64,000 nucleotides of DNA, from contig NZ_CP117879.1 in the NCBI RefSeq assembly GCF_028736155.1, positions 3,596,001 to 3,660,000 of the forward strand, given 5' to 3'. Made by a program: the position numbers and the translations under genes. This document shows positions 1 to 64,000 of this stretch, piece after piece; position 1 is the first letter of the stretch; the number at the start of each line of letters is the position of its first letter. The notes below the pieces were generated by a model. That model did not search any database. It saw nothing but the letters and a program-made list of their open reading frames with translations, and was not told the DNA's origin. This DNA comes from Flavobacterium sp. KACC 22763 (GTDB lineage: Bacteria; Bacteroidota; Bacteroidia; Flavobacteriales; Flavobacteriaceae).

Positions 1-924
1 ACAGCTGATAAAAACAACTGGCATAATTATTTTGTAACCATACAAGATTTCATTTCGAAGATCTTTATCTTCTTTTAATGAAGAGAGCTTCGGCAAATAA
101 TAAGTGCTTAATGCTGTTGTTATTAATAATAAATATCCATCTGACACCTTCATCATTCCTTGCCAATATCCCGCCGCATCCAAACCAATTTTTGAAATTA
201 CCATATCACGTAGTAAAATCTGAACAACAGGAGCTGTAAATACAGAAACTAAAGCCATTAAACTAAAGCCTCCAAGTTTCTTTGCAAGCGTTTTATCAAA
301 TGAATACTTAAAATAACTCCATGAAAACCAATTGCTTTTAATCACAAAGAAGAGAGTAATAAAAAAAACTATAGATTGGGAAAGAACAATAGAATACAAA
401 GCTCCTTCAATTTTGCAAAAGTAAACTAATAATACCGTAAATATTAGACCTACTAAACTCCCAAATGTATTTACAATTGTATATTTCTTTATTTCACTTT
501 TGCCATTTAAAATAGAAATCAAAAGATTATTTAATGAATAAAAAATTATTGTTATCCCTAAAACTCTAATTGCATTATTGTAAATAGAGTTTTTTAGTAT
601 TAAATTTGAAAAATAATTAGCCCATATAAATAAGAAAAAACCAAAAAAAAAGGAGCAAAACATTGAAATTCTTAATGCAGTACTGAGCATTTTCTTTTGT
701 TTAAGCTCATTGTTTTCATATTCGGCTGTATATTTTACTACTCCCGTGTTAATTGCTCCATTAGAAACTGTCAAAATAATGGCAACAAAATTTGTAAATT
801 GACCAATTACTGCAACACCAGCAGGTCCCGTAAATATTGCTACAATTTTATTAGCAATAAACCCAGAAGCAATGCGTATAAATGTTGTAATAGCAGAATA
901 AAGAGAAGTTTTAATTAATTTCAA
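1..924 (-). CDS. wzx: Wzx/WzxE-type O-antigen flippase, C-terminus cut by window edge
   Basis: An open frame runs from 924 to base 1 (308 codons, no stop) and continues outside the window. It begins with TTG at 922-924, giving MKLIKTSLYSA; no ATG lies nearby upstream in frame. The protein is very hydrophobic, with many predicted membrane helices and the N-terminal pattern of the polysaccharide-biosynthesis MATE-like flippases (FIANKIVAIFTGPAGVAVIG near residues 22-41). Such proteins move undecaprenyl-linked repeat units across the inner membrane. It starts 5 bp after the stop of the aminotransferase gene, so it is probably the next gene of the same operon. The family call is confident; the substrate is unknown. 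Confidence 0.85.
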   Translation of the reverse strand, partial: MKLIKTSLYSAITTFIRIASGFIANKIVAIFTGPAGVAVIGQFTNFVAIILTVSNGAINTGVVKYTAEYENNELKQKKMLSTALRISMFCSFFFGFFLFIWANYFSNLILKNSIYNNAIRVLGITIIFYSLNNLLISILNGKSEIKKYTIVNTFGSLVGLIFTVLLVYFCKIEGALYSIVLSQSIVFFITLFFVIKSNWFSWSYFKYSFDKTLAKKLGGFSLMALVSVFTAPVVQILLRDMVISKIGLDAAGYWQGMMKVSDGYLLLITTALSTYYLPKLSSLKEDKDLRNEILYGYKIIMPVVFISC

Positions 925-929
925 AATAC

Positions 930-2027
930 TTAAAACTTATTTAAAACTTCTACGATTCTCGCTATTTCATCATTACTCATAACAGGACTAATTGGCAAAC
1001 TCAATACTTCTTCATGTATTTTCTCCGTTATTGGTAAAGAAATACTTGACATCTCAGAATAACATTCTTGTTTATGCAGAGGAATCGGGTAATGTATTAA
1101 AGTCTGAATTTTATGCTCTTGTAGATAAATCTGTAATTCATCACGGTTATTTGCACGAATCACAAAAAGATGCCAAACATGTTCTTCTGTTTTATTAATA
1201 TGTGGCAATATTATTTTATCATTCTTTATATTCTGCATATAATAATTCGCTATCTCTCGACGCAAAATTGTTTCATTATCTAAATAATTCATTTTAACAT
1301 TTAGAAATGCCGCTTGAATTTCATCCATACGACTGTTTAACCCTTGATATTGATTTATATATTTTTGAGCGGAGCCGTAATTTGCTAGAGTACGTATTAC
1401 TTTAGCTAATTCAATATCTTTCGCAGTGACAGCCCCTGAATCACCCAGTGCTCCTAAATTCTTCCCTGGATAAAAACTAAATCCAGCTGCATCTCCTAAA
1501 TTACCTGTTCTAATACCATTCCAACACGCTCCAATAGCCTGAGCGTTATCTTCAATTAATTTTAAATTATTAGATTTGGCTAAGATTTCAAGTTCTTCAC
1601 TCCAACAAGCACGTCCATAAAGATGAACTATCATTATAGCTTTAGTTTTTGAGGTAATCTTATCTTTTAATAAATTTAAATCTAGATTGTAAGTATCTAA
1701 ATCTGGTTCTACAAGAATAGGAATCAATTTATTGTCAGTAATGGCTAAAACAGAGGCTATGTAAGTATTAGCAGGAACAATAATTTCATCCCCTTCTTGC
1801 ATTACCCCCAATTCGATATAGGCTTTAAAAATAAGGCGTAAAGCATCTAAACCATTAGCAACCGCTACTGCATTTCCACCCCCTTGATAAGTTTCGAGAT
1901 TTTTTTCGAACTCCTTTACTCTCTCCCCTAATAAATACCACCCGCTGTCAATTACCTCATCTGCAACTTTTTTTAATTCAGTTGTATATTGAGCATTTAT
2001 TTTTTGTAAATCTAAAAATTTAATCAT
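930..2027 (-). CDS. DegT/DnrJ/EryC1 sugar aminotransferase (FdtB/QdtB-like)
   Basis: This 365-residue PLP enzyme has the full family length. The Schiff-base lysine is K189 in [13 protein letters not shown], and the PLP-contacting acidic pair is in [10 protein letters not shown] (residues 157-166). Family members transfer an amino group from glutamate to a keto-sugar nucleotide. With rmlB and two FdtA-like ketoisomerases in the same operon, the likely substrate is a dTDP-3-keto-6-deoxyhexose, giving dTDP-3-amino-3,6-dideoxyhexose (Fuc3N or Qui3N). The 3 bp gap to the KAS III gene upstream supports co-transcription. The exact sugar stereochemistry cannot be read from sequence. Confidence 0.85.
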
Positions 2028-2030
2028 ATT

Positions 2031-3008
2031 TTACTTTTTATATATAACAACTGCTCCCCAAGAATACCCTACTCCGAATCCTGCCAAAAGAAAATTATTT
2101 TCATATGTCGACTCTTTAATTTTGTTTTTCAAGACAATAGGTATAGTTGAAGAAACAGTATTCCCATAATTTTCCATATCGATAATAAATTTATCTTTTG
2201 GAATATTAATTTTTTTTCTGAGATATTCTAACATAAAAGTGTTAGCTTGATGGAAAACAAAAGCCCCTATTGAATCAATGCTCTCATTGTTTTTTTCCAA
2301 AGTCTTACTAATCAGTTCTGGCACAGCTTTAGCGGTAAAATTGAATATTTCTGGACCATTCATAAAAAGATTATTATCATTAGCTTCATCAGAATCTAAA
2401 ATTTTAGCATTCTTAACAGCTCCATTTTTAACTATCAAATTTTGGAAACCACTCCCATCACTTCCTAATGAAAACTCACCAATTCTATACAACCCATTAT
2501 CTGATATTAAAGTGGCAGAAGACGCATCACCAAATATACTACGATTGCCTTTATCTTTTTCATGAATATATTTTGAATACATTTCTGCTGTAACAAGAAT
2601 AACATTCTTAGCAACCTTAGAAATGATTAAGCCTTTGGCCAAAGAAAGTCCATAGATATACCCTGAACAACCTTGATTTATATCAATAGCAGCACAATTA
2701 GTTGATAATCCAGATTTATTCTGTACAATACAAGCAGTAGTAGGTAAAAAATAATCGGGTGATTGAGTGCATAAGATTAAATAATCAATCTCTGATTTAT
2801 CTATTTTATATTCACTACAGAGAATATCAATAACCTCAGTCGCAATATCTGAAGTATATTGATCTTTATCGGTAATGTTACGATTTTGAATCCCTATTTT
2901 TTGAATTATTTTCTCACTATCCCACTCTGGAAATTGAGTTGCTATATCATCGTTACTTAGTTTATTGCTTGGCAAATAATAAGATACGTGCTTAATAAAG
3001 GCTTCCAT
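2031..3008 (-). CDS. Ketoacyl-ACP synthase III family (FabH-like) in sugar operon
   Basis: This 325-residue thiolase-fold protein carries the KAS III triad: Cys114 in NQGCSG, His253 in FHQAN and Asn283 in YGNTVSS. Family members condense an acyl-CoA primer with malonyl-ACP or transfer acyl groups. Its stop/start junction with the upstream acyl carrier protein gene overlaps at base 3008, so the two are almost certainly a functional pair. Sitting among aminosugar genes, it more likely supplies an acyl chain for sugar N-acylation than primes membrane fatty acid synthesis; that role is inference. Confidence 0.88.
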   Translation of the reverse strand: MEAFIKHVSYYLPSNKLSNDDIATQFPEWDSEKIIQKIGIQNRNITDKDQYTSDIATEVIDILCSEYKIDKSEIDYLILCTQSPDYFLPTTACIVQNKSGLSTNCAAIDINQGCSGYIYGLSLAKGLIISKVAKNVILVTAEMYSKYIHEKDKGNRSIFGDASSATLISDNGLYRIGEFSLGSDGSGFQNLIVKNGAVKNAKILDSDEANDNNLFMNGPEIFNFTAKAVPELISKTLEKNNESIDSIGAFVFHQANTFMLEYLRKKINIPKDKFIIDMENYGNTVSSTIPIVLKNKIKESTYENNFLLAGFGVGYSWGAVVIYKK

Positions 3009-3229
3009 TACTTACTCTCTTGAACAAAGTGATATAATTCACCTACTGATGTAAAGCTTGAAATCTTCTTTATATCAATTTTTACATTGTACTCATCATC
3101 TATCATCATTTGAATAGTTACTGCTGTAAGAGAATCCCAAAAATCTGAATTCACATAATCTGTATCGGCATTCAAATCAGTATCGACATCCTCTAATTGT
3201 CTCTTAAAATTTTCAATAAATTTTTCCAT
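3008..3229 (-). CDS. Acyl carrier protein
   Basis: This is a small acidic 73-residue protein with the phosphopantetheine site at Ser33 in the D-S-L motif (FWDSLTAV). Helix II hydrophobic spacing and length are typical of dedicated ACPs. It lies between a GNAT acyltransferase gene (11 bp upstream) and a KAS III gene (1 bp overlap downstream). That placement suggests it carries the acyl group that is built by KAS III and then moved to a sugar amine. It is probably not the fatty-acid AcpP, which normally clusters with fabF and rnc. Confidence 0.85.
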   Translation of the reverse strand: MEKFIENFKRQLEDVDTDLNADTDYVNSDFWDSLTAVTIQMMIDDEYNVKIDIKKISSFTSVGELYHFVQESK

Positions 3230-3240
3230 AATTTAATAAT

Positions 3241-3765
3241 TTAAAATAATTTTTCAAATTTTATTCTATTAGCTAAAAAGTCTTTCTTTTCTAAAACAAA
3301 ATAATAATTTAAGTCATCTTCATTAATCAATGTCGGATGAAATTTTTTATGATAATTAACGACAGATTTATTCTCTTTTCTAACTTCAAATTCTAGTCGA
3401 TCTAAATTCAGTTCTTCAAAAACATATGACTTTAAAATCACGTCAACCTTAATTACATTTATCGGATTATCGTAAAAAGGTTTTGAAACAAAACTACCAA
3501 TTTCAATAGAATTTTCCTTTTTATTATATAATCTATAAGTAGCAAAACTCATCCCATCTTCATCTATGCAAATGAAATAAAACTCCTCTTGAGACTTCTC
3601 CCTTTTCTTATAATCACAAATCCATAATTTTTGCTTTTCAATATCTGAATCTGTTTGGCTAATAAATCTTGATTTAGAAATATCTGTTCTTATGGCAACT
3701 ATAAAATCAGCATCGCTTTCTTCTACCAAACGGAGTGATATATTATACTTATTTATTTGATTCAA
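3241..3765 (-). CDS. GNAT-family N-acyltransferase
   Basis: This is a 174-residue protein with the RimJ/RimL-like GNAT layout. An N-terminal LRLVEESDADFIVAIR helix region is followed by an internal EIGSFVSKPF strand and a C-terminal LEFEVRKENKSVVNYHKK segment typical of the acyl-CoA-binding helix. It overlaps the upstream FdtA-like gene by 17 bp, so translation is probably coupled. In 3-amino-sugar pathways the last step is N-acylation, usually by a hexapeptide-repeat enzyme; this GNAT may fill that role, using acyl-CoA or the acyl-ACP encoded next door. The substrate is not proven. Confidence 0.75.
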   Translation of the reverse strand: MNQINKYNISLRLVEESDADFIVAIRTDISKSRFISQTDSDIEKQKLWICDYKKREKSQEEFYFICIDEDGMSFATYRLYNKKENSIEIGSFVSKPFYDNPINVIKVDVILKSYVFEELNLDRLEFEVRKENKSVVNYHKKFHPTLINEDDLNYYFVLEKKDFLANRIKFEKLF

Positions 3766-4183
3766 TGCTAATATAATTTAAATATTCGTCATAATTTCTT
3801 AAGTAATCTTTCTCGTCATATTCATGCGAGGCTAGAACTAAACATATAGATCCACTAGAAAAATTAATTTCAGAAGCCCAAATACCTGGAGGTATATGCA
3901 ATCCTAAATCTGGTCTATTCAACAATATTTGTCGTTTTGTCTTACCATCATCTAACAAAATTTCAAAGCTACCGCTAGCAGCTACTAAAAATTGGTGACA
4001 ATCTTTGTGAGCATGAGCTCCTCGAGACTCACCGCCAGGAATATCATATAAATAAAAAATCCTTTTTACAGCAAAAGGAATTTCACTATTGTTACTAACT
4101 GCTGTTATATGGCCATTTCTATTTCCTATCTGACTCAAATGCAAAAGACTACACTCAAAAACACTTTTTTTAGACTGCATCAT
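3749..4183 (-). CDS. FdtA/QdtA-like sugar 3,4-ketoisomerase (cupin, HxH intact)
   Basis: This 144-residue cupin of the WxcM-like/FdtA family begins at an ATG inside the end of the preceding paralogue (14 bp overlap). The motif SRGAHAHKDCHQ carries both histidines (H57 and H59) that serve catalysis in characterised FdtA/QdtA proteins. These enzymes isomerise dTDP-4-keto-6-deoxyglucose to the 3-keto sugar, between the RmlB step and the DegT aminotransferase. RmlB and the aminotransferase are both in this operon. An MM start at 4181-4183 or 4178-4180 is equally possible. Confidence 0.82.
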   Translation of the reverse strand: MMQSKKSVFECSLLHLSQIGNRNGHITAVSNNSEIPFAVKRIFYLYDIPGGESRGAHAHKDCHQFLVAASGSFEILLDDGKTKRQILLNRPDLGLHIPPGIWASEINFSSGSICLVLASHEYDEKDYLRNYDEYLNYISIESNK

Positions 4184-4577
4184 TTGTTAACATTTTAAAT
4201 TCATTAAAATCTCTAATATAATCTTCTTTAGAAAATTTCTCACTAGATATATGTAAAACTAAAGAGTTTGTGGAAAAATTCTCTATATGTCTCCAAGTTT
4301 TAGCAGGCAAATAAAGACCGTAGTAACTTCTATTCAAAGAAAATTTTTCGGTACTACCATCAATATTTGTTATTATTATATCAAAACTTCCGCTTAAGGC
4401 AATGATAATTTCTTTTTGCTCATAATATGCATGTCCTCCTCTTATTCCTCCGCCTGGCACATCATAAGTCCAAAAGGTCCTTTCAATCTTAAAGGGTATT
4501 TGGTCAGAATATTGCAAAAAAGTTAAATTGCCTCTTGGATCTTGAATCTTAGGAAAAGTAATTAATCTTGGCTTCAT
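4170..4577 (-). CDS. FdtA/QdtA-like cupin paralogue with His-to-Tyr change
   Basis: This 135-residue cupin of the same family lies directly upstream of its paralogue. The glycine-rich PGGGIRGGHAYYEQ segment aligns with the RGxHAHK motif of FdtA: the first histidine is kept (H49) but the second position is tyrosine (Y51). The rest of the fold, including the DPRGNLTFLQ start and LYLPAKTWRHIENFS strand, looks normal. It may be a ketoisomerase with altered chemistry or stereochemistry, a partner subunit, or a binding protein. The family call is firm, the activity is not. Confidence 0.8.
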   Translation of the reverse strand: MKPRLITFPKIQDPRGNLTFLQYSDQIPFKIERTFWTYDVPGGGIRGGHAYYEQKEIIIALSGSFDIIITNIDGSTEKFSLNRSYYGLYLPAKTWRHIENFSTNSLVLHISSEKFSKEDYIRDFNEFKMLTNDAV

Positions 4578-4650
4578 TATAAAATAATATTTTACTATTT
4601 GTTTTTTTTTAAATAGGTTGAATTAAAAAACTAAATCTCAAATCAGCTTT

Positions 4651-5724
4651 CTAATTCACATTAAGTTGTCGTAAAATCCTTCTCAATATTACAGCAATAA
4701 TGGATAAAAAAGCACCAATAAATCCGCCTAAAAGTAATGCTTTTGCCTTTCCAAACTTATTTTTAGGTAAAGGTAAAATAGGCCTGTCAATTACTTGAAT
4801 TAAAGGTGTTTCTTTACGTAAAGTTACTTTAGCTAACTCAGACTGTTTTACTAATTCAGTTAAAATTGCTGTATTAGCCTGAACATCTACTTGTCTTCTT
4901 GCAGAAGGTGCTCTACGAACATTTAAAGCTGGATTCAAATTAAATGTGTTATCATTTGCAACAGCAACACCTGTAATAGCTCCATTAAGTTCTCCTCGAA
5001 CAGAATCAACTTGCCTTTCTAAAATTGACATATTCATTCTTGCTTTCTTGCTTTTTGTTTCAACATAAAACTTACCAACCTGTATGGCTAAAGCTTCGCA
5101 AAAATACTTAGCAAACAATTCATTTTTTGAAGAAACATCCATAGTGATTATTGATACCTTTTTATCTTTTTGATTAACCCCTAAATCTGATTTAGACAAA
5201 TCAGTATACATCAATCCCAAAATACTATCTTGCTCTCTTGTGAATTTTTTTCTATCAGCATTTGGCAGAAACTCAATTGACGCAATTTTTGGCTCGTCAG
5301 ACCACTTTTTTCTCCATTCATTATTCTGAATATACATTTCTGCAAGAGAAACAACTTTACCATTTAAATTCACTGAAGACAATAGTGTTTTTTCAACCAT
5401 TGTTCTAGATTTAAAAAGTTCTGTCAAATTTGCACCCGCAAAAATTCCTCCTCCATTACCTCCTAAATCCAAGCCAAACGAGCTAGCCAAGCCTAAAGCC
5501 CCGCCTAAACCACCAGCTCCCTTTTCATCTTCGACAGCAAATGTTAATGTTGCTGTATATATAGGTTTTTTAATAAATGAATATGCTAAAGCGATTGCTG
5601 CTCCAATTATAGATGCTAATACAATTATTTTCCATTTAGAAAACAAATATATATACCATTGTCTTATTTTTTGAACAACTTCTTTTAACGACATTTCCTC
5701 GTTTTCAATATCTATATTCTCCAT
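4651..5724 (-). CDS. Wzz/GumC-like chain-length determinant protein without kinase domain
   Basis: This is a 357-residue inner-membrane protein with one membrane helix near residues 33-50 and another near 328-348. Between them is a mainly periplasmic region with a coiled-coil-like stretch (residues 205-300). A proline-rich PLPKNKFGKAK segment precedes the second helix, as is usual for Wzz proteins. No ATP-binding kinase domain follows, unlike the Wzc-like protein at 14856-17297. It sits 9 bp downstream of the SLBB export gene and likely forms the periplasmic part of a second polysaccharide export or polymerisation complex. Confidence 0.85.
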   Translation of the reverse strand: MENIDIENEEMSLKEVVQKIRQWYIYLFSKWKIIVLASIIGAAIALAYSFIKKPIYTATLTFAVEDEKGAGGLGGALGLASSFGLDLGGNGGGIFAGANLTELFKSRTMVEKTLLSSVNLNGKVVSLAEMYIQNNEWRKKWSDEPKIASIEFLPNADRKKFTREQDSILGLMYTDLSKSDLGVNQKDKKVSIITMDVSSKNELFAKYFCEALAIQVGKFYVETKSKKARMNMSILERQVDSVRGELNGAITGVAVANDNTFNLNPALNVRRAPSARRQVDVQANTAILTELVKQSELAKVTLRKETPLIQVIDRPILPLPKNKFGKAKALLLGGFIGAFLSIIAVILRRILRQLNVN

Positions 5725-5733
5725 GAAAATGTA

Positions 5734-8217
5734 TTATTTAAAAGCAGTTACAATTAATAAAGCTAAACTGGAAACTACACTACCAATACCAACCCATTCC
5801 CCCGCAGTCATTTTTTTCTTTTCAGGCTTTTCAGGCACAACAATTTGCGAGTCAGGCTCCACTTTCGGGTAAGATTTGAAAAACAAGAATGAAGTTGTTA
5901 CCGCCGCTTTCCCGTTTGGATAAATAATATAAGCTTTTCTCTTCCATCCTTTATTATCTACACCACCAACAGAATTAATATAATATTTGAATCCTTTTCC
6001 ACTTCTATATGGAATTTCAGAAGTCAACAACACATTACCAGTAACTTTTACTCCTTCGTTATACACTGCCACTTCAATTTCGTCTCCAGGAAATAAAGTA
6101 ACATTAGAATAGTGGTTTTTATCTTTTACAATTTTTTCCCAATTAACAGGAATAGTAGTGTATTTTAATTCGTCTCTTAATTTTTTTGATAATTTAGATT
6201 TAAGAGTGTCCTTAATTTTAAGATTTGATTCTTCTAAAATTCCCTCTTTTTTCTCTAACGTTTCCTTCTTCTCCAAATTAAGATTTATACTTTCTAATTG
6301 TTCTATTTGTTCTTCTTTGATTGGTCTTTTTATCTTCATACCATCTAAATTTGCGATAGATGTTAATCCTCCTGCTCTCATTACCACATTGTAAACCCTT
6401 TCTTTTTTATTTGCCAAAACATATTTCCCCGGATAAGTTACAGCTCCGCTTACTTTTACCATTTCCGGTTTTTCATAAACCGCCATTCTACGAATATTAA
6501 TAACATCGAAAGGTTTTAAAACAAAATTTTTAATTTGTTCATTATTATCCGCGGTAATTTCTAGTTCAACTAATTCTACACGTTTAGGATCTGCATCATC
6601 AATAGCATCTGATTTAATCATTCGAGCAATCTCAACTCTTTTTGATGCCGAACCTGTTAATCCGCCTACTTGAACAACTAAGTCATTTAATGTAAGATTC
6701 TCAAAGTATTCATATTCACCCGGATTTTTTACTTCCCCATCTATTGTCACTTTATATTCTTCTCTAAACTCAAGAATAGAATATACTGTTACTATATCTT
6801 CTCTTTTTAATTCAATATCCGCATTTAAATCTCCCGACAAAGCAGCACCTAGATCAACATTAACGATTTCTGTTGTCAAATCAGTTTTTAAACGAATAAT
6901 TCGTGCTCGTTTACTATAAGCATCTTCTTTCAATCCTTCTGCTCTTGTTACAAGGTCTGAAATTCTCATTCCTTCAGTAAAAGAATAATAATCTGGTCTA
7001 AAAACAGCTCCTTCAATCTTGATACGATTTTCAAATCGATTTAAAATCTTAGTAACTCTAAAAACGTCCCCAGATTGAGGTTGATAAGAATTGTATTCGC
7101 TTTCATTTATATCGTGTACTTTAAATTCTTTTCCGGTCTTTTGCAGTACATTAACCGAAGCTGTATAAGCAAATTCATTAAATCCAGAAGCAAAATTTAA
7201 CAAATCAGAAAACTTCTCACCTTTTTTCATTTCAAAAATTCCAGGACGTTTAACTTCTCCCTCAACAGTAACTCTTTGACTATAAGCAGGAATTCTAATT
7301 ACGTCATTTTCCTTTAGGGAAACATTATCAGATTGATCTCCTTTAACTAAGAATCTATAAATGTCAATATTCTTGTAAACCTTATTGTTTCTTATCAATT
7401 CAATATTTCTATAGCTACCGTTTTTCCCAGGTCCGCCAGCCAAATGCAAAGCATTATAAACAGTTGATAATGACGATATAGAATAATTACCAGGTTGTTT
7501 ACCACCAACAATGGTAACTTTTATAGTACGTATTTTTCCTAAGCTAATGCTTACTTGAGATTGTCCAGAACGAACCGTGCTGTATACCTTAGCAATTGCT
7601 GCTTTTATTTTTTGAGTTGCAGCCTCAATAGACATCCCAGAAACCGAGATTTGTCCCACATAATCAATACTTACCTTTCCTTCTACACTTACAGGTGTAT
7701 TAGCATTATATTCTTGGACACCATAAACGCTAATTTGTAATTCATCACCAGGACCAAGAACGTAATTCATAGGAGTTGCTAAATTTAAATCGGGTTCAAA
7801 ATTCAGAGTAGGGTTATCAAACAATTCCGAACCAAAAATTAAAGTATTCAGAGAATCTTTTACTTTATCATTTTTTATTTCATTCTGTTTTCTTCCAAAT
7901 TCTGAAGTTTTCTCTCCTATCTTTGATTTACTATCTTTACTTTTATCTTTTGCATTTTTCTTCTCATAGTCATTAAGCTTAATCTTAAGTCTATTAAACT
8001 CTGTCTGACTCATCCCTTTTGAAAGCACCATCGATTCAACTTGATCTATAGTCGCATTATTACTTTTTAGCTGAGCACTAATTTTTGCTAAATCATCATC
8101 AGATAAGTAATCAACTTTCACTGTACTTAAATCTTTAGATTTCATAATATCTTGTGCTTTCGCATTAAAAGTAATTAATGCAAAAAACAGGGTAAGAACG
8201 TATAATATTTTTTTCAT
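5734..8217 (-). CDS. Multi-SLBB polysaccharide export protein (Wza-type)
   Basis: The frame is open to 8310, but the ATG at 8215-8217 gives a standard signal peptide (MKKILYVLTLFFALITFNAKAQ minus the last residues) and removes overlap with rmlB, so I place the start there (827 aa). A Poly_export domain (GPGDELQISVYGV, near residue 150) is followed by several SLBB repeats marked by VxVxGxVxxPG patterns (for example RVTVEGEVKRPG and KVTIDGEVKNPG). The protein ends in a C-terminal membrane helix (WVGIGSVVSSLALLIVTAF). Such proteins form the outer-membrane/periplasmic export channel. It is much longer than the Wza-like lipoprotein at 17313-18104. Confidence 0.87.
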   Translation of the reverse strand: MKKILYVLTLFFALITFNAKAQDIMKSKDLSTVKVDYLSDDDLAKISAQLKSNNATIDQVESMVLSKGMSQTEFNRLKIKLNDYEKKNAKDKSKDSKSKIGEKTSEFGRKQNEIKNDKVKDSLNTLIFGSELFDNPTLNFEPDLNLATPMNYVLGPGDELQISVYGVQEYNANTPVSVEGKVSIDYVGQISVSGMSIEAATQKIKAAIAKVYSTVRSGQSQVSISLGKIRTIKVTIVGGKQPGNYSISSLSTVYNALHLAGGPGKNGSYRNIELIRNNKVYKNIDIYRFLVKGDQSDNVSLKENDVIRIPAYSQRVTVEGEVKRPGIFEMKKGEKFSDLLNFASGFNEFAYTASVNVLQKTGKEFKVHDINESEYNSYQPQSGDVFRVTKILNRFENRIKIEGAVFRPDYYSFTEGMRISDLVTRAEGLKEDAYSKRARIIRLKTDLTTEIVNVDLGAALSGDLNADIELKREDIVTVYSILEFREEYKVTIDGEVKNPGEYEYFENLTLNDLVVQVGGLTGSASKRVEIARMIKSDAIDDADPKRVELVELEITADNNEQIKNFVLKPFDVINIRRMAVYEKPEMVKVSGAVTYPGKYVLANKKERVYNVVMRAGGLTSIANLDGMKIKRPIKEEQIEQLESINLNLEKKETLEKKEGILEESNLKIKDTLKSKLSKKLRDELKYTTIPVNWEKIVKDKNHYSNVTLFPGDEIEVAVYNEGVKVTGNVLLTSEIPYRSGKGFKYYINSVGGVDNKGWKRKAYIIYPNGKAAVTTSFLFFKSYPKVEPDSQIVVPEKPEKKKMTAGEWVGIGSVVSSLALLIVTAFK

Positions 8218-8249
8218 ATAAAAGGAAAAATTATTTTTAAAGATATTTC

Positions 8250-9296
8250 TTATGAGTATTGCTTTTGATAATACTCTTTGTAAGCTCCTGATGTAACATT
8301 CTGAAGCCACTCTTGATTATTTAAGTACCAATTTATAGTCTTTTCTAATCCTTCTTCAAAAGTCACAGAAGGCGTCCATCCTAGTTCTTTATTAATTTTT
8401 GAAGCATCTATTGCATAACGCAAATCATGACCAGGCCTATCTTTAACATAGGCAATAAGTTTTTCAGAAGTCCCAACTTTTCTTGCAAGTTTACCATCCA
8501 TTATTTTACATAATAACTTGACAAGATCTATATTTTTCCATTCATTAAATCCGCCAATGTTATATGTTTCATGATTCTTTCCTTCATGAAAAACCAAATC
8601 TATTGCAATGGCATGATCTTCTACGAACAACCAATCTCTTGTATAATTTCCATCACCATATACTGGTAGAGATTTGTTATTAATAATATTATTGATAAAC
8701 AAAGGAATTAATTTTTCAGGGAAGTGGTATGAACCATAGTTATTTGAACAATTAGTTAAAACATAAGGCAATCCATAAGTCTCACCATATGCCCTCACAA
8801 AATGATCTGAACTTGCTTTTGAAGCCGAATACGGAGAGTTTGGATCATATGGTGTTTCTTCAGTAAATAACCCTGTAGAACCCAAAGAACCATAAACCTC
8901 ATCTGTACTAATATGATAAAACCTTTTTCCATCAAAGTTTCCTTTCCATTGATTCTTTGCTGCATTTAGCAAATTCATTGTACCAATAACATTTGTTTTA
9001 ACGAATGCCAGAGGATCTTCGATTGAACGATCTACATGAGATTCTGCTGCTAAATGCAAAACTCCGTCAAATTCATGAAGATTAAAAAGATCATTAATAA
9101 AAGTTTCATCAACAATATCTCCTTTTACGAAAGTATAATTCGGTTTATTTTCGATGTCCTTAATATTTTCAAGATTTCCAGCATAAGTCAATGCATCTAA
9201 ATTGAAAATTTGATATTCCGGATATTTGTTTACAAAACGTCTTACTACATGAGAACCTATAAAACCAGCGCCTCCCGTTATTAGAATTTTTTTCAT
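8250..9296 (-). CDS. rmlB: dTDP-glucose 4,6-dehydratase
   Basis: This is a 348-residue extended SDR enzyme. The NAD-binding motif GGAGFIGSHV is at residues 8-17, the catalytic Thr-Asp-Glu at 131-133 (STDEVYGS), and Tyr156/Lys160 lie in YSASK. It converts dTDP-glucose to dTDP-4-keto-6-deoxyglucose, the entry point for the ketoisomerase and aminotransferase steps encoded downstream. rmlA, rmlC and rmlD are not in the window. dTDP-glucose must therefore come from an rmlA elsewhere, and the absence of rmlCD here fits an amino-deoxy sugar rather than rhamnose. Confidence 0.93.
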   Translation of the reverse strand: MKKILITGGAGFIGSHVVRRFVNKYPEYQIFNLDALTYAGNLENIKDIENKPNYTFVKGDIVDETFINDLFNLHEFDGVLHLAAESHVDRSIEDPLAFVKTNVIGTMNLLNAAKNQWKGNFDGKRFYHISTDEVYGSLGSTGLFTEETPYDPNSPYSASKASSDHFVRAYGETYGLPYVLTNCSNNYGSYHFPEKLIPLFINNIINNKSLPVYGDGNYTRDWLFVEDHAIAIDLVFHEGKNHETYNIGGFNEWKNIDLVKLLCKIMDGKLARKVGTSEKLIAYVKDRPGHDLRYAIDASKINKELGWTPSVTFEEGLEKTINWYLNNQEWLQNVTSGAYKEYYQKQYS

Positions 9297-9312
9297 TCGT
9301 GACTAATTTCTA

Positions 9313-10320
9313 TTAATTTAATAAATCTGAATTTTGTTTTTCCAATTCGCTATAGATATCTTTCACATCTTGTGAATTTTCTTTTTGCAAAATTAGATTG
9401 GCAGTTTTTGTATAGACAAAGATGGTATTTTTCAATCCAAGAAAAGTGGTGTGCTTATCACAGCCAATAACCATATTTCCATTTGAATCTGTATAGTGCC
9501 CCTTTGAATTTAAATAATCATATACGGATTCAAAAGAACCTAAATCTGACCAAGAGAACGACGCAGGAACAACCTTAATTTTTTTGCTTCTTTCCATTAC
9601 AGCATAATCAATACTGATAGAAGGGATTTCCATTGATAAATCTAAATCTAAAAATCCTTCTTTACTAACTTCCCATACCGTTTTTGATTTCTCATAAACA
9701 TCAGGTTGGAAATTTTTCAATTCTTCTAAAAGAACGCTTGCTTTAAAGCAAAACATTCCGCTATTCCATAAAAAATTCCCTTTTGCAATAAACTCTTTCG
9801 CTGTCGTTTCATTTGGTTTTTCGCGGAAAGAAATTACATTATCTCCTTCAGCTTCAATATAACCGTATCCCGTTTCTGGTTTCGTAGGAATAACACCGAA
9901 AGTTACAATAAAGCCCTCATTAGCTTTTGTAATAGCCTGATTCATAGCCTGATTATAATCTTCCATTTGATCTATAATATGATCGGATGGCGTAATAATT
10001 AAAATATCTTCAGGGTTTGATGCAAAAGCAGCGAAAGCAATTGCCGCAGCCGTGTTTCGTGGAGTCGCTTCCACAATATTTACGTACGAAGTATTGGTCT
10101 TATCCATTACTTGCCCACTTAATTGATGATTGTCAATATTTCCAACCACCATTACTTTTTTAGCTAAATGGCTATTGCGCTCAACAGTCATTTCAAACAA
10201 AGATTTTTCTTCAAATATTTCTAGATATTGTTTCGGCCTACTTTTTCTAGAAAGAGGCCATAATCTACTTCCAACTCCTCCTGTAAGGATTACGTGCGTT
10301 ATCGTTTTATCTGAATTCAT
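9313..10320 (-). CDS. manC: Mannose-1-phosphate guanylyltransferase (single-domain)
   Basis: This 335-residue nucleotidyltransferase has the signature GGVGSRLWPLSRKSRPKQ at residues 14-31 and FREKP near residue 170. It makes GDP-mannose from GTP and mannose-1-phosphate for capsule or O-antigen sugars. It lacks the C-terminal phosphomannose-isomerase cupin domain found in long ManC proteins, so that activity must come from elsewhere. It sits 16 bp upstream of rmlB in the same operon. Confidence 0.88.
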   Translation of the reverse strand: MNSDKTITHVILTGGVGSRLWPLSRKSRPKQYLEIFEEKSLFEMTVERNSHLAKKVMVVGNIDNHQLSGQVMDKTNTSYVNIVEATPRNTAAAIAFAAFASNPEDILIITPSDHIIDQMEDYNQAMNQAITKANEGFIVTFGVIPTKPETGYGYIEAEGDNVISFREKPNETTAKEFIAKGNFLWNSGMFCFKASVLLEELKNFQPDVYEKSKTVWEVSKEGFLDLDLSMEIPSISIDYAVMERSKKIKVVPASFSWSDLGSFESVYDYLNSKGHYTDSNGNMVIGCDKHTTFLGLKNTIFVYTKTANLILQKENSQDVKDIYSELEKQNSDLLN

Positions 10321-10344
10321 ATATTTTTAAATAAAAAAGGAAAT

Positions 10345-11634
10345 CTAAAGTCTATTGTCTGCCAAAGATCCTAAAACTCCTTTTACATCATAAATTAAAC
10401 TTTTCTCTTTTTGCAGATTCGAAAATTCTATTTGAAGAAACTCCGAATGGGCTACCCCTAATACCAATGCGTCAAATTTTTGTTCAGGAATAGAATTAAT
10501 AGTCTTTAATTTATATTCTCTTTTAACTTCTTCGGGATTAGCCAAAGGATCAAAAATAGTAACCGCTATTCCGTAATCTTTTAATGCTTTTATAACATCT
10601 ACAATCTTAGTATTTCTAACGTCTGGGCAGTTCTCTTTGAACGTTATCCCTAACATTAACAGCTCAGCTCCATTAACAGAAATGCCTTTTTTAATCATTA
10701 ACTTCACTATCTGTGAAGCTACGTACTCACCCATACTGTCATTTAGACGTCTTCCCGCCAAAATTATTTCAGGATGATATCCAAATTCTTGTGCTCTTTG
10801 TGCTAAGTAGTAGGGATCTACACCAATACAATGTCCCCCTACAAGACCTGGTTTAAAAGGCAAAAAATTCCATTTTGTCGAAGCTGCGGCCAATACTTCT
10901 TGTGTATCAATATTCATTAAGTTGAATATTTTAGCTAGTTCATTTACAAAAGCAATATTAATATCTCGCTGAGAGTTCTCAATAACTTTTGCTGCTTCTG
11001 CAACTTTTATAGTAGGTGCTAAATGTGTCCCAGCTATAATTACCGATTTATATAAAGCATCAACTTTTAAACCTATTTCAAGTGTTGAACCAGAAGTAAC
11101 TTTTAGGATTTTTTCAACTGTATGTTCCTTGTCTCCTGGATTAATTCTCTCTGGAGAATATCCTGCAAAAAAATCTTCGTTAAACTTTAGACCGGAAACC
11201 TGCTCTAAAACTGGAACACATTGTTCTTCCGTAACTCCAGGATAAACTGTAGATTCGTAAATAACTATATCTCCTCTTTTTAAAACTTTACCAACAGTTT
11301 CACTAGATTTATAAAGAGGCGTTAAATCTGGTCTATTGTTTTTGTCTACTGGTGTAGGAACTGTGACTATATAATAATTACATTCAGCAATGTCCGCTCT
11401 GGAGGTAGTACAATATAATCCTTCTTTTTCATCAGTTTTATCTACCAAGACGCTTTGTAAAACATCATCCTCTACTTCTAAAGTAGTGTCTATTCCAGAT
11501 TTCAGAGAACTAACTCTCGATTCATTTATATCAAAACCAATTACAGAATATTTTGTCGCAAACAGTCGTGCTAATGGCAATCCGACATAGCCTAAACCAA
11601 TAACTGCAATTTTAATATTTTTTTCTAACTCCAT
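10345..11634 (-). CDS. UDP-HexNAc 6-dehydrogenase (WbpO/TviB-like)
   Basis: This is a 429-residue nucleotide-sugar dehydrogenase. The NAD-binding motif is GLGYVGLPLA (13-22) and the catalytic Cys269 lies in VGGHCIGVDPYYLA. Overall sequence resembles the WbpO/TviB subfamily, which oxidises UDP-GalNAc or UDP-GlcNAc to the uronic acid, rather than UDP-glucose enzymes. The WbpP-like 4-epimerase at 13862-14845 would provide UDP-GalNAc, so UDP-GalNAcA is a likely product. It is the first gene after the promoter and structured leader at 11647-11757. Confidence 0.87.
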   Translation of the reverse strand: MELEKNIKIAVIGLGYVGLPLARLFATKYSVIGFDINESRVSSLKSGIDTTLEVEDDVLQSVLVDKTDEKEGLYCTTSRADIAECNYYIVTVPTPVDKNNRPDLTPLYKSSETVGKVLKRGDIVIYESTVYPGVTEEQCVPVLEQVSGLKFNEDFFAGYSPERINPGDKEHTVEKILKVTSGSTLEIGLKVDALYKSVIIAGTHLAPTIKVAEAAKVIENSQRDINIAFVNELAKIFNLMNIDTQEVLAAASTKWNFLPFKPGLVGGHCIGVDPYYLAQRAQEFGYHPEIILAGRRLNDSMGEYVASQIVKLMIKKGISVNGAELLMLGITFKENCPDVRNTKIVDVIKALKDYGIAVTIFDPLANPEEVKREYKLKTINSIPEQKFDALVLGVAHSEFLQIEFSNLQKEKSLIYDVKGVLGSLADNRL

Positions 11635-11646
11635 TTTCTTAATTTC

Positions 11647-11711
11647 TTTAGGCTTTTAAAAATTCACGGCTTCGCCGTTCCAAGTCACAATATCTGACTC
11701 AGATGCCTAAA
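11647..11711 (-). promoter_or_regulatory. Structured 5' leader with predicted three-way junction, candidate UpxY target
   Basis: In the mRNA sense, a 7-bp outer stem (UUUAGGC at 11711-11705 with GCCUAAA at 11653-11647) encloses two hairpins. The first is AGUCA/UGACU (11699-11695 with 11687-11683, 7-nt loop). The second is ACGGC-GAA-GCCGU (11678-11666). The second contains GCGAAGC, known to form an exceptionally stable DNA mini-hairpin, here on the non-template strand. It fills most of the leader between the promoter (11727-11757) and the dehydrogenase start, directly downstream of upxY. The pairing is read from sequence; its role is inferred. Confidence 0.6.
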
Positions 11712-11726
11712 TTAATCATTTTCGCG

Positions 11727-11757
11727 CAAATATAGTATAATAACTCTAGTTAATCAA
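11727..11757 (-). promoter_or_regulatory. Promoter of the downstream polysaccharide operon
   Basis: On the minus strand the -7 box TATATTTG (11734-11727) is preceded by TTG (11757-11755) at 20 nt. This matches the Bacteroidota consensus TTG-N17-23-TAnnTTTG. Transcription would begin near 11720, giving a leader of roughly 85 nt. Confidence 0.75.
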
Positions 11758-11847
11758 TACGGTTTCCCGTAATACTCAAAAACAAATTGTTAATAAAAAA
11801 ACGCTTAACCACAATGCGTTATTAATCAGGCTGTAAATAATTACTTT

Positions 11848-11895
11848 ATAAAAAAAACAGAAGAAAAAAATCTAAAAAAGACTTTCTCTTCTGTT
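11848..11895 (-). terminator. Terminator after upxY
   Basis: AACAGAAGA/TCTTCTGTT arms (11895-11887 and 11864-11856 in the minus sense) enclose a 22-nt loop and are followed by a run of T. It lies about 20 bp past the upxY stop and separates the two polysaccharide transcription units. The loop is long, so strength is uncertain. Confidence 0.6.
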
Positions 11896-11916
11896 AATTT
11901 TACTAGGATAACGCTA

Positions 11917-12381
11917 TTATTTATATTTTATTTTCAAAATACATCCTAAACTTTCCAAAACTAAAGTGTAATAATTATTAGAAACCTCTTGTACCACTCC
12001 ACTTTGATTGCTGAATACACCCGATTCTAATTTAATTTTATCTCCAACTTGTATAGCAGATACTGAAACATCGCTAATATTAGGTGCCTTAAGACTTTTC
12101 TTTATTGTTTCTATTTCTTCATCTTTCACAATTGCGGGTTTTCCCAGCCAAAACAAATACCGAACTACTCCTTGTGCTTGAAAAACTACATTACGATCGA
12201 AATCTGACAAATGAACAAAAACATAGGAATTAAAAAGAGGCGTTTCAACTTTCTTTTTTCGATCTGACCACTGTTTTATCTGAGTAATCAGTGGACAATA
12301 GCATTCTATTCCCAGTTGATTAAGTTTGTCTGCAACTTTCTTCTCCCATTTAGGCTTTGTATAAACTACGTACCAATTCAT
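11917..12381 (-). CDS. upxY: UpxY-family transcription antiterminator (NusG paralogue)
   Basis: This 154-residue protein has an N-terminal NGN domain (MNWYVVYTKPKWEKKVADKL, residues 1-20, then PLITQIKQWSDRKKK and PLFNSYVFV) and a C-terminal KOW-like domain (GDKIKLESGVFSNQSGVVQEV, about residues 108-128). In Bacteroides, UpxY proteins bind the leader of their own capsule operon and prevent premature termination. It is last in the wza-wzc-epimerase-ugd unit and directly upstream of the structured leader at 11647-11711, its probable target. Distinguishing it from general NusG rests on length and location. Confidence 0.88.
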   Translation of the reverse strand: MNWYVVYTKPKWEKKVADKLNQLGIECYCPLITQIKQWSDRKKKVETPLFNSYVFVHLSDFDRNVVFQAQGVVRYLFWLGKPAIVKDEEIETIKKSLKAPNISDVSVSAIQVGDKIKLESGVFSNQSGVVQEVSNNYYTLVLESLGCILKIKYK

Positions 12382-12445
12382 TCTTATTCATTTAGCATGA
12401 AACAAGGCATTTTGTTCCATTTTATTTATAAACACAAAAATCTGT

Positions 12446-13837
12446 TTATGATCCAATACCTCTGTAAACGAATCCTATTGTTTCTAATTGTTTAGCATCA
12501 AGAATATTTCTCCCATCAAAGACAAAAGCTGGCTTATGCATTGAATCGTAAATCCTTTGCCAATCATAAGTTGTAAATTCATCCCATTCTGTCAAGATTG
12601 CTATTGCATGAGCATCTTTACATGCTTTATAGGCGTCCTCAAACACATTTAACGCTTTTGCATTTTCTTCACTTGATCTTGTTTCTAAATAGTTAAGATC
12701 ACTTAACATCTTATTTTCTGAAACTTTCGGATCAAAAACTGAGATTTTTGCATGTTCATTTATTAAATCATCAGCAACATAAATTGCCGCAGATTCTCTA
12801 GTGTCGTTTGTGTCTTTTTTGAAAGCCCAACCTAAAAAAGTAATTTTCTTATCAGCTACTGTATTGTATAATGTCTGAACAATTTTACTTGAGAATCTTC
12901 TTTTTTGATGATCGTTCATTATAATAACTTGCTCCCAATAATCCGCAACTTCATTCAATCCATATGACTTTGCTATGTAAACTAAATTTAAAATATCTTT
13001 TTGGAAACAAGAACCTCCAAAACCTACAGAAGCTTTTAAGAATTTCGATCCAATTCTGCTATCCATCCCAATTGCTCTTGCTACTTCATTTACATCAGCC
13101 CCTGTTTTTTCACATAACTCTGACATTGCATTAATAGAGGAAATACGCTGTGCTAAAAATGCATTTGCGGTAAGTTTAGACAATTCTGACGACCAAACAT
13201 TTGTTGTCAAAATTTGATCTTTCCCTACCCAATTTGAATAGACTTCTACTAGCGAATTAATCGCCTCTTCTCCTTCTAGCGTTGTATCTCCACCAATTAA
13301 AATTCGGTCTGGATTTAACAAATCTGCCACTGCAGTACCCTCTGCCAAAAACTCTGGGTTAGATAAAATTTGAAATTGAACGCCATTTCCAGTGTTATCT
13401 AATATACTTTTAATTGCTTCAGCTGTTCTAACTGGCAAAGTTGATTTCTCAACTACAATTTTATTTTGTTTTGCTACTCTTGCAATTTGTCTTGCACATA
13501 ACTCAATGTATTTTAAGTCAGCCGCCATTCCTTTTCCTTTCCCGTAAGTTTTGGTTGGAGTATTAACTGAAATAAATATCATTTGCGCTTCATCTATTGC
13601 TTTATCAACATCTGTAGAAAAAAACAGATTTCTACCTCTCGCTTCTGCTACAATTTCAGAAAGACCTGGTTCATAAATAGGAATGTTTTCAGGATTCGGA
13701 TCATTCCAATCCGCTATTCTCTGTTCGTTTAAATCTACAACTGTAACCTGAATATACGGACATTTTTGAGCAATAACTGCCATTGTTGGCCCGCCTACAT
13801 ACCCTGCACCAATGCAGCAAATTTTTGTAATTTTCAT
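12446..13837 (-). CDS. ugd: UDP-glucose 6-dehydrogenase, eukaryote-like type
   Basis: This 463-residue enzyme has the NAD motif [13 protein letters not shown] (9-21) and catalytic Cys277 in [10 protein letters not shown]. The sequence around [19 protein letters not shown] and the insert [16 protein letters not shown] resemble the animal-type enzymes, which are also found in Bacteroidota. It oxidises UDP-glucose to UDP-glucuronate. It lies 24 bp after the epimerase gene and 64 bp before upxY, so it belongs to the first transcription unit. Confidence 0.92.
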
Positions 13838-13861
13838 TTGATCTATTTTATCTTGATCTGT

Positions 13862-14845
13862 TTATTTTAAATTATTCCAATACCACCCTACAGCCTCTTT
13901 CAATCCATCTTGCAAAGAATACTTTGGGTTATAACCAAGATTTCTTTTTGCTTTTTCGATACTTGCTAAAGAATGAGGAATATCTCCTACTCGATTTTCA
14001 CCATAGATAACTGAAATATCCTTTATTTTTGGATCAAAATCTGACAAATATTCCTTTAAATACTTAACTAAGTCATTCAGTGTATTTCGATCTCCAAACG
14101 CTGTATTATAAACAGTATTAATGGCTTCTGGGTTTTGACAAGTCATTGCTAACTCATTCATTTGAATAACATTGTCTATATATGTAAAATCACGAGAATA
14201 ATTTCCGTCACCATTAATCACTGGACTCTCATGATTCATAAATTGCTTCACAAACTTTGGAATTACAGCGGCATAAGCTCCATTTGGGTCTTGTTTTCGT
14301 CCAAAAACATTAAAATAACGAAGCCCAATAGTTTCTAATCCGTACGATTTACTAAATATTTCAGCATACAATTCATTTACATATTTAGTAATTGCATAAG
14401 GAGATAATGGTTTCCCTATAACATCTTCTACTTTTGGGAGTCCTTGAGAGTCTCCATAGGTAGAAGAACTCGCTGCATATATAAACCGTTTTATTTCAGC
14501 ATCTCGCGCTGCAGTAAGCATATTTAAAAAACCAGAAACATTTACATCATTTGTTGTAATTGGATCTTTTATTGATCGAGGAACAGAGCCTAACGCAGCT
14601 TGATGCAAAACATAATTCACTCCTTTAACTGCTAAACTACAATCGGCTAAATCTCGGATATCACCTTCAATTAATTTAAAATTTGGATTATCTAAAAAAT
14701 CTTTCAAATTATGATGATGACCTGTTGAAAAATTATCCAAACAAACAACTTTATAGCCTAAGTGTAAAAAATACTCAGTCAAATTCGAACCTATGAATCC
14801 AGCTCCTCCAGTAATTAAAATTGTATTTTTTGTTTTATTTTCCAT
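13862..14845 (-). CDS. UDP-N-acetylglucosamine 4-epimerase (WbpP/TviC-like SDR)
   Basis: This is a 327-residue extended SDR with GGAGFIGSNL (13-22) and catalytic Tyr150/Lys154 in SPYAITKY. The HQAALGSVPRSIKDP and RYFNVFGRKQDPNGAYAAVIP segments are characteristic of WbpP/TviC, which prefer N-acetylated UDP-sugars. It would make UDP-GalNAc for the WbpO/TviB-like dehydrogenase in the next unit. It is 10 bp downstream of the tyrosine kinase gene. Confidence 0.88.
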   Translation of the reverse strand: MENKTKNTILITGGAGFIGSNLTEYFLHLGYKVVCLDNFSTGHHHNLKDFLDNPNFKLIEGDIRDLADCSLAVKGVNYVLHQAALGSVPRSIKDPITTNDVNVSGFLNMLTAARDAEIKRFIYAASSSTYGDSQGLPKVEDVIGKPLSPYAITKYVNELYAEIFSKSYGLETIGLRYFNVFGRKQDPNGAYAAVIPKFVKQFMNHESPVINGDGNYSRDFTYIDNVIQMNELAMTCQNPEAINTVYNTAFGDRNTLNDLVKYLKEYLSDFDPKIKDISVIYGENRVGDIPHSLASIEKAKRNLGYNPKYSLQDGLKEAVGWYWNNLK

Positions 14846-14855
14846 TTATCCAAAC

Positions 14856-17297
14856 TTAACTTTTTCTAATTCGACTCATAAATGCTTTCCAAAACCCAAC
14901 TTTTACTTCTTCTTCATGATAACCATTTGAATATGTTCCATAACCGTAGCCATAACCGGAACCATATTTTGCTTTATTTTCATAACCATTCAGCACAATA
15001 CTCACATTACTTAGCTCCCCACGTTTAAGTCTGGTATTTAACAACGTTATCATATCTTTTTTAGTATAATTCTGTCTTACAATATACAATGTTACATCTG
15101 CAAACTGAACCAACTCTAATGAATCTGCCACTAAACCAACTGGAGGAGTGTCTAAAATAATATAATCATATTTCTGCTTCAACTCATTAATCAATTCTTT
15201 CATTGTCTCACTTAAAATTAACTCAGAAGGATTTGGAGGAATTGGTCCCGACAGAATCACATCTAAATTTGGAATTGGTGTTGAATTAGTAATTTCTTCC
15301 AAATTATTCTGCCTTATCAAATAATTTACAACTCCTAAAGTCGATTTTATTTGGAATTCATCTGCTAATCTTGGTTTTCGTAAATCTAAACCAACAATTA
15401 CAGTTTTCTTTTCACTTAAAGCAAAAACGGTAGCAATATTAATAGAACAGAATGTTTTTCCTTCACCACTAATCGAAGAAGTAATCATTAATGTTTTTGA
15501 CCCGCTGACTTGTTGTTTTTTATACAAAAACTGAAGTGAAGAACGAACCCCTCTAAAAGCTTCCGAAAGCGCTGATTTAGGTTTATCAAAAACTGCTAAA
15601 TTACCCGAATCCTTATTTAGCCCAATAACGCCCAGTAAAGGTATTTGTGTTAGCTTATTAATATCGTCACTATTCTGAATTGAATTGTTAATGAAAAAAA
15701 TCACTAATACAAATAACAATGGAATTAAAATTCCTAAAAACAGAGCCATTACGTAATTAACAGAAGTCTTAGGACCTATCAAACCTCCTCCAATATCTTT
15801 TGCTGGATCGATAAAGTGAATATCAGACAGGTTAGACGCTCTAACAATTTCTGCTTCGTTTCTCTTTTGAAGAAATTCTGTATAAATATTATCATTTAAA
15901 TCATATTTTCTTTTGATTTTCAATAATTCTTGCTGTTCTGCCGGTAGTCTTCTCACTGTACTTTCTGCCTGACCAATTTTTGCATTCACCAACGATAAGT
16001 CATACAATAAAGAAGCTTTAGCGGTAACAATATTCTCTTGCAGAACATTTTTCACTGCCGCCATTTGATTATCAAAATCCTTAAATATTTTTTCACTTTT
16101 TACTGCATAAGCCATTTCAGATCTCTGAGTAGAAAGCGCAATAAGTTTAGAAACATTTGCCACAATATTTGGATCTTCAATTCCAGCAACAGAAGGAGCT
16201 GGTAATCTAGAATAATCGACACTATTATTCAAATATGCTTTTAACGAATTATAGTAAGCTATTTTTCTTGCCAGCAAATCTTTTTCAACATCAAAATCCA
16301 TTATTTTCTCTGAAACTTTAGAACCACCTCCTTCTATTTCATAGATGTTTTTATCTTTTTGAAAAGATTTTAATTCGTTACCAGTTTGCTTAAGCTGAGA
16401 TTCCATTGCTACGAGAGTACTGTCAATAAAATTAATAGTATTTGCAGCAAATTGATTTTTGCCATCGAGCTGAATTTTAATCAGCATTTTCACGGTAGAA
16501 TTCAAATAATCGACCATTCTAGCTTTATTTGTTCCTTGCATTGATAAGGTCAATATCGACCCTCCACTTTTACCTGCATCTACCTCTACATCTTTGTATT
16601 GAGAAACCGTTCCATCAAAATCCTTAAATCTGACAAAATATTCTTTCCCTTTATAAAAACCTGGATTATCAGTTATTTGGAGTTTCCAATTTAAAAACGG
16701 AAGAATTACTTTGTCCCCTACTTTATATTTTTTAACAAAAGTTACAGGCTGTACAGAAGTATTACTATAAGAATTACTGCTGTAAGTAATTAACGAAACA
16801 GAATTACTTTCAAACGGAATCTCAATTTGATATTCATTTTCGCTTAAAAATTTTATACCAATTAATGTATTTGCCAGTTGTCCTTTTGTTTTGTCAATAT
16901 CTACATAAAATGGTACTGCTCCGTAAGAATCTATTAAATTGTATTTTCCTTGTTCTAAATAATCAATATAAAATCGAAGTTTATCTACAACCAATTCATT
17001 ATGAGATCTTGATTGAATAATTGTAGATATGCCATTTACCTGATCTGAAACTCCGCCCCAATTGAATACCAAACTTGTATTCGACGTAAAAAAAGGATTA
17101 TTTTCTTCTTTGATAGAAATCAAAGTCTGCATTTCGTAAATTTTTTCTTTACGAATGTTCACCTGATAAGCAATTGCGAAAGTAATAATCAAACTTATCA
17201 GAAACCATTTCCAATAGCCTACAATTTTTAACAGAAAGCCTTTAAAATCAAAATGAGAATGATTTTCAAAAATAGCGAAGTCTTTAATGTCTAACAT
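14856..17297 (-). CDS. wzc: Wzc-like chain-length regulator with BY-kinase domain
   Basis: This 813-residue protein has a membrane helix near 29-46, a Wzz domain, a long coiled-coil region (about 285-480), a second helix near 505-530 and a cytoplasmic tyrosine autokinase. The kinase shows Walker A (ISGEGKT, near residue 600), Walker A' (VIVGLDLRKPRL) and Walker B (YIILDTPPVG). The C-terminus has a cluster of seven tyrosines between 772 and 793, the usual autophosphorylation tail. It controls polymer length and export together with the Wza-like lipoprotein encoded 15 bp upstream. Confidence 0.92.
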   Translation of the reverse strand: MLDIKDFAIFENHSHFDFKGFLLKIVGYWKWFLISLIITFAIAYQVNIRKEKIYEMQTLISIKEENNPFFTSNTSLVFNWGGVSDQVNGISTIIQSRSHNELVVDKLRFYIDYLEQGKYNLIDSYGAVPFYVDIDKTKGQLANTLIGIKFLSENEYQIEIPFESNSVSLITYSSNSYSNTSVQPVTFVKKYKVGDKVILPFLNWKLQITDNPGFYKGKEYFVRFKDFDGTVSQYKDVEVDAGKSGGSILTLSMQGTNKARMVDYLNSTVKMLIKIQLDGKNQFAANTINFIDSTLVAMESQLKQTGNELKSFQKDKNIYEIEGGGSKVSEKIMDFDVEKDLLARKIAYYNSLKAYLNNSVDYSRLPAPSVAGIEDPNIVANVSKLIALSTQRSEMAYAVKSEKIFKDFDNQMAAVKNVLQENIVTAKASLLYDLSLVNAKIGQAESTVRRLPAEQQELLKIKRKYDLNDNIYTEFLQKRNEAEIVRASNLSDIHFIDPAKDIGGGLIGPKTSVNYVMALFLGILIPLLFVLVIFFINNSIQNSDDINKLTQIPLLGVIGLNKDSGNLAVFDKPKSALSEAFRGVRSSLQFLYKKQQVSGSKTLMITSSISGEGKTFCSINIATVFALSEKKTVIVGLDLRKPRLADEFQIKSTLGVVNYLIRQNNLEEITNSTPIPNLDVILSGPIPPNPSELILSETMKELINELKQKYDYIILDTPPVGLVADSLELVQFADVTLYIVRQNYTKKDMITLLNTRLKRGELSNVSIVLNGYENKAKYGSGYGYGYGTYSNGYHEEEVKVGFWKAFMSRIRKS

Positions 17298-17312
17298 TTT
17301 AAAAATCTCTTT

Positions 17313-18104
17313 TTACTTTATAATTAGGTAAACTGTAGTTGCTAAAGACAATAATGTAATTATTGTCCCAATAGATTGTATTCCTGTCTGACCAGTTCCC
17401 CAAGTTTTTTGTCTCAATGGCTTAACATAGATATAGTCATTTGGCTGTAAATAATAATAAGGTGATTTCATTACATTCACATCTGTAAGATCAATATCAT
17501 GCATTTGCACACCTGTTGGAGTCTGGCGAATTACTGTTACTTCTTTTCTATTACCAACTGTTGTAATATCTCCTGCATTTGCAACAGCTTCCAAAATAGT
17601 TACATTATCTTTAAATAATGTTTTTGTCCCCGTACTTCCAACTTCTCCATTAATAGTATATCTAAAACCAGCTAACTTAACGGTAACAAAAATATTAGCT
17701 TCGCTTTTAAAATATTCCTCTAGTAATTTCTTTTCAATTTTCACACGAACTTCTTCAAGAGTATAACCAATCACATTTATTTCTCCTAGAATTGGCATCC
17801 TGATATTCCCGTGATCATCAACTGTAAAGCCATCAAAATATAAACCAGACTCGCTTTTTCCTCCCTGTCCCCCTTGATCCTCTGTTGTATTAAAAATAGA
17901 AACCAGTTTTGGATCAATCGCCTTTATATTTATTTTTAAGATGTCATTAACTTGTAATCTATACGGTTTTGACTCTACCGCTGCAATCGCTGTTTGCTCG
18001 CCTGAATCATTTTTATCCTGAAGATAAACCAGATCTTTAATAGGAATACACGAGGTAAATAATACAGAAATTAATAAGAATAGGAAAAAACTTTTTTTTG
18101 TCAT
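17313..18104 (-). CDS. wza: Polysaccharide export outer-membrane lipoprotein (Wza/KpsD-like)
   Basis: This 263-residue protein has a lipoprotein signal peptide with lipobox LFTSC (Cys19). A Poly_export domain (QVNDILKINIKAIDP) and an SLBB-type domain (FRYTINGEVGSTGTKTL) follow, and there is a C-terminal hydrophobic helix (IGTIITLLSLATTVYLIIK). This is the usual compact form of the export channel in Bacteroidota. It is the first gene of the locus in transcription order, next to its kinase partner. Confidence 0.9.
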   Translation of the reverse strand: MTKKSFFLFLLISVLFTSCIPIKDLVYLQDKNDSGEQTAIAAVESKPYRLQVNDILKINIKAIDPKLVSIFNTTEDQGGQGGKSESGLYFDGFTVDDHGNIRMPILGEINVIGYTLEEVRVKIEKKLLEEYFKSEANIFVTVKLAGFRYTINGEVGSTGTKTLFKDNVTILEAVANAGDITTVGNRKEVTVIRQTPTGVQMHDIDLTDVNVMKSPYYYLQPNDYIYVKPLRQKTWGTGQTGIQSIGTIITLLSLATTVYLIIK

Positions 18105-18120
18105 TCGTTCAATTTTATCG

Positions 18121-18128
18121 CAAATATA
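18121..18128 (-). promoter_or_regulatory. Probable -7 box upstream of wza
   Basis: TATATTTG on the minus strand lies 16 bp before the wza ATG. The nearest upstream TTG is 26 nt away, longer than the usual 17-23, so only the -7 element is convincing. Confidence 0.45.
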
Positions 18129-18175
18129 GTTTTTCCTTTAGCCTTCAGAAAAACCAAGTTGTCATTTGGGGTTGG

Positions 18176-18796
18176 TTAATTATTTTTAAATGTTTTTTCA
18201 AAAGGCACTCTGTGTAAAATACTTCGTCCTAATGTTATTTCGTCTGCATATTCCAATTCATCTCCAACCGATATTCCTCTCGCAATCGTTGAGATGATAA
18301 TTTCAGAATCTGCTATTTGTTTATAGATATAAAAATTCGTTGTATCTCCCTCCATTGTTGAACTTAATGCAAAAATAATTTCAGATACATTTCCAGATTT
18401 CACTTTTGTCACCAAACTAGAAATATTCAACTGATTTGGTCCAACTCCTTCAATTGGCGAAATTTTTCCGCCTAGAACATGATATATTCCTTTAAACTGC
18501 CCAGTATTTTCTATCGCCATCACATCTCTAATATCTTCTACGATACATATTGTTTCATGATTTCTAACTGGATTAGCGCAAATCTCACAAATTTTAGTAT
18601 CAGAAATATTATGACAGCTTTCACAAAACTTAATATCCTCTCGCATATTCAATAATGCTTGAGATAAAAAAGCGGTTTGCTCTTTAGGCTGTTTTAGCAA
18701 ATGAAGAACTAATCGAAGTGCCGTACGCTTACCTATACCAGGTAATTGTGACATTTCGTTTACTGCTTTTTCAATTAATTTTGATGAAAATTCCAT
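18176..18796 (-). CDS. recR: Recombination mediator RecR
   Basis: This 206-residue protein has the RecR order: a helix-hairpin-helix ([12 protein letters not shown], 18-29), a four-cysteine zinc site (C58, C61, C70, C73), then a Toprim domain starting at [14 protein letters not shown] and ending in [15 protein letters not shown]. RecR works with RecO/RecF to load RecA onto gapped DNA. The -7 box at 18802-18809 lies only 5 nt before the ATG, so the mRNA may be leaderless. Confidence 0.95.
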
Positions 18797-18801
18797 GACG
18801 A

Positions 18802-18809
18802 CAAAAGTA
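18802..18809 (-). promoter_or_regulatory. -7 box directly before recR
   Basis: TACTTTTG on the minus strand matches TAnnTTTG and ends 5 nt before the recR ATG, which would put the start of transcription at or next to the start codon. No good -33 TTG is seen at 20 nt. Confidence 0.45.
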
Positions 18810-18926
18810 ATACTTTTAATGATTTAGCCTACATTACAGCCATTAAATTCAAGACCTAATGCTATTTGAAATTTATTACGAAACCTCCTTCTTTTGTGGG
18901 CTCAAACAAAAGCAGCAACTTATTGT

Positions 18927-19292
18927 TTAATACTGATTTGTAGCTAATAAAACTAATGTGCAAGCCACTTCTACCTCAATACCATTCGACTCTAATAATT
19001 GATATAATTGTGGATTCTCTGTCCCTGGATTAAAAACTACTCGTTTAGGATGCGATTCAACGATATAATTATAGTAATCTCTTTGACGAACAGGATTTAA
19101 ATACAAAGTAATAGTGTCTATATTTTTAACTGGCATTGCCTTAGTCTGAATTTTTACTCCAGCTACTTCGCCTGTTTTTTGTCCAATTGCTAACACTGAA
19201 TGCCCTTTTCCTACCAACATATTTATAGCTCTATATGAATAACGTTCAGGATTTGTTGATGCTCCTATAACTAATGTTTTTTTACTTTTCAT
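18927..19292 (-). CDS. CoA-binding domain protein (YccU-like)
   Basis: This 121-residue protein is a single Rossmann-type CoA_binding_2 domain. It starts KTLVIGASTNPERYSYRAINML, has the conserved NPxR-like segment TLYLNPVRQRDY, and ends with VEVACTLVLLATNQY. Proteins of this type bind CoA in vitro; the physiological role is unclear. TACTTTTG at 19310-19317 lies 17 bp upstream and may be its -7 box. It is followed by a 130-bp gap before recR and may be transcribed alone. Confidence 0.85.
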   Translation of the reverse strand: MKSKKTLVIGASTNPERYSYRAINMLVGKGHSVLAIGQKTGEVAGVKIQTKAMPVKNIDTITLYLNPVRQRDYYNYIVESHPKRVVFNPGTENPQLYQLLESNGIEVEVACTLVLLATNQY

Positions 19293-19309
19293 AGTTTTTA
19301 TTTAGACTG

Positions 19310-19317
19310 CAAAAGTA
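19310..19317 (-). promoter_or_regulatory. -7 box upstream of the CoA-binding protein gene
   Basis: TACTTTTG on the minus strand fits TAnnTTTG and is 17 nt upstream of the ATG. A matching -33 box is not obvious. Confidence 0.4.
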
Positions 19318-19444
19318 ATCAAAAAGAACGATTTAACTTTATGTCTTTGATACAGAATCGGCAACAATAAAAAACATTATTATAACATAATTTCACACAA
19401 AAGCATTAAAAAATAACTACATTTACTTCACTAACCAATATTGT

Positions 19445-20071
19445 ATGGAATTATTTATTTACTTATTTGCTGCCTTATTCTCGGTATTAAATCCAATCGG
19501 TACAGTACCCATTTTTGTTGGCCTAACCCAACACGATTCCCAAAAAGAAAGATCTCGAATTTCTCTTTGGACTGCTATTAATGTTTTCATCATATTATTG
19601 GTATCTTATTTCATTGGTCAATATGTTTTAACTTTTTTCGGCATCAGTATAGACGCTTTAAGAATTGCGGGCGGAATCGTAATTGTAAATTCTGGATTTT
19701 CTTTACTCTCAGGTAAATTCAACAAGAAACGAGGAATTAATAAAAAGATTGAAAATGAAGCACAACACAGGAATGACATTGCCCTTACGCCATTGGCAAT
19801 ACCAATGCTTGCGGGCCCAGGATCTATGTCTCTTTTAATTGCTTTTTATCAAGAACATCATGAAATAAACGAAATCATAATTTCGTCGCTAGCTATTTTG
19901 GCTATTGCTGTCGCCATTTTTGCCATTTTAAAAAGTGCTCATTATCTAGCTAGAATTTTGGGAGCTTCAGGAATTGTTGCTATTTCAAGAATTGTTGGCT
20001 TTATCGTTATTTCAATAGGCATTCAATATATTGTAAGTGCTATCATTAATATTGTTAAAGGAAATTTCTAA
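19445..20071 (+). CDS. MarC-family integral membrane protein
   Basis: This 208-residue protein has six predicted membrane helices. It carries the MarC/UPF0056 signatures LFAALFSVLNPIGTVPIF near the N-terminus and TPLAIPMLAGPGSMS near residue 120. The family has been called a multiple antibiotic resistance protein, but its transport role is unresolved. It is transcribed away from the CoA-binding gene and ends at a bidirectional terminator shared with the convergent hydrolase gene. Confidence 0.9.
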   Translation: MELFIYLFAALFSVLNPIGTVPIFVGLTQHDSQKERSRISLWTAINVFIILLVSYFIGQYVLTFFGISIDALRIAGGIVIVNSGFSLLSGKFNKKRGINKKIENEAQHRNDIALTPLAIPMLAGPGSMSLLIAFYQEHHEINEIIISSLAILAIAVAIFAILKSAHYLARILGASGIVAISRIVGFIVISIGIQYIVSAIINIVKGNF

Positions 20072-20090
20072 TCAATATTACTTACTGCAT

Positions 20091-20140
20091 AAAAAGAGAA
20101 GGGATGAAATTATTAATATAATTTCATCCCTTCTCTTTTT
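20091..20140. terminator. Bidirectional terminator between marC and the CtlX-like gene
   Basis: A perfect 20-bp inverted repeat (20091-20110 and 20121-20140) with a 10-nt loop starts in AAAAA and ends in TTTTT. It serves the two convergent genes from either side. Confidence 0.92.
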
Positions 20141-20154
20141 ATCAATTTAGTTTT

Positions 20155-21090
20155 TTAAGCTCTTGGCAAAAAAACTTCAGCCATCATACATCTGGCACTT
20201 CCTCCACCACATGCCTCGATGGTATCTAAACTTGAACTTAAAATTTCGGTGTGATTTTCTAATTGCGAAATTTGCTTTGGAGTTAAGCTTTGATGTGCCG
20301 ACGCACTCATTACAATGTATCTCTTATCATCTTTCCCTCTAACTTCCAGCATATTTCCTGCAAAATTATTCACCTGATCTTCAGTTATTAAAATGACTTC
20401 TTTTTGATCTTGTTTAAGATTATCCAAAACCATTTTACGCTCTTTCTTATCATCAATAGAATCTGCGCAAATAACAGCAAAAGTTTCACCTAAGCACATC
20501 ATAACATTTGTATGATAAATTAACTTGCGTTCTCCATCAACAGTTTGAAAAGCCTCAAAAATCACAGGAGCATAATCAAAATCTTCACAAAATTCGATAA
20601 ACAACTCTTCATCTGCTCTTGGAGATAATGCACAATATGCCTTTCCGTTGGCTCTGTCTAAAAGCAAACTTCCTGTTCCTTCTAAGAAAATACCGTCTTC
20701 TTCCGCAGAAGTATAATCCATGATATTTGCAATTTCGAATCCTTTTTCTTCCAAAGTATCCAAAATATCTTCACGACGTTCTTGACGACGATTTTCAGCA
20801 AACATTGGATAAAGTGCCACATCTCCATTTTCATGAAATGAAACCCAATTGTTTGGAAAAATACTATCTGGAGTATCAGTATTTAAATTATCATCAACAA
20901 CAGTTACATCAACACCAACCGCTCTTAGCTTTTCTACAAAAGCATCAAATTCTTGTTGCGCTTTAGCATTAACAGTACTTGGTAAAAGTCCGTCTAACAC
21001 TTTTTGATAATAATTATTAACAGCCGTCTGCTCATTCATTCTGAAAGCAACTGGACGAATCATCACGATAGCATTAGTAGTTTGTTTCAT
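20155..21090 (-). CDS. Citrulline/arginine hydrolase of the CtlX type (GME fold)
   Basis: This 311-residue guanidino-group enzyme has catalytic Cys301 in GGGSARCMMAE close to the C-terminus, a conserved acidic FLEGTGSLL segment and an active-site histidine in IYHTNVMMCLG. The N-terminal VMIRPVAFRMNEQT is characteristic of the CtlX group. CtlX-type proteins hydrolyse citrulline or related ureido/guanidino compounds. It lies downstream of another GME-fold enzyme, separated by a hairpin repeat. Substrate is inferred from family only. Confidence 0.83.
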   Translation of the reverse strand: MKQTTNAIVMIRPVAFRMNEQTAVNNYYQKVLDGLLPSTVNAKAQQEFDAFVEKLRAVGVDVTVVDDNLNTDTPDSIFPNNWVSFHENGDVALYPMFAENRRQERREDILDTLEEKGFEIANIMDYTSAEEDGIFLEGTGSLLLDRANGKAYCALSPRADEELFIEFCEDFDYAPVIFEAFQTVDGERKLIYHTNVMMCLGETFAVICADSIDDKKERKMVLDNLKQDQKEVILITEDQVNNFAGNMLEVRGKDDKRYIVMSASAHQSLTPKQISQLENHTEILSSSLDTIEACGGGSARCMMAEVFLPRA

Positions 21091-21115
21091 TTTTTATATA
21101 TTTTTTTAGTTTCAA

Positions 21116-21170
21116 GCTTCAAGTTTCAGGTTTCACGTCTTATAAAAACTTGAAACCTGGAACTTGAAAC
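21116..21170. repeat. 22-bp imperfect inverted repeat (hairpin element)
   Basis: GCTTCAAGTTTCAGGTTTCA-type left arm (21116-21137) and right arm (21149-21170) pair along 22 bp with three mismatches around an 11-nt loop. A partial extra copy (GTTTCAAG) precedes the left arm. The T-run lies on the wrong side for a minus-strand terminator, so this looks like a dispersed intergenic repeat of the REP/hairpin kind. Confidence 0.7.
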
Positions 21171-21186
21171 AAAAAAAAAAACTCTT

Positions 21187-22101
21187 TTAGTCTCTAATTA
21201 ACGGAAGCGTTGAACATCTCAACAAACCTTCTTGTTTTGAAATTTCAGCGTACGGAATTTCTTCAACCGTAAAACCATTTTCACGAAGCCAGTTATTCAA
21301 TCTCGTAAAATTCTTTTCAGAAACTACCACATTTTCATCAATTGAAAACACATTCGAGAACATATTATACATCTCATTTCTTTCGATATGAAATAAGTTT
21401 TCTTTTCCAAAAAGTTTTACCAAATAACGATAATCTGCTTCTTCGCGAAAACCTCTTTTATAGATAATTCCTTTATCTTTTCCAACAGGCTGAAAACAAC
21501 AATCTAAATGCAGTGCATTATCTCTTGCTTCCAACTTAGATTTTACCAAATCAAACTCTTTCACAATTTTATTTGGAAACAATGATTTTATATAATTTAC
21601 ACCATGCATGTTTGTTCTTGCCGTAATGTAATCTTTATAATCGCTTCCTTTATAAGTCCCAATAAAAATATGGTCGTTCCAAAGCATAACATCTCCTCCT
21701 TCTATATGAACTTCTTCTGGAGGTCGAACCACTTTTACAGGATCAATCTGATCAATCACATATTGAATAGCATCTAATTCTCTTTCTCTATCCGGCAGAA
21801 TATTAGATTTCACAAAAACATCGTCAATTACAAATCCAATATCACGAGCAAAAATCTGATTGTAATTTTCAATCATTTCCGGACGATAAACAGTTACATC
21901 ATATTTCTGAAAAACAGCATTAAAAGCTTCCATTTCAGCAACCATATCTTTTTCTACAGGATAAGTCCCTGCTTTAATATGTTCCAATGATTTAGGGTCA
22001 TAAGCCTCATCTATAGTTGGAGTTGGACCATTATGAACAGCAGAACCCAAAACTACAGCCCGAAGCCGAGACGTTTCGTTCTTTACATTTAATTGCAACA
22101 T
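21187..22101 (-). CDS. Arginine deiminase/amidinotransferase-family enzyme
   Basis: This 304-residue GME-fold protein has the acidic motif IEGGDVMLW, an active-site histidine in NALHLDCCFQPVG and a C-terminal nucleophile Cys296 in LLRCSTLPL. Members hydrolyse or transfer the guanidino group of arginine, methylarginines or similar compounds. The length fits dimethylarginine-hydrolase or amidinotransferase-like proteins rather than full bacterial ArcA (about 400 aa). It precedes the CtlX-like gene by 96 bp. Exact substrate unknown. Confidence 0.82.
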   Translation of the reverse strand: MLQLNVKNETSRLRAVVLGSAVHNGPTPTIDEAYDPKSLEHIKAGTYPVEKDMVAEMEAFNAVFQKYDVTVYRPEMIENYNQIFARDIGFVIDDVFVKSNILPDRERELDAIQYVIDQIDPVKVVRPPEEVHIEGGDVMLWNDHIFIGTYKGSDYKDYITARTNMHGVNYIKSLFPNKIVKEFDLVKSKLEARDNALHLDCCFQPVGKDKGIIYKRGFREEADYRYLVKLFGKENLFHIERNEMYNMFSNVFSIDENVVVSEKNFTRLNNWLRENGFTVEEIPYAEISKQEGLLRCSTLPLIRD

Positions 22102-22126
22102 AACTTTATTATATTTTGAGCAAAGA

Positions 22127-22157
22127 TAAAAAAAGCTTCACATGTAAGTGAAGCTTT
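22127..22157 (-). terminator. gltA terminator
   Basis: AAAGCTTCAC/GTGAAGCTTT (22132-22141 and 22148-22157) forms a perfect 10-bp stem with a 6-nt loop. In the minus sense it is followed by a T-run just past the gltA stop. Confidence 0.88.
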
Positions 22158-22164
22158 CGTTTTT

Positions 22165-23442
22165 TTATTTATTAGACTTAAACTCTCGTAAAGGATGTCC
22201 TGTATAAATTTGTCTTGGTCTTCCAATTGGCTCTTTATTTTCACGCATTTCTTTCCATTGCGCAATCCAACCTGGTAATCTTCCAATTGCAAACATTACA
22301 GTAAACATATCAGTTGGAATTCCTAAAGCTCTGTAGATAATTCCAGAGTAGAAATCAACGTTTGGATATAAGTTTCTTGATTTGAAGTATTCATCTTCAA
22401 GAGCTGCTTTTTCTAATTTTCTTGCAATCTCTAAAATCGGATCTTCAACACCTAAAGTTTCTAATACTTCTGTTGCTGCTTTTTTGATGATTTTAGCTCT
22501 TGGATCAAAGTTTTTGTAAACTCTATGTCCGAATCCCATTAAACGGAAAGGGTCATTTTTATCTTTCGCTTTCGCTAAAAATTTATCAGTATCTCCACCG
22601 TCTTTATTAATTTCTTCTAACATTTCAAGTACCGCTTGGTTTGCACCTCCATGAAGTGGCCCCCATAAAGCAGAAACCCCTGCAGAAACTGAAGCAAATA
22701 AACCAGCATGAGAAGAACCTACCATTCTTACTGTAGAAGTAGAACAGTTTTGCTCATGATCTGCATGAAGAATGAATAATTTATCTAAAGCGTTTACAAT
22801 TACAGGATTTGCGGCGTAAGGTCCTGTAGGCAATTTAAACATTAATTGCATAAAGCTTTCTACGTAACCTTTTGTGTTATCATAGTAATTTAAAGGATAA
22901 CCCATAGATTTTCTGTAAGTCCATGTAGCAATCACTAAAAATTTTGCCATTGTTTTACAAATAGCTTCGTACATTTCTTTTTCATTATCAACATTAACTG
23001 CTTTTGGATTAAAAGCAGTTAAAGCGCTTGTTAAAGCAGATAACACTCCCATTGGGTGAGCTGTTTTAGGGAAACCGTCAATGATATTTTTCATTTCTTC
23101 GTTTACCAAAGAATGTTTTTTAATACCATTTTCAAAATCTTCTAATTGTTTAGCCGTAGGTAATTCACCAAAAATCAAAAGATATGAAACCTCTAAGAAA
23201 CTAGCTTTTTCAGCAAGATCTTCGATTGAATATCCTCTGTAACGTAAAATTCCTTCTTCTCCATCTAGGAAAGTAATTTCACTTGTACAAGATCCTGAAT
23301 TCTTATACCCTGGATCAAGAGTAATATAACCTGTTAAATCACGTAATTTGTTGATATCGATAGCTGATTCGTTTTCACTCCCTGTGATTACTGGAAGTTC
23401 AATCTTTTTACCATCTATTTCTAATGTAGCTATTTTTGACAT
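22165..23442 (-). CDS. gltA: Citrate synthase
   Basis: This is a 425-residue type II-like citrate synthase. The frame is open further upstream, but the ATG at 23440-23442 gives the usual MSKIATLEIDGKK start. Active-site histidines lie in GSSHAGLFAS and GFGHRVYKNFDPR, and the aspartate in NVDFYSG near residue 360. It condenses acetyl-CoA and oxaloacetate in the TCA cycle. It has its own terminator, and a TAGATTTG -7 box lies at 23479-23486. Confidence 0.96.
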   Translation of the reverse strand: MSKIATLEIDGKKIELPVITGSENESAIDINKLRDLTGYITLDPGYKNSGSCTSEITFLDGEEGILRYRGYSIEDLAEKASFLEVSYLLIFGELPTAKQLEDFENGIKKHSLVNEEMKNIIDGFPKTAHPMGVLSALTSALTAFNPKAVNVDNEKEMYEAICKTMAKFLVIATWTYRKSMGYPLNYYDNTKGYVESFMQLMFKLPTGPYAANPVIVNALDKLFILHADHEQNCSTSTVRMVGSSHAGLFASVSAGVSALWGPLHGGANQAVLEMLEEINKDGGDTDKFLAKAKDKNDPFRLMGFGHRVYKNFDPRAKIIKKAATEVLETLGVEDPILEIARKLEKAALEDEYFKSRNLYPNVDFYSGIIYRALGIPTDMFTVMFAIGRLPGWIAQWKEMRENKEPIGRPRQIYTGHPLREFKSNK

Positions 23443-23478
23443 AATATACTGGAAATAATTCTTTAAATAATAATTTAT

Positions 23479-23486
23479 CAAATCTA
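23479..23486 (-). promoter_or_regulatory. Probable -7 box of gltA
   Basis: TAGATTTG on the minus strand fits TAnnTTTG and lies 36 nt upstream of the gltA ATG, after the eno terminator. The -33 region is a T-run rather than TTG. Confidence 0.45.
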
Positions 23487-23540
23487 ATGAATTTAAGACT
23501 AATTAAAAAAAGAATACTGCTATGAATTTGTTAAAAGTCC

Positions 23541-23573
23541 AAAAAAAAACCATCCGCTGTGGCGGATGGTTTT
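23541..23573 (-). terminator. eno terminator
   Basis: A perfect 12-bp stem AAAACCATCCGC/GCGGATGGTTTT (23546-23557 and 23562-23573) with a 4-nt loop is followed in the minus sense by a T-run. Confidence 0.93.
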
Positions 23574-23595
23574 TCCCAATATATAATTTATTCAA

Positions 23596-24900
<1,305 letters not shown>

Positions 24901-24999
24901 TTATTAATAAATTATATTTTTTTTTCGAAATTATAAAAATATTTAATACTATAAGCGAGCTTTAGTCATTAAACCCGTTTATTTATTAACTACATCGTT

Positions 25000-26109
25000 T
25001 TAGACTTTGCTACTTTTAATATTCTCCACAAATTGGTCAAACAAATATGACGAATCGTGTGGTCCTGGACTAGCCTCTGGGTGATATTGCACTGAAAAGC
25101 AATTTTTGTTTTTCATTCGCATTCCAGCAACAGTGCCATCATTTAAATGTAAGTGAGTAATTTCTAACTCTGGATGATTTTCTAATTGTTCTTTTCTAAC
25201 AGCAAACCCGTGATTTTGAGAAGTTATTTCACCTTTGCCTGTAATGATGTTTTTAACTGGATGATTAATTCCTCGGTGGCCATTAAACATTTTATAAGTT
25301 TCAATACCATTTGCAAGACCAATCACTTGGTGCCCTAAACAGATTCCAAATAAAGGTTTATTATCGGCTAAAATTTCTTTTGCCACCTGAATTGCTCCAA
25401 ACAACGGATCTGGATCCCCAGGTCCATTTGACAAGAAATACCCATCTGGATTAAACTCAGACATATCCTTGTAAGTTGAGTCGAAAGGATACACTTTAAT
25501 ATAACAATCTCTTTTAGCAAGATTTCTTAAAATATTCTTTTTAATCCCAAGATCTAAAGCCGAGATTTTGTAGGTAGCATTTTCATCCCCAAAGAAATAT
25601 GGCTCTTTAGTTGAAACTTTAGAAGCTAACTCTAAACCTTCCATATTTGGCACATTAGCCAATTCCTTCTTTAAATCCTCGATTGAAGTCCCATCTGTAC
25701 AAATAACAGCATTCATTGCACCATTGTCACGGATATAACTTACAAGTGCACGCGTGTCAACATCAGAAATACAGATCAAATTTTGTTTAGTGAAATAATC
25801 TTCTAAACTTCCAGAAGCATTTTCTCTAGAATAATTAAAACTAAAGTTTTTACAAACTAAACCGGCAATTTTAATACTATCAGATTCTACTTCTGAATCA
25901 TTAACACCATAGTTTCCGATATGTGTATTTGTAGCAACCATAATTTGTCCGAAATAAGAAGGATCAGTAAAAATTTCCTGATATCCCGTCATTCCCGTAT
26001 TAAAACAAACTTCACCGAAAGTTTTACCGCTAATCCCGATAGATTTTCCGTGAAAGATTGTTCCATCACTAAGTAATAAAATGGCGCTTTGTCGTGTTGT
26101 GTATTTCAT
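25000..26109 (-). CDS. carA: Carbamoyl-phosphate synthase small subunit
   Basis: This 369-residue glutaminase subunit has an N-terminal CPSase domain (GKTFGEVCFNTGMTGYQEIFTD split across residues 29-50) and a class I GATase domain. The GATase nucleophile is in GICLGHQV and the HPE dyad in YHPEASPGPHDS. It supplies ammonia for carbamoyl phosphate in arginine and pyrimidine synthesis. carB is not in the window, so the subunits are encoded apart. A promoter lies at 26184-26214. Confidence 0.96.
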   Translation of the reverse strand: MKYTTRQSAILLLSDGTIFHGKSIGISGKTFGEVCFNTGMTGYQEIFTDPSYFGQIMVATNTHIGNYGVNDSEVESDSIKIAGLVCKNFSFNYSRENASGSLEDYFTKQNLICISDVDTRALVSYIRDNGAMNAVICTDGTSIEDLKKELANVPNMEGLELASKVSTKEPYFFGDENATYKISALDLGIKKNILRNLAKRDCYIKVYPFDSTYKDMSEFNPDGYFLSNGPGDPDPLFGAIQVAKEILADNKPLFGICLGHQVIGLANGIETYKMFNGHRGINHPVKNIITGKGEITSQNHGFAVRKEQLENHPELEITHLHLNDGTVAGMRMKNKNCFSVQYHPEASPGPHDSSYLFDQFVENIKSSKV

Positions 26110-26183
26110 TATTTAATTTGTATTGTTTTTTTTAATCAAGTTATAAAACCAAAATAACGGTTTTAAGTGTAATTAGAATTTTG

Positions 26184-26214
26184 CAAATTTACTTCTTTAA
26201 AATAGCCCTTCCAA
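26184..26214 (-). promoter_or_regulatory. carA promoter
   Basis: TTG (26214-26212), 20 nt, TAAATTTG (26191-26184) on the minus strand fits the Bacteroidota consensus. Transcription from near 26178 would leave a leader of about 70 nt. Confidence 0.65.
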
Positions 26215-26292
26215 GATTTTTTAAAACTTTCATTCGTAAAAATAAAACCTATCATTTTAAATAAGTTACATTTCTCTTGTTTCAAAAAAATC

Positions 26293-26329
26293 AAAAAAAA
26301 AGGATAAACTAAAAATTAGTTTATCCTTT
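26293..26329 (-). terminator. Terminator at the end of the ribosomal alpha operon
   Basis: A perfect 14-bp stem AAAGGATAAACTAA/TTAGTTTATCCTTT (26299-26312 and 26316-26329) with a 3-nt loop is followed in the minus sense by eight T. It lies 27 bp past the rplQ stop. Confidence 0.92.
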
Positions 26330-26356
26330 AATATTATAGAATGATTACTCTCATAA

Positions 26357-26848
26357 TTATTCAGAAGCTTCAGTAGTCGTTTCTGATTCAGCAGCAGGGG
26401 CCTCAGGAGCAGCAGTTTCAGCTTTTTTAGCTTTACCACCACGACGGCTTTTCGCTTTTTTAACTTCTTTTTTACCTCCGTTGTAAAGTTCATTGAAGTC
26501 AACAAGTTCGATCATCGCCATATCAGCGTTATCTCCCAAACGATTTCCAACTTTAATGATACGAGTGTATCCACCTGGACGGTCACCTACTTTAGCAGCA
26601 ACATCTCTGAACAAATCAGTTACAGCGTATTTGTTACGTAAGTAAGCAAAAACAATACGACGATTGTGAGTCGTATCCTCTTTTGACTTTGTGATTAAAG
26701 GCTCAACAAATTGTTTAAGCGCTTTAGCTTTAGCAACAGTAGTGTTAATACGTTTGTGCTCAATAAGAGAACAAGCCATATTAGCTAACATAGCTTTTCT
26801 ATGTCCAGTCTGTCTGCTTAAGTGGTTGAATTTTTTTCCGTGTCTCAT
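26357..26848 (-). CDS. rplQ: 50S ribosomal protein L17
   Basis: This is a 163-residue L17. The conserved core covers residues 1-115 ([20 protein letters not shown] at the start, [10 protein letters not shown] in the middle). A low-complexity tail rich in Lys/Ala, then Glu/Ala/Thr, follows; the tail is longer than in E. coli (127 aa) and typical of Bacteroidota. It is the last gene of the ribosomal cluster. Confidence 0.96.
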
Positions 26849-26910
26849 GACGTGTTTTTTTTATCTTCATCTTGCTACAATCCACTATGGAGAGCAAAAT
26901 ATGAAGTAAA

Positions 26911-27903
26911 TTATTCTTTATCTAATTTGTATTTAGCTAAATCCATTCCGAAAGTTAAATTCTTCACTGCAACAAGTTCATCAAGTTCAGTTAAAGATTT
27001 TTTACCAAAATTACGGAATTTCATTAGGTCATTTTTATTGAACGATACTAAATCACCAAGTGTATCAACTTCAGCCGCTTTCAAGCAATTTAATGCTCTC
27101 ACAGATAAATCCATATCAACAAGCTTAGTTTTAAGCAATTGTCTCATATGCAATGACTCTTCATCATACGATTCTGTTTGTGCAATTTCGTCAGCCTCAA
27201 GTGTAATTCTTTCGTCAGAGAATAACATGAAATGGTGAATTAAAACTTTAGCAGCTTCAGTAAGAGCATCTTTTGGATTAATAGATCCATCAGTTTTGAT
27301 TTCAAAAACTAATTTTTCGTAATCTGTTTTTTGCTCTACACGGAAATTTTCGATTGCATATTTTACATTTTTTACCGGAGTAAAAATAGAATCTGTAAAA
27401 ATTGTTCCAATTGCAGCATTCTGTTTTTTGTTCTCTTCAGCAGGAACGTATCCTCTACCTTTCTCGATTGTTAAATCGAAGTTCAATTTGATTTTAGAAT
27501 CTAAATTACAGATAACAAGGTCTGGATTCAAAACTTGAAAACCTGAGATAAATTTTTGAAAATCACCTGCTGTTAATTGATCTTTACCAGAAACAGAAAT
27601 AGTAACTGATTCATTATCGATATCTTCAATCTGACGTTTGAAACGTACTTGTTTTAGATTAAGGATAATTTCGGTAACATCCTCAACAACACCTGAAATA
27701 GTAGAAAACTCATGATCTACACCTTCGATACGAACAGATGTAATTGCATAACCTTCTAACGCTGAAAGCAAAACTCTTCTAAGTGCATTACCAACTGTCA
27801 ATCCGTAACCAGGTTCTAAAGGTCTAAACTCAAATTTACCTTCAAAATCGGTTGAATCGATCATGATAACTTTATCGGGCTTTTGAAAATTAAATATTGC
27901 CAT
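26911..27903 (-). CDS. rpoA: RNA polymerase alpha subunit
   Basis: This 330-residue protein has the N-terminal dimerisation domain ([16 protein letters not shown] near residue 38) and the C-terminal alphaCTD with its helix-hairpin-helix ([31 protein letters not shown]). It forms the dimer on which RNA polymerase assembles. Located between rpsD and rplQ as in most bacteria, 21 bp downstream of rpsD. Confidence 0.97.
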
Positions 27904-27924
27904 AAATTTCGACTAAGTCAATTA

Positions 27925-28530
27925 TTATTTGTTGTACAACTCTACGATTAATTGTTCTTTAATGTTTTCTGGAATTTGAAGTCTCGCAGGTACAGAAACG
28001 AAAGTTCCTTCTTTAAGATCATTATTCCAAGTAATCCATTCATAAACATGACTTGAATTTGATAAAGAACGTTCGATAGCTTCTAAAGATTTAGATTTTT
28101 CACGAACTGCAACTTTATCACCAGGCTTAAGGTGGTAAGAAGGAATATTAACAACCTCTCCATTTACAGTAATGTGTCTGTGAGAAACGATTTGACGCGC
28201 ACCTCTTCTAGATGGAGCAATTCCCATTCTAAAAACAACATTATCTAATCTTGCTTCGCATAATTGTAATAAAACTTCACCAGTTACTCCTTTAGTCGCT
28301 GATGCTTTTTCGAATAAATTTCTGAATTGTTTTTCTAAAATTCCGTAAGAATATTTAGCTTTTTGCTTTTCCATTAACTGAACAGCATACTCAGATTTTT
28401 TTCCTCTTTTTTTAGCCATCCCGTGTTGTCCAGGTGGGTAATTTCTTTTTTCGAAAGATTTATCATCTCCGAAGATTGCCTCGCCAAATTTACGAGCGAT
28501 TTTGGTTTTAGGACCAGTATATCTTGCCAT
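27925..28530 (-). CDS. rpsD: 30S ribosomal protein S4 (zinc-free form)
   Basis: This is a 201-residue S4 with the S4 RNA-binding domain around residues 92-150 ([20 protein letters not shown]). The N-terminus lacks the cysteine cluster of zinc-binding S4 proteins. S4 starts 16S folding and in several bacteria represses its own operon. The 92-bp gap to rpsK is long for this cluster and holds a hairpin followed by nine U, suggesting autoregulation. Confidence 0.96.
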
Positions 28531-28533
28531 TTT

Positions 28534-28599
28534 AAAAAAAAATTTAAGGTAGAAATTATGAATTCAGGTCAAATCCTTCGATAATCTATGTTCTACCTT
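28534..28599 (-). promoter_or_regulatory. Candidate leader/attenuator hairpin before rpsD
   Basis: In the mRNA sense, AAGGUAGAA (28599-28591) pairs with UUCUACCUU (28554-28546) around a 36-nt loop. AAA and nine U (28542-28534) follow, ending 3 nt before the rpsD ATG. It resembles an attenuator or ribosomal-protein leader inside the alpha operon. Structure and S4 binding are inferred. Confidence 0.5.
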
Positions 28600-28622
28600 G
28601 TTTATACTATAAAAATAAAAAA

Positions 28623-29006
28623 TTAAACTCTACGTCTTTTTGGAGGACGACATCCGTTGTGTGGCATTGGAGTAACATCAATAATTTCAGTAACTTCAAT
28701 TCCGCCGTTATGAATAGAACGGATAGCAGACTCACGTCCGTTACCTGGTCCTTTTACATAAACTTTCACTTTTTTAAGTCCTGCCTCAAGTGCTACTTTA
28801 GCGCAATCTTCTGCTGCCATTTGAGCTGCATAAGGAGTGTTCTTTTTAGAACCTCTGAAACCCATTTTACCAGCTGAAGACCAAGAGATAACTTCACCTT
28901 TCTTATTAGTCAAAGAAATAATAATGTTATTAAAAGTGGCAGAAATATGAGCCTCACCCGTTGATTCAACGATAACTTTACGTTTTTTTGCAGTTGCTTT
29001 AGCCAT
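28623..29006 (-). CDS. rpsK: 30S ribosomal protein S11
   Basis: This 127-residue S11 has the conserved central [20 protein letters not shown] and the C-terminal [16 protein letters not shown] that contacts 16S rRNA in the platform. It lies 8 bp after rpsM. The downstream gap to rpsD is unusually long for this cluster. Confidence 0.97.
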
Positions 29007-29014
29007 ATTACTTA

Positions 29015-29389
29015 TTATTTAGTTGCTTTTTTCTTGTTAGCAACAGTTTTTCTTTTACCTTTTCTTGTTCTTGAGTTGTTTTTAGTTCTTTGTCCTCTTA
29101 ATGGAAGACCAGATCTATGACGAATACCTCTGTAACATCCAATATCCATTAAACGTTTAATGTTTAAAGAAATTTCAGAACGTAATTCTCCTTCAATTTT
29201 GTAAAATGAAACAGCTTCACGAATTGCTCCGATCTCATCATCATTCCAATCTTGAACTTTTTTATCTTGGCTAACTTGAGCTTTTTCTAAAATCTCAATA
29301 GCTCTACTTTTTCCTAATCCGAAGATGTAGGTAAGTGCGATAACACCTCTTTTGTTTTTTGGGATATCTACCCCTGCTATTCTTGCCAT
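29015..29389 (-). CDS. rpsM: 30S ribosomal protein S13
   Basis: This 124-residue S13 begins [15 protein letters not shown] and contains the helix-two-turn-helix region ([15 protein letters not shown]). The basic C-terminal tail ([17 protein letters not shown]) reaches the decoding-site tRNAs. It lies 2 bp after rpmJ. Confidence 0.97.
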
Positions 29390-29391
29390 AA

Positions 29392-29508
29392 TTATCCTTG
29401 TCTTTGTTTAAATCTAGGATTCTTTTTGTTTATTACGTACAGTCTCCCTTTTCTACGCACGATAATGCACTCGGCACTTCTCTTTTTTACTGATGCTCTA
29501 ACTTTCAT
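29392..29508 (-). CDS. rpmJ: 50S ribosomal protein L36 (zinc-free variant)
   Basis: This 38-residue gene is read directly from the minus strand: ATG at 29506-29508, TAA at 29392-29394. It encodes [17 protein letters not shown], then [20 protein letters not shown] and a final Gly. The ends match L36, but three of the four zinc ligands of the classical protein are absent and only Cys14 remains. It lies between infA and rpsM, as in most bacteria. Confidence 0.95.
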
Positions 29509-29520
29509 AGTGAATATCCT

Positions 29521-29736
29521 TTAATATCGATAAGTAATTCTTGCTTTTGACAAATCGTAAGGACTCATTTCTAGTTTCACTTTATCACCAGGTAATAATT
29601 TGATGTAATGCATTCGCATTTTACCAGAAATATGAGCAATTACAATATGTCCATTTTCTAACTCTACACGGAACATCGCATTTGATAATGCTTCAATGAT
29701 TGATCCGTCTTGTTCTATTGCTGATTGTTTTGCCAT
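29521..29736 (-). CDS. infA: Translation initiation factor IF-1
   Basis: This is a 71-residue single OB-fold protein ([20 protein letters not shown], then [19 protein letters not shown]). IF-1 binds the ribosomal A site during initiation. It lies 7 bp after secY and 12 bp before rpmJ. Confidence 0.97.
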
Positions 29737-29743
29737 AAATATA

Positions 29744-31090
29744 TTAAGCTACCGCTTTTCTATTTTTACCAGTCTTCATTAAACCATCATAATGTTTGTT
29801 TAACAAGTATGAATTGATTTGTTGAATAGTATCTATTGCAACACCAACCATAATTATTAATGAGGTACCTCCAAAAAACATTGCCCAAGATTGTTGTACA
29901 TCCATAATACTTACAACAATAGCTGGGAACACAGCAATCAAAGCAAGGAATAAAGATCCTGGGAAAGTTATTAAAGACATCACTTTATCAAGGAAATCAG
30001 AAGTTTCTGCTCCAGGACGAACTCCAGGAATAAAACCGCCGCTTCTCTTTAAATCATCAGCCATTTTGTTAGTAGGTACAGTGATTGCAGTATAAAAGAA
30101 TGTAAATACAATAATTAAAGTTGCAAAAACAAAATTATACCAGAAACCAAACATATTACTAAATGCACCAACAATAGATTGTGATGTATCTGATTTAGAC
30201 AATCCAGCTACAGCCGCAGGAATAAACATAATTGCCTGAGCAAAAATAATTGGCATAACTCCAGAAGCATTAAGCTTTAGAGGAATCCATTGTCTATTAC
30301 CTCCTGCCAAATCTTGCTCGTAATCTCCTGTAGTTGTACGACGTGCATACTGAACAGGAATTCTACGTACCGCCATTGTAAGCAATACACAAGAAATGAT
30401 AACTAATAACCACACAATAATTTCAATAACTAATAACATTGGACCTCCATTGTTATTGGTAACTCGAGTTGTAAACTCTTGGATAAAAGCTTGTGGTAAA
30501 CGAGCCAAAATACCAACCATAATTAACAATGAAATACCATTTCCAATACCTTTATCTGTAATTTTCTCACCCAGCCACATAGCAAAAATTGTACCAGTAA
30601 CTAAAATGATAACAGACGAGAACAAAAATTCAGGAGAATTAAAGCCTAGCAAAAATGCATTACTAGGCAATGTTCTGTATAAATTATAGATATAAGTTGG
30701 ACCTTGAACCAATGTGATAGCGATTGTCAACCAACGAGTGATTTGATTAATCTTTTTTCTACCACTTTCCCCATCATTTTGAAGTTTTTGTAAATATGGA
30801 ATCGCAATCCCCATCAACTGAACAACAATAGACGCAGAAATATAAGGCATGATACCTAAGGCAAAAACTGAAGCCTTAGAGAAAGCACCCCCGGTGAACA
30901 TGTCTAGAATAGATCCTAGACCATTTTTAGTTTGTCCCGCTAAACCAGTCAATTGCGTTGCGTCAATTCCAGGAAGCGTAACGTGTGCTCCAAAACGATA
31001 TACTAAAAGTAATCCTAAAGTAATTAAGATTCTATTTTTTAGTTCTTCGATTTTCCAAACATTACTTATTGATTCAATAAATTTCTTCAT
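29744..31090 (-). CDS. secY: Preprotein translocase subunit SecY
   Basis: This 448-residue, ten-helix channel protein shows the SecY landmarks: [13 protein letters not shown] near the first helix, [14 protein letters not shown] in helix 2 and [15 protein letters not shown] in the cytoplasmic loop before helix 9. It forms the pore for secretion and membrane insertion with SecE and SecG. It lies 13 bp after rplO, the standard spc-operon position. Confidence 0.97.
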
Positions 31091-31103
31091 CTTAATAGAT
31101 AAG

Positions 31104-31556
31104 TTATATAGTTACAGCTTCTCCACCAGCAGCCTCAATAGCAGCTTTTGCAGTAGCAGTAAATTTGTGGGCAGTTACTTTTAATTTTGCTTTCAACTCT
31201 CCTCTACCTAAAATCTTAACGATTTCATTTTTAGTAGCTAGACGATTTGCTACGAAATCTGTCATTGAAACAGAATCAGTAATTACACCGTTATCAACTA
31301 ATAATTGAAGAGTATCTAAATTAACACCTTCGTATTCTTTACGATTGATGTTTTTGAAACCAAACTTAGGTACACGTCTTTGAAGTGGCATCTGCCCTCC
31401 TTCAAAACCAATCTTTTTAGAATAACCAGAACGAGATTTTGCTCCTTTGTGTCCACGTGCAGCGGTACCACCTTTTCCAGAACCTTCTCCTCTACCTAAT
31501 CTTTTATTTTGATTGTGTGTAGATCCCTCAGCAGGTTGTAAGTTACTTAAATTCAT
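31104..31556 (-). CDS. rplO: 50S ribosomal protein L15
   Basis: This 150-residue L15 has the glycine-rich N-terminal extension (KRLGRGEGSGKGGTAARGHK) and the C-terminal globular domain. L15 is a late 50S assembly protein. It is followed by secY and preceded by rpmD. Confidence 0.97.
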   Translation of the reverse strand: MNLSNLQPAEGSTHNQNKRLGRGEGSGKGGTAARGHKGAKSRSGYSKKIGFEGGQMPLQRRVPKFGFKNINRKEYEGVNLDTLQLLVDNGVITDSVSMTDFVANRLATKNEIVKILGRGELKAKLKVTAHKFTATAKAAIEAAGGEAVTI

Positions 31557-31567
31557 AACAGTATTTG

Positions 31568-31750
31568 TTATTTAGCTTCTTCTACAGAAACTAAGTGTTT
31601 AACTTTGTTTATCATCCCAAGGATAGCAGGATTTGACTCATGCTCCACAACTTGTCCAATTTTACGTAGACCTAAAGCTTCCAACCCTCTCTTTTGAGAA
31701 AGAGGACAGTTGATTTTGCTTCTTACTTGTTTTACTAATAATTTAGCCAT
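31568..31750 (-). CDS. rpmD: 50S ribosomal protein L30
   Basis: This is a 60-residue L30 ([20 protein letters not shown], then [20 protein letters not shown]). The length matches the short bacterial form. It lies between rpsE and rplO with 11-bp gaps on both sides. Confidence 0.96.
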
Positions 31751-31761
31751 AATTTCCTGAA

Positions 31762-32283
31762 TTAACCTTTAAAAACTTTCTCTAAAGAAACACCTCTCTG
31801 TTTTGCAACAGTATGAGCGCTTCTCATTTGCAATAAAGCATCAAAAGTTGCTTTTACTACGTTATGTGGATTTGATGATCCTTGAGATTTAGACAATACA
31901 TCGTGAATACCTACTGACTCAAGAACTGAACGAACAGCTCCACCAGCAATAACTCCAGTACCATGAGACGCTGGAATTAAGAATACACGTGCACCACCAA
32001 ATTTACCTTTTTGCTCGTGAGGAACAGATTGTCCATTTAAAGGAATTCTAACTAAGTTTTTCTTAGCATCTTCTACTGCTTTCGCAATTGCTTCAGAAAC
32101 GTCTTTAGATTTTCCTAATCCATGACCAACTACTCCATTTTCATCACCTACAACTACAATAGCAGAAAAACCAAAAGCTCTACCTCCTTTTGTAACTTTA
32201 GTAACACGATTAACACTAACTAGACGATCTTTTAATTCAAGACCACTAGGTTTTACCAATTCTACATTTTTGTATTTAGACAT
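31762..32283 (-). CDS. rpsE: 30S ribosomal protein S5
   Basis: This 173-residue S5 has the double-stranded RNA-binding-like N-terminal domain ([20 protein letters not shown]) and the C-terminal domain ([20 protein letters not shown]). S5 contributes to decoding accuracy. It lies 6 bp after rplR. Confidence 0.97.
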
Positions 32284-32289
32284 AATATA

Positions 32290-32640
32290 TTAGAATTTAA
32301 GTCCAGCGGCTCTTGCGCCTTCTGCTAATGATTTAATACGACCGTGATATAAATATCCACCTCTGTCGAAAGTGATGGTATCAATCCCAGCTTTTAACGC
32401 TTTCTCTGCAACTAGTTTTCCAACAGCAGCAGCTACTTCAACGTTAGTACCTTTTCCTATTTCTTTTTCTCTAGAAGATGCAGCTAAGATAGTAACTCCA
32501 TTTACATCATCAATGATTTGAGCGTAAATTTCTTTATTACTTCTAAAAACAGAAAGTCTAGGTCTTGCAGCAGTACCACTAACCGATTTTCTAATTCTGA
32601 ATTTAATTCTCTGTCTTCTTTCAGATTTTGTTAATGACAT
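32290..32640 (-). CDS. rplR: 50S ribosomal protein L18
   Basis: This 116-residue L18 ([40 protein letters not shown]) binds 5S rRNA in the central protuberance. It lies 11 bp after rplF. Confidence 0.97.
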
Positions 32641-32651
32641 AATCTTATATT

Positions 32652-33194
32652 TTAAGCTGATTTACCTGCTTTTCTTCTTAATACTTCACCCACAAATTTA
32701 ACACCTTTTCCTTTGTATGGCTCTGGCTTACGGAAACCTCTGATTTTCGCAGCAACTTGTCCTAAAAGTTGTTTGTCAAATGATGTTAATTTTACGATTG
32801 GGTTCTTACCTTTTTCAGATATTGTTTCTAGAGATACTTCTGGAGCAATTTCTAAAACAATATTGTGAGAATATCCAAGAGCTAAATCTAACTTTTGTCC
32901 TTGGTTTGAAGCTCTATAACCAACTCCAACTAATTCAAGTTCTTTTGTAAAACCTTCAGATACACCAACAATCATATTACTGATTAATGCTCTGTATAAT
33001 CCGTGTTTTGCTCTTTGGTCTTTATAATCAGATGATCTTTCAACTATGATTTGATCACCTTCAACTTTTACAGTTACGTCCGAAAACTCCTGAGTTAGTT
33101 GACCTTTTTTTCCTTTTACCGTAATACTACCGTCTTTAACTTCAACAGTTACACCAGCAGGAATTACAATTGGGCTTTTACCTATTCTTGACAT
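32652..33194 (-). CDS. rplF: 50S ribosomal protein L6
   Basis: This 180-residue L6 consists of two repeated domains and begins [15 protein letters not shown]. The C-terminal signature [12 protein letters not shown] near residue 155 contacts 23S rRNA near the sarcin-ricin loop. It lies 18 bp after rpsH. Confidence 0.97.
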
Positions 33195-33212
33195 CTTATC
33201 TAGTGTTTAAAA

Positions 33213-33611
33213 TTAGTATACGTAACAAATTACCTCACCACCTACATTTAATTGCTTTGCTTGTTTTCCAGTCATCAAACCTTTTGATGTAGAAACGATA
33301 GCAATTCCTAATCCGTTAAGGATTCTTGGTAATTTGGCAGCACCTGCGTACTTACGTAAACCAGGTTTACTAATTCTTTGAATATCTTTAATTACAGGCT
33401 CTTTAGTATCTTTATCATACTTTAAAGCAATTTTGATAGAACCTTGAACTGTGTTCTGCTCAAATTTGTAACTTAAGATGTAACCTTGATCAAATAAGAT
33501 CTTAGTTATCTCTTTTTTAAGATTAGATGCCGGAATTTCAACAACTTTGTGGTTTGCAGCCACAGCGTTACGAACTCTAGTCAAATAATCTGCAATAGGA
33601 TCTGTATACAT
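33213..33611 (-). CDS. rpsH: 30S ribosomal protein S8
   Basis: This is a 132-residue S8. The frame extends upstream to 33647, but the ATG at 33609-33611 gives the standard MYTDPIADYLTRVRNA start, and the longer form would run through a strong hairpin. The C-terminus carries STSKGLMTGKQAKQLNVGGE. In E. coli S8 regulates the spc operon. Here a promoter (33692-33722) and a 10-bp hairpin (33636-33659) lie just upstream. Confidence 0.96.
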   Translation of the reverse strand: MYTDPIADYLTRVRNAVAANHKVVEIPASNLKKEITKILFDQGYILSYKFEQNTVQGSIKIALKYDKDTKEPVIKDIQRISKPGLRKYAGAAKLPRILNGLGIAIVSTSKGLMTGKQAKQLNVGGEVICYVY

Positions 33612-33635
33612 ATGTATTTGATTGCGATTATGGTT

Positions 33636-33659
33636 TTCGGGAGACACCCGTCTCCCGAA
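33636..33659 (-). promoter_or_regulatory. GC-rich hairpin in the rpsH leader
   Basis: A perfect 10-bp stem TTCGGGAGAC/GTCTCCCGAA with a 4-nt loop stands out in AT-rich DNA. No T-run follows, so it is not an intrinsic terminator. It could be an S8-binding or processing element; function is inferred only. Confidence 0.55.
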
Positions 33660-33691
33660 CCTTTAATCAATTAAAATTATTTTTTGGTTTG

Positions 33692-33722
33692 CAAAAGTAA
33701 TAACTTATTGCGAGATTACCAA
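33692..33722 (-). promoter_or_regulatory. Internal spc-operon promoter before rpsH
   Basis: TTG (33722-33720), 20 nt, TACTTTTG (33699-33692) on the minus strand matches the Bacteroidota consensus. It overlaps the end of rpsN and would begin a transcript near 33686, 75 nt before the rpsH ATG. Confidence 0.6.
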
Positions 33723-33985
33723 GATGCCTTTTTAACACCTGGAATTAATCCATTGTTAGCCATTTCACGGAAAGTTACACGTGAAATACCGAATTGACGG
33801 ATATAACCTCTTGGTCTACCTGTTAATTTACAACGGTTGTGTAAACGAACTGGTGAAGCATTTTTAGGTAATCTTTGTAAACCTTCGTAGTCTCCAGCTT
33901 CTAATAAAGCTTTTCTCTTCTCAGCATACTTAGCTACCGTTTTCTCTCTTTTCACCTCGCGGGCTTTCATTGATTCTTTAGCCAT
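33716..33985 (-). CDS. rpsN: 30S ribosomal protein S14 (zinc-free, long form)
   Basis: This 89-residue S14 has the C-terminal [20 protein letters not shown] signature but only one cysteine, so it is the long zinc-independent type rather than the 61-residue zinc type. It is 3 bp after rplE and 104 bp before rpsH, a gap that holds a promoter and hairpin. Confidence 0.96.
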
Positions 33986-33988
33986 GTC

Positions 33989-34540
33989 TTAATTCTTTTT
34001 AAAAGGTAATCCTAATTCAGCCAATAATGACTTTGCTTCCTTGTCTGTTTTTGCAGTAGTAACAAAAGTAATATCCATTCCTGAAATTTTATTTACTTTG
34101 TCAATATCAATTTCTGGGAAAATGATTTGCTCTAAAACTCCAAGATTGTAGTTACCTCTTCCGTCGAAACCAGTAGCTTTAATACCACTAAAATCTCTAA
34201 CACGTGGCAAAGCAGAAGTAATAAGTCTATCTAAAAACTCATACATTCTTTCTCCACGTAAAGTAACTTTTGCTCCAATAGGCATTCCTTTTCTCAATTT
34301 GAAAGACGCAACGTCTTTTTTAGAGATTGTAGAAACTGCTTTTTGTCCAGTGATCTTTGTTAACTCATCAACTGCATAGTCAATAAGTTTTTTATCAGAT
34401 ACAGCTGCACCAACTCCACGGCTTAAAACGATTTTTTCAAGTTTAGGAACTTGCATTACGTTTGTATATCCGAACTCTTCTTTAAGAGCAGAGATTACTC
34501 TACTCTTATATTCTTCTTTTAGTCTAGGTGTATATGCCAT
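33989..34540 (-). CDS. rplE: 50S ribosomal protein L5
   Basis: This 183-residue L5 ([40 protein letters not shown]) binds 5S rRNA and bridges to the small subunit. It lies 2 bp after rplX. Confidence 0.97.
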
Positions 34541-34542
34541 TA

Positions 34543-34857
34543 CTATAGTACTTGATTAGATTTTTTTGAAAATCTTACTTTCTTATCTCCTTCTACTCTA
34601 ATACCTACTCTAGTTGTCTCCTTAGTTTTAGGATCAATTAAAGCAATGTTAGAAATTTGAATAGAAGCTTCTTTCTTAACGATACCTCCTTGAGGGTTTT
34701 TAGCACTTGGTTTAGTATGTTTAGAAACCATGTTTACACCTTCAACGATCGCTTTGTTTTTTTCACGGTAAACACGTAAAACTTTACCTTCAGCGCCTTT
34801 ATGGTCTCCAGCAATAACTCTTACGATATCTCCTGATTTTATTTTTAGCTTTATCAT
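34543..34857 (-). CDS. rplX: 50S ribosomal protein L24
   Basis: This 104-residue protein begins with a KOW motif ([20 protein letters not shown], residues 7-26). L24 starts 50S assembly. It lies 11 bp after rplN. Confidence 0.97.
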
Positions 34858-34868
34858 CTTAAAACGAA

Positions 34869-35237
34869 TTAAAGCACTTCTGGTGCTAATGATACAATTT
34901 TCATGAATTGTTTTTCACGAAGTTCTCTTGCTACCGGACCAAAAACACGAGTTCCTCTCATTTCCCCTGCAGCATTCAAAAGAACACATGCATTGTCATC
35001 GAAACGGATATAAGAACCATCAGCTCTTCTCACTTCTTTTTTAGTACGTACAACAACTGCAGTTGAAACAGCTCCTTTTTTCACGTTTCCGTTTGGAGTT
35101 GCATCTTTGATAGAAACTACAATTTTGTCACCAACAGAGGCATATCTTCTTTTAGTACCTCCTAAAACACGAATAGTTAAAACTTCTTTAGCTCCCGTGT
35201 TATCTGCTACTTTTAGTCTTGATTCTTGTTGTACCAT
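34869..35237 (-). CDS. rplN: 50S ribosomal protein L14
   Basis: This 122-residue L14 ([34 protein letters not shown]) is highly conserved and contributes to an intersubunit bridge. It begins 2 bp past the rpsQ stop. Confidence 0.97.
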
Positions 35238-35239
35238 AA

Positions 35240-35500
35240 TTATTTAGCTCTTTCTAAGATTTCAACTAATCTCCAACATTTTGTTTTACTTAAAGGACGC
35301 GTTTCGCTAATTCTTACAGTATCTCCAATGTTACAGTCGTTTGTTTCGTCGTGTGCAACATATTTCTTAGTTTTCAACACGAACTTACCGTATAATGGGT
35401 GTTTTACTTTTCTTACTTCAGAAATAACGATAGATTTATCCATCTTATTTGAAGTAACAACACCTATTCTTTCTTTTCTTAAATTTCTTTTTTCTTCCAT
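35240..35500 (-). CDS. rpsQ: 30S ribosomal protein S17
   Basis: This 86-residue OB-fold protein ([40 protein letters not shown]) binds 16S rRNA early in assembly. It lies between rpmC and rplN. Confidence 0.97.
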
Positions 35501-35517
35501 CTTTCAGCAGAATACAA

Positions 35518-35709
35518 TTATTGTAACTCTCTTTTAGTTAACTCTGTAGCCAATCTTGCAACTGTTCTTCTAACGCTTCTAATTTGAAGTGGGTTAGCAA
35601 TTGGAGAAATAGCGTGAGCCATTTTTAGGTCAGCATATACTTTCTTAGTTTGACTAAGCTTTTCTTGCAACTCCGCTGCAGAAAGATCTTTTATTTCTGA
35701 TTGTTTCAT
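35518..35709 (-). CDS. rpmC: 50S ribosomal protein L29
   Basis: This 63-residue two-helix protein (IKDLSAAELQEKLSQTKKVY, then QIRSVRRTVARLATEL) sits at the polypeptide exit. It lies between rplP and rpsQ with 12- and 17-bp gaps. Confidence 0.95.
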   Translation of the reverse strand: MKQSEIKDLSAAELQEKLSQTKKVYADLKMAHAISPIANPLQIRSVRRTVARLATELTKRELQ

Positions 35710-35721
35710 AATAAATATAAA

Positions 35722-36147
35722 TTATGCTTCGAAATCTCTAGCAACGACGAACTTAGTTTTTACTGGAAGTTTTTGAGCTGCAAGACGTAAAGCCTCTTTT
35801 GCAACTGACAATGGAACTCCTCCAACTTCAAACATAATTCTTCCTGGTTTAACAACAGCAGCCCAATATTCAACTGCTCCTTTACCTTTACCCATACGTA
35901 CTTCAAGAGGCTTCTTAGTGATAGGTTTGTCTGGGAAAATTTTAATCCACAATTGTCCTTCTCTCTTCATGTAACGAGTTGCAGCGATACGTGCAGCTTC
36001 GATTTGACGAGATGTTAAGAACATTCCATCTTCATGTACAGATTTAATACCAAACATTCCATTTGAAAGTTCATGCCCTCTTTGAGAGTTACCCTTCATT
36101 CTACCTTTTTGTACCTTACGGTATTTTGTTCTTTTAGGCTGTAACAT
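35722..36147 (-). CDS. rplP: 50S ribosomal protein L16
   Basis: This 141-residue L16 has the conserved basic start ([20 protein letters not shown]) and [18 protein letters not shown] near residue 82. It sits by the A-site tRNA elbow. It lies 19 bp after rpsC. Confidence 0.97.
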
Positions 36148-36166
36148 TTTTCTTTAGTTTAAAAAT

Positions 36167-36925
36167 TTACTTTCTTTTACGAGCGTCTGGTTTTCCACCT
36201 TTGTTAAAGTTAGATTTGCCTCTAGGAGCATCTCCACCTTTTCCACCACCTGTACCAGATTGTTTTTTGTCCATTCCAGCAAGTGGAGAAAGTTCTCTCT
36301 TACCGTAAACTTCACCTTTCATGATCCATACTTTGATACCCATTCTACCGTAAGTAGTGTGAGCTTCAGCCAAAGCATAATCAATGTCAGCTCTGAAAGT
36401 TGATAGAGGAATTCTACCTTCTTTGAAACCTTCTGAACGCGCCATCTCTGCACCATTCAAACGACCAGAAATCAAAACTTTGATACCTTCAGCGTTCATA
36501 CGCATAGAAGCAGCAATAGCCATTTTGATTGCACGTCTGTAAGAAATACGGCTTTCGATTTGACGAGCGATGCTTGTAGCCACAAGATAAGCATCTAGCT
36601 CAGGTCTTTTAATTTCAAAGATGTTAATTTGAACCTCTTTGTCAGTAACTTTCTTAAGTTCTTCTTTTAACTTGTCTACCTCTTGTCCACCTTTTCCGAT
36701 AATGATACCAGGTCTAGCAGTAGTGATAGTAACGGTTACAAGTTTCAAAGTTCTCTCGATGATTACTTTTGATACACTAGCTTTTGATAAACGAGCATGG
36801 ATATACTTTCTGATTTTGTGATCTTCAGCTAATTTATCGCCGTAATCATTTCCACCATACCAGTTTGAGTCCCATCCTCTGATGATACCAAGTCTATTTC
36901 CAATTGGATTTGTCTTTTGTCCCAT
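36167..36925 (-). CDS. rpsC: 30S ribosomal protein S3
   Basis: This 252-residue S3 has a KH domain ([20 protein letters not shown]) and the C-terminal S3 domain. A glycine/lysine-rich tail ([20 protein letters not shown]) makes it about 20 residues longer than the E. coli protein. It is involved in mRNA entry and helicase activity. It lies 5 bp after rplV. Confidence 0.97.
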
Positions 36926-36930
36926 GCTGC

Positions 36931-37344
36931 TTAAGAATTGCTTTGTGTGTTATTGATAGCTCCAAGCACGATTGTAACGTGATTAGAACGTTTTCTTATT
37001 CTGTGTGCACGACCTTGTGGAGCTGGACGAAGTCTTTTCAACATCATTCCACCATCTACTCTGATCTCTTTAACAAATAATCCAGCTTCTTCTAAATTAC
37101 CTTCACTATTTTTTTGCTCCCAGTTATTGATTGCAGATAATAATAGTTTTTCTAATTTTCTTGAAGCTTCTTTAGAACTGAATCTTAAAATGTTAAGTGC
37201 TCTTTCTACCTTCTGACCTCTTACCAAGTCCGCTACTAAGCGCATTTTTCTAGGTGAAGTAGGGCAGTTATTCAATTTTGCGAAAGCGATAGACTTATTA
37301 GCCTCTTTTCTCGCATCTGCTGTTTCTCTTTTACGAACTCCCAT
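36931..37344 (-). CDS. rplV: 50S ribosomal protein L22
   Basis: This 137-residue L22 has the core ([20 protein letters not shown]) and the beta-hairpin tip [20 protein letters not shown] that lines the exit tunnel, where macrolide-resistance changes can occur. It has a short N-terminal extension. It lies 8 bp after rpsS. Confidence 0.97.
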
Positions 37345-37352
37345 TGCTTCTT

Positions 37353-37631
37353 TTATTTTTTACCTTTATTTTTTGCTCCAGCATGACCTCTAAAAGATCT
37401 AGTTGGTGAAAACTCTCCTAATTTGTGACCTACCATGTTTTCTGTTACGTAAACTGGTACAAATTGACGACCGTTATGAACTGCGATAGTTTGTCCAACG
37501 AAATCTGGTGTAATCATTGAAGCTCTAGACCAAGTCTTAACAACTGCATTTTTACCACTTTCTACGTTTTCTTGAACTTTCTTGTCTAATTTATAATGAA
37601 CGAAAGGTCCTTTTTTTAATGAACGTGCCAT
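37353..37631 (-). CDS. rpsS: 30S ribosomal protein S19
   Basis: This 92-residue S19 ([35 protein letters not shown]) forms a head complex with S13. It lies 6 bp after rplB. Confidence 0.97.
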
Positions 37632-37637
37632 ATCTTA

Positions 37638-38462
37638 TTATTTCTTTCTACGTTCTACGATATACTTGTTACTCGGGTTTTTCTTAGAACGAGTTCTGTA
37701 ACCTTTAGCTGGCAATCCGTTTCTTGAACGTGGGTGCCCTCCAGAAGAACGTCCTTCACCACCTCCCATAGGGTGATCAACAGGGTTCATCGCTACTGGT
37801 CTAGTTCTAGGTCTTCTTCCTAACCATCTTGTTCTACCTGCTTTTCCAGATACAACTAATTGGTGGTCAGAGTTAGAAACAGCTCCAATTGTAGCTGAAC
37901 AAGTTAACAAGATTAATCTTGTCTCACCTGATGGCATTTTAATTGTTGCGTATTTCCCGTCTCTTGCCATTAACTGAGCAAAAGTTCCAGCTGAACGAGC
38001 AATAACAGCTCCTTGTCCTGGACGTAACTCAATACAAGATATAACAGTTCCAAGAGGAATTCTGCTTAAAGGTAAAGTATTACCAATCTCTGGTTGAGAC
38101 TCTGGTCCAGAAACTAATTTCTGACCAACTTTCAATCCGTTTTGAGCGATAATATAAGTTTTCTCTCCATCAGCGTAAGCTAATAAAGCGATAAATGCAG
38201 TACGATTTGGATCGTATTCGATTGATTTCACTGTAGCTGGAATTCCATCTTTAGTTCTTTTGAAATCGATAATACGATATCTCTGCTTGTGACCACCACC
38301 CGTATAACGCATGGTCATCTTTCCTTGACTATTTCTACCTCCTGAGTTTTTTATCGGCGCTATCAAAGAGCGTTCCGGCTTATCAGTTGTAATAGCGTCA
38401 TAACCATTCACAACTCTAAATCGCTGACCCGGGGTAATAGGTTTTAATTTTCTTACTGACAT
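37638..38462 (-). CDS. rplB: 50S ribosomal protein L2
   Basis: This 274-residue L2 has the C-terminal signature [20 protein letters not shown], which includes the histidine close to the peptidyl-transferase centre. L2 is needed for subunit joining. It lies 9 bp after rplW. Confidence 0.98.
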
Positions 38463-38471
38463 TTTTCTATC

Positions 38472-38762
38472 TTAGATATTGTTGTAAAAATCAATTGTTT
38501 CTCCTTCTTGTACTTGTACAATTGCTTTTTTATAAGCATTTGTCTTTCCACTGATTAAACCACTTTTAGTGTATTTAGTAGATCTATCTGGTCTCACATT
38601 CATTGTGTTAACAGAAACGATAGTTACTCCATAAGCAGCCTCAACAGCTTTCTTAATCTCAACTTTGTTTGCTTTTTTGTTAACAACGAATCCGAAGCGG
38701 TTTAGAACTTCACTTTCTTTGGTTACTTTTTCCGTTACTATAGGTCTAATAATAATGCTCAT
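38472..38762 (-). CDS. rplW: 50S ribosomal protein L23
   Basis: This 96-residue L23 (IIRPIVTEKVTKESEVLNRF, VNTMNVRPDRSTKYTKSG) is the docking site for trigger factor and SRP at the tunnel exit. It lies 7 bp after rplD. Confidence 0.97.
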   Translation of the reverse strand: MSIIIRPIVTEKVTKESEVLNRFGFVVNKKANKVEIKKAVEAAYGVTIVSVNTMNVRPDRSTKYTKSGLISGKTNAYKKAIVQVQEGETIDFYNNI

Positions 38763-38769
38763 ATTCCTA

Positions 38770-39399
38770 TTATTTACTTAAATTTTCTTCAATTAACTCT
38801 AAAGAACCTTCCAAAAGCACTAAATTGTTAGCGTTTAATATTGCGTAAGTGCTTAATTCTGAGCTAGTTACGACGTTTGAAGCCTTTAAATTACGTGACG
38901 ACAAATATACGTTTTTATTTGACTCACCCAACACAAATAAAGATTTTTTATTCTCTAACCCTAAAGCTTTCAAAACGTTAATGAAATTTTTAGTGTTTGG
39001 CGTCTCAAAATTAAAGTCTTCTAAAACCACAATATTTGACTCTTTTGCTTTGATTGAGAAAGCCGATTTTCTAGCTAATCGCTTCAAGCCTTTATTCAAT
39101 TTGAATGAATAACTTCTTGGTCTTGGTCCGAAAACTGTTCCACCACCTTTAAACAATGGACTCTTAACACTTCCTGCACGAGCAGTACCAGTTCCTTTTT
39201 GTTTTTTAATCTTACGCGTACTTCCAGTTACTTCAGCTCTTTCTTTAGCTTTATGAGTACCTTGTCTTTGATTAGCAAGATATTGCTTAACATCAAGATA
39301 TACAGCGTGATTGTTTGGTTCAATTGCGAATACTGAATCAGAAAGTTGAACTTTTCTTCCAGTATCTTTTCCGTTGAAATCTAATACTTTTACTTCCAT
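38770..39399 (-). CDS. rplD: 50S ribosomal protein L4
   Basis: This is a 209-residue L4. The frame is open to 39444, but the ATG at 39397-39399 gives [17 protein letters not shown] and overlaps the rplC stop by one base (TAATG), a typical coupled junction. The basic tunnel loop [20 protein letters not shown] is present. In gamma-proteobacteria L4 represses the S10 operon. Confidence 0.97.
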
Positions 39400-40016
39400 T
39401 ACTTCTGAATGATTACATAAGAGTTTTTGTGCCCAGGAACACATCCTTTAACAACAAGTAGATTCTTTTCAGCAACTACTTTTAAAACTCTAAGGTTTTG
39501 AACTTTTACATTTTCTCCTCCCATTCTTCCAGCCATACGCATTCCTTTGAATACTCTAGATGGATAAGAAGAAGCTCCTACAGAACCCGGCGCTCTTAAA
39601 CGGTTGTGCTGACCATGAGTAGCTTGTCCAACCCCACCAAAACCGTGACGTTTAACAACACCTTGGAAACCTTTACCTTTAGACACACCTTGTACATCTA
39701 CAAATTCTCCTTCTTCAAAAATAGTAACATCAATAAGATCTCCTAATTTTTGTTCAGTTGCAAAATCTTGGAATTCAACGACTTTTTTCTTAGCAACAGT
39801 TCCAGCTTTTTTAAAGTGCCCTAAAGCAGCTTTAGTAGAATGTTTCTCGTTTTTGTCATCGAAACCAAGTTGCAACGCTTCATACCCGTCAACCTCGTTG
39901 GTTCTGACTTGGGTAACAACGCATGGACCAGCTTCGATTACTGTACAAGGAATGTTTTTCCCGTTTTCGTCGAAAATACTAGTCATGCCGATTTTCTTAC
40001 CAATTAACCCAGACAT
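39399..40016 (-). CDS. rplC: 50S ribosomal protein L3
   Basis: This 205-residue L3 has the signature FAGxxKRHGF-like [20 protein letters not shown] and the long loop reaching the peptidyl-transferase centre. It is the first gene after the rplC promoter (40086-40117), with rpsJ separated by a terminator rather than co-transcribed. Confidence 0.97.
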
Positions 40017-40085
40017 AAATATTAATTATTAATTACTAAAATTCCCTTCAATTTGAAAATAACAGAAATTTCCAAACAGGGAGTG

Positions 40086-40117
40086 CAAAAGTAGATATTA
40101 AAATTGAATAAACCAAA
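40086..40117 (-). promoter_or_regulatory. Promoter of the rplC ribosomal operon
   Basis: TTTG (40117-40114), 20 nt, TACTTTTG (40093-40086) on the minus strand is a near-perfect Bacteroidota promoter. A start near 40080 leaves a leader of about 63 nt before rplC. Confidence 0.78.
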
Positions 40118-40349
40118 CGGTTACAAAAATTAAATCGCTCATTATCAAAATCCAAGCATCAAAACAAGCTTCTTTTACTCAAAAACACAAATCTCATTTT
40201 TCCATCAAAATCAATACAACACTTAACAATTATTTAAAAAATCCACAACAAAAAACTGTCGCACCTCCTTAAAACAAAGACATTTACACTTTTTATCAAA
40301 TTTTATAACCGCAGAAATATCACATCAAAAACAACTATTTAACAACAAA
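40118..40349. other. Non-coding spacer between rpsJ terminator and rplC promoter
   Basis: These 232 bp of A-rich DNA lie between the rpsJ terminator and the rplC promoter. I see no open frame, RNA gene or repeat here. Confidence 0.6.
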
Positions 40350-40379
40350 AAAAAGCGAGACATTTCTGTCTCGCTTTTT
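40350..40379 (-). terminator. Terminator after rpsJ (end of str operon)
   Basis: A perfect 13-bp stem AAAAAGCGAGACA/TGTCTCGCTTTTT with a 4-nt loop continues into more T in the minus sense. It lies about 20 bp past the rpsJ stop and splits the classical S10 operon. Confidence 0.92.
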
Positions 40380-40399
40380 ATATAAAAAAATATAAAAAA

Positions 40400-40705
40400 T
40401 TATACTTTTATCTCTACTTCAACACCACTTGGCAATTCAAGTTTCATTAAAGCATCAATAGTTTTAGATGAAGATGAATAAATATCAATCAATCTCTTGT
40501 ATGACATTACTTCAAATTGCTCTCTCGCTTTTTTGTTAACGTGCGGAGAACGCAATACAGTGAAAAGTTTTTTGTGAGTTGGCAACGGAATTGGACCTGT
40601 TACAACCGCTCCAGTAGTTTTTACTGTTTTTACGATCTTTTCAGCAGATTTATCTACCAACATGTGATCGTAAGATTTTAGTTTTATTCTGATTTTTTGA
40701 CTCAT
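40400..40705 (-). CDS. rpsJ: 30S ribosomal protein S10
   Basis: This 101-residue S10 ([40 protein letters not shown]) also acts as NusE in antitermination. It follows fusA by 10 bp and is the last gene of the str operon here, cut off from rplC by a terminator. Confidence 0.97.
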
Positions 40706-40715
40706 TTTCTTAAAA

Positions 40716-42872
40716 TTAAGCGTTACCTTTTGCTTTTTTGATTACCTCTTCTGAAATATTAGAAGGTGTCTCTGCATAGTGAGAGAACTCCATTGTAGAA
40801 GTAGCTCTACCAGAAGATAATGTTCTTAATGTAGTTACATAACCAAACATTTCTGATAAAGGCACATCAGCTTTGATAGTTTTAGCACCATTTCTATCAC
40901 CCATATCATTAACTTGACCTCTACGACGGTTCAAGTCACCTACGATATCACCCATGTTTTCTTCAGGAGTAATAACTTCGATTTTCATGATTGGCTCAAG
41001 AATAACAGCTCCAGCAGCACGTCCTGACTCTTTATACCCCATTCTAGCAGCTAATTCAAAAGAAAGAGCATCAGAATCCACAGGGTGGAAAGATCCGTCT
41101 AATAAAGTTACTTTTAAACTATCAACAGCATATCCAGCTAATGGACCTGTTTTCATAGCTTCACGGAAACCTTTTTCAACAGCAGGGATATATTCCTTAG
41201 GAACGTTACCACCTTTTACCTCATTTACAAACTGTAATCCAACCGGAACTTTACCATCAACTTCATCAGCAGGCTCGATTCTAAATACGATATCACCGAA
41301 TTTACCACGACCTCCAGATTGTTTCTTATAAGTTTCTCTATGTTGAGCAGATTTAGTAAACGCCTCTTTGTACTCTACTTGTGGCTCACCTTGATTAACC
41401 TCTACTTTAAACTCACGTTTCATACGATCAACTAAGATATCTAAGTGAAGCTCACCCATACCAGAAATAATAGTTTGACCTGAAGCCTCGTCAGTTCTTA
41501 CTGTAAACGTTGGATCCTCTTCAGCTAATTTAGCTAAAGCCATACCCATTTTATCAACGTCAGCTTTTGTTTTAGGCTCGATAGCAATACCAATTACCGG
41601 CTCTGGGAATTTCATAGACTCCAAGATAATTGGATTCTTTTCATCACACAAAGTATCTCCAGTTTTGATATCTTTAAATCCTACAGCAGCTCCAATATCT
41701 CCAGCCTCAATAAATTCGATTGGATTTTGTTTGTTAGCGTGCATTTGGTAAATACGAGAGATTCTCTCTTTGTTACCAGAACGAGTATTTAAAACATACG
41801 AACCAGCATCTAAACGTCCAGAGTAAGCACGGAAGAAAGCTAAACGACCTACGAATGGGTCAGTAGCAATTTTAAATGCTAAAGCAGCAAACGGCTCTTT
41901 TACATCTGGGCGACGTAAGATTTTAGTTTGATCTTCTTCTAATAATTCAGCATCATCAGGGTGAATTCCTTCGATACCTTCTTTATCCAATGGAGATGGC
42001 AAATATTTACATACAGCATCTAACATAAACTGAACTCCTTTATTTTTGAAAGAAGATCCAGCAAGCATAGGAATGATTGCCATATCAATAGTAGCCGCTC
42101 TTAATGCATTGTTGATTTCATCCTCTGTAATAGAGTTTTCATCTTCCATGTATTTATCCAAAAGATTTTCATCGTAAGTTGCAATCTCTTCGATAAGGAT
42201 AGAACGATAGTGTTTCACATCATCAACCATGTCAGCTGGAATATCAACAATATCAAAAGTAGCTCCTTGAGTTTCATCATGCCAAACAATAGCTTGATTT
42301 TTAACTAAGTCAACAATACCTTTAAAATCTGCTTCATCACCAATAGGCAAAGTAATTGCAACCGCATTCGATTTCAACATATCTTTAACCTGTCCGCACA
42401 CAGCTAAAAAGTTAGCACCTTGACGGTCCATTTTGTTTACGAACCCCATACGAGGAACTCTATATTGATCAGCAAGTCTCCAGTTAGTTTCTGATTGAGG
42501 CTCAACACCATCAACAGCACTAAACAAGAAAACTAAACCATCAAGTACACGCAAAGAACGGTTTACCTCTACAGTAAAGTCAACGTGCCCAGGAGTATCA
42601 ATAATATTAAAGTGATAAGGCAATGATTGAGGAATAACTTTTCCTTGATCTGTTGGAAAGTTCCATGTACAAGTTGTAGCAGCAGAAGTAATTGTAATAC
42701 CTCTTTCTTGCTCTTGTGCCATCCAGTCCATTGTTGCAGCACCATCGTGAACCTCACCAATTTTGTGTGATTTTCCAGTATAAAAAAGAATACGCTCAGT
42801 TGTTGTTGTTTTACCAGCATCAATGTGAGCAGCGATTCCGATATTTCTTGTATATTTTAAATCTCTAGCCAT
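40716..42872 (-). CDS. fusA: Elongation factor G
   Basis: This 718-residue translocation GTPase has G1 [16 protein letters not shown] (residues 15-30), G3 [20 protein letters not shown] and G4 [10 protein letters not shown]. Domain IV and the C-terminal ferredoxin-like domain ([18 protein letters not shown] onward) follow. It is 10 bp after rpsG. tuf does not follow it, as is usual in Bacteroidota. Confidence 0.97.
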
Positions 42873-42882
42873 TTCTTACGAA

Positions 42883-43359
42883 TTAAAATCTAAAGTGAGA
42901 GAATGCTTTATTAGCTTCTGCCATTTTGTGAGTATCCATTCTTTTCTTAACCGCAGCACCTTCTTCTTTAGCAGCAGCTAAACACTCAGAAGCTAAACGT
43001 TGTGCCATAGATTTTTCATTTCTTCTTCTAGAATAAAGTATTAACCACTTCATTGCCATAGAAATTTTTCTGTCTGGACGAATCTGCATTGGGATTTGGA
43101 ATGTAGCTCCACCAACTCTACGGCTACGTACTTCTACGTGAGGCATAACGTTTGTTAAAGCATCTTTCCAGATCTCTAATGAAGTCTTCTCATCATTTTG
43201 CTTTTTAGTTTCAATGATATCAATTGCATCATAAAATACTTTAAAAGCTGTAGATTTCTTACCATCCCACATTAAGTTGTTCACAAAACGCGTAACTAAT
43301 TGGTCATTAAACCTTGGATCCGGTAAAAGTGGTCTTTTCTTTGCCGCTCTTTTTCTCAT
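42883..43359 (-). CDS. rpsG: 30S ribosomal protein S7
   Basis: This 158-residue S7 ([40 protein letters not shown]) starts assembly of the 30S head. It lies 24 bp after rpsL in the usual str order. Confidence 0.97.
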
Positions 43360-43383
43360 GTCTTTTTCTTAAAAGTTTTTAAA

Positions 43384-43767
43384 TTACTTTTTTGCTTCTT
43401 TTGGGCGTTTAGCACCGTACTTAGATCTTCTTTGCGTTCTTCCTGCAACACCTGACGTATCAAGAGCTCCACGAACGATATGATATCTAACACCTGGTAA
43501 ATCTTTTACCCTTCCACCTCGCACTAATACTATCGAGTGCTCTTGTAGATTATGTCCTTCTCCAGGGATGTAAGCATTCACCTCATTACCATTTGTCAAA
43601 CGTACACGCGCAACTTTACGCATTGCAGAGTTTGGTTTTTTTGGTGTAGTAGTGTAAACACGCGTACAAACCCCTCTTCTTTGAGGACAAGAATCTAAAG
43701 CAACCGATTTACTCTTCTTAGTGATCTGAGTTCTTCCTGTTCTTACTAATTGTTGAATTGTTGGCAT
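43384..43767 (-). CDS. rpsL: 30S ribosomal protein S12
   Basis: This 127-residue S12 has the decoding-site segments [18 protein letters not shown] and [19 protein letters not shown]. The lysines at which streptomycin-resistance changes usually arise (KKPNS and RVKDL) are present, so the sequence looks wild type. First gene of the str operon. Confidence 0.97.
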
Positions 43768-43820
43768 AATTAATACTAAAAATTATTATGTTTATTAAAT
43801 TCCCGCTTTTTACGGGGTTG

Positions 43821-43851
43821 CAAATGTATAAAATAATTTTCACTATACAAA
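43821..43851 (-). promoter_or_regulatory. str operon promoter
   Basis: TTTG (43851-43848), 19 nt, TACATTTG (43828-43821) on the minus strand is a close match to the Bacteroidota consensus. The leader is about 47 nt and includes a short CCCG/CGGG hairpin (43803-43817). Confidence 0.75.
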
Positions 43852-43949
43852 CGTTAAATCATTAATTTTCAACAACATTATTTATATCTATGATTTCAAC
43901 GAGAAACATTAGATATTTGCTTTACATTTAACTAACAAAATAATTGCAT

Positions 43950-45650
43950 TTGAAACAATTACAATACATACTCATTTTACTTTTATCCTCAAATTGTTTC
44001 GCACAATCTTTTTATTTGAATATAAATGGAATCAATAAACAGCAAAACTCGACAATCGATTCTATTCCATATGCAAAAAAACACATAAACGTAAAATCTC
44101 TCAATAATGAAATTTCAGCTACTTTAAACCACCTCACAAAGCAAGGCTATATAGACTCCGAAATAATAGAAAACAAAAAGATCAATGATAGCTCATATAT
44201 TGTTTTGATTGACCTAAAAAACAAAATAAAAGAGATACATATATATATAGGCACAAATAGTCTCTTTTATGATTCAAATAAAATTTCAAAAGACAGTATA
44301 ATTATCCCCTACACAGAACTTGAAAACTTTTTAAGTCAAGAAATTTCAAATAAGGAAAAAGCTGGCTATGCATTCACCAAAATAAAACTAGAGAATCTTA
44401 AAAAAAAGAACACCATACTATATGCAGATTTAAGCCTTTACTCTGAAAAAAAAAGAGTTTTGAATTCAATTGTTCTCAATTACAACAATCCTTCTGTGAA
44501 AGGCTTTTTCCCCGAAGGAGCGTTAAAGCAATTAAACAGAAAGTATATCGATAAAACCTTCAACCAAGAAACCGTTAAAAAACTTTCTGACGACATCAAT
44601 AGTTTTGAATTTGTTACTCAAACCAAATACCCAGAAATCTTATTTACCAAAGATTCAACAAAAGTCTATACATATATAGATAAGAGAAAAGCAAACACTT
44701 TTGATGGTTATATTGGCTTTTCAAACGACGACAGCAAAAAAATACGACTTAATGGTTATTTAGACATTTCCTTACTTAACACGCTTCATGCAGGAGAACA
44801 ATTTTCATTATATTGGAAAAGCGATGGAAACAAACAAACAACATTTAATACAAAACTGGAAATCCCGTACATTTTTAAAAGCCCTCTAGGAATAAAAGCC
44901 CAACTAAATATTTTTAAACAGGACAGTACATTTCAAAATACAAAAACAGAAATAAATTTAGGCTATTTTCTAAGCTACAATTCTAAAGTATATATAGGAT
45001 ATCAATCAACAGAATCTAGTGACATACAAAACACTAACAGTTCAACAATAAGTGATTTCAAAAACTCATATCTTACTTCCACCCTTGAATACAAAAAAAA
45101 CGATAATTCCAACTATATGTTTCCAAGGAAATCATACGCAAACATATTATTTGGCTACGGAAAAAGAACAACAAACAACACCCCTGAAACAACAGAAACA
45201 ACGAATCAATTCTACACCAATATAAATCTATCTTACAATTTCGAATTAAACAAAAAGAACTTTATTTACATCAACCCACAAATCTTATATTTAAAAAGCG
45301 ACAATTATATAATAAATGAACTTTTCAGATTTGGAGGATTAAATTCAATTAGAGGCTTCTCCGAAAATAGCTTACAAGGAAACATTGCAAATCTATTCAT
45401 TACTGAATACAGATATTTACTTAGTTCAAATTTATACATCCACACAATACTTGATTATGGAATTTACCAAGATCAGGTTTCAACCAAAAGCAACAAAAAA
45501 TTCACCAGTTTAATTAGTGCTGGTGTAGGTTTAGGACTACTAACAAAAAATGGCTTATTAAAGATAATAATAGCCAATGGTAGCACAAATCAAGCCGAAA
45601 TAAAATTTTATAACAGTATACTTACTATCTGTTACAATGTTAAATTTTAG
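43950..45650 (+). CDS. Omp85-superfamily outer-membrane protein (BamA/TamA-like)
   Basis: This protein of about 566 residues has a signal peptide ending in NCFAQ. No ATG is available; I prefer the TTG at 43950 (MKQLQYILILLLSS), but TTG at 43944 is in frame too. The N-terminal 230 residues look like one to three POTRA-type domains. The C-terminal half is a beta-barrel with the Omp85 loop-6 motif in RFGGLNSIRGFSENS and a terminal phenylalanine (CYNVKF). Its cargo is unknown. It is too short for BamA (about 800-900 aa) and stands alone. Confidence 0.75.
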   Translation: MKQLQYILILLLSSNCFAQSFYLNINGINKQQNSTIDSIPYAKKHINVKSLNNEISATLNHLTKQGYIDSEIIENKKINDSSYIVLIDLKNKIKEIHIYIGTNSLFYDSNKISKDSIIIPYTELENFLSQEISNKEKAGYAFTKIKLENLKKKNTILYADLSLYSEKKRVLNSIVLNYNNPSVKGFFPEGALKQLNRKYIDKTFNQETVKKLSDDINSFEFVTQTKYPEILFTKDSTKVYTYIDKRKANTFDGYIGFSNDDSKKIRLNGYLDISLLNTLHAGEQFSLYWKSDGNKQTTFNTKLEIPYIFKSPLGIKAQLNIFKQDSTFQNTKTEINLGYFLSYNSKVYIGYQSTESSDIQNTNSSTISDFKNSYLTSTLEYKKNDNSNYMFPRKSYANILFGYGKRTTNNTPETTETTNQFYTNINLSYNFELNKKNFIYINPQILYLKSDNYIINELFRFGGLNSIRGFSENSLQGNIANLFITEYRYLLSSNLYIHTILDYGIYQDQVSTKSNKKFTSLISAGVGLGLLTKNGLLKIIIANGSTNQAEIKFYNSILTICYNVKF

Positions 45651-45666
45651 GATTTTACAAAAAATC

Positions 45667-45731
45667 ATTAACAAAATATTAGGATTTTTAACAAGTATTT
45701 ACGAATATTACATGACTAATCCAAAATATTT
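45667..45731 (+). promoter_or_regulatory. Conserved upstream element of SusC gene 1
   Basis: Two blocks are shared with the second SusC gene: a 23-nt block (45667-45689, two mismatches) and an 18-nt block GACTAATCCAAAATATTT (45714-45731, one mismatch), ending 6 nt before the ATG. No clean TAnnTTTG box is visible in this 87-bp gap. Confidence 0.5.
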
Positions 45732-45737
45732 GACAAT

Positions 45738-48700
45738 ATGAAATCAAAACCAAACAGATTCTTAGTGCTTTTATTAGCACTAATGGCGCAACTAACCTTT
45801 GCGCAAGAAAGAACTGTTTCAGGTATTGTTACCGATGATGCAAATATGCCTCTACCAGGTGTAAGTGTATTAATAAAAGGAGCAAAAACTGGAACACAAA
45901 CCGATTTTGATGGAAAATATTCCATCAAAGCATCACCAAATCAAATTTTAGTTTTTAGCTATATTGGAATGAAATCTCAAGAATTTCCAGCTAGCTCAAC
46001 AAAAATTAACGCTAAACTATCAAGCGATGCACAACAGCTAGAAGGAGTTGTTGTTACTGCTTTAGGATTATCAAGAGAAAAAAAATCTCTTGGTTATGCA
46101 ACTCAAGAAGTTAAAGGAGAAAACCTTGCCGCAGTTAAAAGCGACAACTTCGTAAATGCCATATCAGGAAAAGTTTCTGGAGTACAAGTAAAGCGAACAA
46201 CAAACTTTGGTGGTTCTACCAATATTGTAATTAGAGGAAATTCTTCCCTAACAGGAAACAATCAAGCTCTATTTGTTATTGATGGGGTCCCAGTAAGCAA
46301 CAACAATTCAAATACGAGAGATCAGGAACAATCTGGAGCAGGTTATGATTACGGAAGCGCCGCATCAGACATTAACCCTGAAGACATCGAATCTATCAAC
46401 GTGCTTAAAGGCTCTGCCGCAAGTGCACTATATGGATCGAGAGCTGCAAATGGAGTTGTCGTTATTACCACAAAAAAAGGGAACAAAAAAGCAAAAGGCT
46501 ACTCAATTACGGTTAATTCAGGCGTAACAATTGGTTCTGTCGACAAAAGCACTTTTATCAAATATCAAAAACAATATGGTGCCGGATATGGACCTTACTA
46601 TGGTCCCGACGAAGATTCGTATTTAGACCACATTGACATTAATGGAGATGGAGTTTTAGACAATGTGACTCCACTAACCGAGGATGCTTCTTACGGACAA
46701 GCTTTCGATCCGAATTTAATGGTTTATCAATGGGATGCATTTTATCCTGAGTCTCCAAACTATATGAAAGCTACACCTTGGGTAGCGGCAAAAAATGGCC
46801 CTATTACTTTTTTCCAAAAACCAGTGGCTCTTACCAATTCTATCTCAATTGATAAAGGTTTAGAAAATGGCTATTTAAGATTAGGGGCAAATAATCTTGA
46901 TCAAACCGGGTTACTGCCAAACAGTAGCTTAAAAAGAAACACTTTCACCCTTAATGCATCCACTTTGATTAATGACCGATTAACTGTAGCTGGATATGGT
47001 AACTTTACAAAAACTAGCACGATTGGTAGAAATAGCACAGGATACAATGATAATATTGCAGGTAATTTTAGACAATGGTGGCAAACCAATGTTGACTTAA
47101 AAGGTCTAAGACAAGCGTATGAACTTACAGGACGTAATGTAACATGGAATCCTAATTCATATACAAATCCAACTCCAATATTTTGGGACAACCCTTATTT
47201 TCAACGCTATGAAAATTATGAATCAGACAGCAGAAGCAGATTCATCGGAAATGTTTCTTTAAACTATAAAATTGCAAGCTGGCTAGATGCCTTTGGTCGA
47301 ATTTCTGTTGACACGTATGATGAGCTACAAGAAGAAAGAAGAGCCATTGGAAGTGTACCAGTTGATTTTGGAATTGGAACTGGAGGTGGCGACGGCTCTC
47401 TTAATAGAAACCCCGCATCATCAGGTTACTCACGAAAAAACATTGGCTTCAGTGAATACAATTATGACTTCATGTTAAACTACAACACAGACATCACAGA
47501 AAAGCTAAACTTAAAAGGTGTTGTCGGAGTAAATATTCGAAGAAGCTATTATAATTCAATATTCGCAGCAACAAATGGCGGACTTGCTATCCCAAAACTA
47601 TATTCTTTACAAAATACTGTAAGCCCTCTTCTAGCACCTATCGAAAGAGATGAAGCTATAGGTGTAGATGGCATCTATGGAAGCGCATCTTTTGGATACG
47701 AAGATTATTTATTCCTTGAAGGAACAATCAGAAGAGACCACTCTTCAACTCTTCCAGAAGCAAACAGCACTTATTACTATCCTTCCGTTTCCTCTAGTTT
47801 TGTATTCTCCAAATTTATAGAAGCAGATTGGTTATCCTTTGGAAAAGTACGACTTAATTATGCTGAAGTTGGAAACAGCCCTGGCTTTGACAGAGTCTTA
47901 GACACCTACGCTGTTAACACTGCATTTGGAGCAGCATCAGCATCAGTAAAAGACACTAAGAACAATCCTAACCTAAAACCAGAACGTACAAAAAGTTACG
48001 AAGCAGGTTTAGAGCTTTCCTTCTTTAAAAAGAGATTAGGATTTGATTTCTCTTACTACAAATCAAACTCAATTGACCAGATCATTCCATTAAGACTTAC
48101 TGCCTCTACTGGATATCTATACGAATTAATTAATGCCGGAGAAATTGAAAACAAGGGGATTGAAATAAGCCTAAATGGTACTCCAATAAAAACAGACACT
48201 TTTTCATGGGAAGTAAATTTAAACTTTGCTAGAAATCGAAACAAAGTATTAAATCTATTAGAAGGTATTGACAACTTACAATTAGGATCTTTTCAAGGAG
48301 GTGTGACAATAAATGCCGCCGTTGGACAACCATACGGAGTTATATACGGTACAAAATACACTTATTTAAATGGACAACCAGTTGTTGACCCAAGTAATGG
48401 CCAATATATCAAAACTTCAACGTCTGACAATCCGATTGGAAATGCAAATCCTGATTACACGGGAGGTCTAAACAACAAATTCGTTTATAAAAACTTTTCA
48501 TTTGAATTCTTAATCGATATGCAAAAAGGCGGACAAATATTCTCACTAGACCGCTATTATGGTTTAGCAACTGGTCTTCCAGACGATACAGCTTTTATAA
48601 ATGAATTAGGAAACCCTATCAGAAACCCATTAACTTCAGGAGCTGACAGTGGAGGCTTTATAAACCCGGGGGTAAATCCTGATGGAAAAGTAAACACTAC

Positions 48701-49016
48701 TAGAATTGAAGCAAGCCGATTTGGAGCTCAAGGTTACAGAAGAGGTTTACCAGACGAAGCATTTGTATATGATGCGAGCTATATCAAACTGAGACAAACA
48801 GCAATTACATACGCCTTACCAGAAAGAGTGTTAAAAAATACATTCATCAACGGAATGACTTTTAGTGTTGTTGGAACAAATCTTTGGATTATACACAAAA
48901 ACTTACCAGATGCAGATCCAGAATCAGGATTAGGAGCTGGTAACCTACAAGGCTACTCAACAGGATCTTTACCATCAACAAGAGATGTTAGCTTTAACAT
49001 TAAAATCCAATTTTAA
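45738..49016 (+). CDS. SusC/RagA-family TonB-linked outer-membrane transporter 1
   Basis: This is a 1092-residue protein. It has a signal peptide ending LTFAQ, a CarboxypepD_reg-like domain (residues 25-105, with GIVTDDANMPLPGVSVLI), a TonB-box-like EGVVVTALG, a plug domain (NAISGKVSGVQVK to ANGVVVITTKKG) and a long barrel ending in an aromatic residue (NIKIQF). Such proteins import oligomers bound by a SusD lid. It is followed 11 bp later by its SusD partner. No enzyme or regulator gene is linked, so the substrate cannot be named. Confidence 0.93.
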   Translation: MKSKPNRFLVLLLALMAQLTFAQERTVSGIVTDDANMPLPGVSVLIKGAKTGTQTDFDGKYSIKASPNQILVFSYIGMKSQEFPASSTKINAKLSSDAQQLEGVVVTALGLSREKKSLGYATQEVKGENLAAVKSDNFVNAISGKVSGVQVKRTTNFGGSTNIVIRGNSSLTGNNQALFVIDGVPVSNNNSNTRDQEQSGAGYDYGSAASDINPEDIESINVLKGSAASALYGSRAANGVVVITTKKGNKKAKGYSITVNSGVTIGSVDKSTFIKYQKQYGAGYGPYYGPDEDSYLDHIDINGDGVLDNVTPLTEDASYGQAFDPNLMVYQWDAFYPESPNYMKATPWVAAKNGPITFFQKPVALTNSISIDKGLENGYLRLGANNLDQTGLLPNSSLKRNTFTLNASTLINDRLTVAGYGNFTKTSTIGRNSTGYNDNIAGNFRQWWQTNVDLKGLRQAYELTGRNVTWNPNSYTNPTPIFWDNPYFQRYENYESDSRSRFIGNVSLNYKIASWLDAFGRISVDTYDELQEERRAIGSVPVDFGIGTGGGDGSLNRNPASSGYSRKNIGFSEYNYDFMLNYNTDITEKLNLKGVVGVNIRRSYYNSIFAATNGGLAIPKLYSLQNTVSPLLAPIERDEAIGVDGIYGSASFGYEDYLFLEGTIRRDHSSTLPEANSTYYYPSVSSSFVFSKFIEADWLSFGKVRLNYAEVGNSPGFDRVLDTYAVNTAFGAASASVKDTKNNPNLKPERTKSYEAGLELSFFKKRLGFDFSYYKSNSIDQIIPLRLTASTGYLYELINAGEIENKGIEISLNGTPIKTDTFSWEVNLNFARNRNKVLNLLEGIDNLQLGSFQGGVTINAAVGQPYGVIYGTKYTYLNGQPVVDPSNGQYIKTSTSDNPIGNANPDYTGGLNNKFVYKNFSFEFLIDMQKGGQIFSLDRYYGLATGLPDDTAFINELGNPIRNPLTSGADSGGFINPGVNPDGKVNTTRIEASRFGAQGYRRGLPDEAFVYDASYIKLRQTAITYALPERVLKNTFINGMTFSVVGTNLWIIHKNLPDADPESGLGAGNLQGYSTGSLPSTRDVSFNIKIQF

Positions 49017-49027
49017 ATCAAGAAATC

Positions 49028-50488
49028 ATGAAAAAAATATTTATAATCATACTCACCGCAGTTACATTCTCGTCCTGCTCTGATGATATAGAAAAATTAA
49101 ACGTGAATGTTAAAGATCCTTCTAATGTGCCAGGTGAGGCATTATTTACCAGCGCACAAAAAAGTTTGGTGGATCAAATGACAAACACTAATGTTAACAA
49201 CAACATCATAAGATTAATCAATCAATATTTTACAGAGACTGTTTATACAGACGAAAGTAACTATGACTTAGTTACAAGAACAATCCCAGAACAACACTGG
49301 CAGTTTTTATATAAAGATGTATTAAAAGACTTAGACCAAAGTGCAAAAAACATTACCAACACACCACTTGGCCTAACTGAAAATCCATTAGACAAACAAA
49401 ACAAACTTGCAATCATAGAAATTTTAAATGTTTATACGTATGCAATATTAGTCGAGACATTTGGAAATATACCTTATTCTCAAGCTATAAATCTTGACTA
49501 CAAAACACCAAAATACGATGATGGCTTAACAATCTACAAAGATTTGATTAAACGATTGAATAATGCAATAGCTAAACTAAACACTGGCGGCAAAAGTTTT
49601 GGCGACAATGACAGAATCTATGGAGGAGATGTACCGAAATGGATTAAATTTGCAAATACTCTAAAATTAAGAATGGGCATAACCATTTCTGATATTCCAG
49701 CAGAAAGCGCATTGGCTAAAGCAACGGTATCAAGTGCTGCTCCATTTGTTTTTACATCGAATCTTGACAATGCAGATCTAAAGTATCTTACTGCGACACC
49801 AAACACCAATCCATTATATGTCGATCTTGTGGCAAGCGGTCGTTCTGACTTTGTTCCAACTAGCACTATAATAGATATGATGAATAATTTGAGCGACCCA
49901 AGACGTGCGAAATACTTTGACAACAATATGGACGACCCATCTACCCCAGAAATTGAATACATAGGCGGGGAAAATGGCTCAAGTAATTCATTTGCACAAA
50001 AAACACATATTACACCAACAATCCAAGCTCCAGACTTTCCAGGGACAATTCTAGACTATGCTGAAGCTGAATTCCTTTTAGCAGAAGCAGCCGAGAGATC
50101 TTTATACGGAACACCAAGCGATGCTGAAGCACACTATAATGCAGCAATAACCGCTTCTATTTTAGATTGGGGAGGAACACAATCTGACGCTACAACCTAC
50201 TTAGCAAACCCTGATGTCGCCTATGCAACCGCAGCAGGAACATGGAAAGAAAAAATAGGAACTCAAAGCTGGATTGCTTTTTACAACAATTCGTTTGAAG
50301 GCTGGTCTTTCTACAGAAGATTAGATTTTCCGGTTTTAGTGGCGCCGCCTGATGCTGTGTCAGGTTTCCCAATGCGTTATACTTATCCAATTATCGAGCA
50401 GTCGTTAAATAAGGCAAGTTACACAGAGGCAAGTGCTGCAATTGGTGGTGACGCTGTAGAAACTAAGTTATTTTGGGATAAATTCTAA
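49028..50488 (+). CDS. SusD/RagB-family lipoprotein 1
   Basis: This is a 486-residue lipoprotein with lipobox FSSC (Cys17) followed by SDD, typical of surface-exposed lipoproteins. The helical SusD-like fold shows as NTPLGLTENPLDKQNKLAII and ILDYAEAEFLLAEAAERS. It belongs to the SusD-like_2 type and forms the lid of the SusC transporter encoded upstream. The gene ends at a terminator at 50511-50543. Confidence 0.92.
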   Translation: MKKIFIIILTAVTFSSCSDDIEKLNVNVKDPSNVPGEALFTSAQKSLVDQMTNTNVNNNIIRLINQYFTETVYTDESNYDLVTRTIPEQHWQFLYKDVLKDLDQSAKNITNTPLGLTENPLDKQNKLAIIEILNVYTYAILVETFGNIPYSQAINLDYKTPKYDDGLTIYKDLIKRLNNAIAKLNTGGKSFGDNDRIYGGDVPKWIKFANTLKLRMGITISDIPAESALAKATVSSAAPFVFTSNLDNADLKYLTATPNTNPLYVDLVASGRSDFVPTSTIIDMMNNLSDPRRAKYFDNNMDDPSTPEIEYIGGENGSSNSFAQKTHITPTIQAPDFPGTILDYAEAEFLLAEAAERSLYGTPSDAEAHYNAAITASILDWGGTQSDATTYLANPDVAYATAAGTWKEKIGTQSWIAFYNNSFEGWSFYRRLDFPVLVAPPDAVSGFPMRYTYPIIEQSLNKASYTEASAAIGGDAVETKLFWDKF

Positions 50489-50510
50489 ATTGAAAAACTA
50501 AAAGTAAAGA

Positions 50511-50543
50511 AAAGCGATTGCAAATAATGCGATCGCTTTTTTT
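50511..50543 (+). terminator. Terminator after first SusC/SusD pair
   Basis: AAAGCGATTGC/GCGATCGCTTT (50511-50521 and 50529-50539, one wobble pair) with a 7-nt loop is followed by a T-run. Confidence 0.85.
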
Positions 50544-50990
50544 ATAAAGCCTATTAACTTTAATTTTACATTTAACTTACTTTAATAAGAACTCTAAAAC
50601 AAAAAAACGTTAAAAACTATTAAAAATAAAATTACAATTACACCCTTATTTAATAGCCAAAAAACTTTGTTTAGTTTTCAAAACATTATTACAGTATAAA
50701 AACACTTTACACACCTCTTAATACTGTCTATTAAAGATTCAGAATCTTTTCAGCAAAATTTAGGAATAAACCTGACAGTTTTTTTTGGACAAAAGTTATA
50801 AAAAAAACATTTAAACACCCTTCATTCATAAATTTAACATTTGAGTGTTTGACAAAATTTTTAATTATTATCAAATTTAACACTAAAAATTACGGATTTG
50901 TAATTTTAAGTTGATTTTAATCGATAAAACAGCAAAATCCCATCCTAAAATCATTATTTAACTAAAAAAAAAGCTTTTTAAATTAGGTAG
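50544..50990 (+). other. Long AT-rich non-coding region upstream of SusC gene 2
   Basis: These 447 bp hold no open frame. A 17-nt palindrome AAAGATTC-A-GAATCTTT lies at 50733-50749 and may be an operator. I found no exact TAnnTTTG promoter at the right spacing. The region probably holds the promoter and leader of the second Sus operon. Confidence 0.5.
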
Positions 50991-51035
50991 ATTAACAAAT
51001 TATTAAGATTTTTGTCGGACTAATTCAAAATATTT
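50991..51035 (+). promoter_or_regulatory. Conserved upstream element of SusC gene 2
   Basis: A 23-nt block (50991-51013) and GACTAATTCAAAATATTT (51018-51035) repeat the two blocks upstream of SusC gene 1, but with a 4-nt instead of 24-nt spacer. The second block ends 4 nt before the ATG. Confidence 0.5.
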
Positions 51036-51039
51036 AAAA

Positions 51040-54000
51040 ATGAAACTAAAGTTCAATGGATTCTTAGTACTTTTATTAGTACTAGTTGCGCAACTTTCTT
51101 TTGCGCAAGAAAGAGCTGTTTCGGGAACAGTTTCTGACAATGCAGGAATGCCTTTACCAGGTGTTAGTGTATTAGTTAAAGGAACTAAAACGGGAACACA
51201 AACTGACTTTGATGGTAAATTTTCGATCAAAGTATCACCAAGCCAAATTTTGGTATTTAGCTACATCGGAATGAAAACTCAAGAGGTAGCAGCAAGTTCT
51301 TCAACTGTAAATGTAAAATTAGCAGATGCAGGAGCACAAGAACTTGAAGGAGTAGTTGTAACTGCTTTTGGTATTAAAAGAGAGAAAAAATCTCTTGGTT
51401 ACGCGACTACAACTTTAAAATCAGATGCGCTTACTCAAGTAGTTAACACTAACCCTTTTGAAACTCTATCTGGTAAAATTGCCGGAGTTGATATCACTGC
51501 TCCATCACAACCAGGAGCGGCTACAAAAGTTATCATCCGTGGTTTGAACTCTATTACAGGTAACGTTGGACCTTTATACGTAGTTGATGGATCTCCAATC
51601 AACAACACTTCTACAGGTACTAGTAACAATGGTGTTGCATCTAGCAGTAGATCATATGATGCTGGTAACGGTGTAAGTGATTTAGATCCAAACAACATTG
51701 AAAGCATGACTGTACTTAAAGGAGCTGCTGCTTCTGCATTATACGGTTCAAGAGCTGGAGGTGGTGTTATTATCATTACTACTAAAAAAGGAAAAGCAAA
51801 TTCTGGAATAAAAGTAGACTTATTAGCTTCAACTGAACTAAGTGAAGTTGCAAGAGTTCCTCACTTACAAAATGAATTTGGACAAGGATGGAATGGACAT
51901 GGTTACACAGGAAACGGAGCTAGTAACGAAAATGGTTCTTGGGGACCAAAATTCAATGGCGAAGTTAGACCATGGGGAACTGTTTATGAAAACAGCCAAC
52001 AAATTAAACCTTACGTTGGATTAAAAGATAATGTTAGAGATTTCTACAACACTGGTGTTTTAGCTACACAATCTGTAAATCTTAGTGGTGGTGGAGATAC
52101 TTCAGATTTCTCTTTAATCTTCTCTAATGTAAACAGTGACGGGGTTGTACCTACAGATGCTGATTTATACAAAAAACAATCTATTGGATTCAACGGAGGA
52201 TTAAAAGGTAAAAGACTTACTTTAAGAACATCTTTAAACTATATCTACAAAGATCAAAGTGTTGTAAACACTGGTCAAGGTGATGATGCTGGAGAAGGTT
52301 CTACATTACAACAAGATTTATTACAAATCCCAACTGATATTAGTATCGTAGATTTGAGAGATTACAAAAATAATCCTTTCAACACTCCTTCTTACTATTT
52401 CACTCCTTATGCTTCAAATCCATATTTTACTGTTAACGAAAACAGTACTAAAATATACGGAAACAACATTTTTGGAAATGCTAACTTAAGCTATAAAATT
52501 ACTGACAAATTAACTGCTTCATGGCAAATTGGTGGTAACTTTAGAACTGAAAGATTAAAAAGCCACGGTGCTATTGTAAACTATTTACCAGGAAGCCCTC
52601 AAGATATTGCAGGAAGTTTAACTGTGGGTGGTGTTACAGAATCAAGATCTGAATTCTCTGAATTTGATACATTCTTCAACTTAAACTACAACACAAACTT
52701 AGGTGAAGACTGGACATTAAACCTTTTAGGTGGTTTTAACTACAACAGAAGAGAAAGCGACAGATTAAGTGCTTCTATCACTAACCTAGGAATCCCAGGT
52801 TACTACGAGCTATCTAACTCTGCTGTAAGACCAGTTCTTACACAATCTAATACTCTAAGAAAAACTGGAGCTGTTTATGCATCTGCTGAATTTGCTTTCA
52901 AAAACAGATATTTTGCTACAATTACAGGTAGAGAAGATGTTACATCTACATTACCAATTGGCAACAATGCATATTTCTACCCAGCATTATCTTTAGGTGC
53001 TATCGCAATTGACAACGGAAACACTTTCTTAAAACTAAGAGCTGCTGCTTCTAAAATTGCAAATGACACAAATCCATACGTTACTGAAAACTCATACATT
53101 ACAGGATCAGCAGCTGCTAACTTCGGAATTCTTGCATCTCCAATTGGTGGGGTAAGTTTCTACGAAGCTTCTGGAAGATTAGGAAATTCAAGTTTGAAAC
53201 CAGAAAGTACTGTTGAATATGAAGTTGGTGCTGAAGGATCATTCTTCAAAAACAGAATTAGTTATGATATCGCTTTATATCACAAAACTACATCTGACTT
53301 AATCGTTAACTTACCATTAGATCCATCTACTGGTTTTACACAAAAAGCAATCAACGCTGGTGATATCGTAAACAAAGGTATCGAGCTTTCTATTACTGCA
53401 AGCCCAATCAAAAACCAAGACTTTACTTGGAGCTTAACTTACACATTCACTAAAAACCTTAATGAAGTTACTAAGTTAGCTGATGGTTTTGACAGAATTG
53501 ACTTAGCACCTGCATACGGTGTAACTTACTCAGCAGAAAAAGGACAGCCAATCGGTTCATTCTATTCGTTAGTTACAAAAACATCTCCAACTGGTCAGCC
53601 AATTGTAAGTGCTACAACAGGAATCGATGTAAACACAACTCAAGTACAAAGAATTGGAAACTCACAACGTGATTTCGTTATGGGATTACAAAACACATTT
53701 AAGTACAAAAACTTCAACTTAGGAATGTCTTTAGACTGGAAACAAGGTGGAGAAATGTATTCTTACACAAAAAGATTGTCTCACTTCGTAGGAAATGGTA
53801 TCGAAACTACTTACAACGACAGAGCTCCTTTCATTGTACCAAATTCTGTTAACGAAGTTGTTGCTCCTGATGGAACTGTATCATACGTAGAAAACACTAC
53901 ACCAGTTTCATTCGAAAATGTTGCTAACTACTACAATACTCAAAGTAACTTAGCGATTGAAAACACTCACATTGTTGACAAAACTTTTGTTAGATTAAGA

Positions 54001-54231
54001 GAGATAAATTTAAACTATGATTTCCCTTCTTCATTAAGTAAAAACATGGGTCTAAACAAAATTACAGTTGGTATCTACGGAAGAAACTTATTTATGTGGA
54101 CTCCTGGAGACAACCCTTACGTAGATCCAGAGGTAAGTACTTACGGTACAGGTGTACTTTCAGACTTAGGAGAGTTTGGAGCTAACCCATCTCAAAGATC
54201 AGTAGGTGGAGTTTTAAAATTATCATTCTAA
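51040..54231 (+). CDS. SusC/RagA-family TonB-linked outer-membrane transporter 2
   Basis: This 1063-residue protein has the same architecture as transporter 1: signal peptide ending LSFAQ, CarboxypepD_reg-like domain (25-105), EGVVVTAFG box, plug (SGKIAGVDIT to GGGVIIITTKKGKA) and barrel ending VLKLSF. The first 110 residues are close to those of transporter 1, while the barrel is much more diverged. By eye its codon use is more uniform, suggesting high expression. It heads a four-gene operon with a SusD and two further lipoproteins. Confidence 0.93.
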   Translation: MKLKFNGFLVLLLVLVAQLSFAQERAVSGTVSDNAGMPLPGVSVLVKGTKTGTQTDFDGKFSIKVSPSQILVFSYIGMKTQEVAASSSTVNVKLADAGAQELEGVVVTAFGIKREKKSLGYATTTLKSDALTQVVNTNPFETLSGKIAGVDITAPSQPGAATKVIIRGLNSITGNVGPLYVVDGSPINNTSTGTSNNGVASSSRSYDAGNGVSDLDPNNIESMTVLKGAAASALYGSRAGGGVIIITTKKGKANSGIKVDLLASTELSEVARVPHLQNEFGQGWNGHGYTGNGASNENGSWGPKFNGEVRPWGTVYENSQQIKPYVGLKDNVRDFYNTGVLATQSVNLSGGGDTSDFSLIFSNVNSDGVVPTDADLYKKQSIGFNGGLKGKRLTLRTSLNYIYKDQSVVNTGQGDDAGEGSTLQQDLLQIPTDISIVDLRDYKNNPFNTPSYYFTPYASNPYFTVNENSTKIYGNNIFGNANLSYKITDKLTASWQIGGNFRTERLKSHGAIVNYLPGSPQDIAGSLTVGGVTESRSEFSEFDTFFNLNYNTNLGEDWTLNLLGGFNYNRRESDRLSASITNLGIPGYYELSNSAVRPVLTQSNTLRKTGAVYASAEFAFKNRYFATITGREDVTSTLPIGNNAYFYPALSLGAIAIDNGNTFLKLRAAASKIANDTNPYVTENSYITGSAAANFGILASPIGGVSFYEASGRLGNSSLKPESTVEYEVGAEGSFFKNRISYDIALYHKTTSDLIVNLPLDPSTGFTQKAINAGDIVNKGIELSITASPIKNQDFTWSLTYTFTKNLNEVTKLADGFDRIDLAPAYGVTYSAEKGQPIGSFYSLVTKTSPTGQPIVSATTGIDVNTTQVQRIGNSQRDFVMGLQNTFKYKNFNLGMSLDWKQGGEMYSYTKRLSHFVGNGIETTYNDRAPFIVPNSVNEVVAPDGTVSYVENTTPVSFENVANYYNTQSNLAIENTHIVDKTFVRLREINLNYDFPSSLSKNMGLNKITVGIYGRNLFMWTPGDNPYVDPEVSTYGTGVLSDLGEFGANPSQRSVGGVLKLSF

Positions 54232-54247
54232 AAATAAATATAGAAAA

Positions 54248-55684
54248 ATGAAAAAGATAGCAACATTAATAACAGCTCTTTTCTTATTAGTGTCATGTGA
54301 TGAAACATTTGACATTAACAGAGACCCGGATGCATTGCCTCCTGGACAAGCAAATAGCACAATATTTCCTGCTGGTATTGCAGGACTTGCAGGTGCACAA
54401 GGATCATACTACGCTATAATAGGTGGTTTTTGGTCTCAATTTTGGACACAAAACCCAACTTCTAACCAATATAGAGATATTGACAGCTACAGTATCGGAG
54501 CAAACAACTACTCAGCAGCTTATACTGCTATGTACGATGCTTTAAACGATATCAGAACTGTAAAAGCTCAATCTGAAAAAGAAGGAAACTGGAACTATTA
54601 TTTAATGGCAACAGTTCTTGAAGTTGAAGGTTCACAAGTTTTAACAGATTTGTATGATGACATTCCTTATGCAGAAGCTAACAATGTTAACATTTTACAA
54701 CCTAAATTCAATACAGGAAAAGAAACTTATGAATTAATGATTGCTGATTTAAAAGCAGCGTTATCTAAAAATTTAAGTGCTTCTGTGGGAGATAAGCCAG
54801 GTAAAGATGATTTCATTTTCAATGGAGACATGGAAAAATGGACAAAATTTGGAAACACTCTATTGTTAAAATTACACATGAGATTAACTGCAGTTAATCC
54901 AACTCTTGCTCAGTCTGGAATCACTACTTTAATTAATTCTGGAGCACAATTCTTAGATGTAGATGCTGCTATGACTCAATTCGAAGATGCTGCTGATAGA
55001 AGTAACCCACTTTATGAGTCTGACAGAAGACAGTTAAATACTACTTTGAACTTAAGAGCTAGTAAAACTATGTTTTCTTACCTATCTCTTAATAGCGACC
55101 CACGTTTAGCTAAATATTATGCACAACCTGGTAACCCTAACAATCAAGGTGACTGGAATAACACTTCAGTTCCAAACTTATCTTTAGTTCAATTAAGCCC
55201 ATTAACACCAGTTTTCTTTATCAGCAAAGAAGAAAGTTATTTCCTTCAAGCTGAAGCTCTTACAAGATACTATGGTGGTGCTGGCGCAAAAGCTAAATAT
55301 GACGCTGGTGTAACTGCTGCTTTGGTAAGATGGGGACAAACTGCAACGGATGCTGCAGGTTTCGTAAATGGAGCGTATGCATTCCCTGCAACAGGAACTG
55401 ATGCTCAAATTGAAGCTATCATTACTCAAAAATGGATCGCAAGTTTCCCTGGAAATGGTTACGAATCATTCTTAGAGCAAAACAGAACAGGATATCCAAA
55501 AGAGTCTGCTGTTAAACAATCAAGCGAATTATACATTCCTGGACAATTGGCAATTGCAGTTGAAACTAAAACTGGTAACGTATTCCCAAGAAGAATTGTA
55601 TTACCAAACGTTGTAACAACAAGAAATCCAAATGCACCGGCAGCGAAACTAATCACTGACAAAGTTTGGTGGGATGTTAACTAA
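54248..55684 (+). CDS. SusD/RagB-family lipoprotein 2
   Basis: This is a 478-residue SusD-like_2 lipoprotein with lipobox LVSC (Cys16) followed by Asp-Glu. TPR-like helices (VLEVEGSQVLTDLYDDIPYA, YFLQAEALTRYYGG) support the fold. It lies 16 bp after SusC 2 and would form its lid. Substrate unknown. Confidence 0.92.
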   Translation: MKKIATLITALFLLVSCDETFDINRDPDALPPGQANSTIFPAGIAGLAGAQGSYYAIIGGFWSQFWTQNPTSNQYRDIDSYSIGANNYSAAYTAMYDALNDIRTVKAQSEKEGNWNYYLMATVLEVEGSQVLTDLYDDIPYAEANNVNILQPKFNTGKETYELMIADLKAALSKNLSASVGDKPGKDDFIFNGDMEKWTKFGNTLLLKLHMRLTAVNPTLAQSGITTLINSGAQFLDVDAAMTQFEDAADRSNPLYESDRRQLNTTLNLRASKTMFSYLSLNSDPRLAKYYAQPGNPNNQGDWNNTSVPNLSLVQLSPLTPVFFISKEESYFLQAEALTRYYGGAGAKAKYDAGVTAALVRWGQTATDAAGFVNGAYAFPATGTDAQIEAIITQKWIASFPGNGYESFLEQNRTGYPKESAVKQSSELYIPGQLAIAVETKTGNVFPRRIVLPNVVTTRNPNAPAAKLITDKVWWDVN

Positions 55685-55697
55685 TAAAAATTAGATC

Positions 55698-56333
55698 ATG
55701 AAAAAAATATTTATACAACTAATGGTAATCCTAACTTCAGGATTATTATTTACTGCTTGTGATGGTGATTCAACTGCGAATGTTTCAAAAGTTACTTACT
55801 ATCCTAACTTAACTATGCATGGAGATGCACTTGTTGTACTAACACAGGGAGATACTTACACTGAAAAAGGTGTTGATGCTGAAGCAAACGGACAGCCTTT
55901 ACAAGTAACGACTACCGGTTCAGTAGACACGAGTAAACCAACTGTATACAAAATTAACTATTCAGCTTTAAACAGTGACGGATTCCCAGCTACTGTAACA
56001 CGTACAGTTGTTGTATTAAGCAACAAACCTAGTACGATTAATTTAGAAGGTACATTTGTTAGAGGTGCGAATGTTAATAACGTTAAAAAGTTAGCTGACA
56101 GAAAGTACATTTGTGATAATGCTACAGGTTATAACGTTCCTAATGACTACATTACATTGGAGTTCTATAACATCGATGACAAACAGATTTACGCACCTTA
56201 TGCTGAAAATACTTCTAAATCAGGAATTTCTGCAGAAAGTAATATTGGAACCATTACAGACAAAGACCACTGGAAATGGGTTATTTATGCTTCAGCAGTA
56301 TTTGGTACAGCTGAAAGAATATTTACACGATAA
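55698..56333 (+). CDS. Surface lipoprotein with Ig-like (DUF5011-type) domain
   Basis: This is a 211-residue lipoprotein with lipobox FTAC (Cys20) and an acidic DGD behind it. Residues 37-108 form a bacterial Ig-like domain (GSVDTSKPTVYKINYSA, TVTRTVVVLS). The C-terminal 100 residues resemble the BT2262-type accessory lipoproteins of SusCD operons, from memory of that family. It probably binds substrate or decorates the transporter. It lies 13 bp after the SusD gene. Confidence 0.78.
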   Translation: MKKIFIQLMVILTSGLLFTACDGDSTANVSKVTYYPNLTMHGDALVVLTQGDTYTEKGVDAEANGQPLQVTTTGSVDTSKPTVYKINYSALNSDGFPATVTRTVVVLSNKPSTINLEGTFVRGANVNNVKKLADRKYICDNATGYNVPNDYITLEFYNIDDKQIYAPYAENTSKSGISAESNIGTITDKDHWKWVIYASAVFGTAERIFTR

Positions 56334-56348
56334 TTTAAAAATATTAAA

Positions 56349-56846
56349 ATGAAAAAATTAAAACTAAATATAACACGTGTACTTGTAGCGATTCTTGTAC
56401 TTACGTCATTCGTAGCTTGTGACGAAGTGGGAGACACAAATCCAGGAGGAACATCAGCAGAATTTCTTGCAGGTGACTGGTATGTTTCAACTACTAATCC
56501 AGCTGGAGCAGTAATTATTGATCATGCTTTGTTCTCTACTTACAACACAGCTGCCAATGATAACACATTATGGTTAGATGATCATAACACTGCTGGTCTT
56601 AAGAGATTCAAAGTTAAAGTTACTTTTAACAGTGATAATACTTTCTCAGCAACTGCTGCAGCTAACTCATACAATGCTAAAACTGTAACTATTACAGCTG
56701 GTAAAGTAGAAAAAGATGCTGCTAAATCTCAAGGTGGTCACACAGTTGATAAAATCAGCTTTAAAGCTGAGTTCAGCAACGAGCCAGGAGTTATTTACTC
56801 TTATGAAGGTCACAGAAGAACAGGTTTCTTAGAAGATGAATACTAA
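56349..56846 (+). CDS. Lipid_bd-type accessory lipoprotein of the Sus operon
   Basis: This is a 165-residue lipoprotein with lipobox FVAC (Cys24). The mature part is beta-rich (EFLAGDWYVSTTNPAGAVII, RFKVKVTFNSDNTFSATAA) and fits the family named lipid-binding putative hydrolase found behind SusCD genes. No catalytic motif is obvious, so the hydrolase label should not be taken literally. It is the last gene of the operon, ending before a terminator. Confidence 0.72.
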   Translation: MKKLKLNITRVLVAILVLTSFVACDEVGDTNPGGTSAEFLAGDWYVSTTNPAGAVIIDHALFSTYNTAANDNTLWLDDHNTAGLKRFKVKVTFNSDNTFSATAAANSYNAKTVTITAGKVEKDAAKSQGGHTVDKISFKAEFSNEPGVIYSYEGHRRTGFLEDEY

Positions 56847-56874
56847 GATTTTTTAATCTAGGCACTTTAATATT

Positions 56875-56909
56875 AAACCATCCCATTAATTTGGGGTGGT
56901 TTTTTTTTA
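56875..56909 (+). terminator. Terminator of the second Sus operon
   Basis: AAACCATCCC/GGGGTGGTTT (56875-56884 and 56893-56902, one G-T wobble) with an 8-nt loop runs into about nine T. Confidence 0.88.
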
Positions 56910-56923
56910 TATAACATATTACC

Positions 56924-56931
56924 TATATTTG
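56924..56931 (+). promoter_or_regulatory. -7 box directly before rlmB
   Basis: TATATTTG ends 4 nt before the rlmB ATG and just after the Sus-operon terminator. Transcription would start at or inside the start codon. The -33 region is a T-run from the terminator, not TTG. Confidence 0.5.
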
Positions 56932-56935
56932 TCCA

Positions 56936-57670
56936 ATGGGAAAAGAACATCAAATATTTGGCATTAGAGCCATAATAGAAGCAATTCAGGCAGGAAAAGA
57001 AGTAGACAAAGTTTTCATTCAGAAAGAGATTTCTAGTGAGCTTATGAAAGATTTAATGAAGGTAATGAAACGTGCAAACGTTAACTTCTCTTATGTTCCA
57101 GTAGAAAAACTAAACCGCCTAACTCCAAACAATCATCAAGGCGCTGTAGCTACCATCTCTCCTATTGGTTTTATCGATCTAGAACATCTTGTTGAATCTA
57201 CAATTGAGTCTGGTGCAAAACCTCTTTTTCTTATCTTAGATCAGATATCTGACGCTAGAAATTTTGGCGCTATTATTAGAACAGCAGAATGCACTGGTGT
57301 AAACGGAATTATTGTACAAAAGGCAGGTTCTGCTCCAGTTAATGGAGATACTGTTAAAACATCTGCAGGAGCTGTATTTAATGTGCCAATCTGCAAAGTT
57401 GAACACATAAAAGACGCTATCTTTTATCTGCAAGGCTCTGGAATCAAAACAGTAGCGGCAACTGAAAAAACAGATCAAAACATATATGATATATCATTGG
57501 CAGAACCACTAGCAATTATCATGGGATCTGAAGATCGAGGAATTAACCCTTCTGTTTTAAAAATAGTAGATGAAAAAGCAAAACTGCCTATGTTTGGATC
57601 GATTGGGTCTTTAAATGTATCTGTTGCCTGTGGTGCTTTCCTATACGAAGCTGTTCGACAAAGAACTTAA
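56936..57670 (+). CDS. rlmB: 23S rRNA (guanosine-2'-O-)-methyltransferase RlmB-type (SpoU/TrmH)
   Basis: This 244-residue SPOUT enzyme has an N-terminal substrate-binding domain (FGIRAIIEAIQAGKEVDKVF) and the SpoU motifs: motif 1 DQISDARNFGAIIRTAE, motif 2 IIMGSEDRGINPSV and motif 3 LNVSVACGAFLYEAVRQ. It 2'-O-methylates G2251 (E. coli numbering) in 23S rRNA or a similar site. The start is fixed by conservation within the first 15 residues. Confidence 0.93.
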   Translation: MGKEHQIFGIRAIIEAIQAGKEVDKVFIQKEISSELMKDLMKVMKRANVNFSYVPVEKLNRLTPNNHQGAVATISPIGFIDLEHLVESTIESGAKPLFLILDQISDARNFGAIIRTAECTGVNGIIVQKAGSAPVNGDTVKTSAGAVFNVPICKVEHIKDAIFYLQGSGIKTVAATEKTDQNIYDISLAEPLAIIMGSEDRGINPSVLKIVDEKAKLPMFGSIGSLNVSVACGAFLYEAVRQRT

Positions 57671-57724
57671 TAAAATACAATGAAAGATTAAGATGCGAAT
57701 GAAATAATTAAATACCTTTAATTA

Positions 57725-58528
57725 ATGCTTTCAAAATCTAATTCAAAATTCAAAATTATACTATTCCGAAGTCTGTTTGTAGTTTTATTAATTACAAACA
57801 GCTACGGACAAAATACTACATATAATCAGTTCTGGAATGAAATTCAGTTTAACCAAACTATTAGCAAAAAATGGGCTACTGAAATAGATTTCGCCGCAGC
57901 GTACAGCAGCACTGAATCATCACCAAACTTATTCGAAAATACTATACAAAGATCTATTAGAGGCTGGGGACATTATTACTTTTCTCCAAGATGGAAATTC
58001 TCAGCTTTTATAGCGTATTTCAACAATAGGGATGTTCCCGAAATAGGTCAATTTGAGTCTCCCGAAACACGATTTGCTCTTCAAGGAATTTATTATTTTC
58101 ATAAAACTGGATATACTTTAAGCACAAGAATGCGTACTGAATTCCGTCATATGAAAAACAAAGATGACGATTATGAAAATGTTTTTAGATATCGTCAGCA
58201 AATTAAATATATACAGCCAATCAATAGCAAGATATTGAGAGGTGGTGTTATATATGCAATTGCTTCAGATGAAGTTTATTTTAAATCTGGAGCAAATGTT
58301 ACGGGCGAAAGTTTCTTTGACAGGAATAGATTCAATATTGGAGCTGGCTATTTATTTTCGGATGATTTTCAGGTAGAATTAACTTATTGCAATGAATATC
58401 TCCCACGAAATAGCGGAAACCAGACAACCAATGCAGCCTCACTTACTGTAACTTTCAATAATCTTTTAAGAAATCTTCAAAAGAAAATCAAAGCCAATAA
58501 ACATCCTGAAGTTAAAGATGAAGAATAG
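57725..58528 (+). CDS. DUF2490 outer-membrane-type protein
   Basis: This 267-residue protein has a signal peptide ending NSYGQ and an aromatic-rich beta-strand pattern throughout (FWNEIQFNQTISKKWATEID, GYTLSTRMRTEFRHM). It matches the DUF2490 family, predicted beta-barrel outer-membrane proteins without known function. The C-terminus ends in charged residues, not the usual aromatic. It stops 1 bp before the stop of the convergent gene. Confidence 0.8.
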   Translation: MLSKSNSKFKIILFRSLFVVLLITNSYGQNTTYNQFWNEIQFNQTISKKWATEIDFAAAYSSTESSPNLFENTIQRSIRGWGHYYFSPRWKFSAFIAYFNNRDVPEIGQFESPETRFALQGIYYFHKTGYTLSTRMRTEFRHMKNKDDDYENVFRYRQQIKYIQPINSKILRGGVIYAIASDEVYFKSGANVTGESFFDRNRFNIGAGYLFSDDFQVELTYCNEYLPRNSGNQTTNAASLTVTFNNLLRNLQKKIKANKHPEVKDEE

Positions 58529-58529
58529 C

Positions 58530-59036
58530 TTAATTTTCTTCTTTCTTTATAAAACATTTAAGCTGTTCGACAATAGCATTTTTATGAAGTTTAAAATTAT
58601 AGCTTCTAATGAATTCAGTCCCTTGCATATTGATTTCTGCACTAACAGCTTCATAATTAGAAAAAGCATCGAGATCTTTATCATCAATCAAATAAAGAAC
58701 TTGCATTATAGAATCATTACGTCGATATTGTGTATCGTAATGTGCTAATTTATAGGTTTTATTATCTGCAAGATGAATTATTAAATCATCTTTTATCTTT
58801 TTCCCAACTTTCTTTTCAGGAAACGGCGTAGGTTGCAATGCAACAAAATAATGCTCTTTGTCGGTAACAATATTAATTTTTAACGATTTTGATTTCGTAG
58901 TATAAAATACGGCAGGCTCAAAATAGTATATCATACTCCCATCTGCTTGTACCCTATTTTTGATTTCGCATTGAGCAACACCTTTTACATTAAAAACAAA
59001 ACATAAGAACAAAATTAAAAACTTCATTTTCTTCAT
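58530..59036 (-). CDS. Secreted hypothetical protein
   Basis: This 168-residue protein has a signal peptide ending near GVAQC; the cysteine follows a Gln, not a clear lipobox. The mature part is rich in beta strands and lysines. I recognise no family. It is convergent with the DUF2490 gene (1 bp between stops) and could start at 59036 or at the ATG at 59027. Upstream, the rhomboid gene ends 63 bp away on the same strand. Confidence 0.7.
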   Translation of the reverse strand: MKKMKFLILFLCFVFNVKGVAQCEIKNRVQADGSMIYYFEPAVFYTTKSKSLKINIVTDKEHYFVALQPTPFPEKKVGKKIKDDLIIHLADNKTYKLAHYDTQYRRNDSIMQVLYLIDDKDLDAFSNYEAVSAEINMQGTEFIRSYNFKLHKNAIVEQLKCFIKKEEN

Positions 59037-59099
59037 AATGCATAAAAATTAACTTGTTATCTAACAAATTTAATCTTTTTATCTGAAAGAAATTATTAA

Positions 59100-59864
59100 T
59101 CAGTTTTCTTCCTCTTCTTGTTCTTCTTTTCTAGTAATAATGTAATTCACTGGATGACTAGACAAAAAATACCCCAAATTAACATCTTCTTCTTCATTAG
59201 GAAAAACAACAAAATTTCCATTTTCATCAAAATGCTTCATAAACGGATCACTATTTGGATCAAAATCTGGACGCTGCCAATCGTAAACAATTGGTTTGGC
59301 ATATTCGGGCGCTTTGTAAAACAATGAAAGCACAAAACCCGTAATAAGTCCAGCTAAATGCCCTTCCCAAGAAATAGAATGATCAACATCTGGAAAAACG
59401 TACCAAATCATTCCGCCATACAGCAGAATGACAGTTAAAGACAAAGCTACTAGTCTGTAATATTTAGTTTGAATACCTTTAAAGAAAATAAAGCTTACAA
59501 GAACATAAATTAATCCGCTAGCTCCAATATGAAAATTCTCTCTTCCTATTACCCAAGTAATCAATCCTGAAAATAGAATCCCGTACCCAATAACTCCTAA
59601 AGTTTGTTTTGGGTAAAAAAACTGCATCGCTGCCAGCAATATTAAAAGCGGAATACTATTATTATATAAATGATCTAAATTTTCATGAATAAAAGGACTG
59701 AACAAAACGCCACGAAGTCCTAAAAAATCTCGAGGATAAATTCCGTATCGATAAAAATCAAAATCAAAACGTATTTGAAGCCAATATACAACCCATAAAA
59801 AAAGGACAAAAAATAATGGAAGTCCAATAACCGAATTTGAAAACTTAAAATTAGTGTCGCTCAT
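59100..59864 (-). CDS. Rhomboid-family intramembrane serine protease
   Basis: This is a 254-residue membrane protein starting at the ATG 59862-59864; an in-frame GTG at 59882 is less likely. Catalytic Ser116 lies in HIGASGLIYVL (GxSG) and His169 in WEGHLAGLI, with the HENLDHLYNNSIPLL segment carrying the oxyanion-side residues. It cleaves membrane proteins within the bilayer. A cytosolic tail of about 60 acidic residues follows the last helix. Divergent from rarA. Confidence 0.92.
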   Translation of the reverse strand: MSDTNFKFSNSVIGLPLFFVLFLWVVYWLQIRFDFDFYRYGIYPRDFLGLRGVLFSPFIHENLDHLYNNSIPLLILLAAMQFFYPKQTLGVIGYGILFSGLITWVIGRENFHIGASGLIYVLVSFIFFKGIQTKYYRLVALSLTVILLYGGMIWYVFPDVDHSISWEGHLAGLITGFVLSLFYKAPEYAKPIVYDWQRPDFDPNSDPFMKHFDENGNFVVFPNEEEDVNLGYFLSSHPVNYIITRKEEQEEEEN

Positions 59865-60025
59865 GTTTTTAAAAAATAACACCTAATAGAACTCAAAAAA
59901 CTATCCAAAAATAATTTACTGATATTTTGTCATATCAAGATAAAAAAATGTCTCAAATCAGAACAATCCTTCTTTCTACTAACTGTTTTAACTTTTGAAT
60001 GAATGAAATTTAAATCTTAAAATAG

Positions 60026-60033
60026 TAATTTTG
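60026..60033 (+). promoter_or_regulatory. -7 box directly before rarA
   Basis: TAATTTTG ends 5 nt before the rarA ATG, so the transcript would begin at or next to the start codon. TTTG at 59994 is 28 nt away, too far for a standard -33. Confidence 0.45.
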
Positions 60034-60038
60034 TATCT

Positions 60039-61316
60039 ATGGAAGCACCTTTAGCAGAGCGTATTCGTCCGCAGAAATTAGAAGATTATATAAGCCAGCA
60101 ACATTTGGTTGGACCAACTGGTTCTTTAACACAGCAAATTTCAAAAGGAATAATTCCTTCGTTGATTTTCTGGGGGCCTCCTGGCACAGGAAAAACAACT
60201 TTGGCTCAAATCATTGCTCAGGAATCAAAAAGACCTTTTTACATTCTAAGCGCCATAAACTCTGGTGTAAAAGACATTCGCGATGTTATTGATAAAGCAA
60301 AACAAAGTGGCGGCCTTTTTACTGCTAAAAACCCTATTCTATTTATTGATGAGATTCATCGTTTTAGCAAATCACAACAAGATTCACTTTTAGCTGCTGT
60401 AGAAAAAGGCTGGATAACTTTGGTTGGTGCCACAACCGAAAACCCAAGTTTTGAAGTAATTCCTGCATTATTGTCACGTTGCCAGGTCTACATACTAAAT
60501 GCCTTTACAAAAGCCGATTTAGAAGCTCTTTTAGAGCGTGCAATGAAAACTGACTCCTATTTATTGACAAAAAAGATAAATCTCAAAGAAACAGAAGCTT
60601 TATTGCGTATTTCAGGCGGTGACGGAAGAAAACTTCTAAATGTTTTTGAACTTGTCGTTAATGCTTCTGCAGGCGACGAAATCACAATAACAAATGATCG
60701 TGTTTTAGAACTTGTACAGCAAAACACAGTTCTTTATGACAAAACTGGTGAACAACATTACGATATAGTGTCTGCATTTATAAAATCAATTCGTGGCAGT
60801 GATCCAAATGGAGCTGTTTACTGGCTAGCAAGAATGATTGAAGGCGGAGAAGATGTAAAATTTATTGCCAGAAGAATGCTGATTCTAGCTAGCGAAGATA
60901 TTGGAAATGCAAACCCAACAGCACTCATAATGGCTAATAATACTTTTCAAGCCGTTACGACTATTGGATATCCAGAAAGCAGAATCATATTAAGTCAATG
61001 TGCCATTTATTTAGCGACTTCGCCAAAAAGCAATGCATCGTATATGGCAATTGGAAATGCGCAGCAATTGGTAAAACAAACTGGAGACTTGCCTGTTCCA
61101 CTCCACTTGCGAAATGCTCCAACCAAATTAATGAAAGAACTAGGATATGGAGATGAATATAAATATTCACATGATTATGCCAATAATTTTGCTGAACAGG
61201 AATTCTTGCCAGATGCTATAAAGCAAACGGTTCTTTACAATCCTGGAAACAATTCTAGAGAGAACAGTACCCGCGAATTTTTAAAGAACCGTTGGAAAGA
61301 TAAATACGGTTATTAA
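60039..61316 (+). CDS. rarA: Replication-associated recombination protein RarA (MgsA)
   Basis: This 425-residue AAA+ ATPase of the clamp-loader-like family has Walker [10 protein letters not shown] (46-54), Walker [16 protein letters not shown] and sensor 1 [10 protein letters not shown]. The C-terminal tetramerisation region includes [15 protein letters not shown] and [10 protein letters not shown]. It acts at stalled replication forks. A -7 box lies 5 nt upstream of the ATG. Confidence 0.95.
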
Positions 61317-61330
61317 ACCATATTTTATAT

Positions 61331-62092
61331 TTAGAATTTAACTACAATTTTTTCTGAAACTAATTTATCATTCTGATAAGATTCAAAATACCATTGTCCA
61401 TCTCCTTTTAAGATTAAAGAACCCTGAACATTATCTTTGCTCGCAATGTACACATTTGGTTGTGAAGTTTTGAAAAGCTTCATTACCACTTTTGGGGTTT
61501 TATCGATCAATTGGTAACCTGATTCTGTTGGCTGAGCATATAGTAAATTTGGATCTTTTAAGTCTGGCGAAGACGCAGCAACAATTTGTGTCGCTGCAAC
61601 AGTAGTAACTGCTGTAGCTGCCACAGTTTTTGCTGGAGCAGGTGTTTTTGAAGTCGCGACTGGATTGCCACTATATTTATAATGTAAAGTAAAGACTGAC
61701 TTAAAAGCGTTATCTAATGCTTCTTTGTAAGCTACATCATAATCCTTCTCTTTACTTCTTCCTACTTCTGAAGTATAAACAACCTGACCAAAACAATCTT
61801 TGAAGTTCACTATAAGCTTAGTTACCAAGAAAGCATTATCTTTTACTACATCAATATACAAAACCTGACAACGATCAGTATAACCATCAGGAAGCTGCTC
61901 ATTTGAATAAAAAGCTTCAAAACCAGCTTTAGTCAAATTTTGTTTGCTTAATGTTGCCAAACGATATTGATTATCAGTCTTCATAAACTCATATTTCAAA
62001 GGAATAATTACAGCTTTGTAATCATTAATAGACTGCGCAAATCCAACAACTGAGCATAAAAGTGCAGCAAATAAAAATTTAATTCTCATCAT
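61331..62092 (-). CDS. Secreted hypothetical protein
   Basis: This 253-residue protein has a signal peptide ending VGFAQ. Residues 22-145 form a compact domain (YKAVIIPLKYEFMKTDNQYR) followed by an Ala/Thr/Pro-rich linker (about 148-175) and a C-terminal beta-rich region. It resembles conserved flavobacterial proteins without known function. The first ATG overlaps the stop of the nucleotidase gene (TAATG), so translation is likely coupled. Confidence 0.75.
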   Translation of the reverse strand: MMRIKFLFAALLCSVVGFAQSINDYKAVIIPLKYEFMKTDNQYRLATLSKQNLTKAGFEAFYSNEQLPDGYTDRCQVLYIDVVKDNAFLVTKLIVNFKDCFGQVVYTSEVGRSKEKDYDVAYKEALDNAFKSVFTLHYKYSGNPVATSKTPAPAKTVAATAVTTVAATQIVAASSPDLKDPNLLYAQPTESGYQLIDKTPKVVMKLFKTSQPNVYIASKDNVQGSLILKGDGQWYFESYQNDKLVSEKIVVKF

Positions 62093-62778
62093 TATAAATA
62101 TTTTTTTAGTTCTAATAAATGGTTAATTTGTTTATAGTTTTCCGAAACGTCGATTTTTTTCTCATTAAAGAAAATAGCATCTAGACCAGCATTTAAAGCA
62201 CCATTTACATCGGCTTCAAAATCATCTCCAATCATAATGCTGTTTTCTTTTGAAGTATTAGCCAAATTTAATGCATAATCAAATATAATACTATTTGGCT
62301 TTTTAACCCCAGCTAGCTCCGAATTTGTAATAGTGCTGAAATAACCTCCAAGCGAAGCATTATTAATTTTCTTTTCCTGCACGTGAGCAAATCCATTTGT
62401 AATGATATGAAGTTTATATTTTGGTTTTAAATAATCCAAAACTTCAATTGCTCCATCAAAAAGATAATTATTATCAGTCAAAAACTCAATATAATCATTG
62501 GCAATTTCCAAGATATTCTCTTCTGAAATAGTATAATTCAAAGCATCAAAAGAAAACTTCAAACGATTATAGCGCAATTCTTGATGCGTAATTTTATCAT
62601 TCTGATACAATCTCCAGCATTCTTGATTGATCGGAATATATTCTCTAATAAAATCTTGAGTAACGATTTCTTGATACTTAGTTTTGAAAATTCGATCAAA
62701 AGCCATTTCTGAGTTTTTATCAAAATCCCAAAGCGTATGATCTAAATCAAAAAAGATGTCGGTAATATTGGTATTCAT
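62092..62778 (-). CDS. YjjG-type HAD pyrimidine nucleotidase
   Basis: This 228-residue HAD hydrolase has motif I FFDLDHTLWDFD (nucleophile Asp11, Asp13), motif II in HIITNGF and motif III/IV in VKKPNSIIFDYAL and MIGDDFEADVNGA. Closest in pattern to YjjG, which dephosphorylates noncanonical pyrimidine nucleotides; other phosphatase substrates are possible. It lies 3 bp after radC. Confidence 0.85.
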   Translation of the reverse strand: MNTNITDIFFDLDHTLWDFDKNSEMAFDRIFKTKYQEIVTQDFIREYIPINQECWRLYQNDKITHQELRYNRLKFSFDALNYTISEENILEIANDYIEFLTDNNYLFDGAIEVLDYLKPKYKLHIITNGFAHVQEKKINNASLGGYFSTITNSELAGVKKPNSIIFDYALNLANTSKENSIMIGDDFEADVNGALNAGLDAIFFNEKKIDVSENYKQINHLLELKKYL

Positions 62779-62781
62779 GTA

Positions 62782-63471
62782 TTAAAAAATTCCTTCATCT
62801 ACAAAACTATAATATTTTGATTCAGTTATAATAACATGATCCAAAACTTTAACATCTAAAATTTCTCCTGCTGTTTTAATTTTCTTGGTAATCTGTTTAT
62901 CGGCACTACTTGGAACTAAACTTCCAGAAGGATGATTATGACACAAAATCAAGCCTGTAGCACCATTTTCTAATCCCAATTTAAAAACCAATCGTATATC
63001 TACAATTGTTCCAGAGATGCCTCCTTTACTTAATTGAGATTTAGAAATTACTTTATTTGAATTATTAAGAAAAAGTACCCAAAACTCTTCATGCGAAAGT
63101 TCCCCAATAATGGGCTGCATAATATCAAAAACAGCTTTACTTGAAGTTATTTTTTTTACTTTTTCCACATCTTCTATTCTTTGCCTCCTACCCAACTCTA
63201 AAGCCGAAACAATTGAAACAGCTTTTGCTTCACCTATGCCTTTAAATTTCATCAATTGAGAAGTCGACATTTTTCCTAAAGCAGTTAGATTTTTTGTAGT
63301 AGCCAAAATCCGTTGGCTTAATGCTACGGCCGACTCATTGCGGCTTCCCGAGCCAATTAAAATTGCTAATAATTCGGCATCACTCAAGGCATCTTTTCCT
63401 TTGAGCATTAATTTTTCACGAGGTTTGTCATCGTCTGACCAATTTTTTATAGCAAAATGACTTCCTTCCAT
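62782..63471 (-). CDS. radC: RadC-family JAB/JAMM protein
   Basis: This 229-residue protein has an N-terminal helix-hairpin-helix (MKFKGIGEAKAVSIVSA) and a C-terminal JAMM metal-binding motif (His178, His180, Asp191 in LCHNHPSGSLVPSSADKQI). Despite its name the family's role in DNA repair is unproven. It heads a three-gene unit with the nucleotidase and secreted protein. Confidence 0.93.
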   Translation of the reverse strand: MEGSHFAIKNWSDDDKPREKLMLKGKDALSDAELLAILIGSGSRNESAVALSQRILATTKNLTALGKMSTSQLMKFKGIGEAKAVSIVSALELGRRQRIEDVEKVKKITSSKAVFDIMQPIIGELSHEEFWVLFLNNSNKVISKSQLSKGGISGTIVDIRLVFKLGLENGATGLILCHNHPSGSLVPSSADKQITKKIKTAGEILDVKVLDHVIITESKYYSFVDEGIF

Positions 63472-63540
63472 AATAATAAATTTAAGAAGCGAAGATATTC
63501 AAAAAGAAGAAAAATCCTTCAAAAAAAATATTGGTTTAAA

Positions 63541-63569
63541 TAAAAAAGCCGACTGTAGAAACAATCGGC
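63541..63569 (-). terminator. Terminator after the Mur ligase gene
   Basis: GCCGATTGT/ACAGTCGGC arms (63569-63561 and 63556-63548, one G-T wobble) with a 4-nt loop are followed in the minus sense by six T, 24 bp past the stop. Confidence 0.82.
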
Positions 63570-63592
63570 AAATTATCTAATTGACTAATTTT

Positions 63593-64000
63593 CTAATTAA
63601 TCAAACTTTTTACCTCATCAAAGTTTAAGCCTCCGTAATTTCCAGAACTCATTAATAAAAGTGCAGAATTGTCTAAATTTAAATTGAACAAATATTCTTT
63701 AAACTCAGCAGGATTGGTATAAATGATTAAATCTTTTCTATTGAATGCAGTAGCAATCTGTTCATAAGTTACTTCTTCTAACTGTTTAATTTTTACCGCA
63801 TCTGGAGAATAGAAAACAACAGCAACATCTGCATATTCTAAAGCGCCCTCATATTCCTTTAAAAACTCAGCATTTAGACTACTATAAGTATGCAATTCTA
63901 AACAAGCTACTAAAGTTCTGTTTGGATATTGCTCTTTTACCGCTTTTGTTGTTGCAGCCACTTTACTTGGCGAATGCGCAAAATCCTTATAAGCTACTTT
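63593..64000 (-). CDS. mpl: Mur ligase C-terminal part (Mpl-like murein peptide ligase), cut by window edge
   Basis: The frame is open from the edge (64000) to the stop at 63593, 136 codons, with the start outside. The edge sequence YKDFAHSPSKVAATTKAVK and CLELHTYSSLN match the C-terminal domain of UDP-N-acetylmuramate:tripeptide ligases (Mpl). Such enzymes recycle murein tripeptide; in Flavobacteria they are often annotated peptidoglycan synthetase. An internal Met at 63959-63961 is not the start. Confidence 0.83.
   Translation of the reverse strand, partial: KVAYKDFAHSPSKVAATTKAVKEQYPNRTLVACLELHTYSSLNAEFLKEYEGALEYADVAVVFYSPDAVKIKQLEEVTYEQIATAFNRKDLIIYTNPAEFKEYLFNLNLDNSALLLMSSGNYGGLNFDEVKSLIN

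Follow-up and report, generated by a model that had tools for sequence, protein, structure and literature searches.

Where, and by what signal, does the NusG paralogue UpxY join RNA polymerase at a polysaccharide locus of Flavobacterium? In a passage of a 2020 study, the recruitment modes of NusG paralogues that are encoded in their own operons were called unknown (PMC7593976). The window analyzed here, i.e. the whole stretch of 64,000 nucleotides, holds a upxY gene with a leader close by, and the first-pass annotation had proposed that an ops-like element, a GCGAAGC mini-hairpin within a three-way junction, serves UpxY in this leader. Recruitment in Bacteroides has reportedly since been addressed by Saba in 2024. 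The promoter, the stems, both hairpins, the GCGAAGC and the upxY gene (11917-12381) of that proposal were all found where it had placed them, on the minus strand (Table 1).

Table 1. Features of the upxY locus and of the leader behind it, in window coordinates.
Feature	Position	Strand	Basis or detail
upxY, NusG paralogue, 154 aa	11917..12381	minus	ORF list, profile search; predicted structure
Terminator-like hairpin and T tract, 3' of upxY	11849..11902	minus	RNA fold z -5.1
-33/-7 promoter, TTG ... TATATTTG	11727..11757	minus	TTG 11757-11755, -7 box 11734-11727
Outer stem, 11711-11705 / 11653-11647	11647..11711	minus	not a conserved part of the element
RNA hairpin P1, proposed pause hairpin	11679..11703	minus	11703-11695 pairs with 11687-11679; covariation
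TGTGACT block (TGKGACT), overlaps the 3' side of P1	11683..11689	minus	conservation
Mini-hairpin	11678-11666	minus	GCGAAGC at 11675-11669
Ops-like core GGC-GAA-GCC (X-GC-GNA-GC-Y), proposed non-template DNA mini-hairpin	11668..11676	minus	conservation, covariation
T-G at the proposed pause (-1/+1)	11665..11666	minus	conservation; placement as in ops
TviB-like nucleotide-sugar dehydrogenase, first gene behind the element	10345..11634	minus	ORF and profile search
Co-directional polysaccharide gene run behind the element (part within the window)	1..11634	minus	ORFs, profiles

The window UpxY scored 141.2 bits against the NCBIfam profile antiterm_UpxY (NF033644, curated cut-off 100) and is therefore a member of this family. 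Its gene lies within or adjoining a polysaccharide locus, the genomic context expected of this family, and is flanked by ORFs for nucleotide-sugar dehydrogenases. It is the last gene ahead of a strong, T-rich terminator-like hairpin (11849-11902), which was overlooked by a consensus terminator scan that flagged the mini-hairpin instead. As this hairpin sits between upxY and the leader promoter, gene and leader look like separate transcription units. The co-directional run behind the element encodes glycosyltransferases, epimerases and export genes, and extends from 11634 past the window edge to at least genome position 3587067. With its length of at least about 20.6 kb, it replaces the operon of approximately 11 kb assumed earlier.

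By its -33/-7 boxes, the promoter at 11727-11757 is of the Bacteroidota type. Matches to sigma-70-type promoters, from a scan not meant for Bacteroidota promoters, were at the chance level in 11000-13000 (8 versus 9.0 expected), and GCGNAGC alone was not above chance in the window (8 observed, 6.15 expected); for these reasons the case rests on conservation and comparison. The 91-nt leader folds at -26.1 kcal/mol, compared to a mean of -11.9 for shuffled sequences (z -5.7), and none of 200 shuffles was as good. In an Rfam 15 scan of the window, the leader element was without a match, the sole match over its gathering score being an S4-Flavobacteria ribosomal protein leader at 28554-28586 on the minus strand (45.5 bits, gathering score 35.2).

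The leader is genuine, with a core whose conservation extends well outside the window. By searching 199 Flavobacterium genomes with the 146-bp region, we found matches in 47 of them at E <= 0.001, and 40 leader loci were examined, i.e. 30 including the window's own and another 10 from weaker matches. GCGNAGC was present in the expected span at 39 of the 40, one locus (L047) being without the element. In 37, the fetched sequence contained a recognizable UpxY gene (in L046 only part of one), and in 35 the gene that follows is the nucleotide-sugar dehydrogenase also seen in the window. Two loci, L042 and L044, have the element with upxY absent within about 1.5 kb.

For a wider comparison, UpxY genes were collected by profile search. 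In the genus, 115 of the 199 genomes scored over the cut-off, with 135 listed places, and the profile loci and element-search loci together comprise 134 distinct UpxY genes. The phylum set is drawn from 395 genomes, 210 of them over the cut-off, and consists of 70 loci, 30 taken by score and 40 chosen for family spread. A UpxY gene was present in 217 out of the 221 pooled loci, leaving 203 once duplicates had been removed. Between 200 nt before and 500 nt after the gene, GCGNAGC occurs at 117 of these 203 loci, while the 15 other words of the form GCxNyGC occur at 9-27. When a TG[TG]G anchor was placed 7-10 nt before the core, GCGNAGC was found at 106 loci and the other words at no more than two. 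GCTNCGC, the reverse complement of the core, does not rise above background (20 of 203 loci), meaning that only one strand is read.

A strict genus pattern, TGKGACTN{2,8}GGCGNAGCC, was searched for independently of UpxY and gave 67 matches in 65 of the 199 genomes, against one for the reversed control; it occurs a single time in the window's genome. For 64 of the matches a UpxY gene is no farther than about 3.5 kb away, and every one of the 64 is on the UpxY strand (61 after the gene, three just before it). The pattern is found in 63 of the 115 genomes with UpxY over the cut-off, versus two of the 84 without, an association whose Fisher p is too small because the genomes are related. Of the three matches away from UpxY (G150, G127 and G156), the one in G150 precedes ORFs read by eye as GDP-fucose synthase and GDP-mannose dehydratase. 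The one in G127 was taken as chance, as it falls inside an ORF read as a thioesterase. A looser copy, in genome G108 (locus L042), is in a leader ahead of ORFs that by eye appear sugar cytidylyltransferase-like. As side observations on these loci, the 3' end of upxY in L061 seems by eye to be repeated about 300 nt downstream, flanking bases included, and GTCACTTCGAGTG-like intergenic repeats are found in L050, L061 and L081.

The element found beside many upxY genes is composed of a variable RNA hairpin, P1, overlapping TGKGACT, and then X-GC-GNA-GC-Y-R-T-G. Two of these conserved parts, TGKGACT and the T-G that comes after the core, had not been named in the first-pass annotation. A slightly different anchor yielded 109 instances at 108 loci, which are the basis of the following counts. 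The spacing from TGKG to X is 8 or 9 nt in 103 of the 109, the N of GNA is A in 93, G in 11, T in three and C in two, and X and Y form a standard pair in 101 (shuffled mean 84.7; reached by none of 5000 shuffles). Among the 108 instances with letters there, the T of the T-G is present in 104 and its G in 80. In 95 of 108 instances, 0-3 nt separate the end of P1 from X. Its fold has z < -2 in 62 and z < -1 in 88, whereas 20 have a z of -1 or above, i.e. no convincing P1. A -7 box within 130 nt was found in 60 of the 108 examined (antisense control 7, reversed control 15), and in 58 of these 60 it is located 48-58 nt before the X of the core.

In an alignment of 36 leaders (35 distinct rows), seven of the nine P1 pairs changed on both sides. 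The two inner pairs of the mini-hairpin are invariant, and the third is G-C in 32, A-U in two and unpaired in one. For the whole structure, none of 500 shuffles reached the observed covariation, a type of control that is inflated by the kinship of the sequences; slid partners pair in 33-37% of cells versus 85.7% for the true ones. Invariant in all 36 leaders are the T, the G and the second G of TGKG, the first two of them inside the P1 loop, as well as TATATTTGC of the promoter. The ops-like GCGAAGC element proposed for UpxY has held up in that it is conserved and covaries near other upxY genes, in the genus and beyond, and the check for covarying stems came out in favor of P1 and the outer mini-hairpin pair. 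The three-way junction is not supported: in 11 near relatives no pair of the outer stem changed on both sides, and this stem, like the junction, is confined to near relatives and was discarded as a part of the element. Covariation cannot separate a DNA from an RNA hairpin; in nearest-neighbour DNA folding of the bare 9-mers, the energy of GAA equals that of the controls, and this measure was left unused.

Outside the genus, the pattern TGKGACTN{4,7}RGCGNAGCYRTG was applied to 395 genomes of the phylum and gave 53 matches, spread over 47 genomes and 29 genera; the control had none among those listed. Thirty of these loci were examined: at 20 a UpxY gene lies on the same strand no more than 1.5 kb away, and at the other 10 no such gene does. 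Three of the latter belong to an unrelated TGTGACTGAATGCGGCGAAGCCGTG stretch, and the first ORFs behind another three are a hexapeptide transferase, an epimerase and a sugar dehydrogenase. The TGTGACTGAATGCGGCGAAGCCGTG stretch (L403, L404, L406 and the Chlorobium locus L316) was set aside as unrelated, as it lies within a longer stretch of its own that is nearly identical over >100 bases in three genomes of family f18 and the Chlorobium record; the first ORF behind it in L316 and L404 is GDP-mannose dehydratase-like.

A species-wide scan of 84,980 species, each represented by a single genome, gave at least 119 stretches, of which 80 were tabulated. Among the matches listed, a UpxY-like gene accompanies 36 of 80 on the same strand within the fetched sequence (in L291 the gene overlaps the match), and the other 44 have no such gene there. 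The first downstream ORF could be identified for 20 of these 44, and 12 were of nucleotide-sugar, glycosyltransferase, export or related type, with L316 to be discounted and L332 (an oxidoreductase) uncertain. The remaining eight are other or unknown, e.g. integrases, a Fic protein and a TonB-receptor-like protein. Judged from their positions, element copies ahead of polysaccharide genes without a nearby upxY suggest that UpxY may act in trans. Some UpxY-less matches of the phylum and species-wide scans are chance, and the Actinomycetota and Acidobacteria records in the species-wide table look like chance matches. Tannerella, Paludibacteraceae and other Bacteroidales are also represented among the matches listed. 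In four stretches from Paludibacteraceae or other Bacteroidales (L280, L306, L331 and L337), strict-pattern copies are clustered, with two copies each in L280 and L337, and the fetched stretches contain no UpxY-like gene.

At 95 of the 203 UpxY loci, no anchored copy was found from 200 nt before to 500 nt after upxY, and some of these carry the element 0.57-3.5 kb away. Family f18 had no anchored copy at any of 14 fetched loci; it may represent Chlorobiaceae, because one of its genomes and a Chlorobium record share an identical 135-base context. The element is also lacking at second (orphan) UpxYs of larger Flavobacterium genomes (L129, L133, L134, L135, L137, L138, L141 and L148). In the 47 loci from outside the genus that lack an anchored copy, k-mer counts aimed at a common replacement motif returned only low-complexity or apparently coding words, and E. 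coli-type GNNA loops showed no enrichment at UpxY loci that have no GNA core. By eye, several of the second UpxYs are followed by a similar antisense ORF. In L079, a single ops-resembling GGCGCGGTAGCGTC stretch, probably a chance occurrence, is found 27 nt before a Flavobacterium upxY.

Taking these data together, we consider it likely that the leader is a UpxY recruitment signal, at which polymerase would pause, be joined by UpxY and then be accompanied by it through the run of at least 20.6 kb. Transcription would start at the -33/-7 promoter, and after very roughly 50 nt the nascent RNA would fold P1. Polymerase would pause with T11666 at the active site and G11665 next. By its placement directly ahead of the ops core, P1 has the look of a pause hairpin: it ends 11-14 nt from the proposed RNA 3' end, a spacing that resembles a hairpin-assisted pause such as the his pause, where the distance from hairpin to 3' end is 11 nt. 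The non-template strand of the bubble would expose GC-GAA-GC and form a GNA mini-hairpin, presumably as DNA rather than as RNA. UpxY would join the paused complex, probably via this mini-hairpin in non-template DNA, and perhaps, as a guess, also touch the TGKGACT duplex just upstream. It would then replace NusG, travel along the run and prevent premature termination. Being made from the preceding operon, UpxY could act on the window leader and, in some genomes, on distant leaders in trans. Regarding the third pair, a passage of the ops work judges the outer pair unable to form within a 10-11-nt bubble (PMC5995543), and the X-Y pairing may therefore reflect RNA or a wider bubble.

The protein itself is predicted to have a NusG-like N-domain and a beta C-domain (mean pLDDT 85.6, pTM 0.59), and the modelled N-domain matches that of RfaH in the ops-paused complex 8pen with an rmsd of 2.2 over 103 columns. 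By alignment, the RfaH residues in direct contact with ops, K10, H20, R23 and R73, correspond to K9, K19, Q22 and Q70 of UpxY, so that the lysine alone is kept. A near-invariant QWSDRKK stretch of UpxY is our guess for a candidate contact. Circular dichroism, as given in a passage of PMC9247905, found one B. fragilis UpxY to be NusG-like and another protein, probably a UpxY, to be RfaH-like.

An alternative to recruitment through non-template DNA is that UpxY reads the hairpins as RNA after their exit from polymerase, as LoaP reads dfn, with P1 and the mini-hairpin stacked. Both helices do fold as RNA and covary, and GNA triloops occur in RNA too. According to a passage of PMC12691694, LoaP, which is also a NusG paralogue, binds a small RNA hairpin in a leader. 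We nonetheless regard RNA reading as unlikely: the T-G at a fixed distance after the core is needed by a pause site and not by the reading of an RNA hairpin, and the free N within a strict G..A fits the stable GNA mini-hairpins of DNA described in a passage of PMC4686876.

Neither of the two further alternatives seems at all probable. If the mini-hairpin were the stem of an intrinsic terminator or attenuator that UpxY must overcome, rather than a binding site, a T tract should follow; the window stem, the one terminator-like match of the scan, is followed by GAATTTTTAA, but T stands at positions 5-8 after GCGNAGC in only 29/108, 9/108, 40/107 and 43/107 instances, and it is the loop and the T-G that are constrained instead. 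The palindromic GGC...GCC could suit a double-stranded operator for an ordinary transcription factor, and the ATG found 18-42 nt past the core in many relatives a translational operator at the start codon. Against both stand the asymmetry of the GNA, co-oriented with upxY in 64 of 64 cases, the background level of its reverse complement, and a distance from core to next ORF start that varies from 8 to 298 nt.

A literature search, conducted largely on titles and passages, returned no description of a GNA element for UpxY and does not settle priority. Being short and searchable, the signal would allow UpxY regulons, including targets without a nearby upxY, to be listed in the genomes that use it, and the element offers a defined template for work on pausing, binding and structure. 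If the non-template DNA reading is true, what ops elements have in common would be a mini-hairpin fold and not letters.

With the UpxY/UpxZ system of Bacteroides, the locus has the UpxY family and, as proposed here, antitermination in a leader in common. UpxY and UpxZ reportedly control the capsules of Bacteroides, as Chatzidaki-Livanis is said to have described in 2009, and the work of Saba in 2024 is said to involve a paused polymerase, non-template DNA, an upstream duplex and pause-then-escape RNA hairpins. The Bacteroides promoter is invertible and has inverted repeats, whereas none flank the window promoter within 11600-11925. Furthermore, the target leader precedes upxY in Bacteroides but follows it in the window, though it is found before upxY at several other loci. 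LoaP and dfn offer another likeness, i.e. a NusG paralogue and a hairpin in the leader of a long operon; passages of PMC12691694 describe a UNCG-type RNA hairpin there, in contrast to the GNA triloop and pause-type T-G of the UpxY element.

RfaH and ops resemble the UpxY system in the polysaccharide-operon leader, the NusG paralogue and a hairpin in mid-frame. The E. coli ops sequence of 12 nt is GGCGGTAGCGTG, and the window counterpart, GGCGAAGCCGTG, differs from it, i.e. the element is not an ops by its sequence. Positions 2-12 of GGCGGTAGCGTG agree with a passage of PMC5995543, according to which T11-G12 induces the pause, C3:G8 closes the loop G4-A7 and RfaH reads the loop bases in the non-template strand. 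In ops numbering the new element is X1 G2 C3 G4 N5 A6 G7 C8 Y9 R10 T11 G12, thereby sharing a 12-nt frame with G2 C3 G4 ... T11 G12, in which the pause TG at 11-12 is assigned by sequence. While ops has a loop of four bases (GC-GGTA-GC), the UpxY element has one of three (GC-GNA-GC) plus the third pair X-Y, and adds the P1 RNA hairpin and TGKGACT in front; the UpxY C-domain is modelled as beta and not helical. A passage of PMC4686876, a work on synthetic DNA and aptamers, calls DNA hairpins extraordinarily stable when they have two or more G-C pairs and a GNA or GNNA loop. The UpxY core is exactly of the d(GC-GNA-GC) type described there, and by that definition it would belong to the GNA class and the GC-GGTA-GC of ops to the GNNA class; a role of the mini-hairpin in transcription is what we infer. 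It is quite possible, if somewhat short of probable, that RfaH and the UpxY of many Bacteroidota, polysaccharide antiterminators from two distant lineages, use the two known classes of extraordinarily stable DNA mini-hairpin as pause recruitment codes, GC-GNNA-GC (GGTA in E. coli ops) and GC-GNA-GC respectively, in which case the UpxY code would be common to many genera and one UpxY could therefore serve several leaders.
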